DNA from: Pelobacter seleniigenes DSM 18267
GTDB lineage: Bacteria; Desulfobacterota; Desulfuromonadia; Desulfuromonadales; Geopsychrobacteraceae
NCBI RefSeq assembly: GCF_000711225.1
Contig: NZ_JOMG01000002.1
Span: 322,501 to 386,500 of the forward strand
Direction of reading: 5' to 3'
DNA length: 64,000 nt
This document shows positions 1 through 64,000 of this stretch, piece by piece. The notes beneath the pieces were generated by a model that was not told where the DNA came from, did no database searches, and saw nothing but the letters and a program-made list of their open reading frames with translations. The position numbers were made by a program, and so were the translations under genes. Positions within the stretch are counted from its first letter, which is position 1; each line of letters opens with the position of its first letter.

Positions 1-212
1 GTCATGGCGTCGCAGACCGGCGTATCCAGGGACGGGACCACGGCCACGAGGCGAACTTTCCCGGCGTCCGTCGCCAGGGTCACCGGTTGCAGCCCGTTGT
101 CAACCACTTGAAAGTCAGGGGCCCGCTCACCGACCTTAAGTTCCGGGCCGAGCAGGGCAGCCGGGTTTCCTTTAAACTTTACAGCGCCTTCGCGCACTTG
201 ATATTCACTCAT
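1..212 (-). CDS. tpx: Thiol peroxidase, N-terminal part (cut by window edge)
   Basis: This is the first 70 codons of an atypical 2-Cys peroxiredoxin that reduces hydrogen and alkyl peroxides in the cytoplasm or periplasm using thioredoxin. The visible protein begins MSEYQVREGAVKFKGNP and reaches the Tpx motif PSLDTPVCD, whose cysteine is the peroxidatic residue in the family. The remainder, including the resolving cysteine, lies outside the window. The ATG at 212 is preceded on the minus strand by GGAGGCTCCC, a workable ribosome binding site. A good promoter lies just upstream, so the gene is probably transcribed alone from here. The assignment rests on the very conserved first 70 residues and is safe at family level. 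Confidence 0.93.
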   Translation of the reverse strand, partial: MSEYQVREGAVKFKGNPAALLGPELKVGERAPDFQVVDNGLQPVTLATDAGKVRLVAVVPSLDTPVCDAM

Positions 213-259
213 GGGAGCCTCCTGGTTGGTAGAATTTAAAGATGACACAAACAGTCATA

Positions 260-287
260 ATTCTAACGTCTGCGTCGAAACTGTCAA
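260..287 (-). promoter_or_regulatory. Sigma-70 type promoter for tpx
   Basis: Read on the minus strand, TTGACA (282-287) is followed after 16 bases by TAGAAT (260-265). The -35 box is perfect and the -10 box differs at one position. The start of transcription would fall about 40 bases before the tpx ATG. No operator-like dyad is obvious beside it. Confidence 0.6.
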
Positions 288-363
288 CTCAATAATAACA
301 GAATCCTGAGGAATGTTTGTTCGACGCAGAATCGCCCTGCAGTGAGCCCATCCCGAACAGATC

Positions 364-468
364 CTAACAAGTTAATTCTGCAGGATTTTCTGACATCCCC
401 CAAAAAATTATGCCTTTCCAAAGCCAGGTGAAAAGGCCCGCAATCGGGTTAAAGTGTGGATCGGCCAT
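364..468 (-). CDS. Possible small membrane protein, 34 residues
   Basis: A short open frame on the minus strand starts with ATG at 468, preceded by GGAG at nine bases. It encodes MADPHFNPIAGLFTWLWKG followed by a hydrophobic IIFWG stretch and a polar tail ending in TC. The central part could form one short membrane helix. It lies after the terminator hairpin of the universal stress gene, so it would need its own promoter or read-through. I know no family for it. The ribosome binding site and the hydrophobic pattern are the only support, and it may be chance. Confidence 0.2.
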   Translation of the reverse strand: MADPHFNPIAGLFTWLWKGIIFWGMSENPAELTC

Positions 469-501
469 TGCACCACGCTCCATCTTTTTCAGATAAACCG
501 C

Positions 502-534
502 AAAAAAAAGAGCACCTGAAAAATTCAAGTGCTC
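502..534 (-). terminator. Rho-independent terminator after the universal stress gene
   Basis: On the minus strand GAGCACTTGAA pairs with TTCAGGTGCTC (510-534, one mismatch) and is followed by eight T residues. It lies 64 bases after the stop of the universal stress protein gene and closes the first TRAP locus. The plus-strand side also carries an A/T-rich tail, so it may work weakly in both directions. Confidence 0.8.
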
Positions 535-597
535 TGAAAAAAACATTGCTCCCGCACCGGCCCACCCGGGCGGTGAAATCAACTCTCGCCGGTCTGG

Positions 598-1092
598 TCA
601 GGAGCCGACATTGGGGGGAACAATGACCACGGTCCGGTGGGTTTTGCGCAGGACTTTCTCTGCGACACTCCCCAGGAAGGCATAGTGCAGCCGCCCCTTG
701 CTATGACTGCCCAAAACGATCATATCGACTTCAAGCCGATCAGCCACGCTCAAAATCATCGATACCGGTTCACCATGGTGCACTTCGATCTGCGGAGGAT
801 GGACCACTTCCTCTGCCATCAGCTCAGTCTCCTGCTGGATGATCTGCTGCAGCTGCTCCCTGGTCTGACCGGCAAGCTCAGCCTCATTCTCCTTATTGAG
901 TTTGGCCAGCTTGTCCGCGCCCATGGAAAGCGCGACATAATTCAGCACCGCGGCATCGACAGTCGGCATGACATGCAGCACATACACCTGAGCATGGAAT
1001 TTACAAGCTAGCTCCAGTGCATAACGGATCACCCGTGAAGATTCCTTGCTCAAATCCTTCGCAACCAGAATTTTTTTGATTTGAATACTCAT
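598..1092 (-). CDS. Universal stress protein UspA family, TRAP-associated
   Basis: This is a single-domain Usp protein of 164 residues. It starts with a beta strand (IKKILVAKDLS) and ends with the nucleotide-binding pattern VLGSHSKGRL followed by GSVAEKVLRKTHRTVVIVP, which matches the GxxGxnxxxxxGS(V/T) signature of ATP-binding Usp proteins. An in-frame upstream ATG exists at 1113, but ATG 1092 has AAGGAGG at the right distance and gives the usual family start, so I chose it. The gene is last in the TRAP locus, about 100 bases after the permease gene. Usp proteins encoded next to TRAP transporters are known (TeaD beside TeaABC in Halomonas), where they modulate transport. A similar role here is inference. 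Confidence 0.88.
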   Translation of the reverse strand: MSIQIKKILVAKDLSKESSRVIRYALELACKFHAQVYVLHVMPTVDAAVLNYVALSMGADKLAKLNKENEAELAGQTREQLQQIIQQETELMAEEVVHPPQIEVHHGEPVSMILSVADRLEVDMIVLGSHSKGRLHYAFLGSVAEKVLRKTHRTVVIVPPNVGS

Positions 1093-1126
1093 GACGGCCT
1101 CCTTGGTTCTCATCTGATTCCTGGAA

Positions 1127-1169
1127 CCACCTGTTTCTCTCTAGAATATCAGCTGAACGAAACAGGTGG
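1127..1169. other. Inverted repeat between TRAP permease and Usp genes
   Basis: CCACCTGTTTC (1127-1137) is an exact inverted copy of GAAACAGGTGG (1159-1169), separated by 21 bases. It has no T tract on the minus strand, so it is not a classical terminator. It could be an mRNA hairpin protecting or separating the permease and usp segments, or a binding site. Only the repeat itself is observed. Confidence 0.5.
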
Positions 1170-1188
1170 TCTGCTGCCCGTAAATAAT

Positions 1189-3774
1189 TCAGGCAGAAAC
1201 AGGGACGGACTGTTGTTTTTTTCTTCTCCGGGACTGAATAAACCAGAGCAGGCCGTAGAGCATTGCGGTCGGAATATAGACCATCTCTTTCGGCGGACGG
1301 TGTGTTGCGACCTGGATGTTCAAAACCTCCTGGTCGAAATCGACCCCGGCTTTTTCAGCGGGACTGGAAAACACCACATTATCGATAAAGACCCGGCCAT
1401 CTTCTTCGCGGGTTTCAAAACCGATCTCTGCCAGGCGTTCCGCACCGGTGGGCTCGTCTCCGACAGTCAACATGATGACCTTGGTGAATTCCTTGCCGTT
1501 CATCTTTTCGCCCTTAAGGGTCAGACGCAGCGGCGAGCCGGGATCTTCATCAGCCACCCAGCTCTCAAGCTGGGCCGGGGGCTCTTCAACCAAAGGCGGA
1601 TAAATTTCATCCCAGACAATGCCGGGCCGGAACAGCAACAGGGCGATCAGCAGCAAAGCAGCGGTCTCCCAGAGCCGACACTTGACCAGGAAATACCCCT
1701 GGGTTCCTGCGGCAAAGGCGAGCATGGCGAAAATTGCCGCGACAATGGTCACCAGCAGGTGGTACCAGTGATCGATGCCGATCATCAGCAACTGGGTGTT
1801 GAAGATAAACATGAAGGGCAAAATCGCCGTCCGGATGTCGTACATAAACCCCTGGATGCCGGTCTTGATCGGATCGCCGCCGGAGATTCCGGCTGCCGCA
1901 AACGCCGCCAGGCCGACCGGCGGGGTATCGTCGGCCAGAATCCCGAAGTAGAACACGAACAGGTGCACGGCAATCAGCGGTACGATCAACCCGTTCTGAG
2001 CACCGAGATCGACAATGACCGGAGCCATCAGGGTTGAGACCACGATGTAGTTGGCGGTGGTCGGCAACCCCATCCCGAGCAGCAGGCTGATCACCGCAGT
2101 AAAGAGCAGGATCAGCATCAGGTTACCGCCGGAAATGAATTCGACAAACTCGGTCATGACCAGGCCGATGCCGGTCAAGGTGACGGTTCCAACCACGATG
2201 CCGGCGGCGGCCGTAGCGACCCCGATACCGATCATATTGCGCGCGCCGGCAACCATCCCTTGGATCAAATCGACACAACCCGTCTTGAAGGAGAATTCTT
2301 CGCCGCTCATTTTGCGCAACACCCCTTTTAAAGGGCGCTGAGTGAGAAGTATAAAAATCATCAGCACCGTCGCCCAGTAAGCGGACAGCGCCGGCGACAG
2401 CCGTTCAACGGTCAGACACCACATCAGCACCACCACCGGCAACAGGAAATAATAACCGGCCTGCGCCGTGGGTCCCAGCGGCGGCAATTCGTTGATTTCG
2501 GTGGTCAGCTCCAGTTCCGGAACCCGGCAGGCCACCCAGAGCAGGAAGAGGTAAGCCACCACCAGCAACACCGAGACAATATAGATAGTCGCCGAACCGG
2601 CCACCCCTTTGATCCAGCCCAGTCCGAAGTAAGTCACGCCGCCGATGATGATCAGGGTCAGGATGGTCAGGACAAAAGAAAGAATCCGCTGGGAGATAGT
2701 CTTGGTAATGACCTTCTCCATTCCCTCCAGACCCATTTTACAGGCTTCGAGGTGAACGATGTAAACCAGAGCAATGTAGGAGATAATAGCCGGCAGGAAG
2801 GCATGCTTGATGACGTCGATATAACTGATCCCAACATACTCGACCATCAGGAAGGCGGCGGCTCCCATAACCGGCGGCATCAGCTGCCCGTTGGTGGAAC
2901 AGGCAACCTCGATGGCACCGGCCTTTTCGGCCTTAAACCCGACCTTCTTCATCAATGGGATGGTAAAGGTGCCGGTGGTCACCACGTTGGCAATGGACGA
3001 ACCGGACACCAATCCGGTCAAACCGGAAGAAACGACGGCAGCCTTGGCCGGGCCGCCTCTCAGGTGACCGAGCGCTGCAAAGGCGGTGCGGATAAAATAA
3101 TTGCCGGCGCCGGCGGCTTCAAGGAGCGCACCAAACAGGACGAACATGAACACCATGCCGGAGGACACCCCCAGCGCAACCCCGAAAACCCCTTCGGTGC
3201 CGAGCCAGTAATGGGACATTCCCTTAGCCAGGCTGGCCCCTTTGTGGGAAATGACATCGGGCATGTACTGGCCGCCGAAGGTATAGAGGATAAAGATCGT
3301 GGCGACCACCATAAGTGGCGGCCCCAAGGCTCGGCGGGTCGACTCCAGCAACAGGATCAGACCGCAGACCGCCACCACCAGGTCCAAGGTGGTCGGGTTA
3401 CCGGGGCGATCCGCCAGCGCAGAATAAAAGATGAACAGGTAGGCCGAACAAAAAGCGCCGATCAACCCGAGCACCCAATCCTGCACCGGAATATATTTGG
3501 TCGGAGACCGCTTGAAGGTAGGAAAAGCGGTGAAAGAAAGAAAAATCGCAAAAGCCAGGTGAATCGCCCGCGCCTCGGTATCATTGAGGACAAACACATT
3601 GAGCAAAAACGGTAAGGGTGAAGCATACCAGAGCTGGAACAGTGTCCAGGCCAGAGGCACGTAAAAGAGCACTTTCTTGGGAATGGCTCCGCTTGGATTA
3701 CGTGCACCAGACTCCGCTTCCACAATCGCCTCGGGGTTTTCTACAGTGATTTTGGTTTCTTTCTCTTTGGCCAT
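1189..3774 (-). CDS. TRAP transporter permease, fused 4TM/12TM (TAXI type), with C-terminal extension
   Basis: This 861-residue inner-membrane protein combines the small (DctQ-like) and large (DctM-like) TRAP permease parts in one chain, the usual arrangement for TAXI-TRAP systems. It uses ion gradients to import a substrate delivered by the binding protein encoded upstream. Residues about 30-180 hold the small-subunit helices. From about 190 the DctM part begins, with the family signatures GLVSGSSIANVVTTGTFTIP, MLLGMGLPTTANYIVVSTLM-like and FGILADDTPPVGLAAFAAAG. The last 150 or so residues, after further helices, form a soluble domain resembling the DUF3394 tail found in many fused TRAP permeases. 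ATG 3774 has AAGGA upstream. The gene follows the TAXI binding-protein gene after a hairpin. Confidence 0.93.
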   Translation of the reverse strand: MAKEKETKITVENPEAIVEAESGARNPSGAIPKKVLFYVPLAWTLFQLWYASPLPFLLNVFVLNDTEARAIHLAFAIFLSFTAFPTFKRSPTKYIPVQDWVLGLIGAFCSAYLFIFYSALADRPGNPTTLDLVVAVCGLILLLESTRRALGPPLMVVATIFILYTFGGQYMPDVISHKGASLAKGMSHYWLGTEGVFGVALGVSSGMVFMFVLFGALLEAAGAGNYFIRTAFAALGHLRGGPAKAAVVSSGLTGLVSGSSIANVVTTGTFTIPLMKKVGFKAEKAGAIEVACSTNGQLMPPVMGAAAFLMVEYVGISYIDVIKHAFLPAIISYIALVYIVHLEACKMGLEGMEKVITKTISQRILSFVLTILTLIIIGGVTYFGLGWIKGVAGSATIYIVSVLLVVAYLFLLWVACRVPELELTTEINELPPLGPTAQAGYYFLLPVVVLMWCLTVERLSPALSAYWATVLMIFILLTQRPLKGVLRKMSGEEFSFKTGCVDLIQGMVAGARNMIGIGVATAAAGIVVGTVTLTGIGLVMTEFVEFISGGNLMLILLFTAVISLLLGMGLPTTANYIVVSTLMAPVIVDLGAQNGLIVPLIAVHLFVFYFGILADDTPPVGLAAFAAAGISGGDPIKTGIQGFMYDIRTAILPFMFIFNTQLLMIGIDHWYHLLVTIVAAIFAMLAFAAGTQGYFLVKCRLWETAALLLIALLLFRPGIVWDEIYPPLVEEPPAQLESWVADEDPGSPLRLTLKGEKMNGKEFTKVIMLTVGDEPTGAERLAEIGFETREEDGRVFIDNVVFSSPAEKAGVDFDQEVLNIQVATHRPPKEMVYIPTAMLYGLLWFIQSRRRKKQQSVPVSA

Positions 3775-3882
3775 AACAATGAATCCTTCACGAATATGAA
3801 TGCAGGGGTTCCAGTCCGATTGGTCAGTTCACCTCGTCAGCCAACATATTCAGGTGCGTATATTCTCACGACATTCCAGCAG

Positions 3883-3916
3883 AAAAAAAATGCACCGCGC
3901 CCGCGGTGCATTTTTT
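3883..3916 (-). terminator. Terminator-like hairpin between TAXI binding protein and permease
   Basis: TGCACCGC-GCCC-GCGGTGCA (3891-3910) is a perfect eight-base-pair stem with a four-base loop, followed on the minus strand by eight T residues (3883-3890). It lies 18 bases after the binding-protein stop and about 110 bases before the permease start. As the permease clearly belongs to the same system, it most likely acts as a partial terminator or 3'-end stabiliser that makes more binding protein than permease. Confidence 0.75.
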
Positions 3917-3934
3917 AATCAGACAAACATGATG

Positions 3935-4909
3935 TTACATCAATCCGGCTTCTTTATAGTACTTGACGGCACCGGCATGCAGCGGAGCGGACAGGCCGTC
4001 CTTGATCATCTCTTCTTTTTTCAGATTCTCAAAAGCCGGATGCAGTTTTTTGAAATCATCAAAGTTTTCAAAGACCGCTTTGACGACATTGTAGATGACA
4101 TCTTCCGGGACCTTGGCAGAGGTCACGAAGGTGGCGCCGACACCGAAGGTTTTGGTGTCTTCATCAGTTCCACGGTACATCCCGCCGGGGATGGTGGCAT
4201 AGCGGTAGTAGGCATTTTCTTTGACCAGCTTGTCGATCGCCGGACCGGTCACATTGACCAGAACCGAGTCACAAGAGGTGGTGGCTTCCTTGATGGAACC
4301 GCTCGGGTGGCCAACAGTGAAGATCATGGCGTCGATTTTATTGTCGCACAGCGCAGCGGACTGCTCGGCGGATTTCAGCTCGGAAGCCAGCTTGAAGTCA
4401 TCATTGGTCCAGCCCAGGGCTTTCATGACCACTTCCATGGTGCCGCGCTGGCCGGAACCGGGGTTACCGATGTTGACGCGCTTGCCTTTGAGATCCTGGA
4501 AATTCTTGATGCCGGAATCGGCACGAGCGACCACGGTAAAGGGCTCGGGGTGAATCGAAAAAACGGCGCGGAGGTCTTTATTGGCGCCGGCATCGGCAAA
4601 TTTACTGGTGCCATGATAGGCATGATACTGCCAGTCGGATTGGGCCACGCCCATATCCAGCTCACCGTTGGCGATGGCGTTCAGGTTATAAACCGAGCCG
4701 CCGGTACTTTCAACAGAGCAGCGAATACCATGTTCTTTTCTGGTCTTGTTGACCAGCCGACAGATGGCACCACCGGTCGGGTAGTAAACGCCCGTCACAC
4801 CACCGGTACCAATCGTTACGAACTGGTTCTCTGCTTCAGCCTGACTCACGGGAACGAAACTGGCCGCAACAGCAAACGCCAACAAAAGCATGAAAAACTT
4901 TTTCATCAA
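3935..4909 (-). CDS. TAXI family TRAP transporter solute-binding protein
   Basis: This is a periplasmic binding protein of 324 residues. A signal peptide occupies residues 1-26 (hydrophobic [15 protein letters not shown], then QAEA). The mature part starts with [22 protein letters not shown], the pattern that defines the TAXI (TRAP-associated extracytoplasmic immunogenic) family, and continues with [24 protein letters not shown] proteins hand ligands to fused TRAP permeases; reported ligands include glutamate and other carboxylates, but the ligand cannot be read here. ATG 4909 is preceded by GAGGAG. It is the first structural gene after a predicted sigma-54 promoter and a divergent-free 350-base regulatory region downstream of the response-regulator gene. 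Confidence 0.93.
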
Positions 4910-5002
4910 TACTCCTCCTCTGAAGTCATTGTGTTTTGTCTCCCCTTTGGCAAGGCAGACCCGATCATAAACTCATCAATTTTAACGTAGTTATTACCTA
5001 AA

Positions 5003-5017
5003 GCAAGTTCGATACCA
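5003..5017 (-). promoter_or_regulatory. Sigma-54 (-24/-12) promoter for the TAXI-TRAP genes
   Basis: On the minus strand the sequence TGGTAT-CGAAC-TTGC, continued by TTT, fits the consensus TGGCAC-N5-TTGCW with the invariant GG and GC exactly ten bases apart. It lies about 95 bases before the TAXI gene start. The adjacent regulator is an NtrC-family sigma-54 activator with a GAFTGA motif, which makes this element functionally sensible. Two positions of the -24 box deviate from consensus. Confidence 0.6.
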
Positions 5018-5150
5018 GAACTCATTAAATTGGCAACTATCTGAAATAGAGAGGAAAAGTTAAAAACAGTCGGGGAAGGCACCACGGCAAACCGTATAAC
5101 CAAATTCAGTCCGGCGCCATGAAAGTCAATTTTTCCAATAGAAAACAAAA

Positions 5151-5195
5151 GGTTACGCACCCATAACCAAAGAAATAATTATAACCCTGGTTATA
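5151..5195. promoter_or_regulatory. Two dyad sites, probable activator-binding sequences for the TAXI-TRAP regulator
   Basis: GGTTA-N8-TAACC (5151-5168) and the near-perfect palindrome TATAACCCTGGTTATA (5180-5195) share the half-site GGTTA/TAACC. They stand roughly 135-190 bases upstream of the predicted sigma-54 promoter, the normal position for enhancer sites. Another TAACC half-site lies near 5097-5101. Binding by the regulator encoded at 5256-6671 is inference. Confidence 0.5.
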
Positions 5196-5255
5196 GGTGT
5201 TTGACGGGCTGGCGAATAAGCTGACTTCGCCCCTGCTGTCTTTTTCAACGTCCTG

Positions 5256-6671
5256 CTAATGGCGATCCTGGCGCAGGCGCTTACTGAGAGCGGGCTGGGA
5301 AATGCCGAGTAGTCGGGCGGCAATGGTCTGGTTACCGGCGGAACGCTGCATGGCTTCGTCAACCAGCAATTGCCCGGCCTGTTGCAGGGAGGGCAGTTCA
5401 TCCAGAGTAACAAACGGATTCCTCGGGTCTGAGTCTTTGGTCAGGGCCGGTAGCTCATGATGCTGGCCGATACGGTCCAGAAAACTCTTCATGGAGAGGG
5501 TTTTGGCATTGTGAATGCTGACGGCGTCGTAAACCATAGCCTCCAACTCGCGGACATTGCCCGGAAAGTTGTAGGTCGACAGCAATACAGCCAACTCTTT
5601 GGGCGGGGTCGGTTTCTTTTTACCGAGCTTCGCGGCCGCCCGGCCCAGAAAATGGTCGAGCAGCAACGGCAGATCATCCTTGCGCTCACGCAGCGGCGGT
5701 AGATGTACATGATGGGAAATCAGCCGGTAATAGAGATCCCGCCGAAACTCACCGGCAGCCATTTTGGCTTCGAGATCGGCATGGGTGGCGACAATCACCC
5801 GGGCCGTCATCTGCTTGGGCAAGTCGCTGCCGAGGGGATAATATTCACCGTCCTGCAGCAGCCGCAACAGCTTGACCTGGGAGGCAAAGCTGAGATCGCC
5901 GATTTCATCGAGAAACAGGGTCCCTTCCGCGGCCTGTTCGATCATCCCCTTGCGCGCCCCTTCCGCGCCGGTAAAGGCTCCGCGTACATGGCCGAACAGG
6001 GTATCGGCAAAAACGTTGTCATCCAGGCCGGCCACATTGACCGACACCAGCGTACCGCCATTGCAGCCCAGATCATGCACGGCCCGGGCAATCAGTTCTT
6101 TGCCGACACCGCTCTCACCGGTAATCAGAATCGGCTGGGAACTGGGTGCCACCGCTTCCAGGTATTGAAAGCAGGCGCGCATGGCCGGATTATCGGTCAC
6201 AATCGGGGAAAAAGCTTCCGGCGAGTCGAGCTGATTGGCAAAAAAGCGCCGCCGCATGGCCTGGTTTTCCTGTTCCAGTTCAACCATGCGAATCGCCCGC
6301 CTGACCCCGTCCACCAGGCGTTCTTCATCAACGGTTTTGACAAAATAATCGAAGGCTCCCAGGCGCATGCAGTTCACCGCGGTCTCGAGCTGATTCATGC
6401 CGCTGAGAATGATCACCCGAACCTGCGGATGTTCAGTCACGATCTGTTCCAGCAGTTCTTCCCCGGAGCGATACGGCATGGTCAGATCAAGCAACACCAG
6501 GCCGATATCATGGTCTTCCAGCATACTCATGACCTGCCGGCTGTCATGGCACTGTTGCAGGTTGGTGATGCCGCCGGGGCCCTCAAGGGTCATGCTCAGG
6601 CTGCGCAGCCAGGGCAGTTCGTCATCGACCAGCAGAACACCGAAGGCCGGGTAGAGTTTTTTATCCATCAT
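5256..6671 (-). CDS. Sigma-54-dependent response regulator (NtrC/DctD type)
   Basis: This 471-residue regulator has three domains. The receiver domain (about 12-125) has the acidic pair at 16-17 and the phosphorylatable aspartate at 62 (LLDLTMP). The AAA+ domain (about 155-375) has the Walker A GESGVGKE at 185-192, the sigma-54 contact loop GAFTGA at 231-236 and Walker B LFLDEIGDL. The C-terminal Fis-type helix-turn-helix ends with SAGNQTIAARLLGISQPALS. It should activate sigma-54 promoters when phosphorylated by the kinase encoded just upstream; the genes overlap by 11 bases. Two ATG codons are adjacent at 6671 and 6668, with GAGGAGA before them. Target: most simply the TAXI-TRAP promoter about 240 bases downstream. 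The AAA+ domain is strikingly similar to that of the regulator at 58938-60380. Confidence 0.93.
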   Translation of the reverse strand: MMDKKLYPAFGVLLVDDELPWLRSLSMTLEGPGGITNLQQCHDSRQVMSMLEDHDIGLVLLDLTMPYRSGEELLEQIVTEHPQVRVIILSGMNQLETAVNCMRLGAFDYFVKTVDEERLVDGVRRAIRMVELEQENQAMRRRFFANQLDSPEAFSPIVTDNPAMRACFQYLEAVAPSSQPILITGESGVGKELIARAVHDLGCNGGTLVSVNVAGLDDNVFADTLFGHVRGAFTGAEGARKGMIEQAAEGTLFLDEIGDLSFASQVKLLRLLQDGEYYPLGSDLPKQMTARVIVATHADLEAKMAAGEFRRDLYYRLISHHVHLPPLRERKDDLPLLLDHFLGRAAAKLGKKKPTPPKELAVLLSTYNFPGNVRELEAMVYDAVSIHNAKTLSMKSFLDRIGQHHELPALTKDSDPRNPFVTLDELPSLQQAGQLLVDEAMQRSAGNQTIAARLLGISQPALSKRLRQDRH

Positions 6672-8415
6672 TCTCCTCTTCCCTGTAAATCGGCAGCAGA
6701 ACCCTCACCCGTAACCCCTCTCCGGGTTGGGAAACAAATTCCATCCGCCCCTGGTGATCCTTGATTATCCCATCCGAGACCGACAGACCCAGGCCGGTTC
6801 CGCCGCTTTCCCGCTTGGTGGTAAAGAACGGATCGGTCATCCGTTCCAGGGTGTCCGCATCGATCCCGCACCCCTCGTCACGAACTTCCAGAGCAACCAT
6901 ACCAGCCTGTTTGAGAGCATAGGTTCGCAGCACGATCGCCTGTTCCTTGGAGGTTAACGCCTGACAGGCGTTGAGCACCAGGTTGACAATCACCTGTTCG
7001 ATACGATGACCGTTACCCCGGAAATGGGGTAAGGAGACGCCGTAATCCACCTTGAAATGATTGGTAGCCTTGCGCAGAGCGTTGTCCATCAGGCGCAGGG
7101 CGGAACGGGTGACATCGTTCAGATCGACTTTATCATCCAGGCCGGAATCATTGCGCCGGGCAAAATCCTTGAGATCCTCGACAATCCGCTTGATCCGGTT
7201 GGAACTGTCGAGCATTTCATGGAGCATATTGGGGATCTCTTCCTTCATCCGCGAGTAGGGAAACCAGCCGAGCTTGAACTCGCCGTGCTGCTCCTGATAG
7301 GAATCCAGAATCGGTTCCATATCCCGATAGGCTTTGTTCAACTGGGGCAGGCTCAACTGAATCAACCCGTTCGGATTGTTGATCTCATGGGCGACCCCGG
7401 CGACCAGAATCCCCAGCGAAGTCATCTTATCGGCATGGAGCAGCTGTTTCTGCCGCACCTGCAGTTCCTCGGCGGCGCGCTTGCGTTCGGCAACCTCGCG
7501 TTCCAGCTCCTCGGTGCGCAAAGCCACCTGCTTCTGGAGCGTGCGGGACCAGAGCACAAACACCGTCAACACCAGCAACAACGGGCCGAAGATGACCGCA
7601 CCGTAACGAATGATACTGCTCCAGGGGATCTGCTCCGGCTGGAGCACGCCGAGCCATTTTTCCCGGATGCGCCGATACTCCCCCGACTTTTTCAGTAACG
7701 CCAGCCCCTCATTGAAGCGGGCCAGCTTTTCCTGATTACCTTTTTTAACGGCAAAGCCGTAATCCTGGGCCACCAAGGGGCGGGCAATGGGAAAGATGTT
7801 ATCCAGCTTCAGCTCGCTGATGATATATTCTCCGGGCAATTTTGCCACCAGGGCACAATCATGATGCCCGGTTGCCAGCAGTTTCAGGGCATCGGCCAGA
7901 GTCTGGACCATGAACAGGTTGGCCGGAATCTCATTATCGATCATGAAGTCGTGCATCACGCTCCCTTTCATGACGATCACTTCCTTGCCGGTCAGGTCCT
8001 TGACATTGCGGATGGTGACATTGCCTTTTCTGACCCAGATCGACTGGTGAACCCGGGCATGAGGGATGGAAAAATCGACTTCGTCCTGACGGCCGGCGGT
8101 ATGCGCCATCCCCATCAGCAGATCAACCTCTCCGTTCTCCAGCGCCTTGCGCATCTCCGACCAGGAGCCGAGCTGGATATTGATCTCCATCCCCATGACC
8201 CGGGCGATGGCCTGGCTTAATTCAACGTTATAGCCGGTCGGCAAACCATCCGCATCCAGATATTCATAAGGGGGATAATTGTAGTCGCCACCAAGCCGGA
8301 CCGGTCGGTCCGCGTTCCCCGGTTCTTCTTCTGCCAGGGCCGCCGCGCACCAGCATCCCAGCAACAGAATCAACAGCAGGCAGGCGGCCGGAAACCTTGC
8401 CCTAAAACCTTGCAT
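6661..8415 (-). CDS. Sensor histidine kinase with periplasmic SBP_bac_3 input domain
   Basis: The protein has a signal peptide or signal anchor, then a bacterial solute-binding family 3 domain in the periplasm (from RLGGDYNYPPYEYLDADG to about 255 residues in), a single membrane segment (AVIFGPLLLVLTVFVLW), a coiled coil, and a kinase core. The H-box is LVAGVAHEINNPNG and the ATPase part has DEGCGID and GGTGLGLSV. SBP_bac_3 sensors bind amino acids or small carboxylates directly, as in BvgS-like kinases. The kinase should phosphorylate the overlapping downstream regulator. The reading frame extends to a GTG at 8448, but ATG 8415 starts right before the hydrophobic signal segment; neither has a strong ribosome binding site, so the start is uncertain. 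The gene overlaps the end of asnS by 14 bases, suggesting co-transcription. Confidence 0.9.
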   Translation of the reverse strand: MQGFRARFPAACLLLILLLGCWCAAALAEEEPGNADRPVRLGGDYNYPPYEYLDADGLPTGYNVELSQAIARVMGMEINIQLGSWSEMRKALENGEVDLLMGMAHTAGRQDEVDFSIPHARVHQSIWVRKGNVTIRNVKDLTGKEVIVMKGSVMHDFMIDNEIPANLFMVQTLADALKLLATGHHDCALVAKLPGEYIISELKLDNIFPIARPLVAQDYGFAVKKGNQEKLARFNEGLALLKKSGEYRRIREKWLGVLQPEQIPWSSIIRYGAVIFGPLLLVLTVFVLWSRTLQKQVALRTEELEREVAERKRAAEELQVRQKQLLHADKMTSLGILVAGVAHEINNPNGLIQLSLPQLNKAYRDMEPILDSYQEQHGEFKLGWFPYSRMKEEIPNMLHEMLDSSNRIKRIVEDLKDFARRNDSGLDDKVDLNDVTRSALRLMDNALRKATNHFKVDYGVSLPHFRGNGHRIEQVIVNLVLNACQALTSKEQAIVLRTYALKQAGMVALEVRDEGCGIDADTLERMTDPFFTTKRESGGTGLGLSVSDGIIKDHQGRMEFVSQPGEGLRVRVLLPIYREEENDG

Positions 8416-9793
8416 GCCCGGGTGTCCGCGGGAAAGGAATGACGTCACGAATATTTTCCATCCCGGTCAGATACATCAACAACCGCTCAAAGCCGAGGCC
8501 GAAGCCGGCATGAGGGCAGGTCCCCCAGCGCCGGATATCCAGATACCAGTCCAGATCCCGGGGGTCGATTCCCGACTCGATCATCCGTCTTTCCAGCACT
8601 TCGTAACGCTCTTCCCGCTGGCTGCCGCCGATAATTTCACCGACTCGCGGCACCAGCAGGTCCATGGCGGCGACGGTCCGGTCATCATCATTCAGGCGCA
8701 TGTAAAACGCCTTGATCTGTTTGGGATAATCGGTCACAAACACGGGACCGGAGAAAATCTTTTCGGTCAGGAACCGTTCGTGCTCCGACTGCAGGTCGTT
8801 CCCCCAGGCGACCGGGAATTCAAAGTCCTGCCCGGACTTTAGCAGCAGTTCCACGGCTTCGGTGTAGGGCAGGGTTTTAAATTCAGCCTTGGCCAGGGAT
8901 TCAAGCTTGTCAAGCAGCCCTTTTTCAACGCGCTGATCAAAGAAATCCAGGTCTTCAGCACAGTTTTCCAAGGCAAAGGTCACCAGGTAGCGGAGGAAAT
9001 CTTCCCCCAGGCGGCAGTTGTCCTCCAGATCAGCAAAGGCAATCTCCGGCTCAATCATCCAGAACTCGGCTGCATGCCGGCTGGTATTGGAGTTTTCGGC
9101 ACGGAAGGTCGGACCAAAGGTATAGATATCGGAAAAAGCCGTGGCGAACAGCTCCCCCTGCAGTTGTCCGCTGACTGTCAAACCGGTCCGTTCCCCGAAG
9201 AAGTCTTTGTTCCAGTCGACTTTGCCAGCCGTCTGCGGCGGGTTTTGCGGATCAAGGGTGGTGACCCGGAACATCTCCCCGGCCCCCTCGCAGTCGTTGG
9301 CGGTAATGATCGGGGTTTGCACATAGATAAAGCCGCGTTGCTGAAAAAACTGGTGAACGGCAAAAGCCAGCCGGCTGCGCACGCGAAACACCGCGCCAAA
9401 GGTGTTGGAACGAGGGCGCAGGTGGGCGATGGAACGCAGATATTCAAAAGTGTGGCGTTTTTTCTGCAGCGGATAACTGTCATCGGCAACACCGATCACC
9501 TCGACCTCGTGGGCATGGAGTTCCCAGCTCTGTCCGGCAGCCGGCGAGGCGACCAGGGCTCCGCGGGCGGTCAGGCAGGCGCCGGTCCCGACCCGCGAAA
9601 CCGTTTCAAAATCAGTGGTCTCGGGCGACAGGACCAATTGCAGCGAAGCAAAACAACTGCCGTCATTCAAGGTGATAAAAGCGACCCCTTTGCCGCGGCG
9701 GGTCGAGCGAACCCAGCCTTTGACGCAGACGTCATCCAACGCCCGGTCGGTCGCCAATAATTTATTGATTGCAGTCCTGGTTTGTTTTTTCAT
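8402..9793 (-). CDS. asnS: Asparaginyl-tRNA synthetase
   Basis: This class II synthetase charges tRNA-Asn with asparagine. The 463-residue length matches the family (466 in E. coli). The N-terminal OB-fold anticodon-binding domain is seen in VKGWVRSTRRGKGVAFITLNDGS; class II motif 2 is seen in the FGPTFRAENSNTSRHAAEFWMIEPE region, and motif 3 in GFGLGFERLLMYLTGMENIRDVIPFPRTPG. The frame is open far upstream of the true start. ATG 9793 has AGAGG six bases ahead, whereas ATG 9799 would overlap that site, so 9793 is preferred. Its end overlaps the sensor kinase gene, an unusual partner for a housekeeping gene. Confidence 0.96.
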   Translation of the reverse strand: MKKQTRTAINKLLATDRALDDVCVKGWVRSTRRGKGVAFITLNDGSCFASLQLVLSPETTDFETVSRVGTGACLTARGALVASPAAGQSWELHAHEVEVIGVADDSYPLQKKRHTFEYLRSIAHLRPRSNTFGAVFRVRSRLAFAVHQFFQQRGFIYVQTPIITANDCEGAGEMFRVTTLDPQNPPQTAGKVDWNKDFFGERTGLTVSGQLQGELFATAFSDIYTFGPTFRAENSNTSRHAAEFWMIEPEIAFADLEDNCRLGEDFLRYLVTFALENCAEDLDFFDQRVEKGLLDKLESLAKAEFKTLPYTEAVELLLKSGQDFEFPVAWGNDLQSEHERFLTEKIFSGPVFVTDYPKQIKAFYMRLNDDDRTVAAMDLLVPRVGEIIGGSQREERYEVLERRMIESGIDPRDLDWYLDIRRWGTCPHAGFGLGFERLLMYLTGMENIRDVIPFPRTPGHARF

Positions 9794-9871
9794 CGGCATC
9801 CTCTTTTGGTCAAAGGTAAGACAGGAAGGGGTGATTATCGCCAAAAATCCCGCGATTCTGCAAGAATTAAC

Positions 9872-9900
9872 AAAAAAGCGGTTGTCATCGCAACAACCGC
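9872..9900 (-). terminator. Rho-independent terminator after the hemerythrin gene
   Basis: On the minus strand GCGGTTGT pairs perfectly with ACAACCGC (9878-9900, seven-base loop), followed by six T residues. It separates the hemerythrin gene from asnS, so asnS needs its own promoter in the roughly 80 bases before its start. Confidence 0.75.
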
Positions 9901-10007
9901 CACCTGTCCAGCTCTCCCCCGGCGACCCGCCAGGACGGCCCGGTTGTCGCTCCATCGATCATCCTGGCTCCGGCAGCATTCCGCCGCTCCTGGGCCGCCC
10001 CGGAACC

Positions 10008-10424
10008 CTACTCGATAAACCGCCCGCCGCGCGATTCCAGATAAGGTCCGTAGCGTTTATCGACGCCAAGGATATGCTCGAGCAGCCAGGTCCGCAGAAA
10101 ATGGAACAGCTCCTGCGCCATACCTTCCTTCTCCTGGGTCGCCCGTTGTTTCAGCTCTTGCACGGCACTGATCAATTTGGCATGGAGCTGTTGATGCTCG
10201 GCAAGTCCAGGATAGTGATATTCTGCCATGAGCGCTTCCTCGTGCTGAAAATGCTCCCGGGTATAGGTTTCCAGCATAAGCAGAACATCGTCGAGGATCT
10301 CATCCCCCTGCTTATCACGCAGAGCCAGGTAGAGGCGATTGATTTCCCGGATCAGTCTCCGATGTTCATTATCCAGCACGAGGATGCCCGTTGCATAAAT
10401 CTCTTTCCATTCAATGACGCTCAT
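10008..10424 (-). CDS. Bacteriohemerythrin, single domain
   Basis: This 138-residue hemerythrin binds oxygen at a non-heme di-iron centre. The iron ligands are visible: LDNEHRRLI (first His), EHFQHEEALM (HxxxE), LAEHQQLH (HxxxH) and HILGVD near the end. ATG 10424 has GGGAGG upstream; a longer open frame to 10505 lacks this and the family start. Single-domain hemerythrins in microaerophiles and anaerobes serve in oxygen delivery, detoxification or sensing. It is encoded directly after a large sensor kinase gene, with about 120 bases between them, which hints at a shared redox or oxygen response. Confidence 0.92.
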   Translation of the reverse strand: MSVIEWKEIYATGILVLDNEHRRLIREINRLYLALRDKQGDEILDDVLLMLETYTREHFQHEEALMAEYHYPGLAEHQQLHAKLISAVQELKQRATQEKEGMAQELFHFLRTWLLEHILGVDKRYGPYLESRGGRFIE

Positions 10425-10545
10425 GGAAACCTCCCTGCCGACCGTACCGGCAAACCAGCAACTCGGCTCGGTCATCGTGAACAAAGAAAAATCACAAGCA
10501 ATCAACGGAATCTGACCTGGCCAAATCTTTTAACCTGTCGCTATA

Positions 10546-13239
10546 TTAACAGGTTACAGCTTTCAGAACCAGATCAAAACAGGTCCCCTTGCCAGGCTCG
10601 GAGGCAACGGTCAATTGCCCCTGATGGTTCTGGCTGATGATAAAATAGGCTATCGAAAGCCCCAGCCCGGTTCCCGACCCGACCTCGCGGGTGGAGTAAA
10701 AGGGATCGAAAACCTTACCGACGGTCTCACTGTCCATCCCCGGGCCGTTGTCCTCAACCTGAAGACAGACCTGCTCTTTTCCTGTAGCAAATAGCCGCAG
10801 GCTGATGCAGGGGGAATCGCTATGACCACTGACCGCCTGGGCGGCATTCTTCAGCAAACTCAAAATGACCTGTTGGATCTGGCTCGGCTCACAATAGACA
10901 TTGGGAACGGCCTGGTATTCCCTGACGATGCGGATCTTGTGAAAGGCGAAATGGTAACGCATGTCATAGTCGCTGCTGGCCAGTTCCAGGGTCCGCTCGA
11001 GCAGATCCGCCAAGCTGCAGGAGACAAAGCTTGAATCGCCGCGCCGGCTGAAACTCTGCATATTTTCGACGATCTTTGCAGCGCGCTGCCCGGCGCTGGC
11101 AATGGCCTGCAGCATTTTGTTGCAGCCGCGCAAGTCACAGTACTCGGCAATCAGCTCGATAGAGGAGCCCAACTCTTCGGCGACCTTGCGATTCTTATCC
11201 AGTTCAGGCGACAGTCGATGGGTCAGCACCTGCACATTCTGCAGAATTGCCGCCAGTGGATTGTTGATTTCGTGAGCCAGCCCCGAGGCCAGACTGCCGA
11301 CCGACTGCATTTTTTCGGAACGGACCATCATTTCTTCCAGGCGGACCCGTTCGCTGATGTCATCCAGATGGATCATGCCGCCGTTCCCTTCCTTGTGCGA
11401 CACCGGATAAATCAGCATGTCAAAATAACGTGGCGGGCCCTTTTCAGACGTCCGGCGACCTGCCAATTTCAGCAGCCGGGCCGGTTGTTTGGTCGTCAGG
11501 GTGTCCCGCAATTTGGCGAGATAGCAACCCGGGTCCAGCAGCTGAAAGGCCTCGGCCAACGGCATTCCAATCGCGGTTCGCGCTGCGAGAGCGCTTTCCT
11601 GTTCGACCCTGCGATTCCACAGGGTCACCTTCAGATCATCATCAATGCCGATCAACAACGAAGGCATGGAATCGATAATATTCTGCAGATATGCCTGCAG
11701 CTTACTTAAGGATTCCTGCGCCGCCTTGCGCAGAGAGATATCTTGCAACGATCCCTCAATGTAGAGAATTTCCCCTTTTTCATTGCGCACCAGGTGAGTG
11801 CTGACCGAGGCCCAGAAGGGCTCTTTATTTTTGCGGAGCAGCCGACACTCAAAATTATGGTGCTGCTGATCCCGGTACAATTGTCGAATCATGGCTTTGC
11901 GATCAGCCGGGTCGGCATAGTGCTGAGTTGCCATATCGGAAATGCTGAGCAATGCTTCTTCGCGCGACGTATAGCCGAAAACCTTCACCGCGGCAGGGTT
12001 GACTTCAAGCATCTGTCCTGACAATGAAATGCGAAAGATCGCTTCGAGAGAGTTGGTAAAAATCTCGCGATAGCGCTGTTCCGAATCGCGCAAAGCCGAC
12101 ACACTGTTGCGGAGGTCCGACAGCATCCGGTTGAAGATGCTTTCTATCTCACTCCACTCATCCGACCGTCCCAGCCGCATGGGGCTGCTGTGATCCCCCT
12201 GCTGAAACGCCTTGAGCCGGTCACTGACCAATTCCATAGGCGCTTGGATATGCCGCGTAAACAGACGCCGGTGGCTGAGCCAGAAGGAGACCGCCAACAG
12301 GGTCAGCAGACTCAGGGCCAAGGTCAGCAGCGAATAAATGTTGGAGCGAATGTCCCGCCGCGCGCTGATGGCTGCTGCGGCGGCCTGCTTATCCGATTCA
12401 TCCATTGCACTAAGAATCTGCCCGGCCAGGTTATCGAGAAGTCGCCCCTGCTCACCGAGTTGAATCATTTCCAGCTGATAAAGACGCATCAGGTATTGGT
12501 AATATTGCACCCTGCTGAGCAGATGATGACCCAGCTTGTCGATAGGGGGTTCGGAGGCGGTCAAGGTCTGCATCCGCAGGCTTAATTGTTCCAGTTCCCG
12601 AGCTAACAGCGGCGGATCATCGACCTTGCCTGCTAGCAATTTGGTCTTGTTTTCTTCCGCGTTATGTTTGGCGATCCCCAGTAAAGTCTCGCGATATCCG
12701 GAAATCAGCAGGATCAGTTGTTCGAGATAGTCAACATCGCCGCCCTGTAAAGCCACATCAATGGTTTTCTCGGCGATCACCTCCTGGATCAGAACGAGCA
12801 GATCGTTGATATCGTCATCCTGGTCAGCACGCCAATTCAGCAGCGTATTGGCCCAGCGGCAATGACTCAGATAGTCATCAAACGATCTTTCCAACTGCAA
12901 TAGCAAGCTGGCGGTTTGAACATCGTCGATCCGGCTCTGCAAGGTTCTAAAGCTATTTTGCAGTGCCCGGCCTTCCATCTCCAGGAAGGCATCATCTCCA
13001 TAAAAAGTTTTCGAAAAAACCTTCAACCGGGAATTCAGCAAGCCGAAATCGCGGCTGTCATGCGAATTCTTCACCACCTGCTGCAGACGCTCTTCGACGA
13101 TCCGGTCAATATTTGAGCGAACCCCTGAGAGAGTGTAAAAAAGCCCCAGCGCAATCAGTACGAACGATACCACCAAGGTCAGGAAAAATCGCTTTAATCT
13201 CGATTTTATTGAAAGAGTCTCACTCAACGAAGACCCCAA
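10546..13239 (-). CDS. Membrane sensor histidine kinase with HAMP and two PAS domains
   Basis: The 897-residue protein has an N-terminal membrane helix (about 17-35), a helical periplasmic region of some 260 residues, a second helix near 303-323 (SLLTLALSLLTLLAVSFWL), a HAMP linker, a first PAS domain with PAC (YREIFTNSLEAIFRIS to EILYIEGSLQDIS), a second PAS domain (LQNIIDSMPSLLIGIDDD) and a kinase core with GLAHEINNPLAAIL and the ATPase boxes DNGPGMDSE and GSGTGLGLSI. No receiver domain or cognate regulator is encoded beside it. The frame opens with TTG at 13239; TTG 13227 is an alternative, and neither has a clear ribosome binding site, so the exact start is open. It follows the periplasmic binding-protein gene by 28 bases, so that protein may be its ligand-binding partner. 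Confidence 0.9.
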   Translation of the reverse strand: MGSSLSETLSIKSRLKRFFLTLVVSFVLIALGLFYTLSGVRSNIDRIVEERLQQVVKNSHDSRDFGLLNSRLKVFSKTFYGDDAFLEMEGRALQNSFRTLQSRIDDVQTASLLLQLERSFDDYLSHCRWANTLLNWRADQDDDINDLLVLIQEVIAEKTIDVALQGGDVDYLEQLILLISGYRETLLGIAKHNAEENKTKLLAGKVDDPPLLARELEQLSLRMQTLTASEPPIDKLGHHLLSRVQYYQYLMRLYQLEMIQLGEQGRLLDNLAGQILSAMDESDKQAAAAAISARRDIRSNIYSLLTLALSLLTLLAVSFWLSHRRLFTRHIQAPMELVSDRLKAFQQGDHSSPMRLGRSDEWSEIESIFNRMLSDLRNSVSALRDSEQRYREIFTNSLEAIFRISLSGQMLEVNPAAVKVFGYTSREEALLSISDMATQHYADPADRKAMIRQLYRDQQHHNFECRLLRKNKEPFWASVSTHLVRNEKGEILYIEGSLQDISLRKAAQESLSKLQAYLQNIIDSMPSLLIGIDDDLKVTLWNRRVEQESALAARTAIGMPLAEAFQLLDPGCYLAKLRDTLTTKQPARLLKLAGRRTSEKGPPRYFDMLIYPVSHKEGNGGMIHLDDISERVRLEEMMVRSEKMQSVGSLASGLAHEINNPLAAILQNVQVLTHRLSPELDKNRKVAEELGSSIELIAEYCDLRGCNKMLQAIASAGQRAAKIVENMQSFSRRGDSSFVSCSLADLLERTLELASSDYDMRYHFAFHKIRIVREYQAVPNVYCEPSQIQQVILSLLKNAAQAVSGHSDSPCISLRLFATGKEQVCLQVEDNGPGMDSETVGKVFDPFYSTREVGSGTGLGLSIAYFIISQNHQGQLTVASEPGKGTCFDLVLKAVTC

Positions 13240-13267
13240 TCACAGTAAAGTACAGTAGAAAATTCAT

Positions 13268-14269
13268 TCATTGAGTTCGCACCAGTTGGGCCCCGCGCAA
13301 CACCAGAGGGTCGGGCTGAATTCCAAGTTTCTTCAGGGTTGAAACATTGATCATTCTGGAACCACGATAGTTCTGAGTGACGGGAAGCTGGTCCAGGGGT
13401 ACTCCACGCATGGCCTTCAATAGCATGTCACCGGCCTGTCTGACTTCTTCTTCAATATTGCTGACCACACCGCTGAGGGCTCCCGCCTCGATGATAAATG
13501 AAAAGACAGAAAAAGTCGGTTTGTCAAAAGCATCCACCGCAGCAGCGATGGCATCGCTGCCCTTGACCTGATGACCATTTTCATCGTTCAGCCCACTCAA
13601 TGAAATCAGGAACAGAACATCCGCCCGGTTATGTAGATCCTTAGCGGTCGAGACCGCCTCGGACAATGTCAGTGGCGTCTCAAAGGCGACCATATGTTTG
13701 GCCACTTCCGGATGTTCGCGGACAATCTGCGCATAAAACAGGTCGGCCAGTGGGTTATCGGCGGTCATTACTGCAAAAGAATTCAGCGATCCAGCCAATT
13801 GACGACTTAAGGCAAGGCTTTCCTCAAGGAAAAGCTGGCTATGGACACCAGAGACATTGGTCGCGGGATAACCGTAGAAATCCGGCGCCTCATTGACGCC
13901 GCAGAACATAACCGGAGTCGCAACACGATTTTTCAGATAAGGAACCACAAAATTAGCTTGAGCTGAATCATCAACGGCAATCACACCGTCCGGTTGCAGT
14001 CGGCGATACAGCGCAAAGGCTTCAGCAGCCTCGGTTTGCAACAGTTCCGGAGCGGTAATTGTGTGGAGATAAAAATAATGGAGATCGCAAGAGGAGCCCA
14101 GGGTTTGCTCAAGTTCGGAGAGGATCTTGTGGGTCCATGGAAATTCAGCACCATAGCTTAAAACAACCAGAACCTTAAACTTGTCCGGGGGTGATTGACA
14201 GCTGGCGGCTCCCGTCCACAGCAAACAGTTCAAAAGGAGAAAGAAACCGACACGTCTTAAAATCGCCAT
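13268..14269 (-). CDS. Periplasmic ABC_sub_bind-type binding protein, likely kinase partner
   Basis: This 333-residue exported protein starts with a signal peptide (RRVGFFLLLNCLLWTGAASC) and then FKVLVVLSYGAEFPWTHKI, typical of the ABC_sub_bind (TrpX-like, type 1 periplasmic) family. Other family patterns are ITAPELLQTEA, FVVPYLKNRVATPVMFCGVNEAPDFYGYP-like and the terminal NVSTLKKLGIQPDPLVLRGA. No permease or ATPase is encoded nearby. In many Desulfuromonadia and gamma-proteobacteria such genes sit directly before a sensor kinase, as here, which argues for a sensing rather than a transport role. A cysteine at the end of the signal region resembles a weak lipobox. ATG 14269 starts the signal peptide. 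Confidence 0.82.
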   Translation of the reverse strand: MAILRRVGFFLLLNCLLWTGAASCQSPPDKFKVLVVLSYGAEFPWTHKILSELEQTLGSSCDLHYFYLHTITAPELLQTEAAEAFALYRRLQPDGVIAVDDSAQANFVVPYLKNRVATPVMFCGVNEAPDFYGYPATNVSGVHSQLFLEESLALSRQLAGSLNSFAVMTADNPLADLFYAQIVREHPEVAKHMVAFETPLTLSEAVSTAKDLHNRADVLFLISLSGLNDENGHQVKGSDAIAAAVDAFDKPTFSVFSFIIEAGALSGVVSNIEEEVRQAGDMLLKAMRGVPLDQLPVTQNYRGSRMINVSTLKKLGIQPDPLVLRGAQLVRTQ

Positions 14270-14516
14270 TCAATAATACCTTGCAAGGCTTAACCCATAC
14301 GGGAAGTTTATTAATATTTGCTAAATATAACACAACACCGTAAAGGCTTTGAAGACCTTATCGCTTGCGGAGCGCACAATTAATAAGCGGGCGCCCCGAC
14401 TACACAACAGGCTGTGCCGAATAGCAGATACAATATCCCGAAAGTTTGGCAAAGGCAGGCAAGCATAACGCTATTGTATTGTGTGTCGGGTCCCCATTTC
14501 TCTCAACGCTTTCAGC

Positions 14517-16118
14517 TCAACTGTGCTCGCGTGATTTGAGGAAGCGAACTCCCTCCCACTGCTCCATGGTGTGCCCGAGACGCCACTCACTGGCGGCCAG
14601 ATAGGCCAGATGCCCTTCGGCATCATGGGCCAGTTGACCCTGATTTTTCTTTTGAAATTCTTCGAACAGCTTGCGGTCGTCACACTCCACCCAGCGCGCG
14701 GTGGTATAATCGACTCCTTCGTAAACAGCCGCAACATTGTATTCCGCCTTGAGCCGTTCCATGGTGACGTCGAACTGCAGCACCCCCACGGCACCAAGAA
14801 TGAATTCCGCTCCGGTCACCGGCTTGAAAACCTGCACCGCCCCTTCTTCGGCCAATTGCACCAGCCCTTTCTGCAGCTGTTTCGACTTCAACGGATCCTT
14901 CAACCGGACCCGGCGGAAATGCTCTGGAGCAAAGTTGGGAATCCCGGTGAACTTGAGCGGCTCCTTGTCGCTGAAGGTATCACCGATCTTGATGGTGCCG
15001 TGATTGTGCAGGCCGATGATATCTCCCGGGAAGGCTTCTTCGACATGAGCCCGATCCTGGGCCATGAAGATGGTGGCGTTGGCCAGGGTCACATCCTTGC
15101 CGATTCGATGATGTCTGACTTTCATCCCGCGGGTGAACTTGCCGGAACAGATCCGCAGAAAAGCGATCCGGTCACGGTGGGCCGGGTCCATATTGGCCTG
15201 AATTTTAAAGACGAATCCGGAAAATTGCTCTTCTTCAGGGCTGACCAGTCGCTCCTGGGTTTGCCGGGCGCCCGGTGCAGGAGCCAGTTCGACAAAAGCG
15301 TCGAGCATCTCCTGAACCCCGAAATTATTGATGGCGCTGCCGAAGAACACCGGGGTTTGGCTGGCACACAGGTAATCATCCAGATTGAAGGGATTGGCGG
15401 CACCTTCCAGCAGGTCGATATCCTCGCGCAGTTCAGCGGCCTGGCTGCCGAGTATTTCATCCAGTTTAGGGTCATTCAAATCGGCTATTTTGACGGTTTC
15501 GGTGGCCCGAGCGTCAGCCCCCGGCCGGAACAGATTCAGTTCCTTGCGATAGAGGTTGTAAACTCCCCTGAAGCGTTTCCCCATGCCGATGGGCCAGGAC
15601 AACGGGGCGCATTCAATCTGCAGTTTCTCCTCGATATCGGCCAGGATATCCAGGGGGGAAAGACCTTCCCGGTCGAGCTTGTTGATGAAAGTGAGCACCG
15701 GGGTGTTGCGCATCCGGCAGACTTCCATCAATTTCTCGGTCTGCGGCTCAACCCCTTTGGCGCTGTCAATCACCATCAGGGCGCTGTCCACGGCGGTCAG
15801 CACCCGGTAAGTATCTTCGGAAAAATCCTGGTGGCCCGGGGTGTCGAGAAGATTGACTTCAAAATTACGGTAATCGAACTTCATCACTGAAGACGATACC
15901 GAGATCCCCCGCTCTTTCTCGATGCTCATCCAGTCGCTGGTCGCGTGTCGGTTGGACTTGCGTGCTTTGACGGTTCCTGCCATCTGAATCGCCCCGCCGA
16001 ACAGCAGCAGTTTTTCGGTCAAGGTGGTTTTACCGGCATCTGGGTGACTGATGATACCGAAAGTTCGCCGCTTGGCGATCTGTTTCTGCAGCTCTTTACT
16101 CACGTTTTTTTCCTTCAT
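14517..16118 (-). CDS. prfC: Peptide chain release factor 3
   Basis: RF3 is a GTPase that recycles RF1 and RF2 from the ribosome after termination. The 533-residue length is normal (529 in E. coli). The G domain shows [18 protein letters not shown] (P-loop), the RF3-specific switch region [33 protein letters not shown] and INKLDREG. The C-terminal part retains [19 protein letters not shown] and ends KSREHS. ATG 16118 gives the usual N-terminus although its ribosome binding site is weak. The gene stands alone on the minus strand and is divergent from upp. Confidence 0.96.
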
Positions 16119-16254
16119 TGCTTAGTCATATTTTTTGCGCCGGTCGGAAAACCCAAAGACCGTTTCCCCCACCAAGCCAGCCGCGTACTATAGCGTAATT
16201 CAGTCTCTTTAGGAAAGAGCGTTTTCAGAATCTGGCAACCGGAACACGAACTTC

Positions 16255-16283
16255 TTGACCCGCGCTGGCGATACTTTTATTCT
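16255..16283 (+). promoter_or_regulatory. Sigma-70 promoter for upp-uraA
   Basis: TTGACC (16255-16260), 17 bases, then TATTCT (16278-16283). Both boxes are close to consensus with ideal spacing, and transcription would start about 38 bases before the upp ATG. I see no PyrR-type attenuator between promoter and gene. Confidence 0.6.
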
Positions 16284-16327
16284 GCGCTGTTGAATTGTTT
16301 GTTGCTTTCTATTTAAAAGGAGACCCC

Positions 16328-16954
16328 ATGGCTGTTTATGAAGTGAACCACCCCCTGGTTAAACATAAACTGGGGCTGATGCGTCAACAGGACATCAGCA
16401 CCAAAGACTTCCGCGAACTGGCTTCAGAGGTGGCACGCCTGCTGACCTATGAGGCGACCAAAGACCTGGAAACCGAACCGGAAACCATTATCGGCTGGAA
16501 TGGCCCGGTCGAAGTGGAACGGATTAAAGGCAAAAAGATCACCGTGGTGCCAATCCTGCGCGCCGGTTTAGGGATGATGGACGGGGTTCTCGACCTGATC
16601 CCCAGTGCCAGGGTCAGTGTGGTCGGGCTGTACCGTAACGAAGAGACCCTCGAACCGGTCGCTTATTTCCAGAAATTGACCAGCAGCATGGATGACCGGA
16701 CCGCCCTCATCCTCGACCCGATGCTGGCCACCGGCGGATCACTGCTGGCCTGCATCGAGATGCTCAAAAAAGCCGGCTGCACCAGTATCCGCGGACTGTT
16801 CCTGGTCGCGGTTCCGGAGGGGCTTGCAAAGATCGAGAAGGCCCATCCCGATGTCGATATTTACGTTGCATCCATTGACGAACGTCTGAACGAAAACGGC
16901 TATATCCTCCCGGGTCTCGGCGATGCCGGAGACAAAATTTTCGGGACCAAATAG
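16328..16954 (+). CDS. upp: Uracil phosphoribosyltransferase
   Basis: This pyrimidine salvage enzyme converts uracil and PRPP to UMP. The 208-residue length equals that of E. coli Upp. It starts [19 protein letters not shown], and the PRPP-binding loop [13 protein letters not shown] is intact, as is the uracil-binding end [23 protein letters not shown] 16328 has AAAAGGAGA in front; in-frame codons further upstream lack this. It is followed after 34 bases by the uracil permease gene, forming a compact salvage operon. Confidence 0.97.
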
Positions 16955-16988
16955 GCAACCCATCGACCCTAGCGAAAAGGACTCGCCA

Positions 16989-18308
16989 ATGAATCAATCC
17001 CCAGCCCCGACCGATTATATTTTTCGGTTGAAAGACTGCCTGCTCGGCGCCCAGATGCTGTTTGTCGCTTTTGGTGCCCTGGTGCTGGTCCCCTTGTTGA
17101 CCGGACTCAACGCCAATGTTGCATTGTTCACCGCCGGCGCGGGCACCCTGCTGTTCCAAGTCATCACCCGCGGCAAAGTGCCGGTTTTTCTGGCCTCCAG
17201 CTTCGCCTTCATCGCCCCGATCATCTATGGAGTCGGCCAATGGGGGGTCGCCGGAACCATGTGCGGTCTGGTCGCCGCCGGGCTGCTCTACGCGATCCTG
17301 AGTCTGATCGTCCGTATTTTCGGCTCGGGGATTCTGCATCGCCTGCTGCCGCCCATCGTCACCGGCCCGGTCATCATGGTCATCGGCCTGGTGCTGGCCC
17401 CGGTTGCCATCCATATGGCTTCCGGCCGAACCGGCGACGGTTCCGCCTGGCTGGTTCCCCAGACAACCGCTTACATCATTGCCGGAGCTGCCCTGCTGGT
17501 GACCATCCTGGTCTCCTTGCTGGGGCGCGGCATGTTCAAACTGATTCCGATTCTGTGTGGCATTGCGGCCGGATACGGGACCTCTCTGATTCTTGATTTC
17601 AGCGGATTTACCGCCTCAACCCAGGTGGCCTTCGATCCCGGCACCCTGCAGAACTGGACGGCCCCGGCGCTGATCTCCATGCAGAAAGTCGCCCAGGCGC
17701 CCTGGTTCGCCATGCCGGACTTCACCTTCCCAACCTGGAATCTTGAAGCCATCCTGTTCATTGTCCCGGTCGCCATTGCCCCGGCTATCGAACACTTCGG
17801 CGACGTCATCGCCATCGGCGGAATTACCGGCAAGGACTATGTCGATGATCCAGGTATTCAAAACACCCTGCTTGGCGACGGTCTGGCCACCAGTCTGGCC
17901 GGCCTCCTCGGCGGACCGCCCAACACCACCTACTCGGAAGTCTCCGGGGCGGTCGCGCTGACCCGTTCCTTTAACCCGGCGATCATGACCTGGGCTGCTA
18001 TTTCCGCAATTTTGCTGGCCTTTATCGGCAAACTCGGCGGTTTTCTCAATACCATCCCGGTCCCGGTCATGGGCGGCATCATGGTGCTCCTGTTCGGCGC
18101 CATCGCGGTTATCGGCATCAACACCCTGGTCCAGGCCGGCACCGATCTGATGCAGCCGCGCAACTTGGCCGTCGTCGCCATTATTCTGGTCTTCGGCATC
18201 GGCGGAATGAGTTTTGATCTGGCCGTGGTCAAACTGGGCGGCATCGGTCTCGCCGGCGTGGTCGGGGTCATCCTTAACCTGGTCCTGCCCCAGCAGGTCC
18301 AATCCTGA
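16989..18308 (+). CDS. uraA: Uracil/xanthine permease (NCS2 family)
   Basis: This 439-residue inner-membrane proton symporter imports uracil for the phosphoribosyltransferase encoded just upstream. About 14 helices are apparent. Family signatures are seen in PVFLASSFAFIAPI, ERLxxP-like ALAPAIEHFGDVIAIG with the conserved glutamate, and the QNTLLGDGLATSLAGLLGGPPNTTYSE region, which matches the NAT signature and NTTYxE of UraA. ATG 16989 has AAAAGGA eight bases before it; an in-frame ATG at 16923 lies inside upp and is rejected. A strong terminator closes the operon. Confidence 0.95.
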   Translation: MNQSPAPTDYIFRLKDCLLGAQMLFVAFGALVLVPLLTGLNANVALFTAGAGTLLFQVITRGKVPVFLASSFAFIAPIIYGVGQWGVAGTMCGLVAAGLLYAILSLIVRIFGSGILHRLLPPIVTGPVIMVIGLVLAPVAIHMASGRTGDGSAWLVPQTTAYIIAGAALLVTILVSLLGRGMFKLIPILCGIAAGYGTSLILDFSGFTASTQVAFDPGTLQNWTAPALISMQKVAQAPWFAMPDFTFPTWNLEAILFIVPVAIAPAIEHFGDVIAIGGITGKDYVDDPGIQNTLLGDGLATSLAGLLGGPPNTTYSEVSGAVALTRSFNPAIMTWAAISAILLAFIGKLGGFLNTIPVPVMGGIMVLLFGAIAVIGINTLVQAGTDLMQPRNLAVVAIILVFGIGGMSFDLAVVKLGGIGLAGVVGVILNLVLPQQVQS

Positions 18309-18352
18309 ACAACTTGCCTCGGAACCTGCTTCCGATTCAGTTTAAAAAAGAA

Positions 18353-18391
18353 AAGCGCCCGTGTCTTGGTAACGACACGGGCGCTTTTTTT
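18353..18391 (+). terminator. Terminator of upp-uraA, probably bidirectional
   Basis: AAGCGCCCGTGTC pairs perfectly with GACACGGGCGCTT around an eight-base loop, followed by a run of T residues. The upstream A run gives the minus strand a T tract too, so it can also end the convergent two-component operon. Confidence 0.9.
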
Positions 18392-18427
18392 CATTGCGTC
18401 CAAGGCTGTTTCAGAACTGCGCCTAGT

Positions 18428-19120
18428 TCAGCCATTGCGCAAATAACGGCGTTCAGGGCGCCCCACTACACCGTAAATAAGATCGGCCTTAAGGGACCCT
18501 TCGGTGACCAGGTATTCCAGGTAACGGCGGGCGGTGGAGCGGCTGATGCCGACCTCCTTGCCGACCTCTTCGGCATTCAGATCAGCGACACCCGGAACCT
18601 CAAAAACCTTGCGCACCTTGCTCAGGGTCAACGGATCAATCCCCTTCGGAATGTCGCCGCGCACCGTCTCCGGCGGCAGCTGTGCCCGTAACAGGCGGTC
18701 GACATCTTTCTGTTCCAGGGTCCCGCCCGACAGCAATTGGAGAAAGTATTTGCGGAAGTTCTCCATTGCCTCCTGAAATCGCGGCAGATGCACGGGTTTG
18801 ACAATATAGTCAAACACCCCGCCGCGCAAAGCTTCTTGCAGGGAACCGATTTCCCGGGCCGCAGTGATCAGGATGACATCACAGGGCTGCTCCCCGGCAC
18901 GCACCTGGCGCAACAGGTCCATGCCGTTGCCTTCAGGGAAGAACAGGTCCAACAGGATCAGGTCGGGCTGCAGGATTTCAATCATGTCCCGGGCATCGGC
19001 AATCCGATTGGCGATGCCGATCACTTCAAAAGCGGGCAGTTTCTGAACAAAGCGCTGATGGAGTTCGGAAATCCGTTCGTCATCCTCGACAATCAATACA
19101 CGAATCGCGTTCTCAGTCAT
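18428..19120 (-). CDS. CitB/DcuR-family response regulator
   Basis: This 230-residue regulator has a receiver domain (about 6-122; VEDDERISELHQRF, phospho-acceptor in LILLDLFFPEGNG, and DYIVKPVHLPRF) and a C-terminal helix-turn-helix of the CitB type (LNAEEVGKEVGISRSTARRY). These regulators pair with CitA/DcuS kinases and control transport or breakdown of citrate and C4-dicarboxylates. Its ATG overlaps the kinase stop by eight bases, so the two are translationally coupled. No transporter gene lies beside it, so the target is unknown. Confidence 0.9.
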   Translation of the reverse strand: MTENAIRVLIVEDDERISELHQRFVQKLPAFEVIGIANRIADARDMIEILQPDLILLDLFFPEGNGMDLLRQVRAGEQPCDVILITAAREIGSLQEALRGGVFDYIVKPVHLPRFQEAMENFRKYFLQLLSGGTLEQKDVDRLLRAQLPPETVRGDIPKGIDPLTLSKVRKVFEVPGVADLNAEEVGKEVGISRSTARRYLEYLVTEGSLKADLIYGVVGRPERRYLRNG

Positions 19121-20735
19121 GCTTCACACCCTGTTGTTTGGGGATAATGACCGTAAACAAAGCCCCGCCGAGTTCCCCTTCGGCAAAAGTCACCTGCCCG
19201 GCCAGGTCACTGACCGCGCGCTTCACCAGGGCCAGACCGGTCCCCCGCCCCCGCCCCTGCTTGGTGGTGACACCCTTGTCAAAAATGGACCCGGCCAAGT
19301 CCTCATCGACTCCGGGCCCGGAATCTTCAACCTCGATGACCAGATCCGGTCCCAGATCAGTCAGGTACAGCCGCACCAGCCGCTTGCCAGGCTGCTCCCG
19401 CACGGCTTCAAAGGCATTATCGAGCAGGTTGCCGATGACCGTCACCAGCCGTTCCCGATCCAGTTCGGCAGGCAGGTCGGCCAGGGAATTCTGCGGATCG
19501 AATTCGAGTTCGACCTTCAATTCACAGGCCCGATTGTACTTGCCCAGAATCACTCCGGCAACCACCGGATCCGGCACTGACTCGGCCAGATTGCGCACCA
19601 GTTCCTGGTAACCGCTCGCTTCGTTGATCACCAGGTCAAGGGCTTCCGGATAAGCCTCCAGCTGCAGCAGCCCGGCAATGGTGTGCATCTTGTTGGAATA
19701 TTCATGGGTCTGCGCGCGTAGCAGTTCAGAATACTCCTGCATGTGGGAGAGTTCCCTGGCCAGCCGGTCCAATTCGTCTTTGGGACGGAAGCTGACCACC
19801 ACCCCGGCCGCCGGGTAATCCAGGGGCAGGACATTGACCAGCATGATCCGCTCGGCCATCACCAATTCCCGGTCGAGCACCCGTTCCCCGGTGCTCAGCA
19901 CCTTGACCAGGTCGGAGCCGGGGCAGACCTCGGCGAGCAGCTTGCCGCGCATCGGCGCCTTGAACTGTTCACCGAGATACTTGTGCGCGGCGGCATTGAC
20001 GTAGGTCAGCACTCCCTTGCCATCCAGGGCGATGATCCCTTCCCGAATCGCCCCGATAATGGCATTACGTTCATGGAACAGGGCGCCGATTTCATGGATC
20101 TCTAGCCCCATGATAGCGGCCTTGAGCCCGCCAGCGATGAGTGTTGCGCCGATAATCCCGAAGGCCAGGACAATCGCCACATAGCCGAGAATTTGATGCT
20201 GCTTGGTGTGGATCTGGGCATCGATACGGCTGAACAGATAGCCGACCGCGACAAAACCGATAATCTTGTGCTCCCCGTCGAAGACCGGGGCGATCCCACG
20301 CAGGGAGGGACCAAGGGTGCCGACCGCGGCCGAACTGTAGGACTTCCCCTCGGTCAGGGCCGGCCCCAGATCGCCACCGACAAAGTGTCTGCCGATTTTA
20401 TCAGGATCGGGGTGGGAAAAACGGATCCCGTTGCGGTCGCCGATGACGATATATTCGGCGGCTGTTTCCTGGCGCAGGGTTTCGGCGAAATGCTGCAGTT
20501 CAGCGGAATTTCGCGCCAGGATGCCGTAACGGACCAAGGGATTCAAAGCCACGGAGTGGGCGACCTCAAGGGCTTTTTGGCCGATCTGCTCACGCAGCAG
20601 GTTTTCGGAAAAATCGGAAAATATTGCCCCGATCAAGCTCACCAGAACGATCAGCAAGGTGGTGACCAGCAGACTCAGCTTCACCTGCAGCCGCCGGGGC
20701 AGGAACCGATCAATTAACAGATAAAAAGAATTCAT
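19113..20735 (-). CDS. CitA/DcuS-family sensor histidine kinase
   Basis: The 540-residue kinase has a first helix near residues 20-40 (LLVTTLLIVLVSLIGAIF), a periplasmic PDC-type sensor domain with RYGILARNSAELQHFAETL and FSHPDPDKIGRHFVGGD, a second helix near 180-200, a cytoplasmic PAS domain (NAIIGAIREGIIALDGKG) and the kinase part. The H-box LRAQTHEYSNKMHTIAGLLQ is diagnostic for the CitA/DcuS family. ATPase boxes are DSGPGVDED and GRGTGLALV. The ligand is likely a di- or tricarboxylate by family, but this is inference. ATG 20735 is used; TTG 20741 is an alternative two codons earlier. Confidence 0.92.
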   Translation of the reverse strand: MNSFYLLIDRFLPRRLQVKLSLLVTTLLIVLVSLIGAIFSDFSENLLREQIGQKALEVAHSVALNPLVRYGILARNSAELQHFAETLRQETAAEYIVIGDRNGIRFSHPDPDKIGRHFVGGDLGPALTEGKSYSSAAVGTLGPSLRGIAPVFDGEHKIIGFVAVGYLFSRIDAQIHTKQHQILGYVAIVLAFGIIGATLIAGGLKAAIMGLEIHEIGALFHERNAIIGAIREGIIALDGKGVLTYVNAAAHKYLGEQFKAPMRGKLLAEVCPGSDLVKVLSTGERVLDRELVMAERIMLVNVLPLDYPAAGVVVSFRPKDELDRLARELSHMQEYSELLRAQTHEYSNKMHTIAGLLQLEAYPEALDLVINEASGYQELVRNLAESVPDPVVAGVILGKYNRACELKVELEFDPQNSLADLPAELDRERLVTVIGNLLDNAFEAVREQPGKRLVRLYLTDLGPDLVIEVEDSGPGVDEDLAGSIFDKGVTTKQGRGRGTGLALVKRAVSDLAGQVTFAEGELGGALFTVIIPKQQGVKHD

Positions 20736-20773
20736 AGGCAATGCTGCACCTGTTCACCTGGGTTTGCCGCGGT

Positions 20774-21226
20774 TCATGGCAGCCGCAGCCGGGTTAACGT
20801 GCCAACGGCAGCGAGTTCTGCTGCCGCGGCCCGGAGTCCGGCTCGGGCCGGGCAGTAGAGCAGATGGCTGACACAGGCGCAATCACTGGCACCGAAACCG
20901 GGACAGGGGAGTGAAAAACCGGGCAACTGTTCCAGCAAGTTGCTCCACAGGTGTTCCCTGGCCGCATGTTTCTCCAGCCAGATCAACCGCAGGGACGCTT
21001 TTACTTTGAAATAATCGATATGCCAGTGCGGCCGGTCGGCAACCCGCAGATGATGTCCGAGGCGCGCTTTCAGTCCGCCGGGACCGTAGGCACTCCCACA
21101 GTAACCGTACCAGCCCCGTTTAAACTCGAGGACGCCGAGCCGCCCTATCGCAATTGTCTGGCGCCGGGCGAGAAAGAACCACAACAGATAACTGCCGGCA
21201 ACCGGCGGCAGGCGCTCTTCAAGCAT
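20774..21226 (-). CDS. DUF123 / GIY-YIG-like protein
   Basis: The 150-residue protein starts MLEERLPPVAGSYLLWFF and carries the DUF123 hallmarks GWYGYCGSAYGPGGLKARLGHH, HWHIDYFK and CACVSHLLY. DUF123 is a distant relative of GIY-YIG nucleases and is sometimes fused to endonuclease III. Activity is not established for stand-alone members. The chosen ATG overlaps the stop of the HAD gene by eight bases; longer frames would run into that gene. The cysteines and histidines of the family are present, so it is probably functional. Confidence 0.82.
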   Translation of the reverse strand: MLEERLPPVAGSYLLWFFLARRQTIAIGRLGVLEFKRGWYGYCGSAYGPGGLKARLGHHLRVADRPHWHIDYFKVKASLRLIWLEKHAAREHLWSNLLEQLPGFSLPCPGFGASDCACVSHLLYCPARAGLRAAAAELAAVGTLTRLRLP

Positions 21227-21827
21227 GTCCGGCAAGCAGATCTTCGATACGCTGGCGGGATTGTTGCGGCGTCTCATGGCGAAAGCCCTGCCAGCCACAG
21301 GCCAGTGCTCCGGCGACATTCACCTCTTTGTCGTCCACGAACAGAGTGTTGGCCGGGTTCAGACCGAACCGGGTCTCCGCGGTGCGGTATATTTCGGCCG
21401 CCGGCTTCATCAGCCCGACCTGGTAAGAGGCGAACAGATCGTGGCAGATTTCATCGAGCCGGTAAACCCGGCGCAGGTGCTGCCAATGCAGGCCACTGGT
21501 ATTGGAGAGCAGGAATACCCCGCACCTGTTTTTCAACTCCCTGGCCAGGTCAAGCATCGGGGTAATCGGAGTAAACAGATCGTTCCAGGCCGCGGTCACT
21601 GCTGTGGCCGGAAGCGGCCGGAGCAAAAGGCCGTTAAGCCGGGAAATAAAATCAGCGTCGCTGAATTTGCCCTGCTCATAGCCGATCAGATCGACCCGCC
21701 GGGCAAAATCTTCTTCATTTTCGATTCCAGCGCCGTGTTGGTTCAGCAACCGGAACAACCGCTCATAATCATAATCGATCAACACCTTGCCGACATCGAA
21801 AACAATATCCAGATCGCTCACGAACAT
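21219..21827 (-). CDS. HAD-family phosphatase (YihX-like)
   Basis: This roughly 200-residue haloacid-dehalogenase protein begins with motif I IVFDVGKVLIDYDYERLF, the form seen in YihX-type sugar-phosphate phosphatases in which the second aspartate is replaced by glycine. Motif II is VFLLSNTSGLHWQ and the last motif is NTLFVDDKEVNVAGALACGW. Substrate cannot be read from sequence. ATG 21827 lies only about two bases after AAAGGA, while GTG 21821 has better spacing and may be the real start. It is translationally coupled to the DUF123 gene. Confidence 0.88.
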   Translation of the reverse strand: MFVSDLDIVFDVGKVLIDYDYERLFRLLNQHGAGIENEEDFARRVDLIGYEQGKFSDADFISRLNGLLLRPLPATAVTAAWNDLFTPITPMLDLARELKNRCGVFLLSNTSGLHWQHLRRVYRLDEICHDLFASYQVGLMKPAAEIYRTAETRFGLNPANTLFVDDKEVNVAGALACGWQGFRHETPQQSRQRIEDLLAGHA

Positions 21828-21876
21828 ATCCTTTGTCTTGCGGCCGTTTCCAAGCGGTCAAGCAGGTTCAGCGGAA

Positions 21877-21970
21877 ATCCCCTCCAACTCCCCTTTAGCA
21901 AAGGGGAGGGTACAATTTTTTCAGGTGAGAAGAGGCCTCCCCCTTTGCCAAAGGGGGACCGAGGGGGATT
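21877..21970. repeat. Palindromic intergenic repeat with two inner hairpins
   Basis: A 94-base element has outer ends AATCCCCTCC and GAGGGGGATT as inverted copies. Inside are two palindromes: CTCCCCTTTAGCAAAGGGGAG (21888-21908, 20 of 21 bases symmetric about the centre) and the CCCCCTTTGCCAAAGGGGG block (21939-21957). This resembles the dispersed CCCTTTGCAAAGGG intergenic repeats common in Geobacter-like genomes. Only one copy is seen in this window. It lies between convergent-free minus-strand genes and could also fold as a double hairpin at mRNA level. Confidence 0.7.
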
Positions 21971-22002
21971 TCAGTCCTCTTGCGGTCCTCCTGCAGAGCC
22001 GG

Positions 22003-23337
22003 TTATCTGATGCGCCGGCATTCCAGGTAAAAACGCTTTTCATCTGCTTCGCCCATGGAAAAGGTTTTCCGCGGCAGAGCTCCATCGTGCACGATGGTCT
22101 TGAACAAGTCGCTTTTGGCAAGCGCTGGCAGGTAGAAGCCGACACAACCGATTTTGTTGCCCAGATCGGTCACGCTCTTTTCGCCGTGAATATAGTCGAT
22201 ACGCGTGCCCGGGTGGTTATCAAGGTAATGGTCGAGGAACGCCTGCAGCGTGGCGACGGCCAGAGTGAATTCCGGCTTTTCCACCGTGCAGACACCAAAC
22301 CTTCCGCCCAGAATCACCGCAAATGAATGCGTGAGAGTACTGTTCTCTGCCGCGATCTCTTGTGCTTCGGCAAGATCCGTGCACACTTCGAAGCTGAACG
22401 GTGTGTTGCGGGCCGCGAAAAACGCCTCCATCTGCTGCTTGATGTGAACACAGTTGACATTAAACAGGACCCGGTGGATCGCTTCAAATTCGAGCCCCGG
22501 ATCATGGACATTGACCAGTTCCACCAGGGCGTAACGGGCCGGGTGATCCATGACCTGACGGGGGTCGTCGGCTTCTTCTTTCAATTTTTCCCAGATCGCC
22601 TTCGCCGTGGCGAAGGAATGATTACCGTCGCCCATGGCGTAAAGCATGACCTCGCCATCAGTTGCGTATTTTTCACGGTACGCGGCCGGGTCGGCCAGTT
22701 GCTCCAGCGCCTCGGCCACCTGCCGGATCAACTCCGGCTGATCCACCCGGTAGCCCCTGAGGTGGCCGCCGTTCTCCAGCAGATCGAAATCGTAAAGGGT
22801 GTCGAGATTCTCGTCAGCCAACGGCTCGATCACCATGCGCTGCGGATCGTCGATCAAGACCATGATGTGCGGCAACTCGATTGGAGCGTTCTCGCGCACC
22901 CGGATCCGCGGCGGCAGACGGTCAAGAATGGTGCCTTCCGTGGCCCGGATCAGGCTGTCGGCACCTTTGCGATAATCGTAGCATTCCAGGTCCAGGGCCA
23001 CGATCAGTCCCTTGCGTGAGGGGACTTCAGCGGTTTTGCGATCGACCAGGACAAATCCGGGCGGCTGCTCTTCCAGGCTGCCGTCGGCCAGGTATTGCTC
23101 CATGGTTCGGTTGATTGCGGCAATCCGCTGTTCAGCGTCCTGATCTTCCAGATAGACTTCGGGAAAGATCAGCTTGAGGGTCGAGGGCCGCTCCGCGACC
23201 TGTTCCGCCAGGCGCAGCCAGTAGCTCCGGTCCGAGGTATATTGATCACAGGCGATCACCGCCCAGCTCTGCATGTCGATCCCCTTGCCGGGCAGCAGGA
23301 TTTTCGGCACCTGCAGGCCGATATCAGCAAAACTCAT
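22003..23337 (-). CDS. DUF1015 family protein
   Basis: This 444-residue protein belongs to the widespread DUF1015 family of unknown function, cytoplasmic by appearance. Family marks are WAVIACDQYTSDRSYW near the start, PPRIRVRENAPIELPHIMVLIDD, and the strongly conserved MGDGNHSFATAKAIWE. In many genomes this family neighbours serine or phosphonate metabolism genes; no such neighbour is seen here. ATG 23337 gives the normal N-terminus MSFADIGLQVPK. The gene ends 33 bases before the palindromic repeat and starts 31 bases from a 171-base dispersed repeat. Confidence 0.85.
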   Translation of the reverse strand: MSFADIGLQVPKILLPGKGIDMQSWAVIACDQYTSDRSYWLRLAEQVAERPSTLKLIFPEVYLEDQDAEQRIAAINRTMEQYLADGSLEEQPPGFVLVDRKTAEVPSRKGLIVALDLECYDYRKGADSLIRATEGTILDRLPPRIRVRENAPIELPHIMVLIDDPQRMVIEPLADENLDTLYDFDLLENGGHLRGYRVDQPELIRQVAEALEQLADPAAYREKYATDGEVMLYAMGDGNHSFATAKAIWEKLKEEADDPRQVMDHPARYALVELVNVHDPGLEFEAIHRVLFNVNCVHIKQQMEAFFAARNTPFSFEVCTDLAEAQEIAAENSTLTHSFAVILGGRFGVCTVEKPEFTLAVATLQAFLDHYLDNHPGTRIDYIHGEKSVTDLGNKIGCVGFYLPALAKSDLFKTIVHDGALPRKTFSMGEADEKRFYLECRRIR

Positions 23338-23367
23338 TTTGGTGTCCTTGCACGTTATCTCGTTATC

Positions 23368-23538
23368 ATCCGGAAACGGCCCTTTTCCGCCGTGGCGGTG
23401 TTAATCTGTGGGCTTATTTGTGCGGCGTAAAGAACGACGCCTCCGCATAAGCCCTTGATTTCCTTGCCACAACGAAAAATTTCTCGTTCCCAATCTAAAA
23501 ACTTATGCGTTGGCATCCGGAAACTCCGGATGCCAACT
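23368..23538 (+). repeat. 171-bp dispersed repeat, copy A
   Basis: This block matches the reverse complement of 50496-50666 over the same 171 bases with about a dozen differences by eye. It starts ATCCGGAAACGGCCC, contains CTCCGCATAAGCCCTTGA and ends with a hairpin made of GCATCCGG and CCGGATGC. CTTATGCG and CGCATAAG inside it can pair over a longer distance. No protein-coding constraint is evident. See the paired copy after livF. Confidence 0.85.
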
Positions 23539-23654
23539 ATCTATAAAACAGAATTGAAGTCGCTTGATGCGGGCTATCATTGGTATCATGTTTTGCCCCG
23601 CTTGAGAACCGTATCTCTGCTTCTTAAGTTTAAAAAGCCCCTATTTTAATAGAC

Positions 23655-23683
23655 TTGACATCACTCCGGCGATTTTCTATAAG
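23655..23683 (+). promoter_or_regulatory. Sigma-70 promoter for the B12 uptake locus
   Basis: TTGACA (23655-23660), 17 bases, TATAAG (23678-23683). This is near-consensus with ideal spacing. Transcription would start near 23690, just before the cobalamin riboswitch. Confidence 0.75.
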
Positions 23684-23703
23684 CAGGATCACAATTGAAT
23701 TGT

Positions 23704-23900
23704 TTCATGGTGCCGCAAGGCCTGTTCGTATTGAAGCGAACAGATGGGAAGAGGGGTGAAATTCCCCCACGGACCCGCCGCTGTAATTGAGCCTCGTCAG
23801 ACGATATGCCACTGGTCAACCACTGGGAAGGCCGCCTGACTCTTCGCCGGCTGTTTGCCGTCGAAACCTCGTAAGCCAGAAGACCTGCCGTGAAACAGGG
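23704..23900 (+). promoter_or_regulatory. Cobalamin riboswitch (B12 element)
   Basis: The leader carries the conserved core of the AdoCbl-class aptamer: GGTGAAATTCCC, then CACGGACCCGCCGCTGTAA, and the 3' B12 box AAGCCAGAAGACCTGCC (23873-23889). The 5' arm GGTGCCGCAAGGCCTG and several internal stems fit the fold. It sits between a strong promoter and a terminator hairpin in front of the TonB-dependent receptor gene, the usual place for B12-repressed uptake genes. When cobalamin binds, the downstream genes should be switched off. Confidence 0.95.
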
Positions 23901-23997
23901 TGACCTGCAAACTGCCAGATGACGTTGCAGGAAACCATTGACTTTCATCTCCCCGGGTATGGGAGCTCGAACTCGCGCGGTTACAAATACGGAATCT

Positions 23998-24028
23998 CCC
24001 GCACCTGTTCAAGGTAGCGGGTTTTTTT
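23998..24028 (+). terminator. Riboswitch-linked terminator
   Basis: CCCGCACC pairs with GGTAGCGGG (one bulged A) around a seven-base loop and is followed by seven T residues. It lies about 100 bases after the B12 box and 45 bases before the receptor gene. This is most likely the expression platform: termination when the aptamer is occupied. A second hairpin, CCTGCAA with TTGCAGG (about 23906-23933), lies between aptamer and terminator. Confidence 0.85.
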
Positions 24029-24072
24029 GTGCCCGTTCCAAGCTTCCGGGGGACAACAGGAGGAACCAAACG

Positions 24073-25935
24073 ATGCGTAACACCTTACTGGCCTTATTCT
24101 CCCTGCTCCTGGTCGCCGGGCCGCTGCAGGCCGCTCCTCTGCTGCTCGACCCGGTGGTGGTGACCGCCACCCGCACCGCCACCCCCTTAAGCCAGCTGGG
24201 CAGCTCCGTGACCGTGATCACCGCTGACGAGATCGAGGCGAAGCAGCAGACCCAAGTGCTGGATGTCCTGCGCGATATTCCCGGCGTCAATATCGTCCAG
24301 ACCGGCAACAAGGGGGGTACGGTCTCCATCTATCTACGCGGCACTGATACCAAGCACACCCTGGTCATGATCGATGGGGTCGAATTTCGGGATATCGCCG
24401 GATTCGGCGGCGCCGACATCGCCAATCTGAGTACCAACGATATCGAACGGATTGAAGTCGTGCGCGGCGCGCAGAGCGTCCTCTACGGCTCCGATGCCAT
24501 CGGCGGGGTGATCAATATCATCACCAAACAAGGAACCAAACCGCCGAGCGGCTACGCCTCTGTTGAAGGCGGCTCCTATCGAACCTTCACCGAGAAGGCC
24601 GGCTTTTCCGTCGGCAGCGACACCACCTCGGCCGCCCTGTACCTGTCCAGGACCGATACCGACGGCTTTTCCACGGCCAATGAAAAAGACGGCAATTCCG
24701 AAGCGGACGGCTATGACAACACCTCGGCGTCCTTTCGCCTCGGCATCACCCCCAGCCAAGCGGTGCAATGGAATATCATCCTGCGCTCCACCGAAGCCAG
24801 CTACGACTACGATTCTTCGGCCTATGACCTGGCCACGGGCGGCTATATCCCGGTTGATGGCGACAACGTGCAGGACGTCGATGAAAAAATGGCTCGCGTC
24901 GAAGGCACCTTCTCGTTCCTGAATGAGCGCTGGAAAACCACGGTCGGCAGCGCTATTTCCAGTACCAAGCGCAACTACGACGAAGAATATGTCGATTCGG
25001 AATACAACGGCACCCTGACCAAATTCGACCTGCAGAACACCTTTCGGGTCAATGCCATGCATACGCTGATCTTTGGCGCCGAGACCGAAAACGAGCGCTT
25101 CGATTACTATTACGATGCCTCTGCAGATCCCGCTTACCCCTACACCGACGCCGCGGACGGCCATTCTCGGACCAACGCCGTCTATGTGCAGGAGCAATTG
25201 ACCGCCGGGGCATTTTCGACCGCCCTCGGGGTGCGTTATGACCATCACGCCGAGTTCGGCGGCCAGACCACCTGGCGGGTGGCGCCGACTTACCGCATTG
25301 CCGCCACCAAGACCCGCCTGAAGGGCTCAGTGGGAACCGGCTTCAAAGCCCCAACCCTGTTCCAGCTCTATTCAACTTACGGCAACAAAGACCTGGACGC
25401 AGAAAAAAGTTTCGGTTGGGATGCCGGGCTGGAACAGAGCTTTTTCGACAGCAGCCTGATCATCGACATCGCCTATTTTTATAACGATATTGACGATTAC
25501 ATTGATTACAACGATCTCACCTTCACCTACGGAAACATTGCTAAACTCAAGGCCCGCGGCATCGAGTCGAGCCTGGAGTGGCTGCCTTGTGAGTACTTCG
25601 ACATGAAAATCGGCTATACCTATACCGATACACAGGATGCCGACGGCAAACGGATCGACCGCCGCCCTCTGCACAAAGCCAGCATCGACATCAATCTCCA
25701 CCCCGTCGACAAAGTCATGGTGAATCTCAACACCATTTATACCAGCACGCGCGAGGACGGCGCCGAAACCCTGGCAGCCTACACCCTGGTCAATCTGGCC
25801 GCATCCTATCAATACCGGCCCGACCTGAAACTGTTTGCCCGAGTTGACAACCTGTTCGATGAAGATTATGAAGAGGTTGCCGGTTACGGTACGGCAGGAC
25901 TTTCCGCTTACGCGGGGGTCAAACTCGACTTCTGA
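24073..25935 (+). CDS. btuB: TonB-dependent outer-membrane receptor, BtuB type
   Basis: This 620-residue outer-membrane barrel should take up cobalamin or a related corrinoid using TonB energy. Residues 1-23 form a signal peptide (LLALFSLLLVAGPLQA). The TonB box region is DPVVVTATRT. The plug domain (about 35-150) has QTQVLDVLRDIPGVNIVQ and VEVVRGAQSVLYGSDAIGGVINI-like sequence, and the barrel ends with LDF, the usual C-terminal aromatic. ATG 24073 has ACAGGAGGA upstream. The cobalamin riboswitch in front and the btuFCD genes behind support B12 as the substrate. Confidence 0.94.
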   Translation: MRNTLLALFSLLLVAGPLQAAPLLLDPVVVTATRTATPLSQLGSSVTVITADEIEAKQQTQVLDVLRDIPGVNIVQTGNKGGTVSIYLRGTDTKHTLVMIDGVEFRDIAGFGGADIANLSTNDIERIEVVRGAQSVLYGSDAIGGVINIITKQGTKPPSGYASVEGGSYRTFTEKAGFSVGSDTTSAALYLSRTDTDGFSTANEKDGNSEADGYDNTSASFRLGITPSQAVQWNIILRSTEASYDYDSSAYDLATGGYIPVDGDNVQDVDEKMARVEGTFSFLNERWKTTVGSAISSTKRNYDEEYVDSEYNGTLTKFDLQNTFRVNAMHTLIFGAETENERFDYYYDASADPAYPYTDAADGHSRTNAVYVQEQLTAGAFSTALGVRYDHHAEFGGQTTWRVAPTYRIAATKTRLKGSVGTGFKAPTLFQLYSTYGNKDLDAEKSFGWDAGLEQSFFDSSLIIDIAYFYNDIDDYIDYNDLTFTYGNIAKLKARGIESSLEWLPCEYFDMKIGYTYTDTQDADGKRIDRRPLHKASIDINLHPVDKVMVNLNTIYTSTREDGAETLAAYTLVNLAASYQYRPDLKLFARVDNLFDEDYEEVAGYGTAGLSAYAGVKLDF

Positions 25936-25951
25936 TCCGTTAATCAGCACA

Positions 25952-25977
25952 GCCCGGAGGACAACAGTCCTCCGGGC
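25952..25977 (+). other. Hairpin between btuB and btuF
   Basis: GCCCGGAGGA pairs perfectly with TCCTCCGGGC around a six-base loop, 16 bases after the btuB stop and before the btuF start. There is no T tract, so it is more likely an mRNA-stability or processing hairpin than a full terminator. Confidence 0.6.
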
Positions 25978-25992
25978 CTTGGGACATCAGCT

Positions 25993-26880
25993 ATGCATCA
26001 AATCTTGTTGACCTTCTGCCTGTTGCTCATCGTGACCGCCAGCCCCTTGAGGGCAGCAACCGTTGTCGATGCCGTCGGTCGCCAGGTCAAGGTCCCGGAC
26101 TCGCCCGCGCGCATCGTCTCCCTGGTTCCCAGCGTCACGGAAATCCTCTTTGCCATTCAGGCGGACCGGCAAATTGTCGCGGTCACCGATTACTGCACCT
26201 ACCCGCCGCAAGCAGCCTTGCTGCCCAGTGTCGGCAGCTACGCCGATCCCAGCCTGGAAAACATTCTCAGTTATCAGCCGGACCTGGTCATCGCCAGCGC
26301 GGCCATGAACAGCCCGGCCCTGATTGCCCAGCTGGACAACCTGGGGATTGCAACCTTTGTGATCGAGACCCATTCCGTCGCCCAGACCCTGATCACCATC
26401 CGCAGCATCGGCCGCCTGACCGGTCACCAAACCCAGGCTGACACCCTGGCCGCGGATATCGATCAGCGCATCCAGGCGATCAGGCAGCAGGTTCCGCGGG
26501 ACCATTCGCCGACCATCCTGCCCTGCATCGTGTTGCAACCGTTGACCGTGGCGGGACCGGATACCTTCATCAACGATCTAATCGAAATCGCCGGTGCTCG
26601 CAATGTCGTTCCTGCAGGCCCGGCCCGTTATCCGACCTGGAATTTTGAAGCCCTGCTGCTGGCCAACCCGGATTTCATCCTGCTCTCCCCCCACCCGGGG
26701 CAGCCGGACAGCAGCCGCTTCTTTGCCCCCTGGACCCAACTCAAGGCGGTCACCGAACAGCATATCGTCAAGATCAATGCCGACTGGCTCTATCGCCCGG
26801 GCCCGCGCATGATCCTGGGGATCGAAGCCCTGGCGAAAACCCTTCACCCGGAGATGAAGATCGATGCGCCGACCGACTGA
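25993..26880 (+). CDS. btuF: Periplasmic cobalamin-binding protein
   Basis: This 295-residue protein has a signal peptide (LLTFCLLLIVTASPLRA) and the BtuF/FepB-like helical-backbone fold. Characteristic pieces are PARIVSLVPSVTEILFAI, AVTDYCTYPP, SLENILSYQPDLVIA and the C-terminal RPGPRMILGIEALAKTLHP. It passes cobalamin from the outer-membrane receptor to the BtuC permease. ATG 25993 follows a short leader after btuB. The stop overlaps the start of btuC by 17 bases, indicating a single operon. Confidence 0.92.
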   Translation: MHQILLTFCLLLIVTASPLRAATVVDAVGRQVKVPDSPARIVSLVPSVTEILFAIQADRQIVAVTDYCTYPPQAALLPSVGSYADPSLENILSYQPDLVIASAAMNSPALIAQLDNLGIATFVIETHSVAQTLITIRSIGRLTGHQTQADTLAADIDQRIQAIRQQVPRDHSPTILPCIVLQPLTVAGPDTFINDLIEIAGARNVVPAGPARYPTWNFEALLLANPDFILLSPHPGQPDSSRFFAPWTQLKAVTEQHIVKINADWLYRPGPRMILGIEALAKTLHPEMKIDAPTD

Positions 26881-27862
26881 TCGCACCGGCTTGCTCTGGA
26901 TTATCGGCCTGCTGCTGGTGCCGCTGGGCGCTATCGCCATGTCACTGAGCGCCGGCAGTATGGATATGTCCTGGGCGCAGCTGTTCCACCTGCTCCAGCA
27001 GGGGCCGGGGTCCTCGGTCGGTCAGGCTGTGCTTTGGAAAATCCGCATCCCGCGCACCTTACTGGCCGGGCTGGTCGGTGCCGCGTTGAGCCTGTCCGGG
27101 GTCACCTTTCAGGCGGTGCTGCGCAATCCGCTGGCCGACCCTTACCTGCTCGGGGTGTCGGGTGGTGCGGCACTGGGCGCGGTCGCCGCCCTGACCATCG
27201 GCATCAACTCCGCTCTGCTGGTCTCTCTGGCCGCTTTCGGCGGTGCCTTAACGGCGCTGGCCATCGTTTACCTGGTGGCCAGGGCCCATACCTGCTCGTC
27301 CCACACCCTGATTCTGTCCGGGGTCATGGTCGGCAGTGTGGCCGCAGCCCTGCTGCTGTTCCTGCTCTGGCGGGCACCAACCGAAGCGACCCGCCAAGCC
27401 ATCTTCTGGCTGGCCGGCAACCTGTCCCTGGCCGATCCCGGTTGGCTGGGCTGGGGCTGGCTCTGGGTGCTGATCTGTTTCATCCTGCTCTGGAGTCAGG
27501 CGGTCAATCTGGACCTGCTCACCCAGGGGGAAGAAACCGCCGCTGATCTGGGCCTGGCGGTCGGACGGACCCGCCTGATTCTGTTCGCCCTGGCCGGGGC
27601 ACTGACCGCCTGCGCCGTGGCCCTGGCCGGGCTGGTCGGTTTTGTCGGCCTGGTGGTCCCCCACATCTGCCGCCTGCTCTGGGGGCCGGCCCACCGCCTG
27701 CTGCTCCCACTTGCCGCCCTGTTCGGCGCCTGCTTCCTGATGGTCGCCGACGCCATTGCCCGCAGCCTCTATGCGCCCGCGGAAATGCCGGTCGGGGTCG
27801 TGACCGCCCTGCTCGGGGCACCGTTCTTCCTGCTTCTGCTTCGGCGGCGAGGCGGCCTATGA
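26864..27862 (+). CDS. btuC: Cobalamin ABC transporter permease (FecCD family)
   Basis: This 332-residue inner-membrane protein has about ten helices and the FecCD signatures WKIRIPRTLLAGLVGAALSLSGVTFQAVLRNPLADPYLLG-like early on and LVGFVGLVVPHICRLLWGPAHRLLLP later. It forms the channel for the BtuF-delivered substrate. It overlaps both neighbours (17 bases with btuF, four with the ATPase gene), so all three are translationally coupled. Base composition is high in GC and matches its neighbours. Confidence 0.94.
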   Translation: MRRPTDRTGLLWIIGLLLVPLGAIAMSLSAGSMDMSWAQLFHLLQQGPGSSVGQAVLWKIRIPRTLLAGLVGAALSLSGVTFQAVLRNPLADPYLLGVSGGAALGAVAALTIGINSALLVSLAAFGGALTALAIVYLVARAHTCSSHTLILSGVMVGSVAAALLLFLLWRAPTEATRQAIFWLAGNLSLADPGWLGWGWLWVLICFILLWSQAVNLDLLTQGEETAADLGLAVGRTRLILFALAGALTACAVALAGLVGFVGLVVPHICRLLWGPAHRLLLPLAALFGACFLMVADAIARSLYAPAEMPVGVVTALLGAPFFLLLLRRRGGL

Positions 27863-29124
27863 TCACCGTCAAAAACCTGAGCTTCAGTTTCGGTCACCGG
27901 CAGCTGTTCAGCGGGCTCGATTTTACTGTCCAACGCGGCGAACTGATCTCCATTCTCGGCCCCAACGGCTGCGGTAAATCGACCCTGCTCCGGTTGCTGC
28001 GCGGCAGCCTGCCGCCCGTTTCCGGCGAGATCTGCTGGCACGGTGTGTCCTGCCGCCAGATCGGCCCCAGGGAGATGTCGCGGCGCGTCGCGGTGGTCCC
28101 GCAATCGACGCGAATCGATTTCCCCTACCGGGTGCGGGACATGGTGGCGATGGGTCGCTATCCTCATCGTCGGTCGCTGCTGAGTTTCAGCAGTACCGCC
28201 GACCGCGAAGCAATCCGCCATGCCCTGGTGGTCACCGACATTCTCGCCCTGGCCGACCGTCCGGTCACCGAACTCAGCGGCGGTGAGTTGCAACGCGTCC
28301 TGTTTGCCCGAGCCCTGGCCCAGCAGGCCGAGGTGCTGTTCCTGGACGAAGCGACCAGTCACCTCGATATCGATCACCGCCTGGAGCTGAGCGAATTACT
28401 GATCCGCCTTAACCGCGAACAAGGGGTCACAATTGTCCAGATCAGTCACGACCTCGACCTGGCCGCAGCCGTCTCCGGGCGCATCCTGCTCCTCAGCGAA
28501 CACGGGGAGATCTTCGGCTTCGACACTCCGGCGCGAATCATCACCCCGGAAAACCTGCAGCGGGCGTTCCGGGTGGAAGTTCGGATCGCCGAAAACCCTC
28601 TGACAGGTGCCCCCCAGGTGCTCCCTTTACTCAACACGGCGGCAGTCCAGCTTGGCGGCCTGAAAGCCCATTTATTCTGCGGCGGAGGCAGCGGCAAAAG
28701 TCTGCTGCGCAAACTCCATCTGGCCAAAGCCACGGTATCGACCGGCCCCTTGAATCAGGGCGACTCCGATGAAGAAGTCGCTACCGCACTGGACAGTGCC
28801 GTTGTTTACGAAGTGCCTTTCCAACCCTTTTCCAACCAAGCCGTCACCGCCACCCGGCAATCCCTTGCCCAGGTGGATGTCATTATTATCGCCACAATCT
28901 GGTGGGGAAACGGCAACCTCCCCTGCCTCGACCTCGCCGCCGAAGCCCTGCAGCAAGGCACCCCGGTTTATTTATTGAATCCGACGAGAAAGCAGGATTT
29001 TACAGCAGGCAAAGCCTGGGAAAAGCTACAGGCGTTGCAACAGGCGGGAGCCGTGGTTGTGCCCAACGAGGAACAGTTGATGAGCAGGTTGGCGGGATGG
29101 ATGAAAGCTTCTTCTCAATCATAA
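27859..29124 (+). CDS. btuD: Cobalamin ABC transporter ATPase with extra C-terminal domain
   Basis: Residues 1 to about 245 are a FepC/BtuD-type ATPase: Walker A GPNGCGKST, Q-loop VVPQSTRID, signature LSGGELQRVLFARALAQ, Walker B VLFLDEATSHLD and the H-loop ISHD. Residues about 250-421 form an added domain starting near PQVLPLLNTAAVQLGGLKAH. It contains a second glycine-rich loop (LFCGGGSGKSLLRK), GPLNQGDSDEEVATAL and VDVIIIATIWWGNGNLPCLDLAAEAL. The added part looks like a small nucleotide-binding Rossmann-type domain. Ordinary BtuD is about 250 residues. The extension may sense or modify a nucleotide or corrinoid; its role is unknown. Confidence 0.92.
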   Translation: MITVKNLSFSFGHRQLFSGLDFTVQRGELISILGPNGCGKSTLLRLLRGSLPPVSGEICWHGVSCRQIGPREMSRRVAVVPQSTRIDFPYRVRDMVAMGRYPHRRSLLSFSSTADREAIRHALVVTDILALADRPVTELSGGELQRVLFARALAQQAEVLFLDEATSHLDIDHRLELSELLIRLNREQGVTIVQISHDLDLAAAVSGRILLLSEHGEIFGFDTPARIITPENLQRAFRVEVRIAENPLTGAPQVLPLLNTAAVQLGGLKAHLFCGGGSGKSLLRKLHLAKATVSTGPLNQGDSDEEVATALDSAVVYEVPFQPFSNQAVTATRQSLAQVDVIIIATIWWGNGNLPCLDLAAEALQQGTPVYLLNPTRKQDFTAGKAWEKLQALQQAGAVVVPNEEQLMSRLAGWMKASSQS

Positions 29125-29399
29125 ATTGACGTTTATAAAGTCTGACTCTAATAAAAGCTTACTTACTGCAAACTGGTTTTTGATGAGCACGATAAGTTAG
29201 CAATTTTTTGGTTCGGTTAAGCCCTTCCTCAATGGAAAATTTATCTGAATCCTGACAATAAATTGGGAGATAATTTATCGTATGTCAGTTCCATCCATTT
29301 AGAATCCAGGATAGAACGGCAAACACTGGAAGTGAGGATTGGATATGATCCTTAACCGAATCGCCCATCAATTAGAAACGGAGCAATACAAAAATTTCC

Positions 29400-30539
29400 T
29401 TATTGATTGTCGCTTGTCAAATTGCTGAAAAAAATTTTAATCTCATCCGCCAACAAATGAGGTTGTTCCATTGCAGCAAAATGTCCGCCTGTCTCCAGCT
29501 CTGTCCAACGTTGTATATTGAAACCCTTTTCAATATACGACCGCGGTGGGGTAGGTAATTCTTTCGGGAATTTTGCAAACGCGACTGGTACCTCAACAAA
29601 ATCGTTTGCACCAAAGACTAGTGGCATCTGACTGTTTTCGTTATAAATACGAATGGACGAATGAATCGTCTGTGTAATCCAATAAAGTGTCACATTTGCA
29701 AGCAATTCATCTTTTGAGAACGTATTCTCGATATGACCGTTACTGTCGCTCCAACTATTAAACTTTTCTATTATCCATGCACACAATCCAATGGGTGAGT
29801 CATTAAGACCATAGGATAATGTCATTGGTTTTGAGCTATGCTGTTGCGCATAAGCGCCCTCTGTAGAGGACCAGTGACTTGCATATTGCTGATATTGCAG
29901 CACTTCTTCTGGCAACTTTTCATCTTGCCCAAGGAACGGCCTATACGAATCAGAAATGTAGTTGAGGTGCAGCCCGACTACGTTTTCCGGGTGCTTTAGC
30001 GAAAGCCAGGTACTGATACCCGCACCGATGTCTCCGCCCTGTGCCCCATATTTTGCATAACCCAATTTATTCATCAGTTTATGCCATAGCTCTGCAACAA
30101 AGGCACTGTTACAGCCGCGCTGGGTACCTTTATCGGAAAAACCAAATCCGATTACAGAGGGAATGACTAAATCAAAAGAAATACTATCATCGCTGGCAAG
30201 TAAAGGGATGAGCTTCATCATTTCCAAGAAAGAGCCTGGCCAACCATGGGTAATTATTAACGGTAGAGAGTTATCTCTTTTACTTTTGATGTGCAGGAAA
30301 TGAACCTTATAGCCATCAATATCCATAATAAAGTTTGGATATGAATTGACTTCCTCCTCCACTTTCCGCCAGTCGAAAGTATGGCACCAATAATCAGCGA
30401 TCTCTTTCATATATAAAAGATTAGCCCCATACGTCCATCCTGAATCTGTTATTTCATCAGGCCAACGAGTATTTTTGACGCGATCTATTAAGTCGTCGAG
30501 TATTCGCTGTGGTGTATTGAGAAAAAAAGGCTGGACCAT
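29400..30539 (-). CDS. Epoxide hydrolase (EHN family alpha/beta hydrolase)
   Basis: This 379-residue protein has the N-terminal EHN segment (RILDDLIDRVKNTRWPDEI, then YMKEIADYWCHTFDWRKVEEE) and the alpha/beta-hydrolase core. The oxyanion HGWPGS motif is present, the nucleophile is probably the aspartate in AQGGDIGAG, and the catalytic histidine in ELETGGHFAAMEQP. The family hydrolyses epoxides to diols; the substrate is not known here. The coding sequence is clearly AT-richer than the flanking btu genes, suggesting horizontal acquisition. No signal peptide, so cytoplasmic. ATG 30539 is only weakly supported by a GAGAGGAG upstream. Confidence 0.9.
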   Translation of the reverse strand: MVQPFFLNTPQRILDDLIDRVKNTRWPDEITDSGWTYGANLLYMKEIADYWCHTFDWRKVEEEVNSYPNFIMDIDGYKVHFLHIKSKRDNSLPLIITHGWPGSFLEMMKLIPLLASDDSISFDLVIPSVIGFGFSDKGTQRGCNSAFVAELWHKLMNKLGYAKYGAQGGDIGAGISTWLSLKHPENVVGLHLNYISDSYRPFLGQDEKLPEEVLQYQQYASHWSSTEGAYAQQHSSKPMTLSYGLNDSPIGLCAWIIEKFNSWSDSNGHIENTFSKDELLANVTLYWITQTIHSSIRIYNENSQMPLVFGANDFVEVPVAFAKFPKELPTPPRSYIEKGFNIQRWTELETGGHFAAMEQPHLLADEIKIFFSNLTSDNQ

Positions 30540-30643
30540 GGCATGCGCTCCTCTCTGTGTGTGGAAATATTTCTACCTCCTTTCTACACCTGACATAGAG
30601 GTTCCTCACACAGTTGACTATACTCTCTAACAGTTCTTGTGCA

Positions 30644-31078
30644 TCATGCCCTTTCGGATGCCCCTTGTTCGCGCCGCATAAGATCCAGTGCATTTTTCAA
30701 TCGGTCGGCCAAATCCTGATCGTGGCGTGACAGCGCCCCCTCGATTCCCAAACGGGCTTTTTCAATAAAATTGATGCGCGTCGTGTCGGTAGCCATCTCT
30801 GCTGGCTGCGGCCCTGCCGCTACCGCGACCTTCATTGTCATCCCCAAGAAGGGTGAACTTTCATCTAAGGACATTTTGCCGCTGCGAATTTGGTTGTTCA
30901 TCCAATCGAACAGGCCCTGGCGTGTCATGCTGGTGAAATCTACCTGTTTGCCGGTGGCGTTTTCGGCACTGACAGCAGCCAGTTTGGCCGCAAACGACGT
31001 TGCCTTGGCACTTGCCGCGGTGGGGGGTTGTGCGCGCTGGCTGGCATAAGGATGCGTGGTCTCTGTACTGATCTTCAT
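30644..31078 (-). CDS. Hypothetical protein, 144 residues
   Basis: I do not recognise a family. The protein starts MKISTETTHPYASQRAQPP, has a low-complexity Ala/Ser/Thr-rich first 45 residues, and then a conserved-looking core (MTRQGLFDWMNNQIRSGKMS, then FLGMTMKVA). It ends with a charged helix (IEKARLGIEGALSRHDQDLADRLKNAL). There is no signal peptide or membrane segment. The layout resembles small proteins with a disordered N-terminus, such as secretion substrates or flagellar-type accessory proteins, but that is speculation. ATG 31078 has GGAG about eight bases upstream. The neighbours are accessory genes of different base composition. Confidence 0.6.
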   Translation of the reverse strand: MKISTETTHPYASQRAQPPTAASAKATSFAAKLAAVSAENATGKQVDFTSMTRQGLFDWMNNQIRSGKMSLDESSPFLGMTMKVAVAAGPQPAEMATDTTRINFIEKARLGIEGALSRHDQDLADRLKNALDLMRREQGASERA

Positions 31079-31249
31079 AGAATTCGTCTCCCGGCTCCTA
31101 AGCCCATACAGAAATCACCTGATACTCATCGGCAATAACTTCACATAAATAAAAGAAAATTTCACAATATCTCTCAAAGGCCGCGCTCAGCGTGATGTTT
31201 TTTCCACCAGAAAGCCAATATAGGAAAAAAAACGCCTGCTGCTTGCCCT

Positions 31250-31759
31250 TCAGTATTCCCACTTTTGATACTCTTCATGTTCATATTTCATTGTTTCATA
31301 CAACCAAACCATGCGGTCCAAGTACCAACTTTTTCCAAGGTAGGCCAACGCAGTGCCAAGGATTGCACCCCAAACGGAATAGTAGACAATGGCCCAAATC
31401 GCCAGCGCCATACCGATGGAAGAAATTGTATTGAGAATGCCAATCAAGGGGGTTTTATGAATCTCTGGAATGTCAACCTGATCTCTATTGAGATAAACTC
31501 TCTCGCCCAATACAGATTTTGAGGCCCAATTCTTAGTGGATTTAGGCTTATTGAAAAACACAGGATTAAAAAACATCCAGAGAATGGACACGATTCCTGG
31601 GACTAAACACCACCAGCCGATCCAAACGCGACTCCAAAATCCGATCACAATCAAGGGAAGGACGGAATATCTTGTCCAGACACTCCACGGATTGGAATGT
31701 TTCATCCAATTCTCGTCGGTCAAACGGAAGGCCTTTGCTACTGTTCGTTCTAGAGTCAT
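31250..31759 (-). CDS. Small membrane protein, probably DUF6653-like
   Basis: The 169-residue protein has a polar start (LERTVAKAFRLTDENWMKHSNPWSVWTRY), then hydrophobic segments near residues 32-70 (VLPLIVIGFWSRVWIGWWCL and onward) and near 105-140 (IGILNTISSIGMALAIWAIV, then GAILGTALAYLGKSWYLDR), giving roughly four helices in two pairs. The DENWMKHSNPWSVWTR opening fits what I remember of DUF6653 membrane proteins, but I am not certain. Function unknown. Its ATG overlaps the stop of the alpha/beta-hydrolase gene by four bases, so it is the last gene of the TetR-led operon. Confidence 0.75.
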   Translation of the reverse strand: MTLERTVAKAFRLTDENWMKHSNPWSVWTRYSVLPLIVIGFWSRVWIGWWCLVPGIVSILWMFFNPVFFNKPKSTKNWASKSVLGERVYLNRDQVDIPEIHKTPLIGILNTISSIGMALAIWAIVYYSVWGAILGTALAYLGKSWYLDRMVWLYETMKYEHEEYQKWEY

Positions 31760-32556
31760 ACGGTCTCTCTCTCGCTGGATGTGTGAAAACAGCTGACCGT
31801 GCGAAGAAACATTTCCGGGTCATCATGAAAGGCAACATGTTCTGCAAAGGGAATATTCACAAGACGCACTTTCTTCCCCAAGCCACGAAGCCTCTCCATA
31901 CTTTCGAGTGAAGTCAGGGGATCCTTTTCACCACGGATGGCCAGTATTTCATTGTCTATTTGCTTCATCAGTGCTCCTGGGTGGCCAGCACTGCTCAAAT
32001 CCGTCCACATCGCTACAACAGCCTTGGAAAATTCGTCGAAGTCAGGCTCTGGATTAAGACGCATATAACTTTCATAGCTCAAAGGAAACGCTTGCTTCCA
32101 GATATCTCCGCGCATGCCGGAAAGCATGGCCCATGCCGGGTCATTTTTACTCATCTCCCACCTTGCCCCGACGGTGATTATGTTACCAAGCCTTGGATCC
32201 TTTCTAGTGGCATAGCGGTAGGAGGTGATGCCACCATCACTGAATCCGAAGAGATTGAATGCCGAAAGTTCAAGGGAATCGATGATCTGTGCGAGATCAT
32301 CCGCCAGCAGCTGATAGGAAAGTTTTGCCGCCCCCAGGCTCGATTTTCCGTGTCCGCGACTGTCTATACCGATAAGTTTGAATTTGTGCGTCAAAGCCGG
32401 AGCAATTGTATTGAAGTCTTCAATAGTTCCAAAGCCGCCATGCAGCATGATCAATAATGGCAGCTCCGGATTTCCTTTTTCCTCAACGTATATTTGGGCA
32501 GCGCCGCAAGACACGTAGCGACCGGATGTATGGTCAAACATATTTTCAGTGGTCAT
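31756..32556 (-). CDS. Alpha/beta hydrolase
   Basis: This 266-residue hydrolase has the oxyanion-loop motif LIMLHGGFGTIEDFN, the first acid segment LIGIDSRGHGKSS, the nucleophile elbow FNLFGFSDGGI (serine in GFSDGG) and the terminal histidine in FAEHVAFHDDPEM. It is related to esterases and C-C bond hydrolases; the substrate is unknown. In-frame ATGs at 32610 and 32586 lie further upstream, but ATG 32556 follows GGAGAGGA at ten bases and is the best start. The gene lies 37 bases after the dehydrogenase gene and overlaps the membrane-protein gene, consistent with one operon. Confidence 0.85.
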   Translation of the reverse strand: MTTENMFDHTSGRYVSCGAAQIYVEEKGNPELPLLIMLHGGFGTIEDFNTIAPALTHKFKLIGIDSRGHGKSSLGAAKLSYQLLADDLAQIIDSLELSAFNLFGFSDGGITSYRYATRKDPRLGNIITVGARWEMSKNDPAWAMLSGMRGDIWKQAFPLSYESYMRLNPEPDFDEFSKAVVAMWTDLSSAGHPGALMKQIDNEILAIRGEKDPLTSLESMERLRGLGKKVRLVNIPFAEHVAFHDDPEMFLRTVSCFHTSSERETV

Positions 32557-32593
32557 CTGACGATAGTCCTCTCCTGAGACAGTCATGCTGGAA

Positions 32594-33436
32594 TCAGCGC
32601 AGAAAATCATCTTTGCTGTATTCAGGATCCGGATAGGTATAAAAACCCTGCCCGGACTTAACGCCCAGTTTCCCCTGTTTTACATAGTGCTGGAAAAAAC
32701 CGATCCCTGGCAACCGGAGCGGGTTTTTCCTGGCGCGAACTTTTGTCACCTCAAGGGCCGTGTCGAGGCCGATAGCGTCAAGCATACCGAACGGACCAAT
32801 CGGCATGCCGGTATTTCCCATCCACGCCCGGTCAACATCTTCAGCGTCTACCACCCCCCTGATAACCAGCTCAACGGACTTGTCCATGATCGCATTGAGA
32901 ATATTGTTATACACATAGGCGCTATGTTCCTTGTGAAGGACCAGAGGGATCAGCCCGATGGCCTTGGTAAAATCGGACAGCAGAAGAGGAATATCATGGT
33001 CGGTCTGATTGTGCGGCATGATATCCACAATATTGGCGCCACGCATGGGCGCATGAAAATGGTAGGCGCAGAACCGGTGTCGCAACCGCATCTTTTTGCT
33101 GAACTTTGACGGCAGCAGATCTGACGTATTGGAGCAGATGACCATGCGTTCGTTGTCGAAATAATCTTCAATCCAGGCCAGCACGGTCCGCTTAATGTTC
33201 ATGTTCTCCGTGACCGATTCGATGATTAAATCAGGATTTTTCGAAAGCGCCCGTCTGTCAGAACGATAAAAAACCGCATTGTTGCCGCTATACGGCTCAA
33301 TGACGTTTTGTGCGCCCCTCAGTTGTTCTTGTGAGTTGTCGTACAACTCGACATAAAATCCATGCATTGCTATCTGCGCGGCGATCTGTCTCCCCATGGT
33401 TCCAGCGCCAACGATGAGTATTTTGTGGAAAGTCAT
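32594..33436 (-). CDS. 3-hydroxyacyl-CoA dehydrogenase family oxidoreductase
   Basis: The 280-residue protein has the N-terminal NAD-binding fold (ILIVGAGTMGRQIAAQIAMHG), the acid ending beta-2 (VELYDNS), the LIIESVTENMNIKR and ICSNTSDLLPSKFS stretches, the catalytic histidine region HRFCAYHFHAPMRGANIVDIMP and the C-terminal helical domain with GNTGMPIGPFGMLDAIGLDT. It should oxidise a 3-hydroxyacyl compound with NAD. Length is that of monofunctional enzymes such as butanoyl-pathway Hbd. It lies 12 bases after tetR and is therefore probably controlled by that repressor. Confidence 0.88.
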   Translation of the reverse strand: MTFHKILIVGAGTMGRQIAAQIAMHGFYVELYDNSQEQLRGAQNVIEPYSGNNAVFYRSDRRALSKNPDLIIESVTENMNIKRTVLAWIEDYFDNERMVICSNTSDLLPSKFSKKMRLRHRFCAYHFHAPMRGANIVDIMPHNQTDHDIPLLLSDFTKAIGLIPLVLHKEHSAYVYNNILNAIMDKSVELVIRGVVDAEDVDRAWMGNTGMPIGPFGMLDAIGLDTALEVTKVRARKNPLRLPGIGFFQHYVKQGKLGVKSGQGFYTYPDPEYSKDDFLR

Positions 33437-33448
33437 TTTCTTCTTTGC

Positions 33449-34015
33449 CTATTGAAAGATCCCATATAGAAACTGGTGCACGGTGCGGTCAATCAGGCTT
33501 TGGTTTAATTCAGCGTAGCCATTGAGGGCTATGCCGATATAGGTATTGGTCATGCCCAGAAAAGTTGCGGCATAGGCCTGATGTTGCCCTTCCATCTTTT
33601 TGTTTTGCCCTGTGGCAGCGACAAAAACCTTTTCCAAAAATTCCTGCTGCCTGAGGCTAAAACCCAGGGCGGCATCAAATGCCTCGCTGTGTGCCGGGGC
33701 AAACCACAGGGACAGCTGCAAGCGGTAAAACTCCGGATTTTTCCCGGCAAAATCAAAATATGCCGAAACAACCCGGCTAAGTCGTTCCTGCAAGTTCCCG
33801 TCTATTGCGGTCGCTTCTTCAAGAAGCTGAAACAGATCGCTGAATCGGGATTCCAGCAAAGCCAACAATAAGCCTTTTTTACTGCCGAAATAATGATACA
33901 GGGTGGGCTTGGTGACTTCCGCCGCGGCCACAATACGCTGCACCCCGACCGCGTCATATCCGTGCTGGGCAAATAGTTCAAGAGCGACTGATAGTATTTT
34001 GGTTTGATTATTCAT
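33449..34015 (-). CDS. TetR family transcriptional regulator
   Basis: This 188-residue repressor has the N-terminal helix-turn-helix (ILSVALELFAQHGYDAVGVQRIVAAAEVTKPTLYHYFGSK-type, residues about 6-50) and a ligand-binding helical domain. It is the first gene of the minus-strand operon. The near-consensus promoter in front carries a palindrome in its spacer, so self-repression is likely. The ligand may be an acyl-CoA or an aromatic or lipid compound, given the downstream dehydrogenase and hydrolase; this is inference. ATG 34015 follows GGGAACT. Confidence 0.92.
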   Translation of the reverse strand: MNNQTKILSVALELFAQHGYDAVGVQRIVAAAEVTKPTLYHYFGSKKGLLLALLESRFSDLFQLLEEATAIDGNLQERLSRVVSAYFDFAGKNPEFYRLQLSLWFAPAHSEAFDAALGFSLRQQEFLEKVFVAATGQNKKMEGQHQAYAATFLGMTNTYIGIALNGYAELNQSLIDRTVHQFLYGIFQ

Positions 34016-34051
34016 AGTTCCCGTATTTCAGTGAGCAGATGATTTCTTTGT

Positions 34052-34080
34052 ACTATACCGACCGGTAAGTATAGTGTCAA
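34052..34080 (-). promoter_or_regulatory. Promoter of the tetR operon with embedded operator
   Basis: On the minus strand, TTGACA (34075-34080), a 17-base spacer and TATAGT (34052-34057) form an almost ideal sigma-70 promoter. The spacer and both boxes are covered by the dyad ACTATAC-N10-GTATAGT (34052-34075), whose centre reads ACCGACCGGTA on the plus strand. A TetR dimer bound here would block RNA polymerase. The tetR ATG lies 37 bases further on. Confidence 0.8.
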
Positions 34081-34162
34081 GAACGATCTGTCCGTCGTCA
34101 AAATCCAAAAAGGGGGCGGATATCTGGAATGGGCACTCGTTTAAGAGTCGATAGCAGCAAAA

Positions 34163-34276
34163 CCGGGACTGTCCCCGCACGGGGGCTGTCCCAGGTCTTT
34201 GCGGTGCGAACCGCGACAGTTTCATGGCTCGCAAACTCTTGGGACAGCCCCCGATGACCCTGGGGACAGTCCCGAG
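34163..34276. repeat. GGGACTGTCCC-type nested inverted repeat
   Basis: CGGGACTGTCCCC and GGGGGCTGTCCCA (34164-34194) occur again in inverted order as TGGGACAGCCCCC and GGGGACAGTCCCG (34240-34274). Each unit is itself palindromic (GGGACTGTCCC). The 45-base middle contains GCGGTGCGAACCGC, another dyad. Such GGGACTGTCCCC blocks are familiar in Geobacter and Pelobacter genomes, where they often flank REP-type Y1 transposase genes; no transposase is present here, so it would be a non-autonomous copy. Confidence 0.8.
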
Positions 34277-34402
34277 TTTACTGCGAAGTTGCTTAACCTA
34301 GCGTCATTTCAGTGTATTCCTAATATTCCCGGCCAGATCAGTCCTTGCGTGGGCCGCAACCTCAGCAGCGGCCCACAGCGACCGTGCTTGTTCAGTAGCT
34401 GC

Positions 34403-36286
34403 TTACTCTGTCACTGATTTGAGACAATATTCACTCAGATCAAGCGCAGGCAGGATGTTATCCGGCAGACTTTCGAAATAATCCAGCAGTGGGACATAGT
34501 AAAGGATGGAAGTATCCTCATACACGGTTGAGTCAGCTTCTCTCACGGTGGCAAAGGTCAGGTAGTTATCCTTGCCCTGCGCGGTGAACGAGTTGGTTGC
34601 CACGGTGTAAACGGTATCGGCGGCAATATCTGACCAGACCCCGCTGGTTCTGTCCTGAACTTCGACATTGGTGATGACATGGGTCTCGTCGCCGCTGAGA
34701 TTGACATCGTAGCGCAGCCCCGAAGCGTAGGGGAAGGCGCCGGTCGAACCGGAATTGAGCGAGTAGTAGGCACCTTCGTTCAACACCTTGACGATATCCG
34801 AGCCTTTCATCTTGATCATGACAACCGTATTGGAAAACGGTAGAACCTCGATCAGCTGCCCCAGGGTGATATCCCCTTCAAGCAGATTGGCCCTGACCCC
34901 ACCAGCGTTCTGAATCGCCACATCGATGGCAATGTTGGTTCTTTTGAAGGCATCGGCAACAACCTGCCCGGCATAACTTCCCGTCGGGGTTTCCCCGGCG
35001 GCAAACGCGGTGGGAATCCTGGTATTGCTCATCGTTTCAGAGACTGATCCCACCACCTCGGTCTGGGTGGCGATCATCTCATCCCGGTAAGGTTCAAGGA
35101 TGGCTTCGATGGTCGGATTGACATCCGCTACCCGCAAGATCGGCGACGCATCCACCGCGGTGAGAATTTCGCTTTTCACCGTATCAGACACCTCGACATA
35201 GGCGTTGTTGGCATCTTTTTGCTGAAAAGTATCGCCGATCGGAATAACGATATTACCGTTGATGTTTTCAACGATACCCTCTGCAGAAAAGGCGACATCG
35301 AGGATTCCGACGGCACGGGCATAGCTCCAGGCAGTCACAACATAGACCGGGTCCCCTTCAGGTCCGGTCACCAGCGTCGGATACGAACCTATCGTATCGA
35401 GTTCAGCAATGCCGTCATGGGTGTATCCTGCAAAGGGCCCGGTCTGGTCGTTGGCATAGACTCTGCTGAGACCGATCTGTTCAAGTTCGCTTTCATTGCC
35501 GATGAGGGAGTGAGTATCGCCGCCGACGATAATATCCAGACCGGGAACATTTTGAGCAAAAACGATATCGTTGTAATAGCCGACATGGCTGACCAGAACA
35601 ATCTTATTGACGCCCTGCGCTTCAAGCTCGGCGACAGCCTGGTTGGCAGCGGTGATCTCTTCGGTAAAGGTGACATCATCAGAGACCAGTGAAGAATTCT
35701 TGGTCTTCTCGACCTTCAGAACCCCGATGATACCGATCTTCTCGCCATCGATATTTTTGATGACATAAGGTTTTATGTCGTCTTTGACCGCATAGAGCGG
35801 GCTAGCCGGTTCAGGGGTCATATTTGAGGAAAGGATCGGAAAATTGGCCATGCCAATGAGCTCGGCAAGCCTGCCGTCGCCTTCATCGAATTCATGGTTG
35901 CCAAGCGTGTAACCATCCAGATGAAGCTCGTTGAAGATTTTGAAATCCGGCTCACCTTTAAACAAAGAGAAGTACAGTGTGCCGCTCAGTTCGCCGCTGT
36001 TGACAACGATACTGTGATCGTTGCGTTCTTCCTCAATAACGGTGGAGAGCCGCGAAAAGCCGCCCATATCCACCCGAGTCGCCACATTATTGATAGTCAG
36101 ATCGTAGCTTGAGCTGTCCAGGTATGAGTGATGGTCATTGGTGTGAATAACCCGCAGGTCAACGGCGTGGTGTGACTCATCATTATTATCATCATTGTTG
36201 TCACCACATCCGGCCAGGCCGGTCAACCCAACCAAAAGCAGTAAAGACAGAAGAAAACCTTTCCACTTTGAAAAATACATGTTCAT
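34403..36286 (-). CDS. 5'-nucleotidase / 2',3'-cyclic phosphodiesterase family lipoprotein
   Basis: The 627-residue exported protein has a lipoprotein signal (LLSLLLLVGLTGLAGC, lipobox LAGC) and an Asp/Asn-rich linker. The metallophosphatase domain (about 45-340) shows IHTNDHHSY, YTLGNHEFDEGDGR, VLVSHVGYYND and IIVGGDTHS. The C-terminal nucleotidase domain (about 390-600) has IAIQNAGGVRANLLEGDITLGQ-like and LPFSNTVVMIKMKG. The segment that normally reads DAGD or GGD is IVVNSGELSG, so the usual bridging aspartate position appears as glutamate. ATG 36286 follows GGAGGTAAA. It probably scavenges phosphate or nucleosides in the periplasm. Confidence 0.9.
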   Translation of the reverse strand: MNMYFSKWKGFLLSLLLLVGLTGLAGCGDNNDDNNDESHHAVDLRVIHTNDHHSYLDSSSYDLTINNVATRVDMGGFSRLSTVIEEERNDHSIVVNSGELSGTLYFSLFKGEPDFKIFNELHLDGYTLGNHEFDEGDGRLAELIGMANFPILSSNMTPEPASPLYAVKDDIKPYVIKNIDGEKIGIIGVLKVEKTKNSSLVSDDVTFTEEITAANQAVAELEAQGVNKIVLVSHVGYYNDIVFAQNVPGLDIIVGGDTHSLIGNESELEQIGLSRVYANDQTGPFAGYTHDGIAELDTIGSYPTLVTGPEGDPVYVVTAWSYARAVGILDVAFSAEGIVENINGNIVIPIGDTFQQKDANNAYVEVSDTVKSEILTAVDASPILRVADVNPTIEAILEPYRDEMIATQTEVVGSVSETMSNTRIPTAFAAGETPTGSYAGQVVADAFKRTNIAIDVAIQNAGGVRANLLEGDITLGQLIEVLPFSNTVVMIKMKGSDIVKVLNEGAYYSLNSGSTGAFPYASGLRYDVNLSGDETHVITNVEVQDRTSGVWSDIAADTVYTVATNSFTAQGKDNYLTFATVREADSTVYEDTSILYYVPLLDYFESLPDNILPALDLSEYCLKSVTE

Positions 36287-36925
36287 TTTACCTCCGAATA
36301 TTTCCAGTGACAAATAGCAACAGGTGATCAGTTAATTTTGGTCAATTTTTTTACCGTTCTTCAGGCCTTAAAATCACTGCCGTAAACGACCCCAAGGACA
36401 CGGGTTATCCAGGGGATAGGCTCAGCTATAAATTCATACGTGCCTCCTCTTCCAGCAAGTTGTCACAAAAGTCCACTCAGGAACTTTGACGCGCCCTGCC
36501 AGCTTTCCATTAGCGTGGAGCAGTCATTCTTTACTGTTCCATATTGAGCAAGCAGAACTCAGCAGAGGTTTCCGCATGGAGCAAAAAACGGGGAAAGAGA
36601 ATCAACATTGAGGATGCATTTCTGTAACATTCAGGTTAGTGACAGATTAGATAATGACTTTAATATGATGAAGAAGAGGGCGTGAAGCAGGCATGATTGC
36701 CAGCGGATAGGGAAGGAAGAAGTCACGGGATCACAGCTGCGGGGTTCTCAAAACCCAGCACGACCGCATCCCCGGCAGAAAGCTTGCGAGACCATAAGCC
36801 GGCCTTTTATCGAACAATCGTTATGTCGCTTTTACAAATTTCCGACTTGACAAGAGAGCCCCTCTTGGGGCGTGATTAGCACGTTTGAATCGAACCGGAA
36901 CCAACGAAATGAGAAGCGAACAATC
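36287..36925. other. Long intergenic region between nucleotidase and M23 peptidase genes
   Basis: About 640 bases without a convincing gene. The first half is AT-rich and should hold the nucleotidase promoter. The second half has several dyads: GGGTT-CTCAA-AACCC (about 36742-36757) enclosed by CAGCTG and CAGC, and CCGGC with GCCGG (about 36774-36805) followed by TTTTA. These could form a structured leader for the peptidase gene. I could not match them to a known riboswitch class; GEMM, ydaO and cobalamin cores are absent. Confidence 0.4.
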
Positions 36926-38272
36926 ATGAATGCCATCTGGAAACCGACCCTGGAACAACAACGAAAAAAACGCCGCAACCGCCAGCTTTTGTTCGCTGGA
37001 ATTCTGGTCAGCCTGGCGTTGACGGTTTATGCCTATATCCCCTCTTATCCCGAACCGGAAACCATTCCCACAGAACAGCCAGAAGTAGCGCAACAATTTG
37101 CGGCACAGCCGACGGAACCTGAACCGGACACTGCGGCACCGGCCCAGCCCGATAATATTCTGACCAAGGATATTACCGACGGGGACACCCTGAGTTCGAT
37201 TTTCGACGGGTTCGGCATCAATCAGACCACCATGTACCAGATCCTGGCCACGGACGAACCTTACCTGGCCCTCGACGTGCTGCGTCCGGGCAATAAGCTG
37301 ACTTTTACCCTGGACCAAACCACCCGCCAGCTGCTGACTATGGAGTTGTATATCCATCCCGGCAAGCAGGTCATTTATCAGCGGGTCGATGACGAGAATT
37401 TCGAATATCAAGAGATCAACCTGCCCGGGGTCTGGGAACAGGAATTGCTCAGCGGTGAAATCCAGGGCAGTTTTTATCTCTCCGCAATGGCGACCGGGCT
37501 GACCGAGAACGAAGCCGCCAACATTGCCGACATGTTTGAAAGCCGCCTGGATTTCTGTCGCGAAATCAGAGCCGGCGATCACTTTGAAGTCGTCCGCAGC
37601 CGCCAGTTCGTCAACGGTGAGTTCAGCGGCCAGAGCCAGATCCTGGGGGCACGAATCAGCGGTCGCAACTATCGTCACGATGCCTTCCTGTTTGATGACG
37701 GCAACTACTACGACCATGACGGGAAAAGTCTGGCGCGGGCTTTTCGACGCTACCCCTTTGCCGGTCATTATCCGGTCAGCTCATCGTTTAACCCCAGACG
37801 CCTGCATCCGGTCACGAACCGGATATCACCGCATAACGGCACCGACTTTGCCATGCCCATCGGCACCGCTGTCCTTGCCGCCGGTGACGGCGTGGTTACC
37901 CGGGTCAAGAATCACCCCTTTGCCGGGAAATATATTGAAATCCAGCATGGAGGGAATTATCAGACCCGCTATCTGCATTTAAGCCGGATCATGGTCAAAC
38001 GAGGCCAGCATGTAAAAAGAGGGCAACAGATCGCCCAGTCGGGCAACACCGGGCGATCGACCGGGCCCCACCTCCACTACGAGTTGCATGTCAAAGACCG
38101 GGTGGTTAATCCGCTCAGGGCCAAGATCCCCATGACCGCAGCGATCCCCAAAGCCAAACTGCCGCAATTCAGCGCCCGGGTTTCCGAGCTGACCGCGCTG
38201 ATGAACAGTCGGGATACTGAACATCAACAAATTGCCACCAGCCATTCCGAGTCCAACCACGAATCCATCTGA
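36926..38272 (+). CDS. M23 family metalloendopeptidase (MepM-like)
   Basis: This 448-residue envelope protein has one N-terminal membrane anchor (residues about 18-37, LLFAGILVSLALTVYAYI), a Pro/Glu/Thr-rich linker, an OapA/LysM-like region (DGDTLSSIFDGFGINQTTMYQIL), a second substrate-binding domain and the lysostaphin-like catalytic domain. Zinc ligands are in SPHNGTDFAMPIGT (HxxxD) and GPHLHYELHV (HxH). It should cut peptide cross-links in peptidoglycan, like E. coli MepM. ATG 36926 starts the basic segment before the anchor; its ribosome binding site is only a weak GAGAAG. Confidence 0.93.
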   Translation: MNAIWKPTLEQQRKKRRNRQLLFAGILVSLALTVYAYIPSYPEPETIPTEQPEVAQQFAAQPTEPEPDTAAPAQPDNILTKDITDGDTLSSIFDGFGINQTTMYQILATDEPYLALDVLRPGNKLTFTLDQTTRQLLTMELYIHPGKQVIYQRVDDENFEYQEINLPGVWEQELLSGEIQGSFYLSAMATGLTENEAANIADMFESRLDFCREIRAGDHFEVVRSRQFVNGEFSGQSQILGARISGRNYRHDAFLFDDGNYYDHDGKSLARAFRRYPFAGHYPVSSSFNPRRLHPVTNRISPHNGTDFAMPIGTAVLAAGDGVVTRVKNHPFAGKYIEIQHGGNYQTRYLHLSRIMVKRGQHVKRGQQIAQSGNTGRSTGPHLHYELHVKDRVVNPLRAKIPMTAAIPKAKLPQFSARVSELTALMNSRDTEHQQIATSHSESNHESI

Positions 38273-38339
38273 GCAGGGAAGCAGTCCGCCCCACCACCGG
38301 CCGTTCAGTCTCTGCCTGCTGACCGGTGCAACAATCTTC

Positions 38340-38367
38340 TTGTCGCCGGCAAAAAAAGTGCTATGAT
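38340..38367 (+). promoter_or_regulatory. Sigma-70 promoter before a candidate structured RNA
   Basis: TTGTCG (38340-38345), 16 bases including an A7 run, then TATGAT (38362-38367). Transcription would begin near 38373, more than 230 bases before the next start codon, leaving room for a non-coding RNA or long leader. Confidence 0.5.
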
Positions 38368-38369
38368 AC

Positions 38370-38545
38370 AGGGGTCTTGTAATAGCAGGCCGCTACCTGA
38401 GAGCAATGAATCTCCACGTTTCAGCCGTATGCGTTACTTGAGAACTTCAGTCCCATGGGCGGCTATGACAGCCGCCTTGCCAGATCCTGCCTTACTGCCG
38501 TAACGATTCGTCGTAGCGACGGGACAGCTGGTGGCCGATGACGTC
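38370..38545 (+). ncRNA. Candidate structured RNA or leader, about 175 nt
   Basis: Downstream of a good promoter, GGCCGCTACCT (38388-38398) pairs with AGCTGGTGGCC (38526-38536) with one mismatch and two G-U pairs, closing a long rod. Inside are the strong hairpin GGCGGCT-ATGAC-AGCCGCC and the dyad CGTCG-TAG-CGACG. Size and rod shape resemble 6S RNA, but I do not recognise its sequence signatures, and no clear terminator follows. It may instead be the leader of the small gene downstream. Confidence 0.3.
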
Positions 38546-38607
38546 CTCCACGGAATTCTCTTCTTTTGTGCTGTTGTTGTTTCAACAAAGAAAGGAGGAT
38601 GTCAACC

Positions 38608-39009
38608 ATGGCCCCAATCAAAAAACTCACCGCACCCCTCTGCCAGGAAATAGAAAGTCGCATCGCGGCCAGTCTCCAACCATTAGCCCAGGAATACGGC
38701 CTGACCTTCGAAATGCTGAAAGGCAATCTCTACCCTGACGGAACCACCTTCGGAGCCCGCTGTCAATTTGCGGTTCCGGAGCGGCAAGCCACCGCCGCCA
38801 GCCAGAAGGAGGAAGAGGACTTTCTCTGTTATGCCGAGAGCTTCGGCATGCGCGCCGAATGGCTTGGCAAGAGCTTTGAACGGGGTAATTTCAGCTACAA
38901 AGTGGTCGGCCTGAGAGTTGGCGCTCCGAAGGAATGCGCCATCCTGGAAAGAACGGACGGAGCCCGTAGTTATGAGAACGGCGCCCTGGTCGCAAAATAC
39001 CTGGCTTGA
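38608..39009 (+). CDS. Hypothetical protein, phage-like, 133 residues
   Basis: The protein begins MAPIKKLTAPLCQEIESRIA and continues with a region (QPLAQEYGLTFEMLKGNLYPDG), then FLCYAESFGMRAEWLGKSFERGNFSYKVVGLRVGAPKECAILERTDG. The ending, in which a substrate-like phrase FSYKVVGL precedes a charged tail, is familiar from small proteins of tailed phages and integrated elements, where function is unknown. No signal peptide or membrane segment. AAAGGAGG lies nine bases before ATG 38608; ATG 38599 is too close to it. No other phage genes are nearby, so it may be a domesticated remnant. Confidence 0.65.
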   Translation: MAPIKKLTAPLCQEIESRIAASLQPLAQEYGLTFEMLKGNLYPDGTTFGARCQFAVPERQATAASQKEEEDFLCYAESFGMRAEWLGKSFERGNFSYKVVGLRVGAPKECAILERTDGARSYENGALVAKYLA

Positions 39010-39107
39010 GTCGTCAGCAGGGTCCAGGCTGCCGGTCTCAGATCTTTATAACGCAGAAACAACCGCTTATATTCACTAATTAAAATCCTTCTTGGACAAA
39101 TTTCTAT

Positions 39108-39137
39108 TTGCAACCGGGCTCACGCCAAAGGTAAAAT
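39108..39137 (+). promoter_or_regulatory. Possible sigma-70 promoter for the aap operon
   Basis: TTGCAA (39108-39113), 18 bases, TAAAAT (39132-39137). Spacing is one base long and the -35 box has two mismatches, so this is tentative. It would give a leader of about 170 bases. Confidence 0.3.
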
Positions 39138-39313
39138 AGAACAAGGTTATTCTCAGTTATTCAAAGAATCAATATCAGTTACACTTGTTACACACGGATG
39201 ACTTTGCCCAGCAAAGAGTTCATCAAGCAACATGGTCTCGGTTTGTCCACCTGCTTTCAAGTGCGTTGCTCATGACGGGTTACGTACCGCGACAACAACT
39301 ACAAGGAGGTCAT

Positions 39314-40333
39314 ATGGCAAGTAAAAAAAGTTTTCTTCTGGTAATGGTTCTCAGCCTGTTCCTGGTCAGCACTGCCTATGCTGGAGCAGATCTTGATGCG
39401 GTCAAAAAGAAAGGCTTTATCCAGGCTGGTGTCAACGGCGGCGTGTTCGGCTTCGGCATGCCAGATTCAAAAGGTGTCTGGAGAGGACTGGATGTCGATA
39501 CGGCACGCGCCATTGCTGCAGCAATTTTCGGTGACGCAGACAAGGTGAAATTCACCCCCCTGACCGCGCAGCAACGTTTCACCGCTCTGCAGTCCGGTGA
39601 AATCGATGTCCTCACCCGGAACGCCACCCGGACCCTGACCCGCGAAACACAGCTCGGCTTGAACTTTGTTGCCGTCAACTACTATGACGGCCAGGGCTTC
39701 ATGGTCCCGAAAAATCTTGGTGTCAAAAGCGCCAAGGAACTTGACGGCGCAACGGTCTGTGTCCTGCCCGGGACCACCACGGAACAGAACGCTGCCGATT
39801 ACTTCCGCTCCAACAAAATGGCTTGGAAACCGGTCGTTATCGAATCAACCACCGAGCTGGCAAAAACCTTCTTCGCCGGCCGCTGCGACGTATTGACCTC
39901 GGATGCCTCCCAGCTGGCCGGGACCCGGGCCATCGCTCCGAACCCCAAAGATTACATCATCCTGCCGGAGATCATCTCCAAAGAGCCCCTGGCACCGGCG
40001 GTACGCCACGGTGATGACCAGTTCAGAGACGTGGTCGATTTCTCGGTACTGGCCATGATCAATGCCGAGGAACTGGGGATTACGTCACAAAACGTGGACG
40101 AAATGCTTAACAGCAAGGATCCGGCCGTTCAGCGCTTCCTCGGGGTGACCCCGGGTAACGGCGCCGCTCTGGGCCTGGATGAGAAGTGGGCCTACAATAT
40201 CGTCAAGCAGGTCGGTAACTATGGCGAAGTTTTTGAACGGAATGTCGGGGTCAATACCACTCTCGGTCTGGAGCGCGGACTGAACGCCCTGTGGACCAAC
40301 GGCGGCCTGATGTATTCACCCCCGTTTAAGTAA
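39314..40333 (+). CDS. aapJ: Amino-acid ABC transporter substrate-binding protein (AapJ type)
   Basis: This 339-residue periplasmic protein has a signal peptide (FLLVMVLSLFLVSTAYA) and then LDAVKKKGFIQAGVNGGVFGFGMPDSKGVWRG-type sequence of the general L-amino-acid binding protein AapJ/BztA. Family marks are VDTARAIAAAIFGDADKV, SGEIDVLTRNATRTLTRE and VCVLPGTTTEQN. The ligand class is likely acidic amino acids and their amides, or broad L-amino acids. ATG 39314 has a perfect AAGGAGGT. A hairpin separates it from the permease genes. Confidence 0.94.
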   Translation: MASKKSFLLVMVLSLFLVSTAYAGADLDAVKKKGFIQAGVNGGVFGFGMPDSKGVWRGLDVDTARAIAAAIFGDADKVKFTPLTAQQRFTALQSGEIDVLTRNATRTLTRETQLGLNFVAVNYYDGQGFMVPKNLGVKSAKELDGATVCVLPGTTTEQNAADYFRSNKMAWKPVVIESTTELAKTFFAGRCDVLTSDASQLAGTRAIAPNPKDYIILPEIISKEPLAPAVRHGDDQFRDVVDFSVLAMINAEELGITSQNVDEMLNSKDPAVQRFLGVTPGNGAALGLDEKWAYNIVKQVGNYGEVFERNVGVNTTLGLERGLNALWTNGGLMYSPPFK

Positions 40334-40357
40334 CCTGACTGTTTTTTAATTGTCAAC

Positions 40358-40384
40358 GCCGCTGAAACCTCGGGTTTCAGCGGC
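40358..40384 (+). other. Hairpin between aapJ and aapQ
   Basis: GCCGCTGAAACC pairs perfectly over 12 bases with GGTTTCAGCGGC around a three-base loop, 25 bases after the aapJ stop. The downstream sequence is CCCCCTCTATTT, so it is a weak terminator at best. It likely protects the 3' end of an abundant aapJ transcript. Confidence 0.7.
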
Positions 40385-40436
40385 ACCCCCTCTATTTACA
40401 TTTGTTTATTGTTATCTGTCATGCGGGGTATGCCAC

Positions 40437-41627
40437 TTGAAAAAAAAGCTCACAGCTGAACAATCGGGCAACGGCAAGGTTGCGTTCTGGCGCGACCCGG
40501 ACAAACGTGCTCTGTTTTTCCAGTTCATGGCGTTGTTGATCGTCGGCGGCGTCAGCTATTACCTGTTTGCGAATACCCAGGCCAACCTGGCTCGACAATC
40601 GATCGCCACCGGCTTCGGTTTTTTGGAAAAAGAGGCTTCCTTTGAAATTGCTGAGTCGATTATCCCCTACTCGGCTGCCGACACCTATGCCAGGGCGCTG
40701 CTGGTTGGTGCGCTCAACACCATCAAGGTCGCATTTGTCGGAATTGTTCTGACCACTATCCTCGGCACCATCATCGGGATTGCCCGGCTGTCCACCAATT
40801 GGCTGATTTCCAAACTGGCCGCCGGGTTCATCGAAGTCATGCAGAACATTCCAGTCCTGCTCCAGCTGTTTTTCTGGTATGCCCTGTTTTATGAAGCCTT
40901 TCCATCACCGCGCCAGGCGCTCCATCCTTTTGCCGGACTCTTCATCTGCAACCGTGGCTTGATTTTTGCGATTCCGCAAGCCCATGCCGCCTACCCGGCC
41001 ATGGGCGTGGCCTTGCTCGCGGTGGTCATCGGTGGCTGGTTTCTTAACAAATGGAGTCATAAACGCCTCGACCGGACCGGAGAAATGTTCCCTGCGTTCA
41101 GAGTGACCCTGGCCGCAGTCATCCTGCTCCCGCTGCTGGTTTGGCTCGCCTTCGGCGCGCCCACGGCCATGGACATGCCCCAGTTGCGCGGTTTCAATTT
41201 TACCGGCGGGTTGACCGTAAGCCCGGAGTTTACCGCCCTGCTGATGGGCCTGGTCCTGTATACCTCGGCCTTCGTGGCGGAAATCGTTCGCGCCGGCATC
41301 CAATCCATCGGTCGCGGCCAGATTGAAGCGGCCATGGCCATTGGCCTGCGCCCCGGCCGGGTTCTGCAGCTGGTGGTGCTGCCCCAGGCATTGCGCGTCA
41401 TCGTCCCGCCGTTGACCAGTCAGATGCTGAACCTGACCAAAAACAGCACCCTGGCCGTAGCCATCGGCTACGCTGACTTCGTGGCTGTCACCAACACCAC
41501 CATCAATCAGACCGGTCAGGCCATTGAGGGCGTTGCCCTGATCATGGTTGTTTATCTGTTCTTCAGCCTGTCCACATCCCTGTTCATGAACTGGTACAAC
41601 AAACGCACAGCGCTGGTGGAGAGATAA
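40437..41627 (+). CDS. aapQ: Amino-acid ABC transporter permease 1 (AapQ type)
   Basis: This roughly 396-residue inner-membrane protein has helices near the start (LFFQFMALLIVGGVSYYLF) and the long insertion typical of AapQ/BztB. The His/Glu-type permease core includes IEVMQNIPVLLQLFFWYALF and the EAA loop SIGRGQIEAAMAIGLRPGRVLQLVVLPQAL. The reading frame has no suitable ATG near its beginning; TTG 40437, before a lysine-rich stretch and eight bases after GGGG, is the most likely start, so expression may be low. It precedes the second permease gene by two bases. Confidence 0.9.
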   Translation: MKKKLTAEQSGNGKVAFWRDPDKRALFFQFMALLIVGGVSYYLFANTQANLARQSIATGFGFLEKEASFEIAESIIPYSAADTYARALLVGALNTIKVAFVGIVLTTILGTIIGIARLSTNWLISKLAAGFIEVMQNIPVLLQLFFWYALFYEAFPSPRQALHPFAGLFICNRGLIFAIPQAHAAYPAMGVALLAVVIGGWFLNKWSHKRLDRTGEMFPAFRVTLAAVILLPLLVWLAFGAPTAMDMPQLRGFNFTGGLTVSPEFTALLMGLVLYTSAFVAEIVRAGIQSIGRGQIEAAMAIGLRPGRVLQLVVLPQALRVIVPPLTSQMLNLTKNSTLAVAIGYADFVAVTNTTINQTGQAIEGVALIMVVYLFFSLSTSLFMNWYNKRTALVER

Positions 41628-41629
41628 TC

Positions 41630-42721
41630 ATGGCAACCCAAGCCCCAAGTAAAAGAGCCTATCTGAAACCGCCGGTCACCGAGGTCGGCGTCATCGGCTG
41701 GCTGCGCAGCAACCTTTTCAACACCTGGTACAACTCGCTGTTGACCATTCTGGTGATTGCCCTGCTGGCCTGGCTGCTGCCGCCGTTGATCCGCTGGGGG
41801 TTTATCGACAGCCTCTGGAACAGCTCGGCGGAAGCCTGCCGGGAGACGGACGGAGCCTGCTGGTCGGTCATTCCCAACAACATCCGCTTTATCATCTTCG
41901 GATTTTTCCCCTCAGGTCAGGAATGGCGACCGACACTGGCCATGGTTCTGCTCCTTGGCATGGTGATCTATTCCCGTGACCGCTCCCGCTGGAAACGCTC
42001 GCTGTTATTGCTGTGGGGGATCAACCTGGTCGTGATGGGCGTGCTCATGCATGGCGGGATTTTCGGTATGCCGAGTGTGGATACGGCCCAATGGAGCGGC
42101 TTGCCCCTGACCCTGATGCTGTCCTTCTTCGGCATGGTTGCGGCCTACCCCTTCGGTGTCCTGCTCGCTCTCGGTCGCCGTTCGGATCTGCCGGCCATCA
42201 AGACCCTCTGTGTCATTTATATCGAAATGATTCGCGGCGTGCCGCTGATCAGCCTGCTCTTCATGTCCTCGGTGATGTTTCCACTGTTCCTCCCCGAAGG
42301 GGTCACCATCGACAAAGTCCTGCGCGCGCAGATCGCCATTATCCTGTTTACCGCGGCCTACATTGCCGAGGTCGTGCGCGGCGGCCTGCAGGCCATTCCC
42401 AAAGGGCAATACGAAGCCGCCGATTCCCTCGGCCTGAATTACCGCCAGAGCATGCGGCTGATCATTCTGCCGCAGGCGCTGAAAATCGTAATCCCGCCGA
42501 CGGTGGGAATTCTGCTCTCTGCCTTTAAGGACACGTCCCTGGTGGTCATCATCGCCCTCTACGATGTTCTGAAGACAACCAAGGTGGCCTTGTCCAATCC
42601 GCTATGGACGGGTTATTCGACCGAAGCCTATATTTTTCTGGCCCTGCTGTATTTTGCTTTCTGCTATGCCATGTCAAGCTACAGCCGCAAACTGGAGAAA
42701 GAACTGCACACTGAACACTGA
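41630..42721 (+). CDS. aapM: Amino-acid ABC transporter permease 2 (AapM type)
   Basis: This 363-residue permease pairs with AapQ in the membrane. It has an N-terminal helix (SLLTILVIALLAWLLPPLI), an AapM-typical periplasmic segment with SSAEACRETDGACWSVI, then the core with IYIEMIRGVPLISLLFMSSVMFPLF-like sequence and the EAA loop AIPKGQYEAADSLGLNYRQSMRLIILPQAL. The ATG lies two bases after the aapQ stop. Its length and order fit the aapJQMP arrangement of alpha- and delta-proteobacteria. Confidence 0.93.
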   Translation: MATQAPSKRAYLKPPVTEVGVIGWLRSNLFNTWYNSLLTILVIALLAWLLPPLIRWGFIDSLWNSSAEACRETDGACWSVIPNNIRFIIFGFFPSGQEWRPTLAMVLLLGMVIYSRDRSRWKRSLLLLWGINLVVMGVLMHGGIFGMPSVDTAQWSGLPLTLMLSFFGMVAAYPFGVLLALGRRSDLPAIKTLCVIYIEMIRGVPLISLLFMSSVMFPLFLPEGVTIDKVLRAQIAIILFTAAYIAEVVRGGLQAIPKGQYEAADSLGLNYRQSMRLIILPQALKIVIPPTVGILLSAFKDTSLVVIIALYDVLKTTKVALSNPLWTGYSTEAYIFLALLYFAFCYAMSSYSRKLEKELHTEH

Positions 42722-42760
42722 GCTGCTGATTTTGGAATCTTACCTTCGAGCGAGACTGAT

Positions 42761-43531
42761 ATGACGACTTCACCTGCAGACCAAACACCCCTGGAGCAAG
42801 CCGGCCCGATTGTGGAAATCCGGGAAATGCATAAATGGTATGGGGATTTCCACGTCCTCAGCAATATCAATCTGACGGTTCAGTCGGGGGAACGGATCGT
42901 GATCTGCGGCCCGTCAGGCTCCGGCAAGTCGACCCTGATCCGCTGTATCAACAGGCTGGAAGAGCATCAGCGCGGGGAGATCATTGTCAACGGCATAGAG
43001 TTGACCAAGGACATCAAAAATATCGAAAAAATCCGCACGGAAGTGGGAATGGTGTTCCAGCACTTCAACCTCTTCCCACACCTGACCATCCTGGAAAATC
43101 TCACCCTGGGCCCGATCTGGGTGCGCAAGACCCCGAAGAAGGAAGCGGAGGAAATCGCGCTGCAATACCTGGACAAAGTGCATATCGCCGAGCAGGCTCT
43201 GAAATACCCGGGCCAGCTGTCAGGGGGGCAGCAGCAACGGGTCGCCATTGCCCGCAGCCTGTGCATGAATCCGAAGCTCATGCTGTTTGACGAGCCGACC
43301 TCGGCATTGGACCCGGAAATGATCAAGGAAGTGCTGGATGTCATGATCGATCTGGCCAAGGAAGGGATGACCATGATCGTGGTCACCCATGAAATGGGCT
43401 TTGCCAAGAGTGTTGCCGACCGGGTCATGTTCATGGATTACGGGGAGATTGTCGAACAGAACAAACCACAGGAATTCTTCGACAACCCGCAACATGAGCG
43501 CACCAAACTGTTCCTGAGCCAGATCCTTTAG
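42761..43531 (+). CDS. aapP: Amino-acid ABC transporter ATP-binding protein (AapP type)
   Basis: This 256-residue ATPase of the polar amino-acid family powers the AapQM permease. Walker A is GPSGSGKST, the Q-loop is [12 protein letters not shown], the signature is [15 protein letters not shown], Walker B is [14 protein letters not shown] and the H-loop is [19 protein letters not shown] 42761 starts 39 bases after aapM. It is the last gene of the operon. Confidence 0.95.
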
Positions 43532-43626
43532 CAGGCGAACAGCCCTCAACACGACGGGCACAGCGACAAAACCAGAGGAACGGCTCTCTGCCGTGGTGAC
43601 TTGGCAGGGCGGAAAAAACCAGCCGG

Positions 43627-44388
43627 CTATTTGCGGTCGAAAAATGCCAACAGTTTCCGGTTGGTCCATTTCAGATGGGCATCCATGCTGGCCTTGGCTC
43701 CTTCACCGTCACAAGCCCGGATCGCCTCGAAGATCTCCCGATGCTGCTGATGGATCAGTTGCAGATTCTCCTTGCGCCCGAAGGTGGTTTCGACCACCGG
43801 CTGGATGAATTCCGCGGAAAACTCAAAAATATTGGTCACCACATGAACCCGCAAAAAGTTTTGCGATGCGTGGGCCACGGCCAGGTGAAAAGCCTGGTCG
43901 GACTCCCAGGAGAAGGACAGCCGCCCGGAACGGGTGTGGAAATCATCAAGGCAGTGGGCAATTTTCTGCAGATCATCCTCGCTCCGCTTAAGAGCCGCGT
44001 GATAGGCGCTGAATTGTTCGATATCCCGACGCAGTTCATAGAGCTGGACGATCTTGCTGACATCCCCTTGAATCAAATTTTTCAGTGGTTCCTTGCGGAA
44101 GGTGGTATCCACCGACTTGACAAAATTCCCCTGCCGCTTGCGGATTTCGATATAACCAAGGGTTTCCAGGCGGTTTAACGCTTCCCGCAGAGAAGAGCGG
44201 GCAACGCCGAGCAGGTCGATCAGTTTGCGCTCGCCAGGCAGCTTATCCCCGGGTTGCAGCTGGCCGGCGACAATCAGCTCGATAATCTGTTCGCAGATCT
44301 GCTCGGAGACCTTTTCGACCCGGATCTGGGCAAAGGGTTCGGTCATGACCTGGCTGTCCCCTTCCCGAGAAACGGTTGCTGCGGACAT
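43627..44388 (-). CDS. FadR-type GntR family regulator
   Basis: The 253-residue regulator has an N-terminal winged helix (about 20-85: SEQICEQIIELIVAGQLQPGDKLPGERKLIDLL-type, then SSLREALNRLETLGYIEIRKRQGNFV) and a C-terminal FCD domain with LYELRRDIEQFSAYHAA, SWESDQAFHLAVAHASQN and QQHREIFEAI. FCD domains bind small carboxylates or amino acids through histidines and a metal. It faces the aap operon tail to tail and follows the asparaginase gene by six bases, so it probably controls aspartate/asparagine use. ATG 44388 or ATG 44346 could be the start. Confidence 0.9.
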   Translation of the reverse strand: MSAATVSREGDSQVMTEPFAQIRVEKVSEQICEQIIELIVAGQLQPGDKLPGERKLIDLLGVARSSLREALNRLETLGYIEIRKRQGNFVKSVDTTFRKEPLKNLIQGDVSKIVQLYELRRDIEQFSAYHAALKRSEDDLQKIAHCLDDFHTRSGRLSFSWESDQAFHLAVAHASQNFLRVHVVTNIFEFSAEFIQPVVETTFGRKENLQLIHQQHREIFEAIRACDGEGAKASMDAHLKWTNRKLLAFFDRK

Positions 44389-44394
44389 ATGGCT

Positions 44395-44877
44395 TCAAAT
44401 CGATTCAAAACGGTTCTGTTCCCTGTTTTTGCGAGCTTTGGCCGGGTCAAAGATCTGCCCGTTCATAGCGACCCAGATCCCCTCGGGCAACAGTTGTACA
44501 GCGGTCAGAGCACTGGCAACGTTGTAAATGGCGTCGGTATAACGGAATCTGGCCGGCTGCATGGCCCCGGTCAGGACCACGGTTTTCCCGACGACCCCGG
44601 CCAGGGACAATGCCGTATCGATCATCGTGTCGGTGCCGTGGGTAATGACAATGCGACTGGCCGGACTGTTCTCAACCGCCGCCCTGATCAACAGGCGATC
44701 CTCCGCCGTCATGTCCAGGCTGTCTTTGCGCAGCAGCGATCTGACTTGGTAATCAATGGTCAGATTGGCTTCCGCGAGGACGGTCCCGATCTGCGGTTCA
44801 CCGATTTCATAGCTGCTTTTGGCATCGAAATAGATTTTATCAATGGTTCCACCGGTGGTGATGATTTCGATCTTCAT
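44395..44877 (-). CDS. Short asparaginase-like protein (N-terminal domain only)
   Basis: At 160 residues this is about half the length of L-asparaginase (around 330). It keeps the two N-terminal catalytic motifs, IITTGGTIDKIYFD and VITHGTDTMIDTA, plus VVLTGAMQPARF, but lacks the C-terminal domain. It ends with a basic tail (PAKARKNREQNRFESI). The sequence is not a frameshifted fragment: there is no continuing homology after the stop, and the frame ends just before the GntR gene. Such short forms exist as a distinct group; whether they hydrolyse asparagine is unclear. ATG 44877 has GGGGGA upstream. Confidence 0.88.
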   Translation of the reverse strand: MKIEIITTGGTIDKIYFDAKSSYEIGEPQIGTVLAEANLTIDYQVRSLLRKDSLDMTAEDRLLIRAAVENSPASRIVITHGTDTMIDTALSLAGVVGKTVVLTGAMQPARFRYTDAIYNVASALTAVQLLPEGIWVAMNGQIFDPAKARKNREQNRFESI

Positions 44878-44897
44878 CGTTGTCCCCCGAACAAAGG

Positions 44898-45188
44898 CTA
44901 TTCATGCGGTTTCAGGAGCAGGGCGTAACCGGCAACCAGGGCTTCGACCATTTTCTTCCGCCCACTGGTCACCAGGCGCTGTACGGTGCCACGCGAAACG
45001 CCCATCTGCTCACCCGCTTCAGCCTGAGTCAGTCCTTCCCGGTCGCACAGACTCAACGCCTCAAGTTCATCGGCTTCCAACTCCAGAGTCTGCAATTGCG
45101 ACATCGGGGTTCCGGCCGGCTTGAACAGATGATCATTGGGCCGTCGCGAAGGGCAGCAATTCCTCGGTTTTCTTGGTCGTGGGGTCAT
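44898..45188 (-). CDS. DUF134 family putative DNA-binding protein
   Basis: This 96-residue protein matches the DUF134 family: an N-terminal PRPRKPRNC segment, FKPAGTPMSQLQTLELEADELEALSLCDREGLTQAEAGEQMGVSRGTVQRLV, and a helical end. The LTQAEAGEQMGVSRGTVQRL part is a sigma-factor-region-4-like helix-turn-helix. The frame extends upstream to 45353 through a cysteine-rich stretch, but ATG 45188 gives the family N-terminus. It is the first gene of the minus-strand group with the asparaginase and GntR genes. Confidence 0.85.
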   Translation of the reverse strand: MTPRPRKPRNCCPSRRPNDHLFKPAGTPMSQLQTLELEADELEALSLCDREGLTQAEAGEQMGVSRGTVQRLVTSGRKKMVEALVAGYALLLKPHE

Positions 45189-45265
45189 ATCTTGGCATTC
45201 ATCCTGGCAAAAATCTTCATGTCCGCAAATCGTTCGGCAGCACGAACCGTTTATTGAGCAAATGC

Positions 45266-45295
45266 ACAATACTGGTTGTTGAGTAATTATGTCAA
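45266..45295 (-). promoter_or_regulatory. Possible promoter for the DUF134-asparaginase-GntR group
   Basis: On the minus strand TTGACA (45290-45295), 18 bases, TATTGT (45266-45271). The -35 box is perfect, the -10 box differs at two places, and spacing is one base long. It lies about 75 bases before the DUF134 start. Confidence 0.45.
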
Positions 45296-45299
45296 CTCT

Positions 45300-45645
45300 T
45301 GAGGAAAATGTCAGCAACTCTCTTGTTCCGGTTCGTTCAGATGAAACCGACAAACGCCCGTCCTGCGGCTGGTCAAAAAGTGCGGAGAATCGGATAAAAC
45401 CTTAAAGATACTTCATTATTTTAAACACTTACTGAATAAAGTTGTTGATTTTTTTCTCATTTTGAAAAAAAATACAGTTTGCTGAAAAAATCGAAAAGCC
45501 CGTTGTTTTCAAAGATGAAAGCAGCATAGTATTAAAATTGGTCGCGCAATGATGCCGCCAATGTCCGGATCTTCAAGAGGCAATACCGGCAGGCGGTTTT
45601 TATTTTCCCCCCTGACACCGATAGAACCGCATTCTAAAAACACTC
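45300..45645. other. AT-rich leader region of livJ
   Basis: About 350 bases between the divergent DUF134 and livJ genes. The middle part (45400-45540) is very AT-rich with A and T tracts, as in curved upstream DNA. Possible -35/-10 pairs exist (for example TTGTTT and TAGTAT at about 45507-45536) but none is convincing. AAGAGGAGGAACC directly precedes the livJ ATG. No riboswitch or known RNA is recognised. Confidence 0.4.
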
Positions 45646-45658
45646 AAGAGGAGGAACC

Positions 45659-46822
45659 ATGAAACGACTGATCACCACCCTGTTCTCTTTTTGCCTTGCC
45701 CTGCTCATGGCAAGCCCATTGCTGGCAGCCGACACCATCAAGATCGGCTTCAACCTGCCGCTGACCGGGGATATTCCGGAAGTCGGTGAAGGCTCCAAGA
45801 ATGCCGCTGAAATGTACCTGGCCGACATTAACGGCGCCGGTGGCCTGGAAGTCGGCGGCAAAAAATACAAGCTCGAATTCATCTACATGGATAATGAATC
45901 GAAAGCCGAATCGGCTGTTAACGCCGCGCTCAAGCTCATCGAGCAGGAGCAGGTTGTGGCGATCATCGGTCCGAACTCCTCCAAGCAGGCGGTTCCGGCC
46001 GGTGGAACCTGTAATGACAACCGCGTCCCCATGATCAGCCCCTGGTCGACCAACCCCGATACCACCAAAGATCGTCCCTGGGTCTTCCGGGCCGCTTTCC
46101 TCGACCCCTTCCAGGGCCCCGTGGTGGCTGATTTTGCCGCCAAGAAATTCGGCGCCAAAAACGCCGCCGTGCTGTTTGACATCTCCAACGACTATTCCAA
46201 AGGGCTGGCCGAAATTTTCAAATCCTCCTGGGAAGCCAAAAAACTCGGTCCGGTGGTCGCCTTCGAATCCCATGGCACCAAGGACCAGGATTTCTCGGCT
46301 CAGCTGACCACGATCATTGCCGCCAAACCCGACTTCATCTTTGTCCCGGATAACTACAACCAGGTCGCCCTGATCATCCAGCAGGCCCGTGACCTCGGCT
46401 ACAAAGGCCCGTTCATGGGTTCCGATGCCTGGGGCACCCCGGACCTGATCAAACTCTGCGGCGAAGACTGCTATGGCCAGTACTTTTCCACTCACTATGC
46501 TGCGGCCGGCGCCAAAGGCGCAACCAAGGTCTTTATCGACCGCTACATGGAAAAATACGGTTCCGAACCGGCTGACTACGCCGCTTTGACCTGGGACTCC
46601 ATAGGCCTGCTGATGGAAGGCATCAAGAACGCCGGCAAAGTCGACAGCAACCCGCGGAAAATGCGCGCCATGATTCGTGACGGCCTGGCCGCCATCAAAT
46701 CCTTTGACGGAATTACCGGTTCCTCCAAGTTTGACGCCCAGGGCGACCCGATCAAGTGTGCCGTGGTGGTCAAGATCTCCAACGAAGGCAAATTCGTTTT
46801 TGAAGAATCAGTCTGTCCCTGA
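45659..46822 (+). CDS. livJ: Branched-chain amino-acid ABC transporter substrate-binding protein
   Basis: This 387-residue periplasmic protein has a signal peptide (LITTLFSFCLALLMASPLLA) and the LivJ-type fold: IKIGFNLPLTGDIPEVGEGSKNAAEMYLADINGAGG-like start, then VVAIIGPNSSKQAVPAGG and ADYAALTWDSIGLLMEGIKNAGK. It should bind leucine, isoleucine, valine or a similar compound. ATG 45659 has GAGGAGGA upstream. A strong hairpin follows before the permease genes. Confidence 0.94.
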   Translation: MKRLITTLFSFCLALLMASPLLAADTIKIGFNLPLTGDIPEVGEGSKNAAEMYLADINGAGGLEVGGKKYKLEFIYMDNESKAESAVNAALKLIEQEQVVAIIGPNSSKQAVPAGGTCNDNRVPMISPWSTNPDTTKDRPWVFRAAFLDPFQGPVVADFAAKKFGAKNAAVLFDISNDYSKGLAEIFKSSWEAKKLGPVVAFESHGTKDQDFSAQLTTIIAAKPDFIFVPDNYNQVALIIQQARDLGYKGPFMGSDAWGTPDLIKLCGEDCYGQYFSTHYAAAGAKGATKVFIDRYMEKYGSEPADYAALTWDSIGLLMEGIKNAGKVDSNPRKMRAMIRDGLAAIKSFDGITGSSKFDAQGDPIKCAVVVKISNEGKFVFEESVCP

Positions 46823-46848
46823 TATTTTAATTTGCTAGTTCGCACCGG

Positions 46849-46873
46849 GCGGGGGTCGACAGACCCCCGCTTT
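46849..46873 (+). terminator. Hairpin between livJ and livH
   Basis: GCGGGGGTC and GACCCCCGC form a perfect nine-base-pair stem with the loop GACA, followed by TTT. It stands 27 bases after the livJ stop and about 70 bases before livH. It may end part of the transcripts, giving excess binding protein. Confidence 0.6.
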
Positions 46874-46941
46874 GCTGTGCTGTCGCCGGCTGCTCCCGCG
46901 CGCCGCTGCGTTGCCAACGTTATGCCCAAGGAAGGACCTCC

Positions 46942-47853
46942 GTGGATTTTATTTTTCAGAATGTGTTGAATGCCCTGCAATGGGGTAGCTTTTATGCCCT
47001 GATCGCCTTGGGGTATACCTTGGTTTACGGGGTATTGCGCCTGATCAACTTCGCCCACGGCGATATCTTCATGGTTGGGGCCTATATTTCCTTTTTTGTC
47101 GCCGGATTCCTGCTCAAACCGGTCTTCGGCCTGTCACCGGTCTTCGTTTTCGCCCTGACCGTTCCGATCACCATGTTCCTGACCTCCTGTGTCGGGGTGA
47201 CCCTTGAGCGCATCGCCTATCGCCCGCTACGCCGCAAAGGGGCCCACCGGCTCTATGTGGTCATCACCGCCCTGATGTGCGGGCTGATCCTGGAATATTC
47301 CAACCTGGCCGTGCTCGGCGCCAGTCGGCTGAAGTTTCCGGAGCTGATCGAGAAATCGATCTGGAACATCGGCGGCATTACCGTCACCAATCTGAAGGTG
47401 CTGGTCATCGTGACCGCGGTGGTGGTCTTCCTGTTCCTGCAATGGGTGGTGACCAAGACCCGCATCGGCATGGCCATGCGCGGGATTTCCTACGATAAAT
47501 TCGCCATCCCGCTGATGGGAATCCCGATGGACAACATCATCGTTTTCACCTTTATCCTCGGCTCGGGGTTTGCCGGTCTGGCCGGACTGCTATTCGCCAT
47601 GAGTTACCCGGTGCTGGAGCCGTTCATGGGGATGCTGATCGGCTGGAAAGCTTTTATTGCCGCGGTGGTCGGCGGCATCGGTGATATCAAAGGAGCCTTT
47701 GTCGGCGGCTTTCTGCTCGGCTTCATCGAGGTCGGGGTGGTCACGGTGTTTCCGTCCACCTACCGGGATCTGTTCGCCTTTACCATCCTGCTGTTGATTC
47801 TGTGGATCAAGCCGACCGGACTGTTCGGCATGCCGCAGTCAACCAAGATATAG
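46942..47853 (+). CDS. livH: Branched-chain amino-acid ABC transporter permease LivH
   Basis: This 303-residue inner-membrane permease begins with a GTG codon at 46942, preceded by AAGGAAGGA. Typical LivH sequence is seen in GSFYALIALGYTLVYGVLRLINFAHGDIFMVGA-like N-terminus and in VVGGIGDIKGAFVGGFLLGFIEV near the end. It pairs with LivM. The gene directly abuts livM. Confidence 0.95.
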   Translation: MDFIFQNVLNALQWGSFYALIALGYTLVYGVLRLINFAHGDIFMVGAYISFFVAGFLLKPVFGLSPVFVFALTVPITMFLTSCVGVTLERIAYRPLRRKGAHRLYVVITALMCGLILEYSNLAVLGASRLKFPELIEKSIWNIGGITVTNLKVLVIVTAVVVFLFLQWVVTKTRIGMAMRGISYDKFAIPLMGIPMDNIIVFTFILGSGFAGLAGLLFAMSYPVLEPFMGMLIGWKAFIAAVVGGIGDIKGAFVGGFLLGFIEVGVVTVFPSTYRDLFAFTILLLILWIKPTGLFGMPQSTKI

Positions 47854-47865
47854 TTGGGGGAAGCG

Positions 47866-48936
47866 ATGATGAAATATTCTCTCAACATTCTGCTGGCCCT
47901 GTTTGCTGCCGGGTTGCTGATGCTGGCCTACTTCGGCCTGATTGACAACTATATCCAGATTGTCGCCATGACCATCGGCATCAACATCATCATGTCCACC
48001 AGCCTCAATCTGGTCAACGGCAACATGGGTGAATTCACCTGCGGTCATGCCGCTTTCATGTGCGTCGGCGCCTATATTTCATCGGTTCTGTCGGTGGTCT
48101 GCTTCGGCTCCAAATTCGGCGCGCCGCTGCTGCCGGCATCCACGGTGCTGTTTGCTTTTCCCATTATCCTCCTGATTGGCGGATTCGTCGCCGCCCTGTC
48201 CTCGCTGCTGGTCTCGGTCCCCTCCTTTAAGACCCGCGACGACTACCTGGCGATCATTTCCATCGCCGTCAACTACATGATCATCTCGGCCTTGGAAAAC
48301 ATGGACTTTATCGGTGGCTCGCGCGGCTTTCAGGGGATGAAGGATACGGTCTGGGCGATGATCGACATTTTCGACGGCCCCTGGATGCTGTTCTGGGTGG
48401 TGGTCTTCACTTTCCTGACGGTCTGGGTCATCCGCCGCTTCATCACCTCCACCTACGGCAAAGGCGTCAACGCCATCTGCCAGGACGAGGTCGCTGCCGA
48501 GATCATGAGCGTCAACACCAACAAGATCAAAATCGTCAATTTCATGGTCGCGGCCGGACTGGCGGGCTGTGCCGGCGGGCTTTACGCCCACATCATCGGC
48601 TATGTCAATCCGCAGTCCTTCAATATTCTCAAATCGACGGAAGCGATGGTGATGGTTTATCTTGGCGGGATGGGGTCGCTGTCCGGCGCGATTATTTCCG
48701 CAATCCTCTTCACCGGGCTGCTGGAAGTGCTGCGTTCCCAGGCCATTATCGACGGGTTGATGTCACCCTTCACCATGGTGTTTCCCGATTGGGAACCCTC
48801 GGCAGGCGTTATCAAGTGGGTGATGATCCCGTTGTTGCTGGTCATCGTTATGCAGTTCCGCCCGGAAGGGATTATGGGGAACCGCGAACTGGCCGACATC
48901 TTCCCTTGGCTCAAAAAATTCTACAGGTTTAAATGA
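47866..48936 (+). CDS. livM: Branched-chain amino-acid ABC transporter permease LivM
   Basis: This 356-residue permease has about nine helices and LivM marks NIIMSTSLNLVNGNMGEFTCGHAAFMCVGAY-like and VMVYLGGMGSLSGAIISAILFTGLLEVLR. ATG 47866 (or 47869) follows GGGGGAAGCG; an in-frame TTG at 47854 directly after the livH stop is less likely. The stop overlaps the livG start by four bases. Confidence 0.94.
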   Translation: MMKYSLNILLALFAAGLLMLAYFGLIDNYIQIVAMTIGINIIMSTSLNLVNGNMGEFTCGHAAFMCVGAYISSVLSVVCFGSKFGAPLLPASTVLFAFPIILLIGGFVAALSSLLVSVPSFKTRDDYLAIISIAVNYMIISALENMDFIGGSRGFQGMKDTVWAMIDIFDGPWMLFWVVVFTFLTVWVIRRFITSTYGKGVNAICQDEVAAEIMSVNTNKIKIVNFMVAAGLAGCAGGLYAHIIGYVNPQSFNILKSTEAMVMVYLGGMGSLSGAIISAILFTGLLEVLRSQAIIDGLMSPFTMVFPDWEPSAGVIKWVMIPLLLVIVMQFRPEGIMGNRELADIFPWLKKFYRFK

Positions 48937-49739
48937 TGGCACAGACACAAGTACAGACGAGCGCGAGCGCGGTCCCGGTCCTGGAGGTCCGCAACATGAC
49001 CCAGCAGTTTGGCGGACTGCGCGCCGTGTCCGATTTCAATGTCAGCTTGAAGCTTGGCGAAATGACCGGACTGATCGGCCCTAACGGCGCCGGAAAAACC
49101 ACGGTCTTCAACCTGGTCAGCGGCTTTTACCAGCCCACCCAGGGGCAAATTTTCGTCAACGGCAAACCGACCGCCGGCCTCAAACCCCACAAGGTCACGG
49201 CCCTGGGGGTGGCCCGGACCTTTCAGAACATCCGCCTCTGGAACGATATGACGGTGCTCGACAATATCCGGGTCGCCCAGCACTATCAGCTCGGCTACGG
49301 TTTTTTTCACAGCGTGCTCCGCAATAAACGTTACAAACAGCGCGAAGCTGAGGTCCTCAAAGAAGCCGAAGAACTGCTGGAGATCTTCGATCTGAAACGC
49401 TTTGCCGATGAACTGCCGAAGAACCTTCCCTACGGGACCCAGCGCAAACTGGAAATTGCCCGGGCGCTGTCCAGTCATCCGCAGCTGTTACTCCTCGACG
49501 AACCGGCTGCCGGCCTCAACTCCTCCGACGTCAAGGAACTGATCCGGCTGGTGCGCTGGATTCATGAAACCTTTGAGGTCAGTATCTGGATGATTGAACA
49601 CCACATGGATGTGGTCATGGAGTTGTGCGACCAGATCAAGGTCATCGATTTTGGTGAAACCATTGCCGAAGGCACGCCTGACCAGATCCGCAACCATCCC
49701 GCGGTCATAACCGCCTACCTGGGAGATGATAATATCTGA
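48933..49739 (+). CDS. livG: Branched-chain amino-acid ABC transporter ATPase LivG
   Basis: This 268-residue ATPase has Walker A GPNGAGKTT, the LivG-specific ARTFQNIRLWNDMTVLDNI, signature LPYGTQRKLEIARAL and Walker B LLLLDEPAAGLN. It works together with LivF on the LivHM permease. It is coupled to livM by a four-base overlap and to livF by a one-base overlap (TGATG). Confidence 0.95.
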   Translation: MMAQTQVQTSASAVPVLEVRNMTQQFGGLRAVSDFNVSLKLGEMTGLIGPNGAGKTTVFNLVSGFYQPTQGQIFVNGKPTAGLKPHKVTALGVARTFQNIRLWNDMTVLDNIRVAQHYQLGYGFFHSVLRNKRYKQREAEVLKEAEELLEIFDLKRFADELPKNLPYGTQRKLEIARALSSHPQLLLLDEPAAGLNSSDVKELIRLVRWIHETFEVSIWMIEHHMDVVMELCDQIKVIDFGETIAEGTPDQIRNHPAVITAYLGDDNI

Positions 49740-50464
49740 TGCTTTTGGAAGTCGAAAACCTCGAAGTCAAGTACGGTAACATTCAGGCCCTGCACGGAAT
49801 CAGCTTCCACGTCAACGAAGGTGAAATCGTCACCCTGATCGGCGCCAACGGTGCGGGGAAGACCACCAGTCTCTACACCATTGCCCGCCTGCCGCCGCCG
49901 GAAGCTCCGCGGGTAGTCGGTGGTGATATCAGGTTCCAGGGTGAATCGATCCTCAAGACCCGGCCGAGTGATGTGGTCAAAAATCTGCATTTGGCGCTTT
50001 CCCCGGAAGGCCGGCGGATCTTTGGCAACCTGACGGTGATGGAGAACCTGCAACTGGCCACCTATTCCCGGGAAAAGGGAGCTGACCTGAAAAAGGAATA
50101 CGACTACGTCTTTGAACTGTTCCCCCGCCTCAAAGAGCGCCACAACCAGCGCAGCGAATCGTTAAGCGGTGGCGAACAGCAGATGCTGGCGGTCGGCCGG
50201 GCGCTGATGACCGGCTGTAAAATCCTCCTCCTCGACGAACCGAGTATGGGCCTGGCGCCGGTTTTGAAATATGAACTGTTCCGCAAACTCAAACAGCTGA
50301 ACGAAGAGGGCATGACCATCCTGCTGGTGGAACAGAACGCCAATCTGGCATTAAATCTTGCCCACCGCGGTTACGTTCTGGATACCGGCCATATCGCTGC
50401 CGCCGGCACCAGCAAGGAACTGCTCGGCAATCCGGAGGTCAAGAAAGCCTACCTCGGCGGTTGA
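49739..50464 (+). CDS. livF: Branched-chain amino-acid ABC transporter ATPase LivF
   Basis: This 241-residue ATPase has Walker A GANGAGKTT, signature LSGGEQQMLAVGRAL and Walker B ILLLDEPSMGLAPVL, with VEQNANLALNLAHRGYVLDTG near the end, all typical of LivF. It completes the livJHMGF operon. The second copy of a 171-base repeat and a terminator follow. Confidence 0.95.
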   Translation: MLLEVENLEVKYGNIQALHGISFHVNEGEIVTLIGANGAGKTTSLYTIARLPPPEAPRVVGGDIRFQGESILKTRPSDVVKNLHLALSPEGRRIFGNLTVMENLQLATYSREKGADLKKEYDYVFELFPRLKERHNQRSESLSGGEQQMLAVGRALMTGCKILLLDEPSMGLAPVLKYELFRKLKQLNEEGMTILLVEQNANLALNLAHRGYVLDTGHIAAAGTSKELLGNPEVKKAYLGG

Positions 50465-50495
50465 GTATCCACAACGCTGCAAACCCGCGATAATT

Positions 50496-50666
50496 AGTTG
50501 GCATCAGGAAACTCCGGATGCTAACGCATAAGTTTTCAGATTGGAAACGAGAAATTTTTCGTTGTGGCAAGGAAATCAAGGGCTTATGCGGAGGCGTAGT
50601 TCTGTACGCCGCACCAATAAGCCCGCAGATTGACACCGCCACGGCGGAAAAGGGCCGTTTCCGGAT
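50496..50666 (-). repeat. 171-bp dispersed repeat, copy B
   Basis: This is the inverted counterpart of 23368-23538, equal in length and about 93 percent identical by eye. Differences cluster in the terminal hairpin, where the loop between GCATCCGG and its partner is in the opposite orientation. It lies between the livF stop and the operon terminator, so it would be part of the liv transcript. Confidence 0.85.
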
Positions 50667-50678
50667 GAAAACTAATTA

Positions 50679-50709
50679 AGCCATGCTTTTCTGTATGGCT
50701 TTTTGTTTT
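50679..50709 (+). terminator. Terminator of the liv operon
   Basis: AGCCAT pairs with ATGGCT around a ten-base loop and is followed by TTTTTGTTTT. It lies shortly after the 171-base repeat. The rest of the gap up to the chemoreceptor gene is AT-rich and presumably holds that gene's promoter. Confidence 0.75.
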
Positions 50710-50869
50710 CCGGTTCGTTGATGACAAACCCCACCGCCGCACACGACTTTTTCTGATCATTTGCAGCGAAAAAAACTACCCTATTCAGTAAAAGAAGCTT
50801 ATTATAACAATCTAACAACAATATTTTCTTATCTCACTCTTTTTCCAGGGATTCAACAGGAGCTTCAAC

Positions 50870-52825
50870 ATGCGTTCTTTTTCACTCAGAACCAAACTCA
50901 TTGCGGGTGGCGTTCTTTTCCCGGCAGCCTTGCTGCTGGGACTATTTATTACCTTCTACCACCATGAAAAGACCTCGACTGTCGATGCAGTGGTGGCCAA
51001 ATCGAGAATCCTGGCCAGAACCCTTGAATCGACTCGGATGGAAATGGAAGACAAATGGAACATGGGACTGTTTAATGTCGGCCAACTCAAAGAATGGGCC
51101 GACCAGGGGCACACCGACAAAGTGCTGGCCAGTGTCCCGGTGGTGACCGCCTGGCAAGCGGCCATGCGCAAGGCCACCGAAAGCGACTATACCTTCAAGG
51201 TCCCCAAATTCCAGCCGCGCAACCCCAAGAACACCCCGAATGCAATTGAAAGCAGAGCGCTGCAGACCATGAAACAGCAGGGTCTGGACGAGTATTACGA
51301 GATCAATCCACAGACCAACGCCGTCCATTATTTCCGGGCGGTCTATTTGGCCGATTCGTGCCTTTATTGCCATGGTGAGCCGGCTAAGTCCGCTGAGTAC
51401 TGGGGGAACAATCAGGGGCTTGATCCCACCGGCGTCAAAATGGAAGGGTGGAAAAGCGGCGAGATGCACGGGGCCTTTGAAATCATCCATTCCCTGAACG
51501 AAGCGGATACCGCGCTGGCCTCGACAATGAGCTGGTCCGGCGGTCTGTTTGTCGTATTGCTCGCTGTCGCCGGCGGCCTGATTGCGCTTTTCACCACTAA
51601 AGCGGTGGTAAATCCGGTTCGTCAGACCATGGAAATGATTGAAGGGCTCGAACATGGCCAACTGGATAACCGAATCGACACCAGGCGCAAGGATGAGTTG
51701 GGTCGGCTGGCCCGGGCCATGAACGGCTTTGCCGACAACCTCCGCGACGAAGTGCTGGGCGCATTCAATCACCTGGCCAACGGCGATTTCAGTTTCGAGG
51801 CCAAAGGATTGATTGCGGCCCCGCTAGCCAAAGCCTGCCAGGGCCTGACCACAGCCATGCAGACGGTCAAAGAAGCCAGCGAGCAGATAGCCTCAGGTGC
51901 CATCCAGGTCGCAGAGACCAGTTCTTCCCTGGCCAACGGCGCAACCCAGCAGGCGGCGGCCATTGAAGAGATCTCGGCGTCCATGACCCAGATGAACGAG
52001 CAGACCACCAACAACGCCGACAATGCCACAACCGCGAATAAGCTCTCGGTTGAAGCCCGTGAAAATGCCGCAAAAGGGAATGAGCAGATGCAGGCCATGG
52101 TCGACGCAATGGAAGAAATCAAAACCTCTTCCCAGGATATCAGCAAGATCATCAAGGTCATTGACGAGATTGCCTTCCAGACCAATCTGCTGGCGCTCAA
52201 TGCCGCGGTCGAAGCCGCCCGGGCCGGTCAGCACGGCAAAGGCTTTGCGGTTGTTGCCGAGGAGGTTCGCAACCTCGCCGCCCGCAGTGCCAAGGCCGCC
52301 AGCGAAACCACCGCTCTGATCCAGGGCTCGGTCGACAAAACCAATAATGGGGCCGCGATCGCCGAACAAACCGCCGAATCCCTGGCCCAGATCGTCCAGG
52401 ACGTCACCAAGGTCTCTGACCTGGTTGCCGAAATTGCCGCGGCCAGCCACGAACAATCACAGGGGATTTCCCAGGTCAACGAAGGGCTGGCCCAGTTGAA
52501 TGATGTCAACCTGCGCACGACCTCGACCTCGGAAGAAAGCGCAGCCATCGCTGAACAGCTGTCCGGCCAGACCTGCGACTTACAACAAATGCTCGGCCGC
52601 TTCACTCTGCAAGGGGAAAGAAAAGCGTCTCCCCCGCTCCAGGCCAAGCCGGTCATGACAACCCCGAAACCAGCGCAGCCGACTCAGCCGCAATCGCGCA
52701 AGGCCTTGCCTCAACAGGCACGGGCTGCCAAGCAGTCTGCCGCACCGAAAAAAGCCGAAGAATGGGGCGGTATTCCGGCCAAGCCCGTCATCAAGCTTGA
52801 CGATGACGATTTCGGCAAATATTAA
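50870..52825 (+). CDS. Methyl-accepting chemotaxis protein with c-type heme motif (DUF3365)
   Basis: This 651-residue chemoreceptor has a first membrane helix (residues about 10-30), a periplasmic DUF3365 (Tll0287-like) sensor domain, a second helix (about 224-243), a HAMP domain (about 245-297) and a cytoplasmic signalling domain with [20 protein letters not shown] and [13 protein letters not shown]. The sensor domain carries CLYCH (164-168), a CxxCH motif that covalently binds heme c after export. It may sense redox state, oxygen or nitric oxide. The C-terminal tail is Pro/Ala/Gln-rich and ends without an NWETF pentapeptide. ATG 50870 has CAGGAGCT upstream. Confidence 0.93.
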
Positions 52826-52880
52826 GGTTCCTCAGCAGCTAAACGGGGAGCATCCCCCATCCGTGACCAAATGTCTGCAA

Positions 52881-52923
52881 CAGCAGCGCCTCGGCGATCA
52901 CTTCGCCGGGGCGCTGCTGTTTT
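52881..52923 (+). terminator. Terminator after the chemoreceptor gene
   Basis: CAGCAGCGCC and TCGGCGA pair with the following CGCCGGGGCGCTGCTG around a short loop, followed by TTTT. It ends transcription of the chemoreceptor 56 bases after its stop. Confidence 0.75.
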
Positions 52924-53018
52924 CGAGACGGCCGCAACGTTATGAAAACTGGTAACCTGTCCCAAAATTCGGCATAATCATAAGAATCTCGGAAACACCC
53001 CACGGAAAGAATATAACC

Positions 53019-53438
53019 ATGCAGGACATCCAAATCACCGGCGAGGTCAGCATCCCCTACCAGGAGATCGAACTGGCGGCCATCCGCTCCCAAGGCGCGG
53101 GCGGACAACATGTCAACAAAGTCGCCAGCGGCATTCACCTGCGCTTCGACATTCGCAATTCGTCACTGCCCGACGAGGTCAAAAGCCGGCTACTCGCCAT
53201 CCAGGATCACCGGCTGACCAAAAACGGGCTAATCGTCATCAAATCCCAGCAGGCCCGCAGCCAGGAGCAGAACCGGATCAACGCCCTGACCAGTCTGCAA
53301 AACCTGATCCGCACGGCCCTGGTCAGACAAAAGCCGCGGCGCAAAACCAGGCCGACCAAAAGCTCCCAGGAAAAGCGAGTCACGGTCAAGAAACTGCGCG
53401 GCAAGGCCAAACAAATGAGACAAAAAGTGACCGAATAG
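53019..53438 (+). CDS. arfB: Alternative ribosome-rescue factor, peptidyl-tRNA hydrolase
   Basis: This 139-residue protein rescues ribosomes stalled without a stop codon by hydrolysing the peptidyl-tRNA. The release-factor GGQ motif is present in RSQGAGGQHVNKVASGIHLRFD, and the basic C-terminal tail (QKPRRKTRPTKSSQEKRVTVKKL) that enters the mRNA channel is complete. Length is that of E. coli ArfB (140). ATG 53019 has CGGAAAGAA upstream, a fair site. Confidence 0.94.
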   Translation: MQDIQITGEVSIPYQEIELAAIRSQGAGGQHVNKVASGIHLRFDIRNSSLPDEVKSRLLAIQDHRLTKNGLIVIKSQQARSQEQNRINALTSLQNLIRTALVRQKPRRKTRPTKSSQEKRVTVKKLRGKAKQMRQKVTE

Positions 53439-53486
53439 CCGTTCCCAGCGGAGCCGCCAGGCCTCAGGCGGAGATAATCCCAATAG

Positions 53487-53530
53487 AAAAAACCGGGTTG
53501 ACAGTGTTTCACTGCCAACCCGGTTTTTTA
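53487..53530. terminator. Bidirectional terminator between arfB and dctM
   Basis: ACCGGGTTGACAGTG pairs with CACTGCCAACCCGGT (one mismatch) around a short TTT loop, with an A run before and a T run after. It serves both the plus-strand arfB and the convergent minus-strand dctPQM operon. Confidence 0.9.
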
Positions 53531-53559
53531 TTGCAACCTCAGCGACCCCACCTCGGGCG

Positions 53560-54837
53560 TCACAACGCCATAGACTGAGGGATAAACAGGACAATTTGCG
53601 GAAAGAAAATAAATAACAACATCAAAACCATCAATGCGAACAGGTAAGGCAGAACGGTCACCGATAATTTCTCGATTTTGACGTCCGATATATTACAAGC
53701 AACAAACAGGCACAGCCCGACCGGCGGGGTGATCTGCCCAATCGACAGGGTAAACACCAAGAGAACACCGAAAAAAATCGGATCGATGCCAACGCTCTCG
53801 ATCACCGGAAAAAAGATCGGCGTCATCAGCACAACCGCCACCGCATTATCCAGAAAGGTGCCGACGATTAACAAGGAGATACAGATCAGGATCAGCAGAA
53901 TGGTCGGCTCCCGGGTAAAGCTCAACATCAGATCGGTCAATGCCTGGGGAATCTGCTCACTGGCCAGCAAATAGCTGAAACAGTGGGCGGTTGCGACAAG
54001 GAACATGATAATTGCGGAACTTTTGGCCGTATTCAAAACAACCTGATAAACCTTTGCCCCATCCAATTCCCGGTAGATGAACACTCCGACAATCAACCCA
54101 TAGGCAACCGCCACAACCGCCGCTTCGGTCGGGGTAAAGATCCCGCCATAAATGCCGCCAAGGATAATGAGCGGCATGATCAATGCCAAAGAGGCACGGT
54201 TAAAGGCTTTCCAGGTGTCTGCCAGGTCGACCGGCTGTTCTTTTCCATAACCGTTTTTCTTAGCCAGTCGATAATTGATGATCATCAACGTGACGCTCAT
54301 CAGCAAACCGGGAATAATTCCGCCAAGAAACAGCTTACCGACGGATGACCCGGTGACCACACCATAGAGAACCATGGTGATGCTGGGTGGAATCAGCAGG
54401 CCGATGGTCCCGGATGCCGCGGCACAGGCGGCCGAGAAATCCTTTGAATAGCCTTTTTCCTTCATCGAAGGGATCAAAACAGAACCGATCGCCGCCGTCG
54501 TTGCCGGCGCAGAACCGGAAATGGCCCCAAAAAAGGTACAGGCCGCGGTCGTAACATGGGCCAGTCCACCACTGAAGCGGCCGAAAAAACAACTGGCCAG
54601 GGCCACCAAGCGTGCGGACACCCCGCCAAAGGACATGATATTGCCGGCCAGGATAAAAAACGGAATCGCCATCAGGGTAAAAGAATCGACCCCGCCATAG
54701 GTCTTTTGCACCAGGACCATGATCGGCACGTGGCTGTGGAACAACAACGCAATCATGGAAGAGAGACCAAGGGCAACGGCAATGGGAACACCGAGCAAGA
54801 CGCAGGCGAAAAAGCTCATAAACAACGTTGGTCCCAT
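53560..54837 (-). CDS. dctM: TRAP transporter large permease (DctM)
   Basis: This 425-residue membrane protein with about 12 helices is the translocating subunit of a DctP-type TRAP transporter. Family marks are LAIPFFILAGNIMSFGGVSARLV-like, FFGAISGSAPATTAAIGSVLIPSM, GLLIPPSITMVLYGVVTGSSVGKLFLGGIIPG and the late GQITPPVGLCLFVACNIS. It follows dctQ by four bases. ATG 54837 has GGAG about nine bases ahead. Confidence 0.94.
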   Translation of the reverse strand: MGPTLFMSFFACVLLGVPIAVALGLSSMIALLFHSHVPIMVLVQKTYGGVDSFTLMAIPFFILAGNIMSFGGVSARLVALASCFFGRFSGGLAHVTTAACTFFGAISGSAPATTAAIGSVLIPSMKEKGYSKDFSAACAAASGTIGLLIPPSITMVLYGVVTGSSVGKLFLGGIIPGLLMSVTLMIINYRLAKKNGYGKEQPVDLADTWKAFNRASLALIMPLIILGGIYGGIFTPTEAAVVAVAYGLIVGVFIYRELDGAKVYQVVLNTAKSSAIIMFLVATAHCFSYLLASEQIPQALTDLMLSFTREPTILLILICISLLIVGTFLDNAVAVVLMTPIFFPVIESVGIDPIFFGVLLVFTLSIGQITPPVGLCLFVACNISDVKIEKLSVTVLPYLFALMVLMLLFIFFPQIVLFIPQSMAL

Positions 54838-54841
54838 GGAT

Positions 54842-55351
54842 TTATTCTCCTTCTTCCGCAGGTTTCAAGAGCTCCCTGACATGACTTCCGGCATGCATGA
54901 TGATATTCAAGGTCATGAAGAGACAGCCCAGGGGCACAGCCAGATAGATGAGCCCGATCGGCAAAAAATCCATCGATGCCGAGACCTGATCGAGTTTAAA
55001 AACCCTGATCGCGACCGAGATCCCTTCAACCACCAGCATCATCAAAAAAGAGAGGCTTAAAAGATCCCCGAAAAGAAAGAGGGCGGCTCTTACCCGGGAA
55101 CTTTTTATATAGTTGATAAAAAGGTCGACGTTGATATGAGTCCGTTCATGAAAAGCCACGCTGGCACCCAAAAAAGTCACCCAGATGAAAAAATAACGGG
55201 CCAGCTCTTCCGACCAGGAAAGGGATTCATGCAGGGCATAACGAAAAATAATTTGAAAGAAAATAATCACGGTCATGAGCATAAAGCCAATGGTGATCAC
55301 CTTTGACAAAATCGAATTCACAATCGTATTGAAAGATCTGAGTAATTCCAT
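54842..55351 (-). CDS. dctQ: TRAP transporter small permease (DctQ)
   Basis: This 169-residue four-helix membrane protein fits the DctQ family: helix 1 ITIGFMLMTVIIFFQIIFRY, the signature SLSWSEELARYFFIWVTFLGASVAFHERTHINVD-type segment, and two further helices. It supports DctM. A hairpin with terminator features separates it from dctP. Confidence 0.92.
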   Translation of the reverse strand: MELLRSFNTIVNSILSKVITIGFMLMTVIIFFQIIFRYALHESLSWSEELARYFFIWVTFLGASVAFHERTHINVDLFINYIKSSRVRAALFLFGDLLSLSFLMMLVVEGISVAIRVFKLDQVSASMDFLPIGLIYLAVPLGCLFMTLNIIMHAGSHVRELLKPAEEGE

Positions 55352-55372
55352 AAATGACTCACTTGGTGTGCG

Positions 55373-55415
55373 AAAAAGGGGGAGCGCTCAGCGCAGCAAG
55401 CTCTCCCCCTTTATT
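55373..55415 (-). terminator. Terminator-like hairpin between dctP and dctQ
   Basis: AAAGGGGGAGAGC and GCGCTCCCCCTTT (minus strand) form a long GC-rich stem around a loop of about nine bases, followed by a T run. It lies about 20 bases after the dctP stop, the same relative place as the hairpin in the TAXI-TRAP locus, and probably lowers permease expression relative to binding protein. Confidence 0.75.
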
Positions 55416-55436
55416 TTGCACAGGCCCGAAAGACTG

Positions 55437-56414
55437 TTATTTGACGTTTTTGATTTTGGTGACCAGATCACCAAATTTATCCGCATGCATCTTGTAGACA
55501 GCCTCGGAGGCCTGTTCAAAAGAAGCGCGCTCAGCAGTATTGACTTGGATCAGATCTTTGAGTTGCTTGAGCTGGGAGGCCTCCAGATTCTCGACCTCCT
55601 GCCGCATCCAGACCGCAACCTCTTGAGCTGCATCCAACAGTATTTTTTGCTGTTCCGGCTTGAGCCCAGAGTAGATAATCTGACTCATGACCAAGGGCTC
55701 TGACACATGGATATGCCTGGTCAGGGACAGATACTTCTGGACTTCGTAAAACTTTTGGGTCAGAACGTGAGCCACCGGGTTTTCCTGGCCGTCAACAGTT
55801 CCCAGTTGCAGGGCGGTGTACAGTTCGCCAAAGGACATCGGCGTTGCGGAAGCCCCGAAAGTATTAAAGGTATCGACAAAGACATAGCCGCCCGGGGTGC
55901 GGATTTTCAGACCTTTCAGGTCGGCAGGTGTATTGATCGGCCCTTTGGAATTGGTGATATGCCGAAAGCCGTTTTCCCAGTAGCCCAGCACCACCAGCCC
56001 TTTCTGGGACAGTTTATCGGACAGGAACCGACCGATGTCGCCATCCAGAACCTTGCTGACATGGTCAATATCGCGGAAGAGATAGGGGAGGTTTAAAACT
56101 CCCATGGTTTTTTCAAAGCTGGACAGCAACACGTCCGAAGTCAGAACCAAATCAACGGTTCCAAGCTGGGCACCCTCAACCATCTGCCGCTGTTTTCCCA
56201 ATTGGTCGGCTGGGAAAACCAGGATTTCCATGTCGCCGTTCGATCTCTCCTCAACCAGTTTTTTGAATAACAGCGAGCCTTCATGATAATGATGATTCAG
56301 CGCTCCGGTATGGGCCAATTTAAGCTTTGTTTTGGCAAAGGACACTCCTGGCAAAGCCGCAAAGAAAACGAAAAAGGCAACAAAAGAGCAGACCAACAAT
56401 CGTTGAACACGCAT
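55437..56414 (-). CDS. dctP: TRAP transporter substrate-binding protein (DctP)
   Basis: This 325-residue periplasmic protein has a signal peptide (LLVCSFVAFFVFFAALPGVSFA) and the DctP fold. Typical pieces are LKLAHTGALNHHYHEGSLLF, FPADQLGKQRQMVEGAQLGTVDLVL, GLKIRTPGGYVFVDTFNTFGASATPMSFGELYTALQLGTVDGQENP-type segment with the substrate-binding arginine in KIRTP. Ligands of the family are mostly dicarboxylates and other organic acids. ATG 56414 is preferred: GGAGGA lies seven bases ahead, while ATG 56420 is too close to it. Confidence 0.94.
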   Translation of the reverse strand: MRVQRLLVCSFVAFFVFFAALPGVSFAKTKLKLAHTGALNHHYHEGSLLFKKLVEERSNGDMEILVFPADQLGKQRQMVEGAQLGTVDLVLTSDVLLSSFEKTMGVLNLPYLFRDIDHVSKVLDGDIGRFLSDKLSQKGLVVLGYWENGFRHITNSKGPINTPADLKGLKIRTPGGYVFVDTFNTFGASATPMSFGELYTALQLGTVDGQENPVAHVLTQKFYEVQKYLSLTRHIHVSEPLVMSQIIYSGLKPEQQKILLDAAQEVAVWMRQEVENLEASQLKQLKDLIQVNTAERASFEQASEAVYKMHADKFGDLVTKIKNVK

Positions 56415-56504
56415 AATCATTCCTCCATTGGAAAAAAAATGTTTTAGTTTTCGTTCTTCTTCAGATCTGGCAATCATCTTGGAATGGATTTTGGTAGCTA
56501 TTGA

Positions 56505-56519
56505 GCAAGGATGAGGCCA
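56505..56519 (-). promoter_or_regulatory. Sigma-54 (-24/-12) promoter for dctPQM
   Basis: On the minus strand TGGCCT-CATCC-TTGC, continued by TC, fits TGGCAC-N5-TTGCW with correct spacing and four of six -24 positions. It lies about 90 bases before the dctP start and downstream of a perfect dyad. The divergent gene pair encodes a DctB/DctD-type system with a sigma-54 activator. Confidence 0.7.
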
Positions 56520-56598
56520 ATTTTTCAGGCCAATCGGCAACGGCCCGAATATAAAATGGTTTTTTGTTTTTTAAAGGCAGGGGGATAGAAAACCGGCA

Positions 56599-56620
56599 GG
56601 CTATGCAAAATGTCATAGCC
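56599..56620. promoter_or_regulatory. Dyad site, probable DctD-type enhancer
   Basis: GGCTATG-N8-CATAGCC is a perfect seven-base inverted repeat, 80 to 115 bases upstream of the predicted sigma-54 promoter, in the gap between dctP and the sensor kinase gene. It is the most likely binding site for the regulator encoded at 58938-60380. The dyad differs from the GGTTA/TAACC sites of the other TRAP locus. Confidence 0.6.
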
Positions 56621-56804
56621 ACTTTGAACAACTCATTTTTACTCTTAAATATCAAGACGTTAAAACGGTATACAGTTTGTCCGGATTATTACAAAGGATA
56701 TAGCTGCAGAAGAAGAGCTGCCAAACGGATATAAAAACCGGCCGAGGCCCTCTTATCGCCGCTTTTGAACAGGTAAAAAAGTTGTCATGACAAGGAAACG
56801 CCGA

Positions 56805-58928
56805 ATGAAGAAACCTGTCTTTACCGTCGCGCTGCTACTGCTGACATTAATTTCCGTCGGCTTCTGGGTCGCGCAGATCCTCGGCAAACAGAATCAACGG
56901 GAGCTGCATACCCTGGGTATTGAGTCCCTGGCAAACCAGCTGAATCATACCATCAAGCAGCGAATGGAGATGGCGCAGCGGCTGGCTCTTGATTCCGTCG
57001 CCGTCAACTCTCTGAAGGCTCCGCCAAAATATCAGGATCTGAATTCCGTCTTCGACACAGCAAATCTGGTGGCCAATACCGACCTGATCTATGTCATCAA
57101 CGATGCAGGGACCGTTGTCGCCAGTTCCGACTCGCCCGATTCCCCTCTGGTCGGTCGAAACTACACGTTCCGCCCCTATTTTCAGGAATCCATCCAGGGT
57201 AAGCCCTCAATCTTTCCGGCGGTCGGGGCGTTCACCGGGCAGCGCGGACTGCACCTGAGCGTTCCGGTTTTTGTTGAGAGCAAAACCCACCCGGCCGGCG
57301 TCCTGGTCCTTAAAATCGGCATCTCCGAAGTGGAAGATATTCTCGATCAGCGAGAAGAGAAAATTGCCTTTGTTTCCCCGGACGGGATTGTCCTCTCCAG
57401 CAACCAACCGGAGTGGTTATTTCATTCCACCCGCAGCATCCCCCTGGCAACCAGAGAACGGTTATTGCGGACAAGGCAGTTCGGCTTCAAAAAAATTGTA
57501 CCTCTGCCCTTTGACAGCTCCCGGAATTGGGCGTGGATTGATAATAAAAAATACGCGATCGCCCATACGCCTATCATCATTCCGGGCTGGGAGCTGGTGT
57601 CCTTCAGCGATGTCAGTATCGTCAGACCCTTGCCAAACCTTTACAAGGTCCTGATCATCTCTTCGCTGAGCGTGACCGGAGCGCTGGCCTTACTGACAAT
57701 CTCTCTGCTTTACAGCGTTCAGCGCCGGAAAAAGACCGAAGTCATGCTGATAAACGCAGAAAAAAAATATCGGAGCATCTTTGAAAATGCGGTCATGGGG
57801 ATCTACCAGAGTTCCATTGAAGGAAGATTCGTCGAAGCAAGCCCCTCCATGGCAACGATTCTCGGCTATGACAGCCCGACGGATCTTATTCACGGCATCA
57901 ATGACATCAAGCACAACCTGTATGCCAATCCGGAAGATCGCACGGTCTGGGTCAACCTGTTACGGGAAAAAGGCTGGGTCAACGATTTCATCACCCGCTT
58001 TCGGCGCAAGGACAATCAACTCATCTGGGTCTCGCTCTCCTGTCGCCTGACCCAGGGGATTGATAACAATGAGGATATGATTGAGGGATTCTGCCTTGAT
58101 ATTACCGAGAAAATCAAAGCCCAGAAGGAAGTTGAGAGCCAACACGCACAGCTGATTCAAGCCGATAAAATGATTACCATGGGCATTCTTACCGCAGGCG
58201 TTGCCCATGAGATCAATAACCCGAACACCTACATTATCTCCAGTGCCGAAATTCTGTCTGACGCCTGGTCGAGCGCCGCCCATATCCTGGAAGAATATTA
58301 CCGGGAGCAGGCGGAGGACTTTCTGATCGGCGGCATGCCCTATACAACGTTCAGAGAAAACCTGCCGGCGCTGAGCGGACGGATCATTAACGGTTCACGC
58401 AGAATCAACAGAATCATCAAGGAGCTGCTGAATTATTCCCGGAAAGACACAATCGGCACAAACGAGCTCGTTGATGTCAACCGGGTGATGACGTCGGTTG
58501 AAACCTTGCTCAACAGCACCATCAGAAAAAGCACCAACCACTTCAGTATGCAGCTGGCCCCGGAATGCCCCCTGATTAGAGCCAATTTCCTGAGGCTTGA
58601 GCAGGTTGTCATCAACATCATCCAGAACGCCTGCCAGGCGCTTCCCGACCCCAATCGGGCCATCGTTCTCAGCACCGGGTATCTGCCTGAGACTCATGAG
58701 GTGGTCATCGCCTGCAAAGATGAAGGGGTTGGTATTTCCCAAGAGAATCTCAATATGATCACCGAACCGTTTTTTACCACCAAACGGGAATTGGCAGGAA
58801 CGGGGCTCGGCCTGGCCGTCTCCTCTTCGATCATGCGTGATCTTGGCGGAACCATGACTTTCGAATCGCAAGTAGGACAAGGAACAACCGTCTTTTTAAA
58901 ATTTCCCGAAGAACAGAAAAACAGCTAG
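56805..58928 (+). CDS. DctB-type sensor histidine kinase with PAS domain
   Basis: This 707-residue kinase has a membrane helix near the N-terminus (VFTVALLLLTLISVGFWVA), a large periplasmic double-PDC sensor with the DctB-like phrase NYTFRPYFQESIQGKPSIFP, a second helix about 280 residues further, a cytoplasmic PAS domain (YRSIFENAVMGIYQS to GFCLDIT) and a kinase core with GVAHEINNPNTYI, DEGVGIS and GTGLGLAV. It should sense an organic acid and phosphorylate the regulator encoded ten bases downstream. ATG 56805 has AAGGAA at eight bases; the in-frame ATG 56787 lacks a site. The core resembles that of the kinase at 6661-8415. Confidence 0.92.
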   Translation: MKKPVFTVALLLLTLISVGFWVAQILGKQNQRELHTLGIESLANQLNHTIKQRMEMAQRLALDSVAVNSLKAPPKYQDLNSVFDTANLVANTDLIYVINDAGTVVASSDSPDSPLVGRNYTFRPYFQESIQGKPSIFPAVGAFTGQRGLHLSVPVFVESKTHPAGVLVLKIGISEVEDILDQREEKIAFVSPDGIVLSSNQPEWLFHSTRSIPLATRERLLRTRQFGFKKIVPLPFDSSRNWAWIDNKKYAIAHTPIIIPGWELVSFSDVSIVRPLPNLYKVLIISSLSVTGALALLTISLLYSVQRRKKTEVMLINAEKKYRSIFENAVMGIYQSSIEGRFVEASPSMATILGYDSPTDLIHGINDIKHNLYANPEDRTVWVNLLREKGWVNDFITRFRRKDNQLIWVSLSCRLTQGIDNNEDMIEGFCLDITEKIKAQKEVESQHAQLIQADKMITMGILTAGVAHEINNPNTYIISSAEILSDAWSSAAHILEEYYREQAEDFLIGGMPYTTFRENLPALSGRIINGSRRINRIIKELLNYSRKDTIGTNELVDVNRVMTSVETLLNSTIRKSTNHFSMQLAPECPLIRANFLRLEQVVINIIQNACQALPDPNRAIVLSTGYLPETHEVVIACKDEGVGISQENLNMITEPFFTTKRELAGTGLGLAVSSSIMRDLGGTMTFESQVGQGTTVFLKFPEEQKNS

Positions 58929-58937
58929 GAGGCTCTG

Positions 58938-60380
58938 ATGAGAAAACTTTCGCACAAACCCCTCCCCATTCTGGTCGTTGATGATGAGCAGGATGTGCTC
59001 GAATCCTTTCGACTGGCCTTGCTGTCTGGCGGGTTGCCTGCTGTCACCACCTGTGCGGACGGGCTGAAAGTCATGGATATCCTGGAACAGAACAGGGAAA
59101 TATCCGTGATCCTGCTTGACCTGATGATGCCGAAAATTAACGGCCAGGACCTTCTGGAACAGATCATCGGCGCTCATCCGGGAATCCCGGTCATTGTGAT
59201 CACCGCCATCGATGACCTCCAGACGGCGGTCAACTGCATGCGCCTGGGAGCCTTCGACTATCTGGTCAAACCGGTAGAAAAACATCGGCTGGTTTCCAGC
59301 GTCTTCAGAGCACTGGAAATTCTTGAGCTGGGACGCGAAAACCGGGCGCTGAAGGAGAGTTTCCTGAATGACAGCCTGAACCATCCCGAGCTTTTTGCAC
59401 CGATTGTCGGTCGCTCGACCGCGATCCTGAAACTCTTCAAGTACATTGAAGCCATTGCCAAATCAACCGAGCCCGTCCTGATCAGCGGAGAGACCGGGGT
59501 CGGCAAGGAATTGTTTGCCCGGGCCGTTCATAACGCCTCCAATCCGGCAGGACCCTTCATCGCAATCAATGTTGCGGGCCTGGATGACCAGACTTTTTCA
59601 GACACCCTCTTCGGGCACCGCAAGGGAGCATTTACCGGCGCCGAAAGTCAACGCGACGGGCTGATCAAAACAGCGGAAGGGGGCACCCTGTTTCTTGATG
59701 AGATAGGAGATCTCAGCCTGATTTCCCAGGTTAAGCTGTTACGCCTGCTACAGGAGCAGGAATATTTTCCCCTCGGTTCCGATCTGCCCAAAAAATCAAC
59801 CGCCCGCATCCTGGTGGCAACCCATTGCGATCTGGGCAAGACGGTTCAGGACGGAAGCTTTCGGAAAGATCTCTTCTACCGGCTGCAGACTCACCAGATC
59901 TGTATTCCTCCGCTGCGCAAACGCAAGGAAGACCTCCCCCTGCTGGTGGATGAACTGCTTGAGCGGGCGGCTAAAAAACTGCAGATCAACAAGCCTTCTT
60001 ACAGCAATGACCTGTTGGCGATTCTGCTGAACTATGATTTCCCCGGCAATATTCGCGAGCTGGAAACCCTTCTTTTTGACTGTGTCAGTCGCAGCCAGGG
60101 AGGGCGCTTATCAATAACGACAATTCATGACCGCCTCACCAATACGGCAAGCAGCCTGTCCAGTGCTCGTCATGACAGCCAGAAAGACGGCCTGTTTGAC
60201 CAATTTTCCGTTCTGCCGACATTAAAAGAGGCCACCCAGCAACTGATCAAGACCGCTCTGGAACGCGCCAATGGCAACCAATCCCTTGCCGCGCGCTTTC
60301 TCGGCCTGTCCCAACCCGCTCTCAGCCGCCGCCTGAATCGCGAAAAGGACAGATCAGCAACCTGTCACGATGACCTGTGA
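58938..60380 (+). CDS. DctD-type sigma-54-dependent response regulator
   Basis: The 480-residue regulator has a receiver domain (acidic pair at 15-16, phospho-aspartate 61 in ILLDLMMP), an AAA+ domain with Walker A GETGVGKE (184-191), GAFTGA (230-235) and LFLDEIGDL, and a Fis-type helix-turn-helix ending NGNQSLAARFLGLSQPALSRRL. The ribosome binding site AGGAGG overlaps the kinase stop codon. Likely targets are the dctPQM promoter, divergent and upstream, and the -24/-12 element before the CoA-transferase gene downstream. Confidence 0.94.
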   Translation: MRKLSHKPLPILVVDDEQDVLESFRLALLSGGLPAVTTCADGLKVMDILEQNREISVILLDLMMPKINGQDLLEQIIGAHPGIPVIVITAIDDLQTAVNCMRLGAFDYLVKPVEKHRLVSSVFRALEILELGRENRALKESFLNDSLNHPELFAPIVGRSTAILKLFKYIEAIAKSTEPVLISGETGVGKELFARAVHNASNPAGPFIAINVAGLDDQTFSDTLFGHRKGAFTGAESQRDGLIKTAEGGTLFLDEIGDLSLISQVKLLRLLQEQEYFPLGSDLPKKSTARILVATHCDLGKTVQDGSFRKDLFYRLQTHQICIPPLRKRKEDLPLLVDELLERAAKKLQINKPSYSNDLLAILLNYDFPGNIRELETLLFDCVSRSQGGRLSITTIHDRLTNTASSLSSARHDSQKDGLFDQFSVLPTLKEATQQLIKTALERANGNQSLAARFLGLSQPALSRRLNREKDRSATCHDDL

Positions 60381-60390
60381 CTCATTCATC

Positions 60391-60430
60391 AGCGTCGCCA
60401 ATGCCCACTGGAGAAGGCATTGGCGACGCT
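60391..60430. other. Perfect 15-bp inverted repeat after the regulator gene
   Basis: AGCGTCGCCAATGCC and GGCATTGGCGACGCT are exact inverted copies separated by ten bases, 11 bases after the regulator stop. No T tract follows on either strand. As RNA it forms a very stable hairpin that could end or protect the regulator transcript. The next 300 bases up to the CoA-transferase gene are AT-rich, with a smaller hairpin CCCGA-ATAA-TCGGG (60467-60480) and the short dyad ATTAC-ATAG-GTAAT (60441-60454). Confidence 0.6.
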
Positions 60431-60608
60431 AAAAAGGCTTATTACATAGGTAATGATCATGACCTCCCGAATAATCGGGATAACAAGCTAATATTCCTAG
60501 TTTTTCTTCTTGCCAGCCAATATCCCCATAACAATCTGCATTTTCCCCGCCCCCAAAAGACCCATTGAAACATCCGTTTTATCAGCAGGTTATAGATTTC
60601 TTACCGTT

Positions 60609-60624
60609 TGGTACAGCTGCTGCA
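60609..60624 (+). promoter_or_regulatory. Possible sigma-54 promoter for the CoA-transferase/lyase genes
   Basis: TGGTAC-AGCTG-CTGCA fits TGGCAC-N5-TTGCA with the GG and GC exactly spaced and two mismatches. It lies 115 bases before the CoA-transferase ATG and directly downstream of the sigma-54 regulator gene. The dyad at 60441-60454 could be an enhancer site but is weak. Confidence 0.55.
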
Positions 60625-60738
60625 ATCCCCTAAGACAATGCATCGAACTTTCATCTACCGGAATGGATTGAAAGACGGTCAAGAGATAACGCCACAAGCG
60701 TTTATCAACTTACGAATCGTTGCGTTGGAGGATGAGCT

Positions 60739-61974
60739 ATGCAACCAGCAACACACCAAGAAGGGCTTCCTCTGCAGGGGATTACCGTACTTGAATTGGG
60801 CCAGGTCATTGCCGGTCCGTTCTGTACCCGACTCCTTGCCGACATGGGAGCAAGCGTCATCAAAGTCGAACCCCCCGGCAAGGGCGATCCGATTCGCTCA
60901 TGGGGAAAATCGCATAACGGCAGCACGGCCTGGTGGTCGGTCCATGCGCGGAATAAACAAAGTCTGACGCTAAATCTGAAACATGAAAAAAGCCGGGAGC
61001 TGGTTCTCAAACTAGCAGCCCAGGCGGACATCATTGTTGAAAACAATAAACCCGGACAGCTTGAAAAATGGGGCGTTGGTCCTGACGCTCTCGAACAGGT
61101 CAATCCACAGGGAATTCTGGTGCGGATTTCCGGCTATGGCCAAGCCGGCCCCAAAAAGGATCGGCCTGCATTCGGCGTCATCGGCGAATCCATGGGCGGG
61201 CTGCGCTATTTGACCAACCATGCCGCCGGGGTCGCAGATCACCTGCCGCCAGTACGAGTGGGTATCAGCATCGGCGACAGTCTCGCGGCCATGTACGGGG
61301 CCATGGGTGCCTTAGCCGCCTTGAACAAGCGGAACCAGGCAGAGGAGAAAAGCTTCCAGGTCATTGACGTTGCCCTGTCGGAATCGGTCCTGAGCGTTAT
61401 GGAAGGCTGTCTCCCCGAGTTTGGCCTGTTTGGAGCAATACGCCAGCCCACCGGTTCATCCCTGCCCAGCTGCGCTCCGACCAATGCCTACCCGACGGCA
61501 GACGGCCGCTTTATTCTGATTGCGGCCAACTCCGACCCGCTCTTTGCCAATCTCAGTAAAGCCATGGGCAAACCGGAGCTGGCCCAGGATCCGCGTTATT
61601 CGACAAATCCGGAGCGGGTGAAACGCATGCCCGAACTCGACGCGATGATTGCCGCCTGGACTCGTCAATATACCCTGGATGAGCTGGAAAAACTGATGGA
61701 TGAGGCTCCGGTGCCCGCCAGCAGAATATTTACAATGGAAGATATTGCCCAGGATGAACAGTACCACTACCGCAAAATGGTGGATGAGGTCGAAGACCCG
61801 ATTCACGGAAAGGTGCTCCACTACGGGGTCATGCCGATGTTCCAGGGAATCGATCGCCGGCAGATGATCCGCTGGGCCGGACCAAGCCTTGGCCAGCACA
61901 CCGATCAGGTGCTGAGCGAACTCGGCTATAGCGTTGAAGATATTGCCGAACTCCGTGCCGAGGGGGTGATATGA
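60739..61974 (+). CDS. CaiB/BaiF family (class III) CoA-transferase
   Basis: This 411-residue enzyme moves CoA between carboxylic acids. The N-terminal phrase LQGITVLELGQVIAGPFCTRLLADMGASVIKVEPPGKGDPIR is partly the family signature (seen as GQVIAGPFCTRLLADMGA). The probable catalytic aspartate is in VGISIGDSLAAMYGAMGALA. The ending LGQHTDQVLSELGYS is also typical. ATG 60739 follows TTGGAGGA. It overlaps the lyase gene by four bases; together they could activate an organic acid and cleave the resulting CoA ester. The acid is likely imported by the adjacent TRAP transporter. Confidence 0.92.
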   Translation: MQPATHQEGLPLQGITVLELGQVIAGPFCTRLLADMGASVIKVEPPGKGDPIRSWGKSHNGSTAWWSVHARNKQSLTLNLKHEKSRELVLKLAAQADIIVENNKPGQLEKWGVGPDALEQVNPQGILVRISGYGQAGPKKDRPAFGVIGESMGGLRYLTNHAAGVADHLPPVRVGISIGDSLAAMYGAMGALAALNKRNQAEEKSFQVIDVALSESVLSVMEGCLPEFGLFGAIRQPTGSSLPSCAPTNAYPTADGRFILIAANSDPLFANLSKAMGKPELAQDPRYSTNPERVKRMPELDAMIAAWTRQYTLDELEKLMDEAPVPASRIFTMEDIAQDEQYHYRKMVDEVEDPIHGKVLHYGVMPMFQGIDRRQMIRWAGPSLGQHTDQVLSELGYSVEDIAELRAEGVI

Positions 61975-62906
61975 GAGGAGCTATCGATATTACCTGCAAA
62001 GACGCTGTTCAGATTATCGAAGTGGCACCCCGCGACGGTTTTCAGGCGGTCAAGCAAATCATTCCGACGGAAACCAAGATCAAAACCATCACGGATCTTT
62101 ACGCCACCGGCTTTAAGCGCATGGAAATCGGTGCTTTTGTCAGCCCCAAGGCCATTCCGCAGATGGCTGACATCCGCGATATCATCCCGGCAATTCCGCC
62201 GGAGACCTTAGCCGGGGCAGCGGTTCTGATACCCAACACCAAAGGTGCGGAGTTGGCTTTGCAGGCCGGGATAACCAATCTGGTCTACGTTATCTCGGTT
62301 TCCGAAAGCCATAATCAGCACAATGTGCGCCGCAGCACCGATGAATCCTTTGCGGATTTTGCCAACCTGCTGACCAGTATTGATCGCACCAAGGTCCGGC
62401 TGCGGCTCGACCTTGCCACCAGTTTCGATTGCCCCTTTGAAGGGAGAACCGAGCAGTACAAAGTTATCGCCGCAGCCAAAAGAGCCAAGAAGCTCGCTGC
62501 TGATATCGAAATAGGTATTTGCGATACAACGGGCAGGGCCACCCCCGATCACGTTTTTCAACTCTTTTCAGCATTGCGTGAGCAGGTCGACCAGGACCCG
62601 GCCAGTTGGGCTTTTCACGGCCACGACACCTTCGGGATGGGGGTGGCAAATGCCGTCCACGCCTACTATGCCGGGATCAGAACCATTGAAACCGCGGCCG
62701 CCGGACTCGGCGGGTGCCCTTTTGCTCCAGGTGCCAAGGGGAATACCGCAACCGAAGATCTTGTTTATACTTTTCACAAGATGGGCATCGCTACCGGAAT
62801 TGACCTTGCTGCTCTGCTTGCCACCAGCGACGAGATTTACGCCATCGATCCCCCTTCCGCAGGCGGAAGAATCAGAACGCTTCCCAGAGAGCATGTTTTC
62901 GCCTGA
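61971..62906 (+). CDS. HMG-CoA lyase-like enzyme (DRE-TIM metallolyase)
   Basis: This 311-residue TIM-barrel enzyme has the metal and catalytic segment IIEVAPRDGFQAVKQ (HMG-CoA lyase: EVGPRDGLQ), the HxH metal motif in WAFHGHDTFGMG, and the cysteine loop in AAGLGGCPFAPGAKGNTATED. The substrate is a 3-hydroxy-3-methylglutaryl-CoA-like or citramalyl-like CoA ester, cut into acetyl-CoA and a keto acid or acetoacetate. The exact substrate cannot be read. The four-base overlap with the CoA-transferase gene indicates coupled expression. Confidence 0.9.
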   Translation: MRGAIDITCKDAVQIIEVAPRDGFQAVKQIIPTETKIKTITDLYATGFKRMEIGAFVSPKAIPQMADIRDIIPAIPPETLAGAAVLIPNTKGAELALQAGITNLVYVISVSESHNQHNVRRSTDESFADFANLLTSIDRTKVRLRLDLATSFDCPFEGRTEQYKVIAAAKRAKKLAADIEIGICDTTGRATPDHVFQLFSALREQVDQDPASWAFHGHDTFGMGVANAVHAYYAGIRTIETAAAGLGGCPFAPGAKGNTATEDLVYTFHKMGIATGIDLAALLATSDEIYAIDPPSAGGRIRTLPREHVFA

Positions 62907-63170
62907 CCGCAACGCCAGCCCGCCTGCCGCCGAGAAGTTCAATCAGCGGCAGGCGATTTCTTCTGCGCTGAATCGAGCATCAGAGCGGGCCGAAGAAACC
63001 GAACGCAACCAGCACCTGCAGAACCAAGACAGAGGCATGCCATCAACTGCCTTGAACAGGGGCGGTCACAGCTTCCTTCGCAGCAAATATTATTTTTCAA
63101 TCGGCTGTAAAAATGCGCTAACATGACTTTGAAACTTCGTCATTTTATGCTTTCCAAATGTGAGGTTCCC

Positions 63171-64000
63171 ATGCCAGAAATCCCCCCCCACCACCTCGAT
63201 GAGGATGAGCTGCAGGATTGGCTTGATGCCTTCGACGCTCTGCATCGGGAAAAAGGTGACGCCGCCATCCACGACATCATGCGCACCTTGCAGGGGCACG
63301 CTCTCAACAAAGGGGTCCAGCTGAACGAAGCCACCCTGAACACCTCGTACGTCAACAGCATCCACTGGAGCCGCCAGCCTCCCTACCCCGGCGACCTTGA
63401 AATCGAAAAAAAGATCGAGAATATCAACCGCTGGAATGCCATGGCCATGGTGCTGCAGGCCAACGATTCCGGCGCCGGGGTCGGTGGGCATATTGCCACC
63501 TACGCCTCGGCCGCGACACAGATGGAAGTCGGTTTCAATCACTTTTTTCGCGCTCCCGCTGAAAACTACGGTGGCGATCTGGTGATTGTCCAGCCCCATG
63601 CCGCTCCCGGCGTTTATGCCCGGGCGTTTCTGGAAGGGACGCTGTCGGAGCAGCAACTCAAAAATTTCCGCCGCGAGTTACAACCGGAAGGTGGTCTGTC
63701 TTCCTATCCGCATCCGCGCAATATGCCTGAGTTCTGGCAGGCACCGTGCAGTTCCATGGGGCTTGGTACGCCGACCGCCATTTATCAGGCGCGCTTTATG
63801 AAATACCTGGAAAACCGTGGTCTCAAACCAGCCAATGGCGGACGGGTCTGGTGTTTTGTCGGAGATGGTGAAACCGATGAGCCCGAGGTCAGGGGAACCA
63901 TTAACATGGCAGCCCGGGAAGGCCTCGACAACCTGGTCCTGATCGTCAACTGCAACCTGCAGCGGCTCGACGGCCCGGTGCGGGGCAACGGCAAGATCAT
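63171..64000 (+). CDS. aceE: Pyruvate dehydrogenase E1 component, homodimeric type (cut by window edge)
   Basis: The first 276 codons of the roughly 885-residue E1 subunit are present. The sequence has YVNSIHWSRQPPYPGD-like N-terminal part, INRWNAMAMVLQAND, GGHIATYASAATQMEVGFNHFF, and the thiamine diphosphate motif starting GDGETDEPE and ending near LIVNCNLQ. It decarboxylates pyruvate in the pyruvate dehydrogenase complex. ATG 63171 has GAGG six bases ahead and gives MPEIPPHHLDEDELQDW; in-frame ATGs at 63123 and 63147 lack this. The 260 bases between the lyase gene and aceE contain no gene that I can support. Confidence 0.95.
   Translation, partial: MPEIPPHHLDEDELQDWLDAFDALHREKGDAAIHDIMRTLQGHALNKGVQLNEATLNTSYVNSIHWSRQPPYPGDLEIEKKIENINRWNAMAMVLQANDSGAGVGGHIATYASAATQMEVGFNHFFRAPAENYGGDLVIVQPHAAPGVYARAFLEGTLSEQQLKNFRRELQPEGGLSSYPHPRNMPEFWQAPCSSMGLGTPTAIYQARFMKYLENRGLKPANGGRVWCFVGDGETDEPEVRGTINMAAREGLDNLVLIVNCNLQRLDGPVRGNGKI

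What the first reader, a model, noticed from the sequence alone, without database searches (positions are those of the whole stretch)
23368..23538. 171-bp inverted repeat pair, copies at 23.4 and 50.5 kb
Two 171-base copies in opposite orientation, about a dozen differences, each placed just outside a gene end or start. Each contains a GCATCCGG hairpin and long-range complementary CTTATGCG/CGCATAAG segments, and the terminal loop is flipped between copies, which suggests compensatory or inversion-type change. It does not resemble an insertion sequence with a gene. It may be a mobile non-coding element or a structured RNA motif.
Basis: seen in the sequence. Interest (0 to 1): 0.65.

Follow-up and report, generated by a model that had tools for sequence, protein, structure and literature searches.

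The report
Phylum-wide mobile hairpin repeat element
The two repeats are copies of a short non-coding jumping element that folds into a long hairpin; about a hundred copies sit in this genome, relatives occur across its phylum, and copies that have lost their ends often lie right at the end of a gene, which suggests a jumping repeat that hosts may have put to use.

Summary
The two copies (176 bp, 163 of 176 identical) are 2 of about 97 in this 5.1 Mb genome (99 matches). The element looks like a non-autonomous transposon (MITE): ends GTNNNCATCCGGAAAC, one end folded back as a 29-nt hairpin, and a 6-bp target duplication of the type YANNTA (34 of 41 copies at least 5/6 identical; shuffles mean 10.5, maximum 20). 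Its ~141-nt core occurs in 72 of 297 genomes sampled from the phylum, own genome included. The core covaries strongly (28 of 48 pairs changed on both sides) and G·U exceeds A·C on one strand, so one single strand seems constrained. No Rfam match (window and six loci), no coding signal. Copies without recognisable ends mostly abut a stop codon (64 of 81; random places 53 of 945), for example of nifH, nifD, nifK, groES, groEL, argF and argG. Some of these carry the central palindrome of the 'predicted short RNA elements' reported from Geobacter metallireducens in 2009 (27 of 90). No transposase partner and no empty site were found. Kinship with the Chunjie MITE could not be tested.

The parts
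23362..23537 (-). element copy 1, whole (hairpin-first reading)
   Evidence: ends fixed by the alignment of 41 copies and the flanking duplication
23509..23537 (-). terminal hairpin of copy 1 (GTTGGCATCCGGA / TCCGGATGCCAAC) that contains one end of the element; loop turned round against most copies looked at
23362..23502 (-). core of copy 1 (141 nt, model R1)
   Evidence: C2:345862-346002:-
23420..23444 (-). conserved apical hairpin of copy 1 (GGAGGCGT...ACGCCGCAC)
   Evidence: sequence; column conservation
23356..23361 (.). target-site duplication, left (TATCTC)
   Evidence: 5 of 6 identical to the right copy
23538..23543 (.). target-site duplication, right (TATCTA)
50497..50672 (+). element copy 2, whole
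50497..50525 (+). terminal hairpin of copy 2
50532..50672 (+). core of copy 2 (141 nt, model R1)
   Evidence: C2:373032-373172:+
50590..50614 (+). conserved apical hairpin of copy 2
50491..50496 (.). target-site duplication, left (TAATTA)
   Evidence: 6 of 6 identical
50673..50678 (.). target-site duplication, right (TAATTA)

Best explanation
It is a non-autonomous, non-coding transposable element of 176 bp. Shown: two inverted ends (GTNNNCATCCGGAAAC), one of them doubled into a 29-nt terminal hairpin, a 6-bp duplication of a YANNTA target, about 97 copies that lie almost only between genes, relatives across the phylum, and a 141-nt core that keeps one hairpin fold by compensatory change. Inferred: a DDE-type transposase supplied in trans pairs the two ends, cuts with a 6-nt stagger at YANNTA and moves the DNA; it was not found. 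Inferred: the core is kept because one strand of it, the hairpin-first strand, acts as a folded single strand (RNA, or single-stranded DNA during mobility). Copies that lack recognisable ends lie mostly antisense against the 3' end of a gene, directly at the stop codon and often between genes of an operon; there I think they were domesticated as gene-end elements. What they do there (transcript-end protection, termination, antisense RNA) is not shown.
For: Copies: 41 by BLAST, 99 matches by model. Flank duplication: 34 of 41 own copies at least 5/6 (5000 shuffles: mean 10.5, maximum 20); a second count by end detection, without shuffles, gives 46 of 62 own and 38 of 55 in other genomes. Short derivatives keep both ends and the duplication. 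Spread: 36 of 60 genomes by BLAST and 72 of 297 genomes, 55 of 199 genera, of the phylum by model, own genome included in both. Covariation: 28 of 48 pairs changed on both sides, 94.0% of cells paired, 0 of 500 shuffles reach it, slid structures 42-48% (MAFFT alignment of 38 copies). Strand: G·U to A·C 197:42; in MAFFT alignments 105:19 on this strand and 22:52 on the other for 43 copies with ends, 133:39 and 43:53 for 88 end-less copies; this strand folds lower in 42 of 43, 46 of 47, 86 of 88 and 92 of 97 copies. Gene ends: 64 of 81 end-less copies have a stop codon at the core's 3' side (tested -15 to +30 nt, found -11 to +15), 15 of 81 at the other side, random 53 of 945. At equivalent places in different genomes 5 to 11 pairs differ on both sides and still pair.
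Against: No transposase with these ends was found, but the search was partial: the own-genome list showed only the first 100 of 247 end-like matches, of which 14 had no core beside them, and 19 unpaired exact matches in 6 other genomes were looked at, one of them in full. PF14236, PF01609, PF01797 and PF05598 loci show no pair of ends. No empty site in a relative was shown. In the own genome there is little orientation bias (downstream gene same strand 50, opposite 30; upstream 39 and 41), so the gene-end pattern belongs to other genomes. The strand that folds best is antisense to the gene it abuts, which is awkward for a plain mRNA element. Part of the pair counts come from alignments fitted to the model, which lean towards it. 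Between equivalent places 3 to 11 pairs are broken in one partner. The end-less class is defined by a simple pattern and mixes decayed copies with truly end-less ones.
Confidence: 0.8

Rival explanations
1. It is an ordinary MITE whose fold has no role. The two arms are kept alike by template switching at a palindrome (which also turns loops round), so covariation is a mutational by-product.
For: Turned terminal loops in a few copies and deletion derivatives at the hairpin show that palindrome errors occur; MITE transcripts are commonly stable hairpins (review PMC10969869, passages seen).
Against: Template switching should treat both strands alike, but G·U exceeds A·C on one strand only. Unpaired stretches and internal loops are conserved at the same places in 38 copies from many genera. 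Twenty chosen gene-end copies still covary (39 of 48 pairs changed on both sides, fitted alignment).
Confidence: 0.2
2. It is a host RNA gene or cis-regulatory RNA family (as proposed for G. metallireducens in 2009) that multiplied by duplication; the flanking repeats are incidental.
For: End-less copies lie at gene ends in nif, gro, arg and cys operons, and 27 of 90 of them carry the published palindrome GRCGTAGCGCTGCTACGCC.
Against: In copies with ends the flanks are identical within a copy and differ between copies; duplication does not give that. None of 44 copies with both ends carries the published palindrome. Own copies show no consistent gene orientation.
Confidence: 0.1
3. It is a REP-like element moved by a Y1 (RAYT/IS200-type) transposase acting on folded single-stranded DNA.
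For: One strand is constrained, terminal hairpins are present, and the genome has 7 Y1_Tnp matches.
Against: Such enzymes make no target duplication (general knowledge); a duplication is seen. In the DNA fetched round the 7 Y1 genes (about 1.5 kb on each side) there is a single two-mismatch match to the ends and no pair.
Confidence: 0.05
4. The core encodes a small protein (one frame reads FSDWKRAIFR...GGVVLYAAQ...).
For: That frame is the most often open one: 49 of 97 own cores, 23 of 38 in the mixed alignment.
Against: About half of the copies have a stop in it, core lengths differ by single bases, and variability is equal in the three codon positions (0.082, 0.076, 0.075).
Confidence: 0.01

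Closest known systems
[quoted passage not shown] Aklujkar et al. 2009, PMC2700814)
   Same: Central palindrome GRCGTAGCGCTGCTACGCC is the apical hairpin, read on the other strand, of 27 of 90 end-less cores; intergenic, inside operons (between dapAB and dapL); also reported from G. sulfurreducens, G. uraniireducens and Desulfotalea psychrophila (passages seen).
   Different: None of 44 copies with both ends, and none of the own loci L001-L041, has that exact palindrome; they have other loops. The passages seen do not mention ends, target duplications, mobility or covariation. The published alignment is in a supplement that could not be opened, so identity of the families rests on the palindrome and the setting.
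Chunjie, a MITE of Geobacter uraniireducens Rf4 (Chen et al. 2008, Genetics 179:2291)
   Same: According to a review (PMC10969869, passages seen): a MITE of 178-235 bp with inverted ends and direct repeats, 38 copies and 57 partial ones, intergenic, one in a phosphate uptake operon. Similar size (176 bp here; a 246-bp form in genome G039) and host group.
   Different: Its sequence is not in any source open to me (paper not held). It may be the same superfamily or unrelated; not tested.
MITEs in general (Correia, QMITE, BOX, RUP)
   Same: Below 500 bp, no gene, inverted ends, target duplication, many intergenic copies, stable fold.
   Different: A compensatorily evolving core held over a phylum, and one strand preferred, are not part of the usual description (recalled; the review passages seen do not mention covariation).
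REP/BIME elements with RAYT
   Same: Short hairpins at gene ends.
   Different: Target duplication present; no Y1 gene seen linked to the ends.

Membership tests
MITE (non-autonomous DNA transposon) | short (<500 bp) and without a gene | tested here: met
   176 bp; no coding signal
MITE (non-autonomous DNA transposon) | terminal inverted repeats | tested here: met
   GTNNNCATCCGGAAAC-like sequence at both ends of most own copies shown and of relatives
MITE (non-autonomous DNA transposon) | target-site duplication of fixed length | tested here: met
   6 bp, a few 7 bp
MITE (non-autonomous DNA transposon) | many dispersed intergenic copies | tested here: met
   99 matches; 3 of 97 inside an ORF of my crude gene calls
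MITE (non-autonomous DNA transposon) | an autonomous element with the same ends, active in trans | tested here: inconclusive
   none found, but only the first 100 of 247 end-like matches of the own genome were listed and 19 places in 6 other genomes looked at; a partner with diverged ends is not excluded. No IS family is assigned
Predicted short RNA family of G. metallireducens (2009) | central palindrome GRCGTAGCGCTGCTACGCC | tested here: inconclusive
   present in 27 of 90 end-less cores, in 0 of 44 cores with both ends and in none of the own loci L001-L041; palindrome from the paper
Predicted short RNA family of G. metallireducens (2009) | intergenic, within operons | tested here: met
   for end-less copies
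Predicted short RNA family of G. metallireducens (2009) | alignment of the published 24 sequences with the core | not testable with these tools
Chunjie MITE | sequence of its ends and direct repeats | not testable with these tools
   paper not held
REP/RAYT | Y1 transposase gene linked to the same hairpins | tested here: not met
   7 Y1_Tnp loci, no pair of the ends; one two-mismatch match in L366
REP/RAYT or IS200/IS605 derivative | insertion without target duplication | tested here: not met
   duplication seen
ISDol1/DruA-type partner (PF14236), considered from memory | gene flanked by the element's ends | tested here: not met
   no match in the own genome (the control genomes did not ring either), 13 of 136 genomes of the order with a match; none of 30 loci scanned shows a pair of ends, single hits have 2-3 mismatches
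Any of 4227 Rfam families | score above the family's threshold | tested here: not met
   window at gathering threshold and six loci up to E 1; no match lies on the element

The most novel reading that the evidence does not exclude
A bacterial counterpart of a SINE-like cycle: the folded hairpin-first strand (RNA or single-stranded DNA) is itself recognised by an unknown mobilising enzyme, so the element spreads by structure; it inserts or is kept antisense at gene ends, and over time loses its ends and becomes a fixed regulatory part of central operons (nif, gro, arg, cys) over a whole phylum.
Probability: 0.2. Interest if true: 0.85.

Novelty: new variant of a known kind. Interest (0 to 1): 0.62.

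Why it matters
It joins two things that, as far as my searches show, were noted apart: short repeated 'RNA elements' in Geobacter operons and a transposing MITE. If right, a mobile hairpin has seeded structured elements into the gaps of nitrogenase, chaperonin and biosynthesis operons across a phylum, and leaves a record of the steps: mobile, decaying, end-less and conserved. The strand preference makes a clear prediction (one strand acts as RNA or ssDNA) that can be tested in a laboratory Geobacter strain. Rfam has no model for it, although one genome holds about a hundred copies.

Tried and rejected
Autonomous partner: end-pattern search of the own genome (first 100 of 247 matches listed), 14 places without a core read round the end, a scan of all loci then in hand for inward-facing ends with a duplication (two composites of two copies, one tandem, one 295-bp and one 130-bp copy, no gene-bearing pair), Pfam transposase families in the own genome (PF01609 six matches, PF01797 seven, PF05598 one, PF14236 none) and PF14236 in the order: no pair of ends beside any (for PF05598 the same). 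An IS1380-like gene (my reading of the translation) sits next to one end (L105), but it has its own ends CCTGAATCAGTGAG and seems merely to interrupt a copy.

Plasmids and phages: no match to copy 2 at distant BLAST. Gene-disrupting insertions that would show an empty site by a restored reading frame: the 11 frames listed look spurious. Literature: the sequence word 'catccggaaac' gave 7 papers that look unrelated in the listing; searches for Geobacter MITEs, structured mobile RNA in Desulfobacterota, repeats and small RNAs of Geobacter, MITE covariation, Gmet_R1005 and Chunjie (listings only, then passages of four papers) gave the two precedents and nothing that describes the whole.

Considered from memory and dropped: IscB/HEARO and IS110 guide RNAs (no target duplication expected), tyrosine-recombinase coupling sequences (flanks are equal within a copy and differ between copies).

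Full report
What was reported and what is there. The two copies lie at 23362-23537 (- strand) and 50497-50672 (+ strand). They are 176 bp and agree at 163 of 176 positions. Each is flanked by a 6-bp repeat: TATCTC/TATCTA for copy 1 (5 of 6) and TAATTA/TAATTA for copy 2 (6 of 6). Copy 1 lies in the gap between an ORF on the - strand (22003-23337) and a cobalamin riboswitch with a TonB-receptor-like ORF on the + strand; copy 2 lies between an ABC-transporter ATPase-like ORF that ends at 50464 and a chemoreceptor-like ORF that starts at 50870 (gene names other than the riboswitch are my reading of the translations, not a family search).

Copy number. BLAST of the own genome gives 41 long copies of about 85% identity or more (40 of 113 first-look candidates scored). 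A covariance model of the core (R1, 141 positions, built from 38 aligned copies) gives 99 matches, 47 on the + and 52 on the - strand; 150 of 1948 candidates were scored, so this is a lower bound, and two pairs on contigs C3 and C5 have equal scores and look like one place met twice. Two subfamilies dominate among the 41; more distant forms are present in the same genome. Tandem copies with a period of 180-181 bp (C2:132.5 kb, two; C2:187.5 kb, three) fit insertion into the duplication of an older copy (the reading is inference).

Anatomy. Read hairpin first, the element begins GTTGGCATCCGGA, AAC, TCCGGATGCCAAC, that is, one end plus its own mirror image, then 6 nt, then a 141-nt core that ends CGTTTCCGGATGAAAAC. 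The ends agree with the pattern GTNNNCATCCGGAAAC read inwards. In genome G322 a simpler form lacks the extra hairpin and the long arms themselves are the ends (L176).

Target duplication. For 41 aligned own copies, 22 have identical 6-mers on both sides and 34 at least 5 of 6; with flanks shuffled among copies the mean of the latter is 10.5 and the maximum in 5000 trials is 20. The target consensus is T/C-A-N-N-T-A. In a second count by end detection, 46 of 62 own copies and 38 of 55 copies from other genomes reach 5 of 6; inputs were 97 own and 193 other hits, and those in which an end was not found were left out; one contig appears twice among the 55 (L154 and L305, both below 5). No shuffle was run there. 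This is the best evidence that the DNA moved as a unit. An empty site in a relative was not shown.

Spread. Own genome included, BLAST finds it in 36 of 60 relatives, the model in 72 of 297 genomes drawn from the phylum and in 55 of 199 genera (strict filters, 10 candidates scored per genome, so a lower bound). Most titles are Desulfuromonadales, Geobacter and relatives, Desulfobacterales or 'Deltaproteobacteria'; a few are MAG contigs labelled Thermoanaerobaculales, Omnitrophota, Zixibacteria, Clostridia, Chloroflexi, Nitrospirae, Balneolaceae and Myxococcales. I would not build on those without checking the binning: the Chloroflexi contig L233, for example, closely resembles the copy of genome G018. 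Rfam: no match on the element in the window at the gathering threshold and in six loci up to E 1. Plasmid and phage collections: no match to copy 2.

Structure and strand. On a MAFFT alignment of 38 copies, 28 of 48 consensus pairs are changed on both sides in at least one copy, 94.0% of cells pair, the covariation score is 0.342 against 0.164 in shuffles (0 of 500 reach it) and 42-48% of cells pair when the partners are slid. Twenty chosen gene-end copies aligned to the model give 39 of 48 and 91.8% (a fitted alignment, so it leans towards the fold). Departures from Watson-Crick pairing are mostly G·U and less often A·C on the hairpin-first strand: 197 to 42 in 88 rows fitted to the model, 63 to 24 in the MAFFT alignment of 38. 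In MAFFT alignments folded on each strand by itself, 43 copies with ends have 105 to 19 on this strand and 22 to 52 on the other; 88 end-less copies have 133 to 39 and 43 to 53. The hairpin-first strand folds lower in 42 of 43, 46 of 47 and 86 of 88 copies of three classes and in 92 of 97 own cores. A double-stranded palindrome, or template switching between its arms, should not prefer one strand. So a single strand of defined sense, RNA or ssDNA, seems to be under selection. The core does not look like a gene.

Gene ends. I grouped 160 non-redundant hits from other genomes (193 collected; duplicates, those with N, short ones and those nearer than 330 nt to the edge of the stretch dropped) by a simple end pattern. 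A stop codon of an ORF of at least 100 codons was sought from -15 to +30 nt of each side. Of 81 without ends, 64 have one at the core's 3' side (found at -11 to +15), in a gene that runs against the hairpin-first strand, and 15 have one at the other side; for copies with both ends the figures are 15 and 0 of 41, with one end 21 and 4 of 38; random positions 53 of 945. The stop is TAG in 39 of the 64. Part of this is mechanical: an insertion at TANNTA next to the terminal G makes a TAG. The one-sidedness is not explained by that. Of 38 abutting ORFs listed I named 20 with NCBIfam: nifH, nifD, nifK, groES, groEL (twice), argF, argG, cysD, cysH, carA, nadA, sucB, a thiolase and mnmA; 5 of the 20 had no hit at E 1e-20. 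In Geobacter sp. AOG1 (L280) five cores follow one another in one gene row that includes argF and argG. Equivalent positions recur in different genomes: after nifK in L071, L177, L201 and, on one flank, L267; between nifH and nifD in L069 and L193; after groES in L237 and L282 and, on one flank, after groEL in the same two; also L213 and L275. Of the 13 two-flank pairs, four are the same contig met twice, two pair a second core of L201 at a distance, and L218/L044 was not examined. Between the partners compared 5 to 11 pairs differ on both sides and still pair, and 3 to 11 are broken in one of the two. The own genome does not show the gene-end pattern clearly: 80 copies with both neighbours resolved have the upstream gene on the same strand in 39 and opposite in 41, the downstream gene in 50 and 30, and 3 of 97 lie inside an ORF (crude gene calls). 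I read this as young copies scattered by insertion and old copies kept at gene ends. Repeated insertion at the same kind of site is an alternative that I cannot exclude.

A tension remains. In operons the mRNA carries the strand that folds less well. Either an antisense transcript of the hairpin-first strand matters, or the strand preference belongs to the mobile stage and the resident role is a different one. I cannot decide this from sequence.

Mobilising factor. Of 247 end-like matches in the own genome (control 30) the first 100 were listed, and 14 of these had no core beside them; read round the end they are short derivatives, remnants, probable chance matches and one end interrupted by an IS1380-like element. 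Nineteen unpaired exact matches in six other genomes look, from the letters after the end, like copies or derivatives, among them forms of 73 bp and 29 bp that still have the flanking duplication (L347, L349, L361); one, L354, was read in full and is a remnant. The short forms look like deletions across the hairpin. Transposase families PF14236, PF01609, PF01797 and PF05598 gave no gene with a pair of these ends. The partner is unknown and the family of transposase is left open.

What is known. Aklujkar et al. 2009 (PMC2700814; [quoted passage not shown] That exact palindrome is the apical hairpin of 27 of 90 end-less cores; none of 44 cores with both ends and none of the own loci L001-L041 has it. 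So the published family corresponds to the end-less class, and the link to the mobile class rests on the shared core (R1 matches both). A review (PMC10969869; passages seen) describes Chunjie, a MITE of 178-235 bp in G. uraniireducens with inverted ends and direct repeats; its paper is not held, so I could not compare sequences. If Chunjie proves to be the same family, the mobile half of this report is a known kind in a new host and the novelty lies in the phylum-wide core, the strand preference and the gene-end copies. Searches of the open library gave nothing that describes the whole.

Verdict. A MITE-like mobile element with a conserved folded core; a new variant of a known kind. Mobility by transposition about 0.9 likely, a selected single-strand fold about 0.8, a resident role at gene ends about 0.6, any particular mechanism for that role below 0.3.

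Noticed in passing
window 23691-23906 (+): Cobalamin riboswitch (Rfam RF00174, 87.2 bits) directly beside copy 1, upstream of a TonB-receptor-like ORF and transporter-like ORFs.
   Followed up: no
L203, L207, L220:1204-1320, L222, L230, L245: A second palindromic element in Geobacter relatives and a Nitrospirae contig shares the apical hairpin but has other ends (AGGTTGTTCAAAAA...TTTTTCAACAACCT). Further relatives: L216 (GGCTGTTGCAAAA, Omnitrophota) and L202:3530-3654 (GTAAAAAGTC). Possibly a superfamily with one core and exchangeable ends.
   Followed up: partly
L280 (Geobacter sp. AOG1), 358-6132: Five end-less cores follow one another in one gene row with argF and argG.
   Followed up: partly
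L105:5900-7725 (G000 contig C4): An IS1380-like element with ends CCTGAATCAGTGAG interrupts or abuts one end of the repeat.
   Followed up: partly
L365 and pairs at G039:C1:2408977, 2974938, 3451208: A longer form of 246 bp with both ends, in three copies of one genome; close in size to the published Chunjie MITE.
   Followed up: no
L349, L361 (less clear: L356): Solo 29-nt hairpins with both end sequences and flanking repeats, apparently deletions between the two GGATG repeats of a full copy.
   Followed up: partly
core, hairpin-first strand: Two conserved GGA motifs (CAAGGAAAUC and GCGGAGGCG) resemble CsrA sites (motif recalled); not tested.
   Followed up: no
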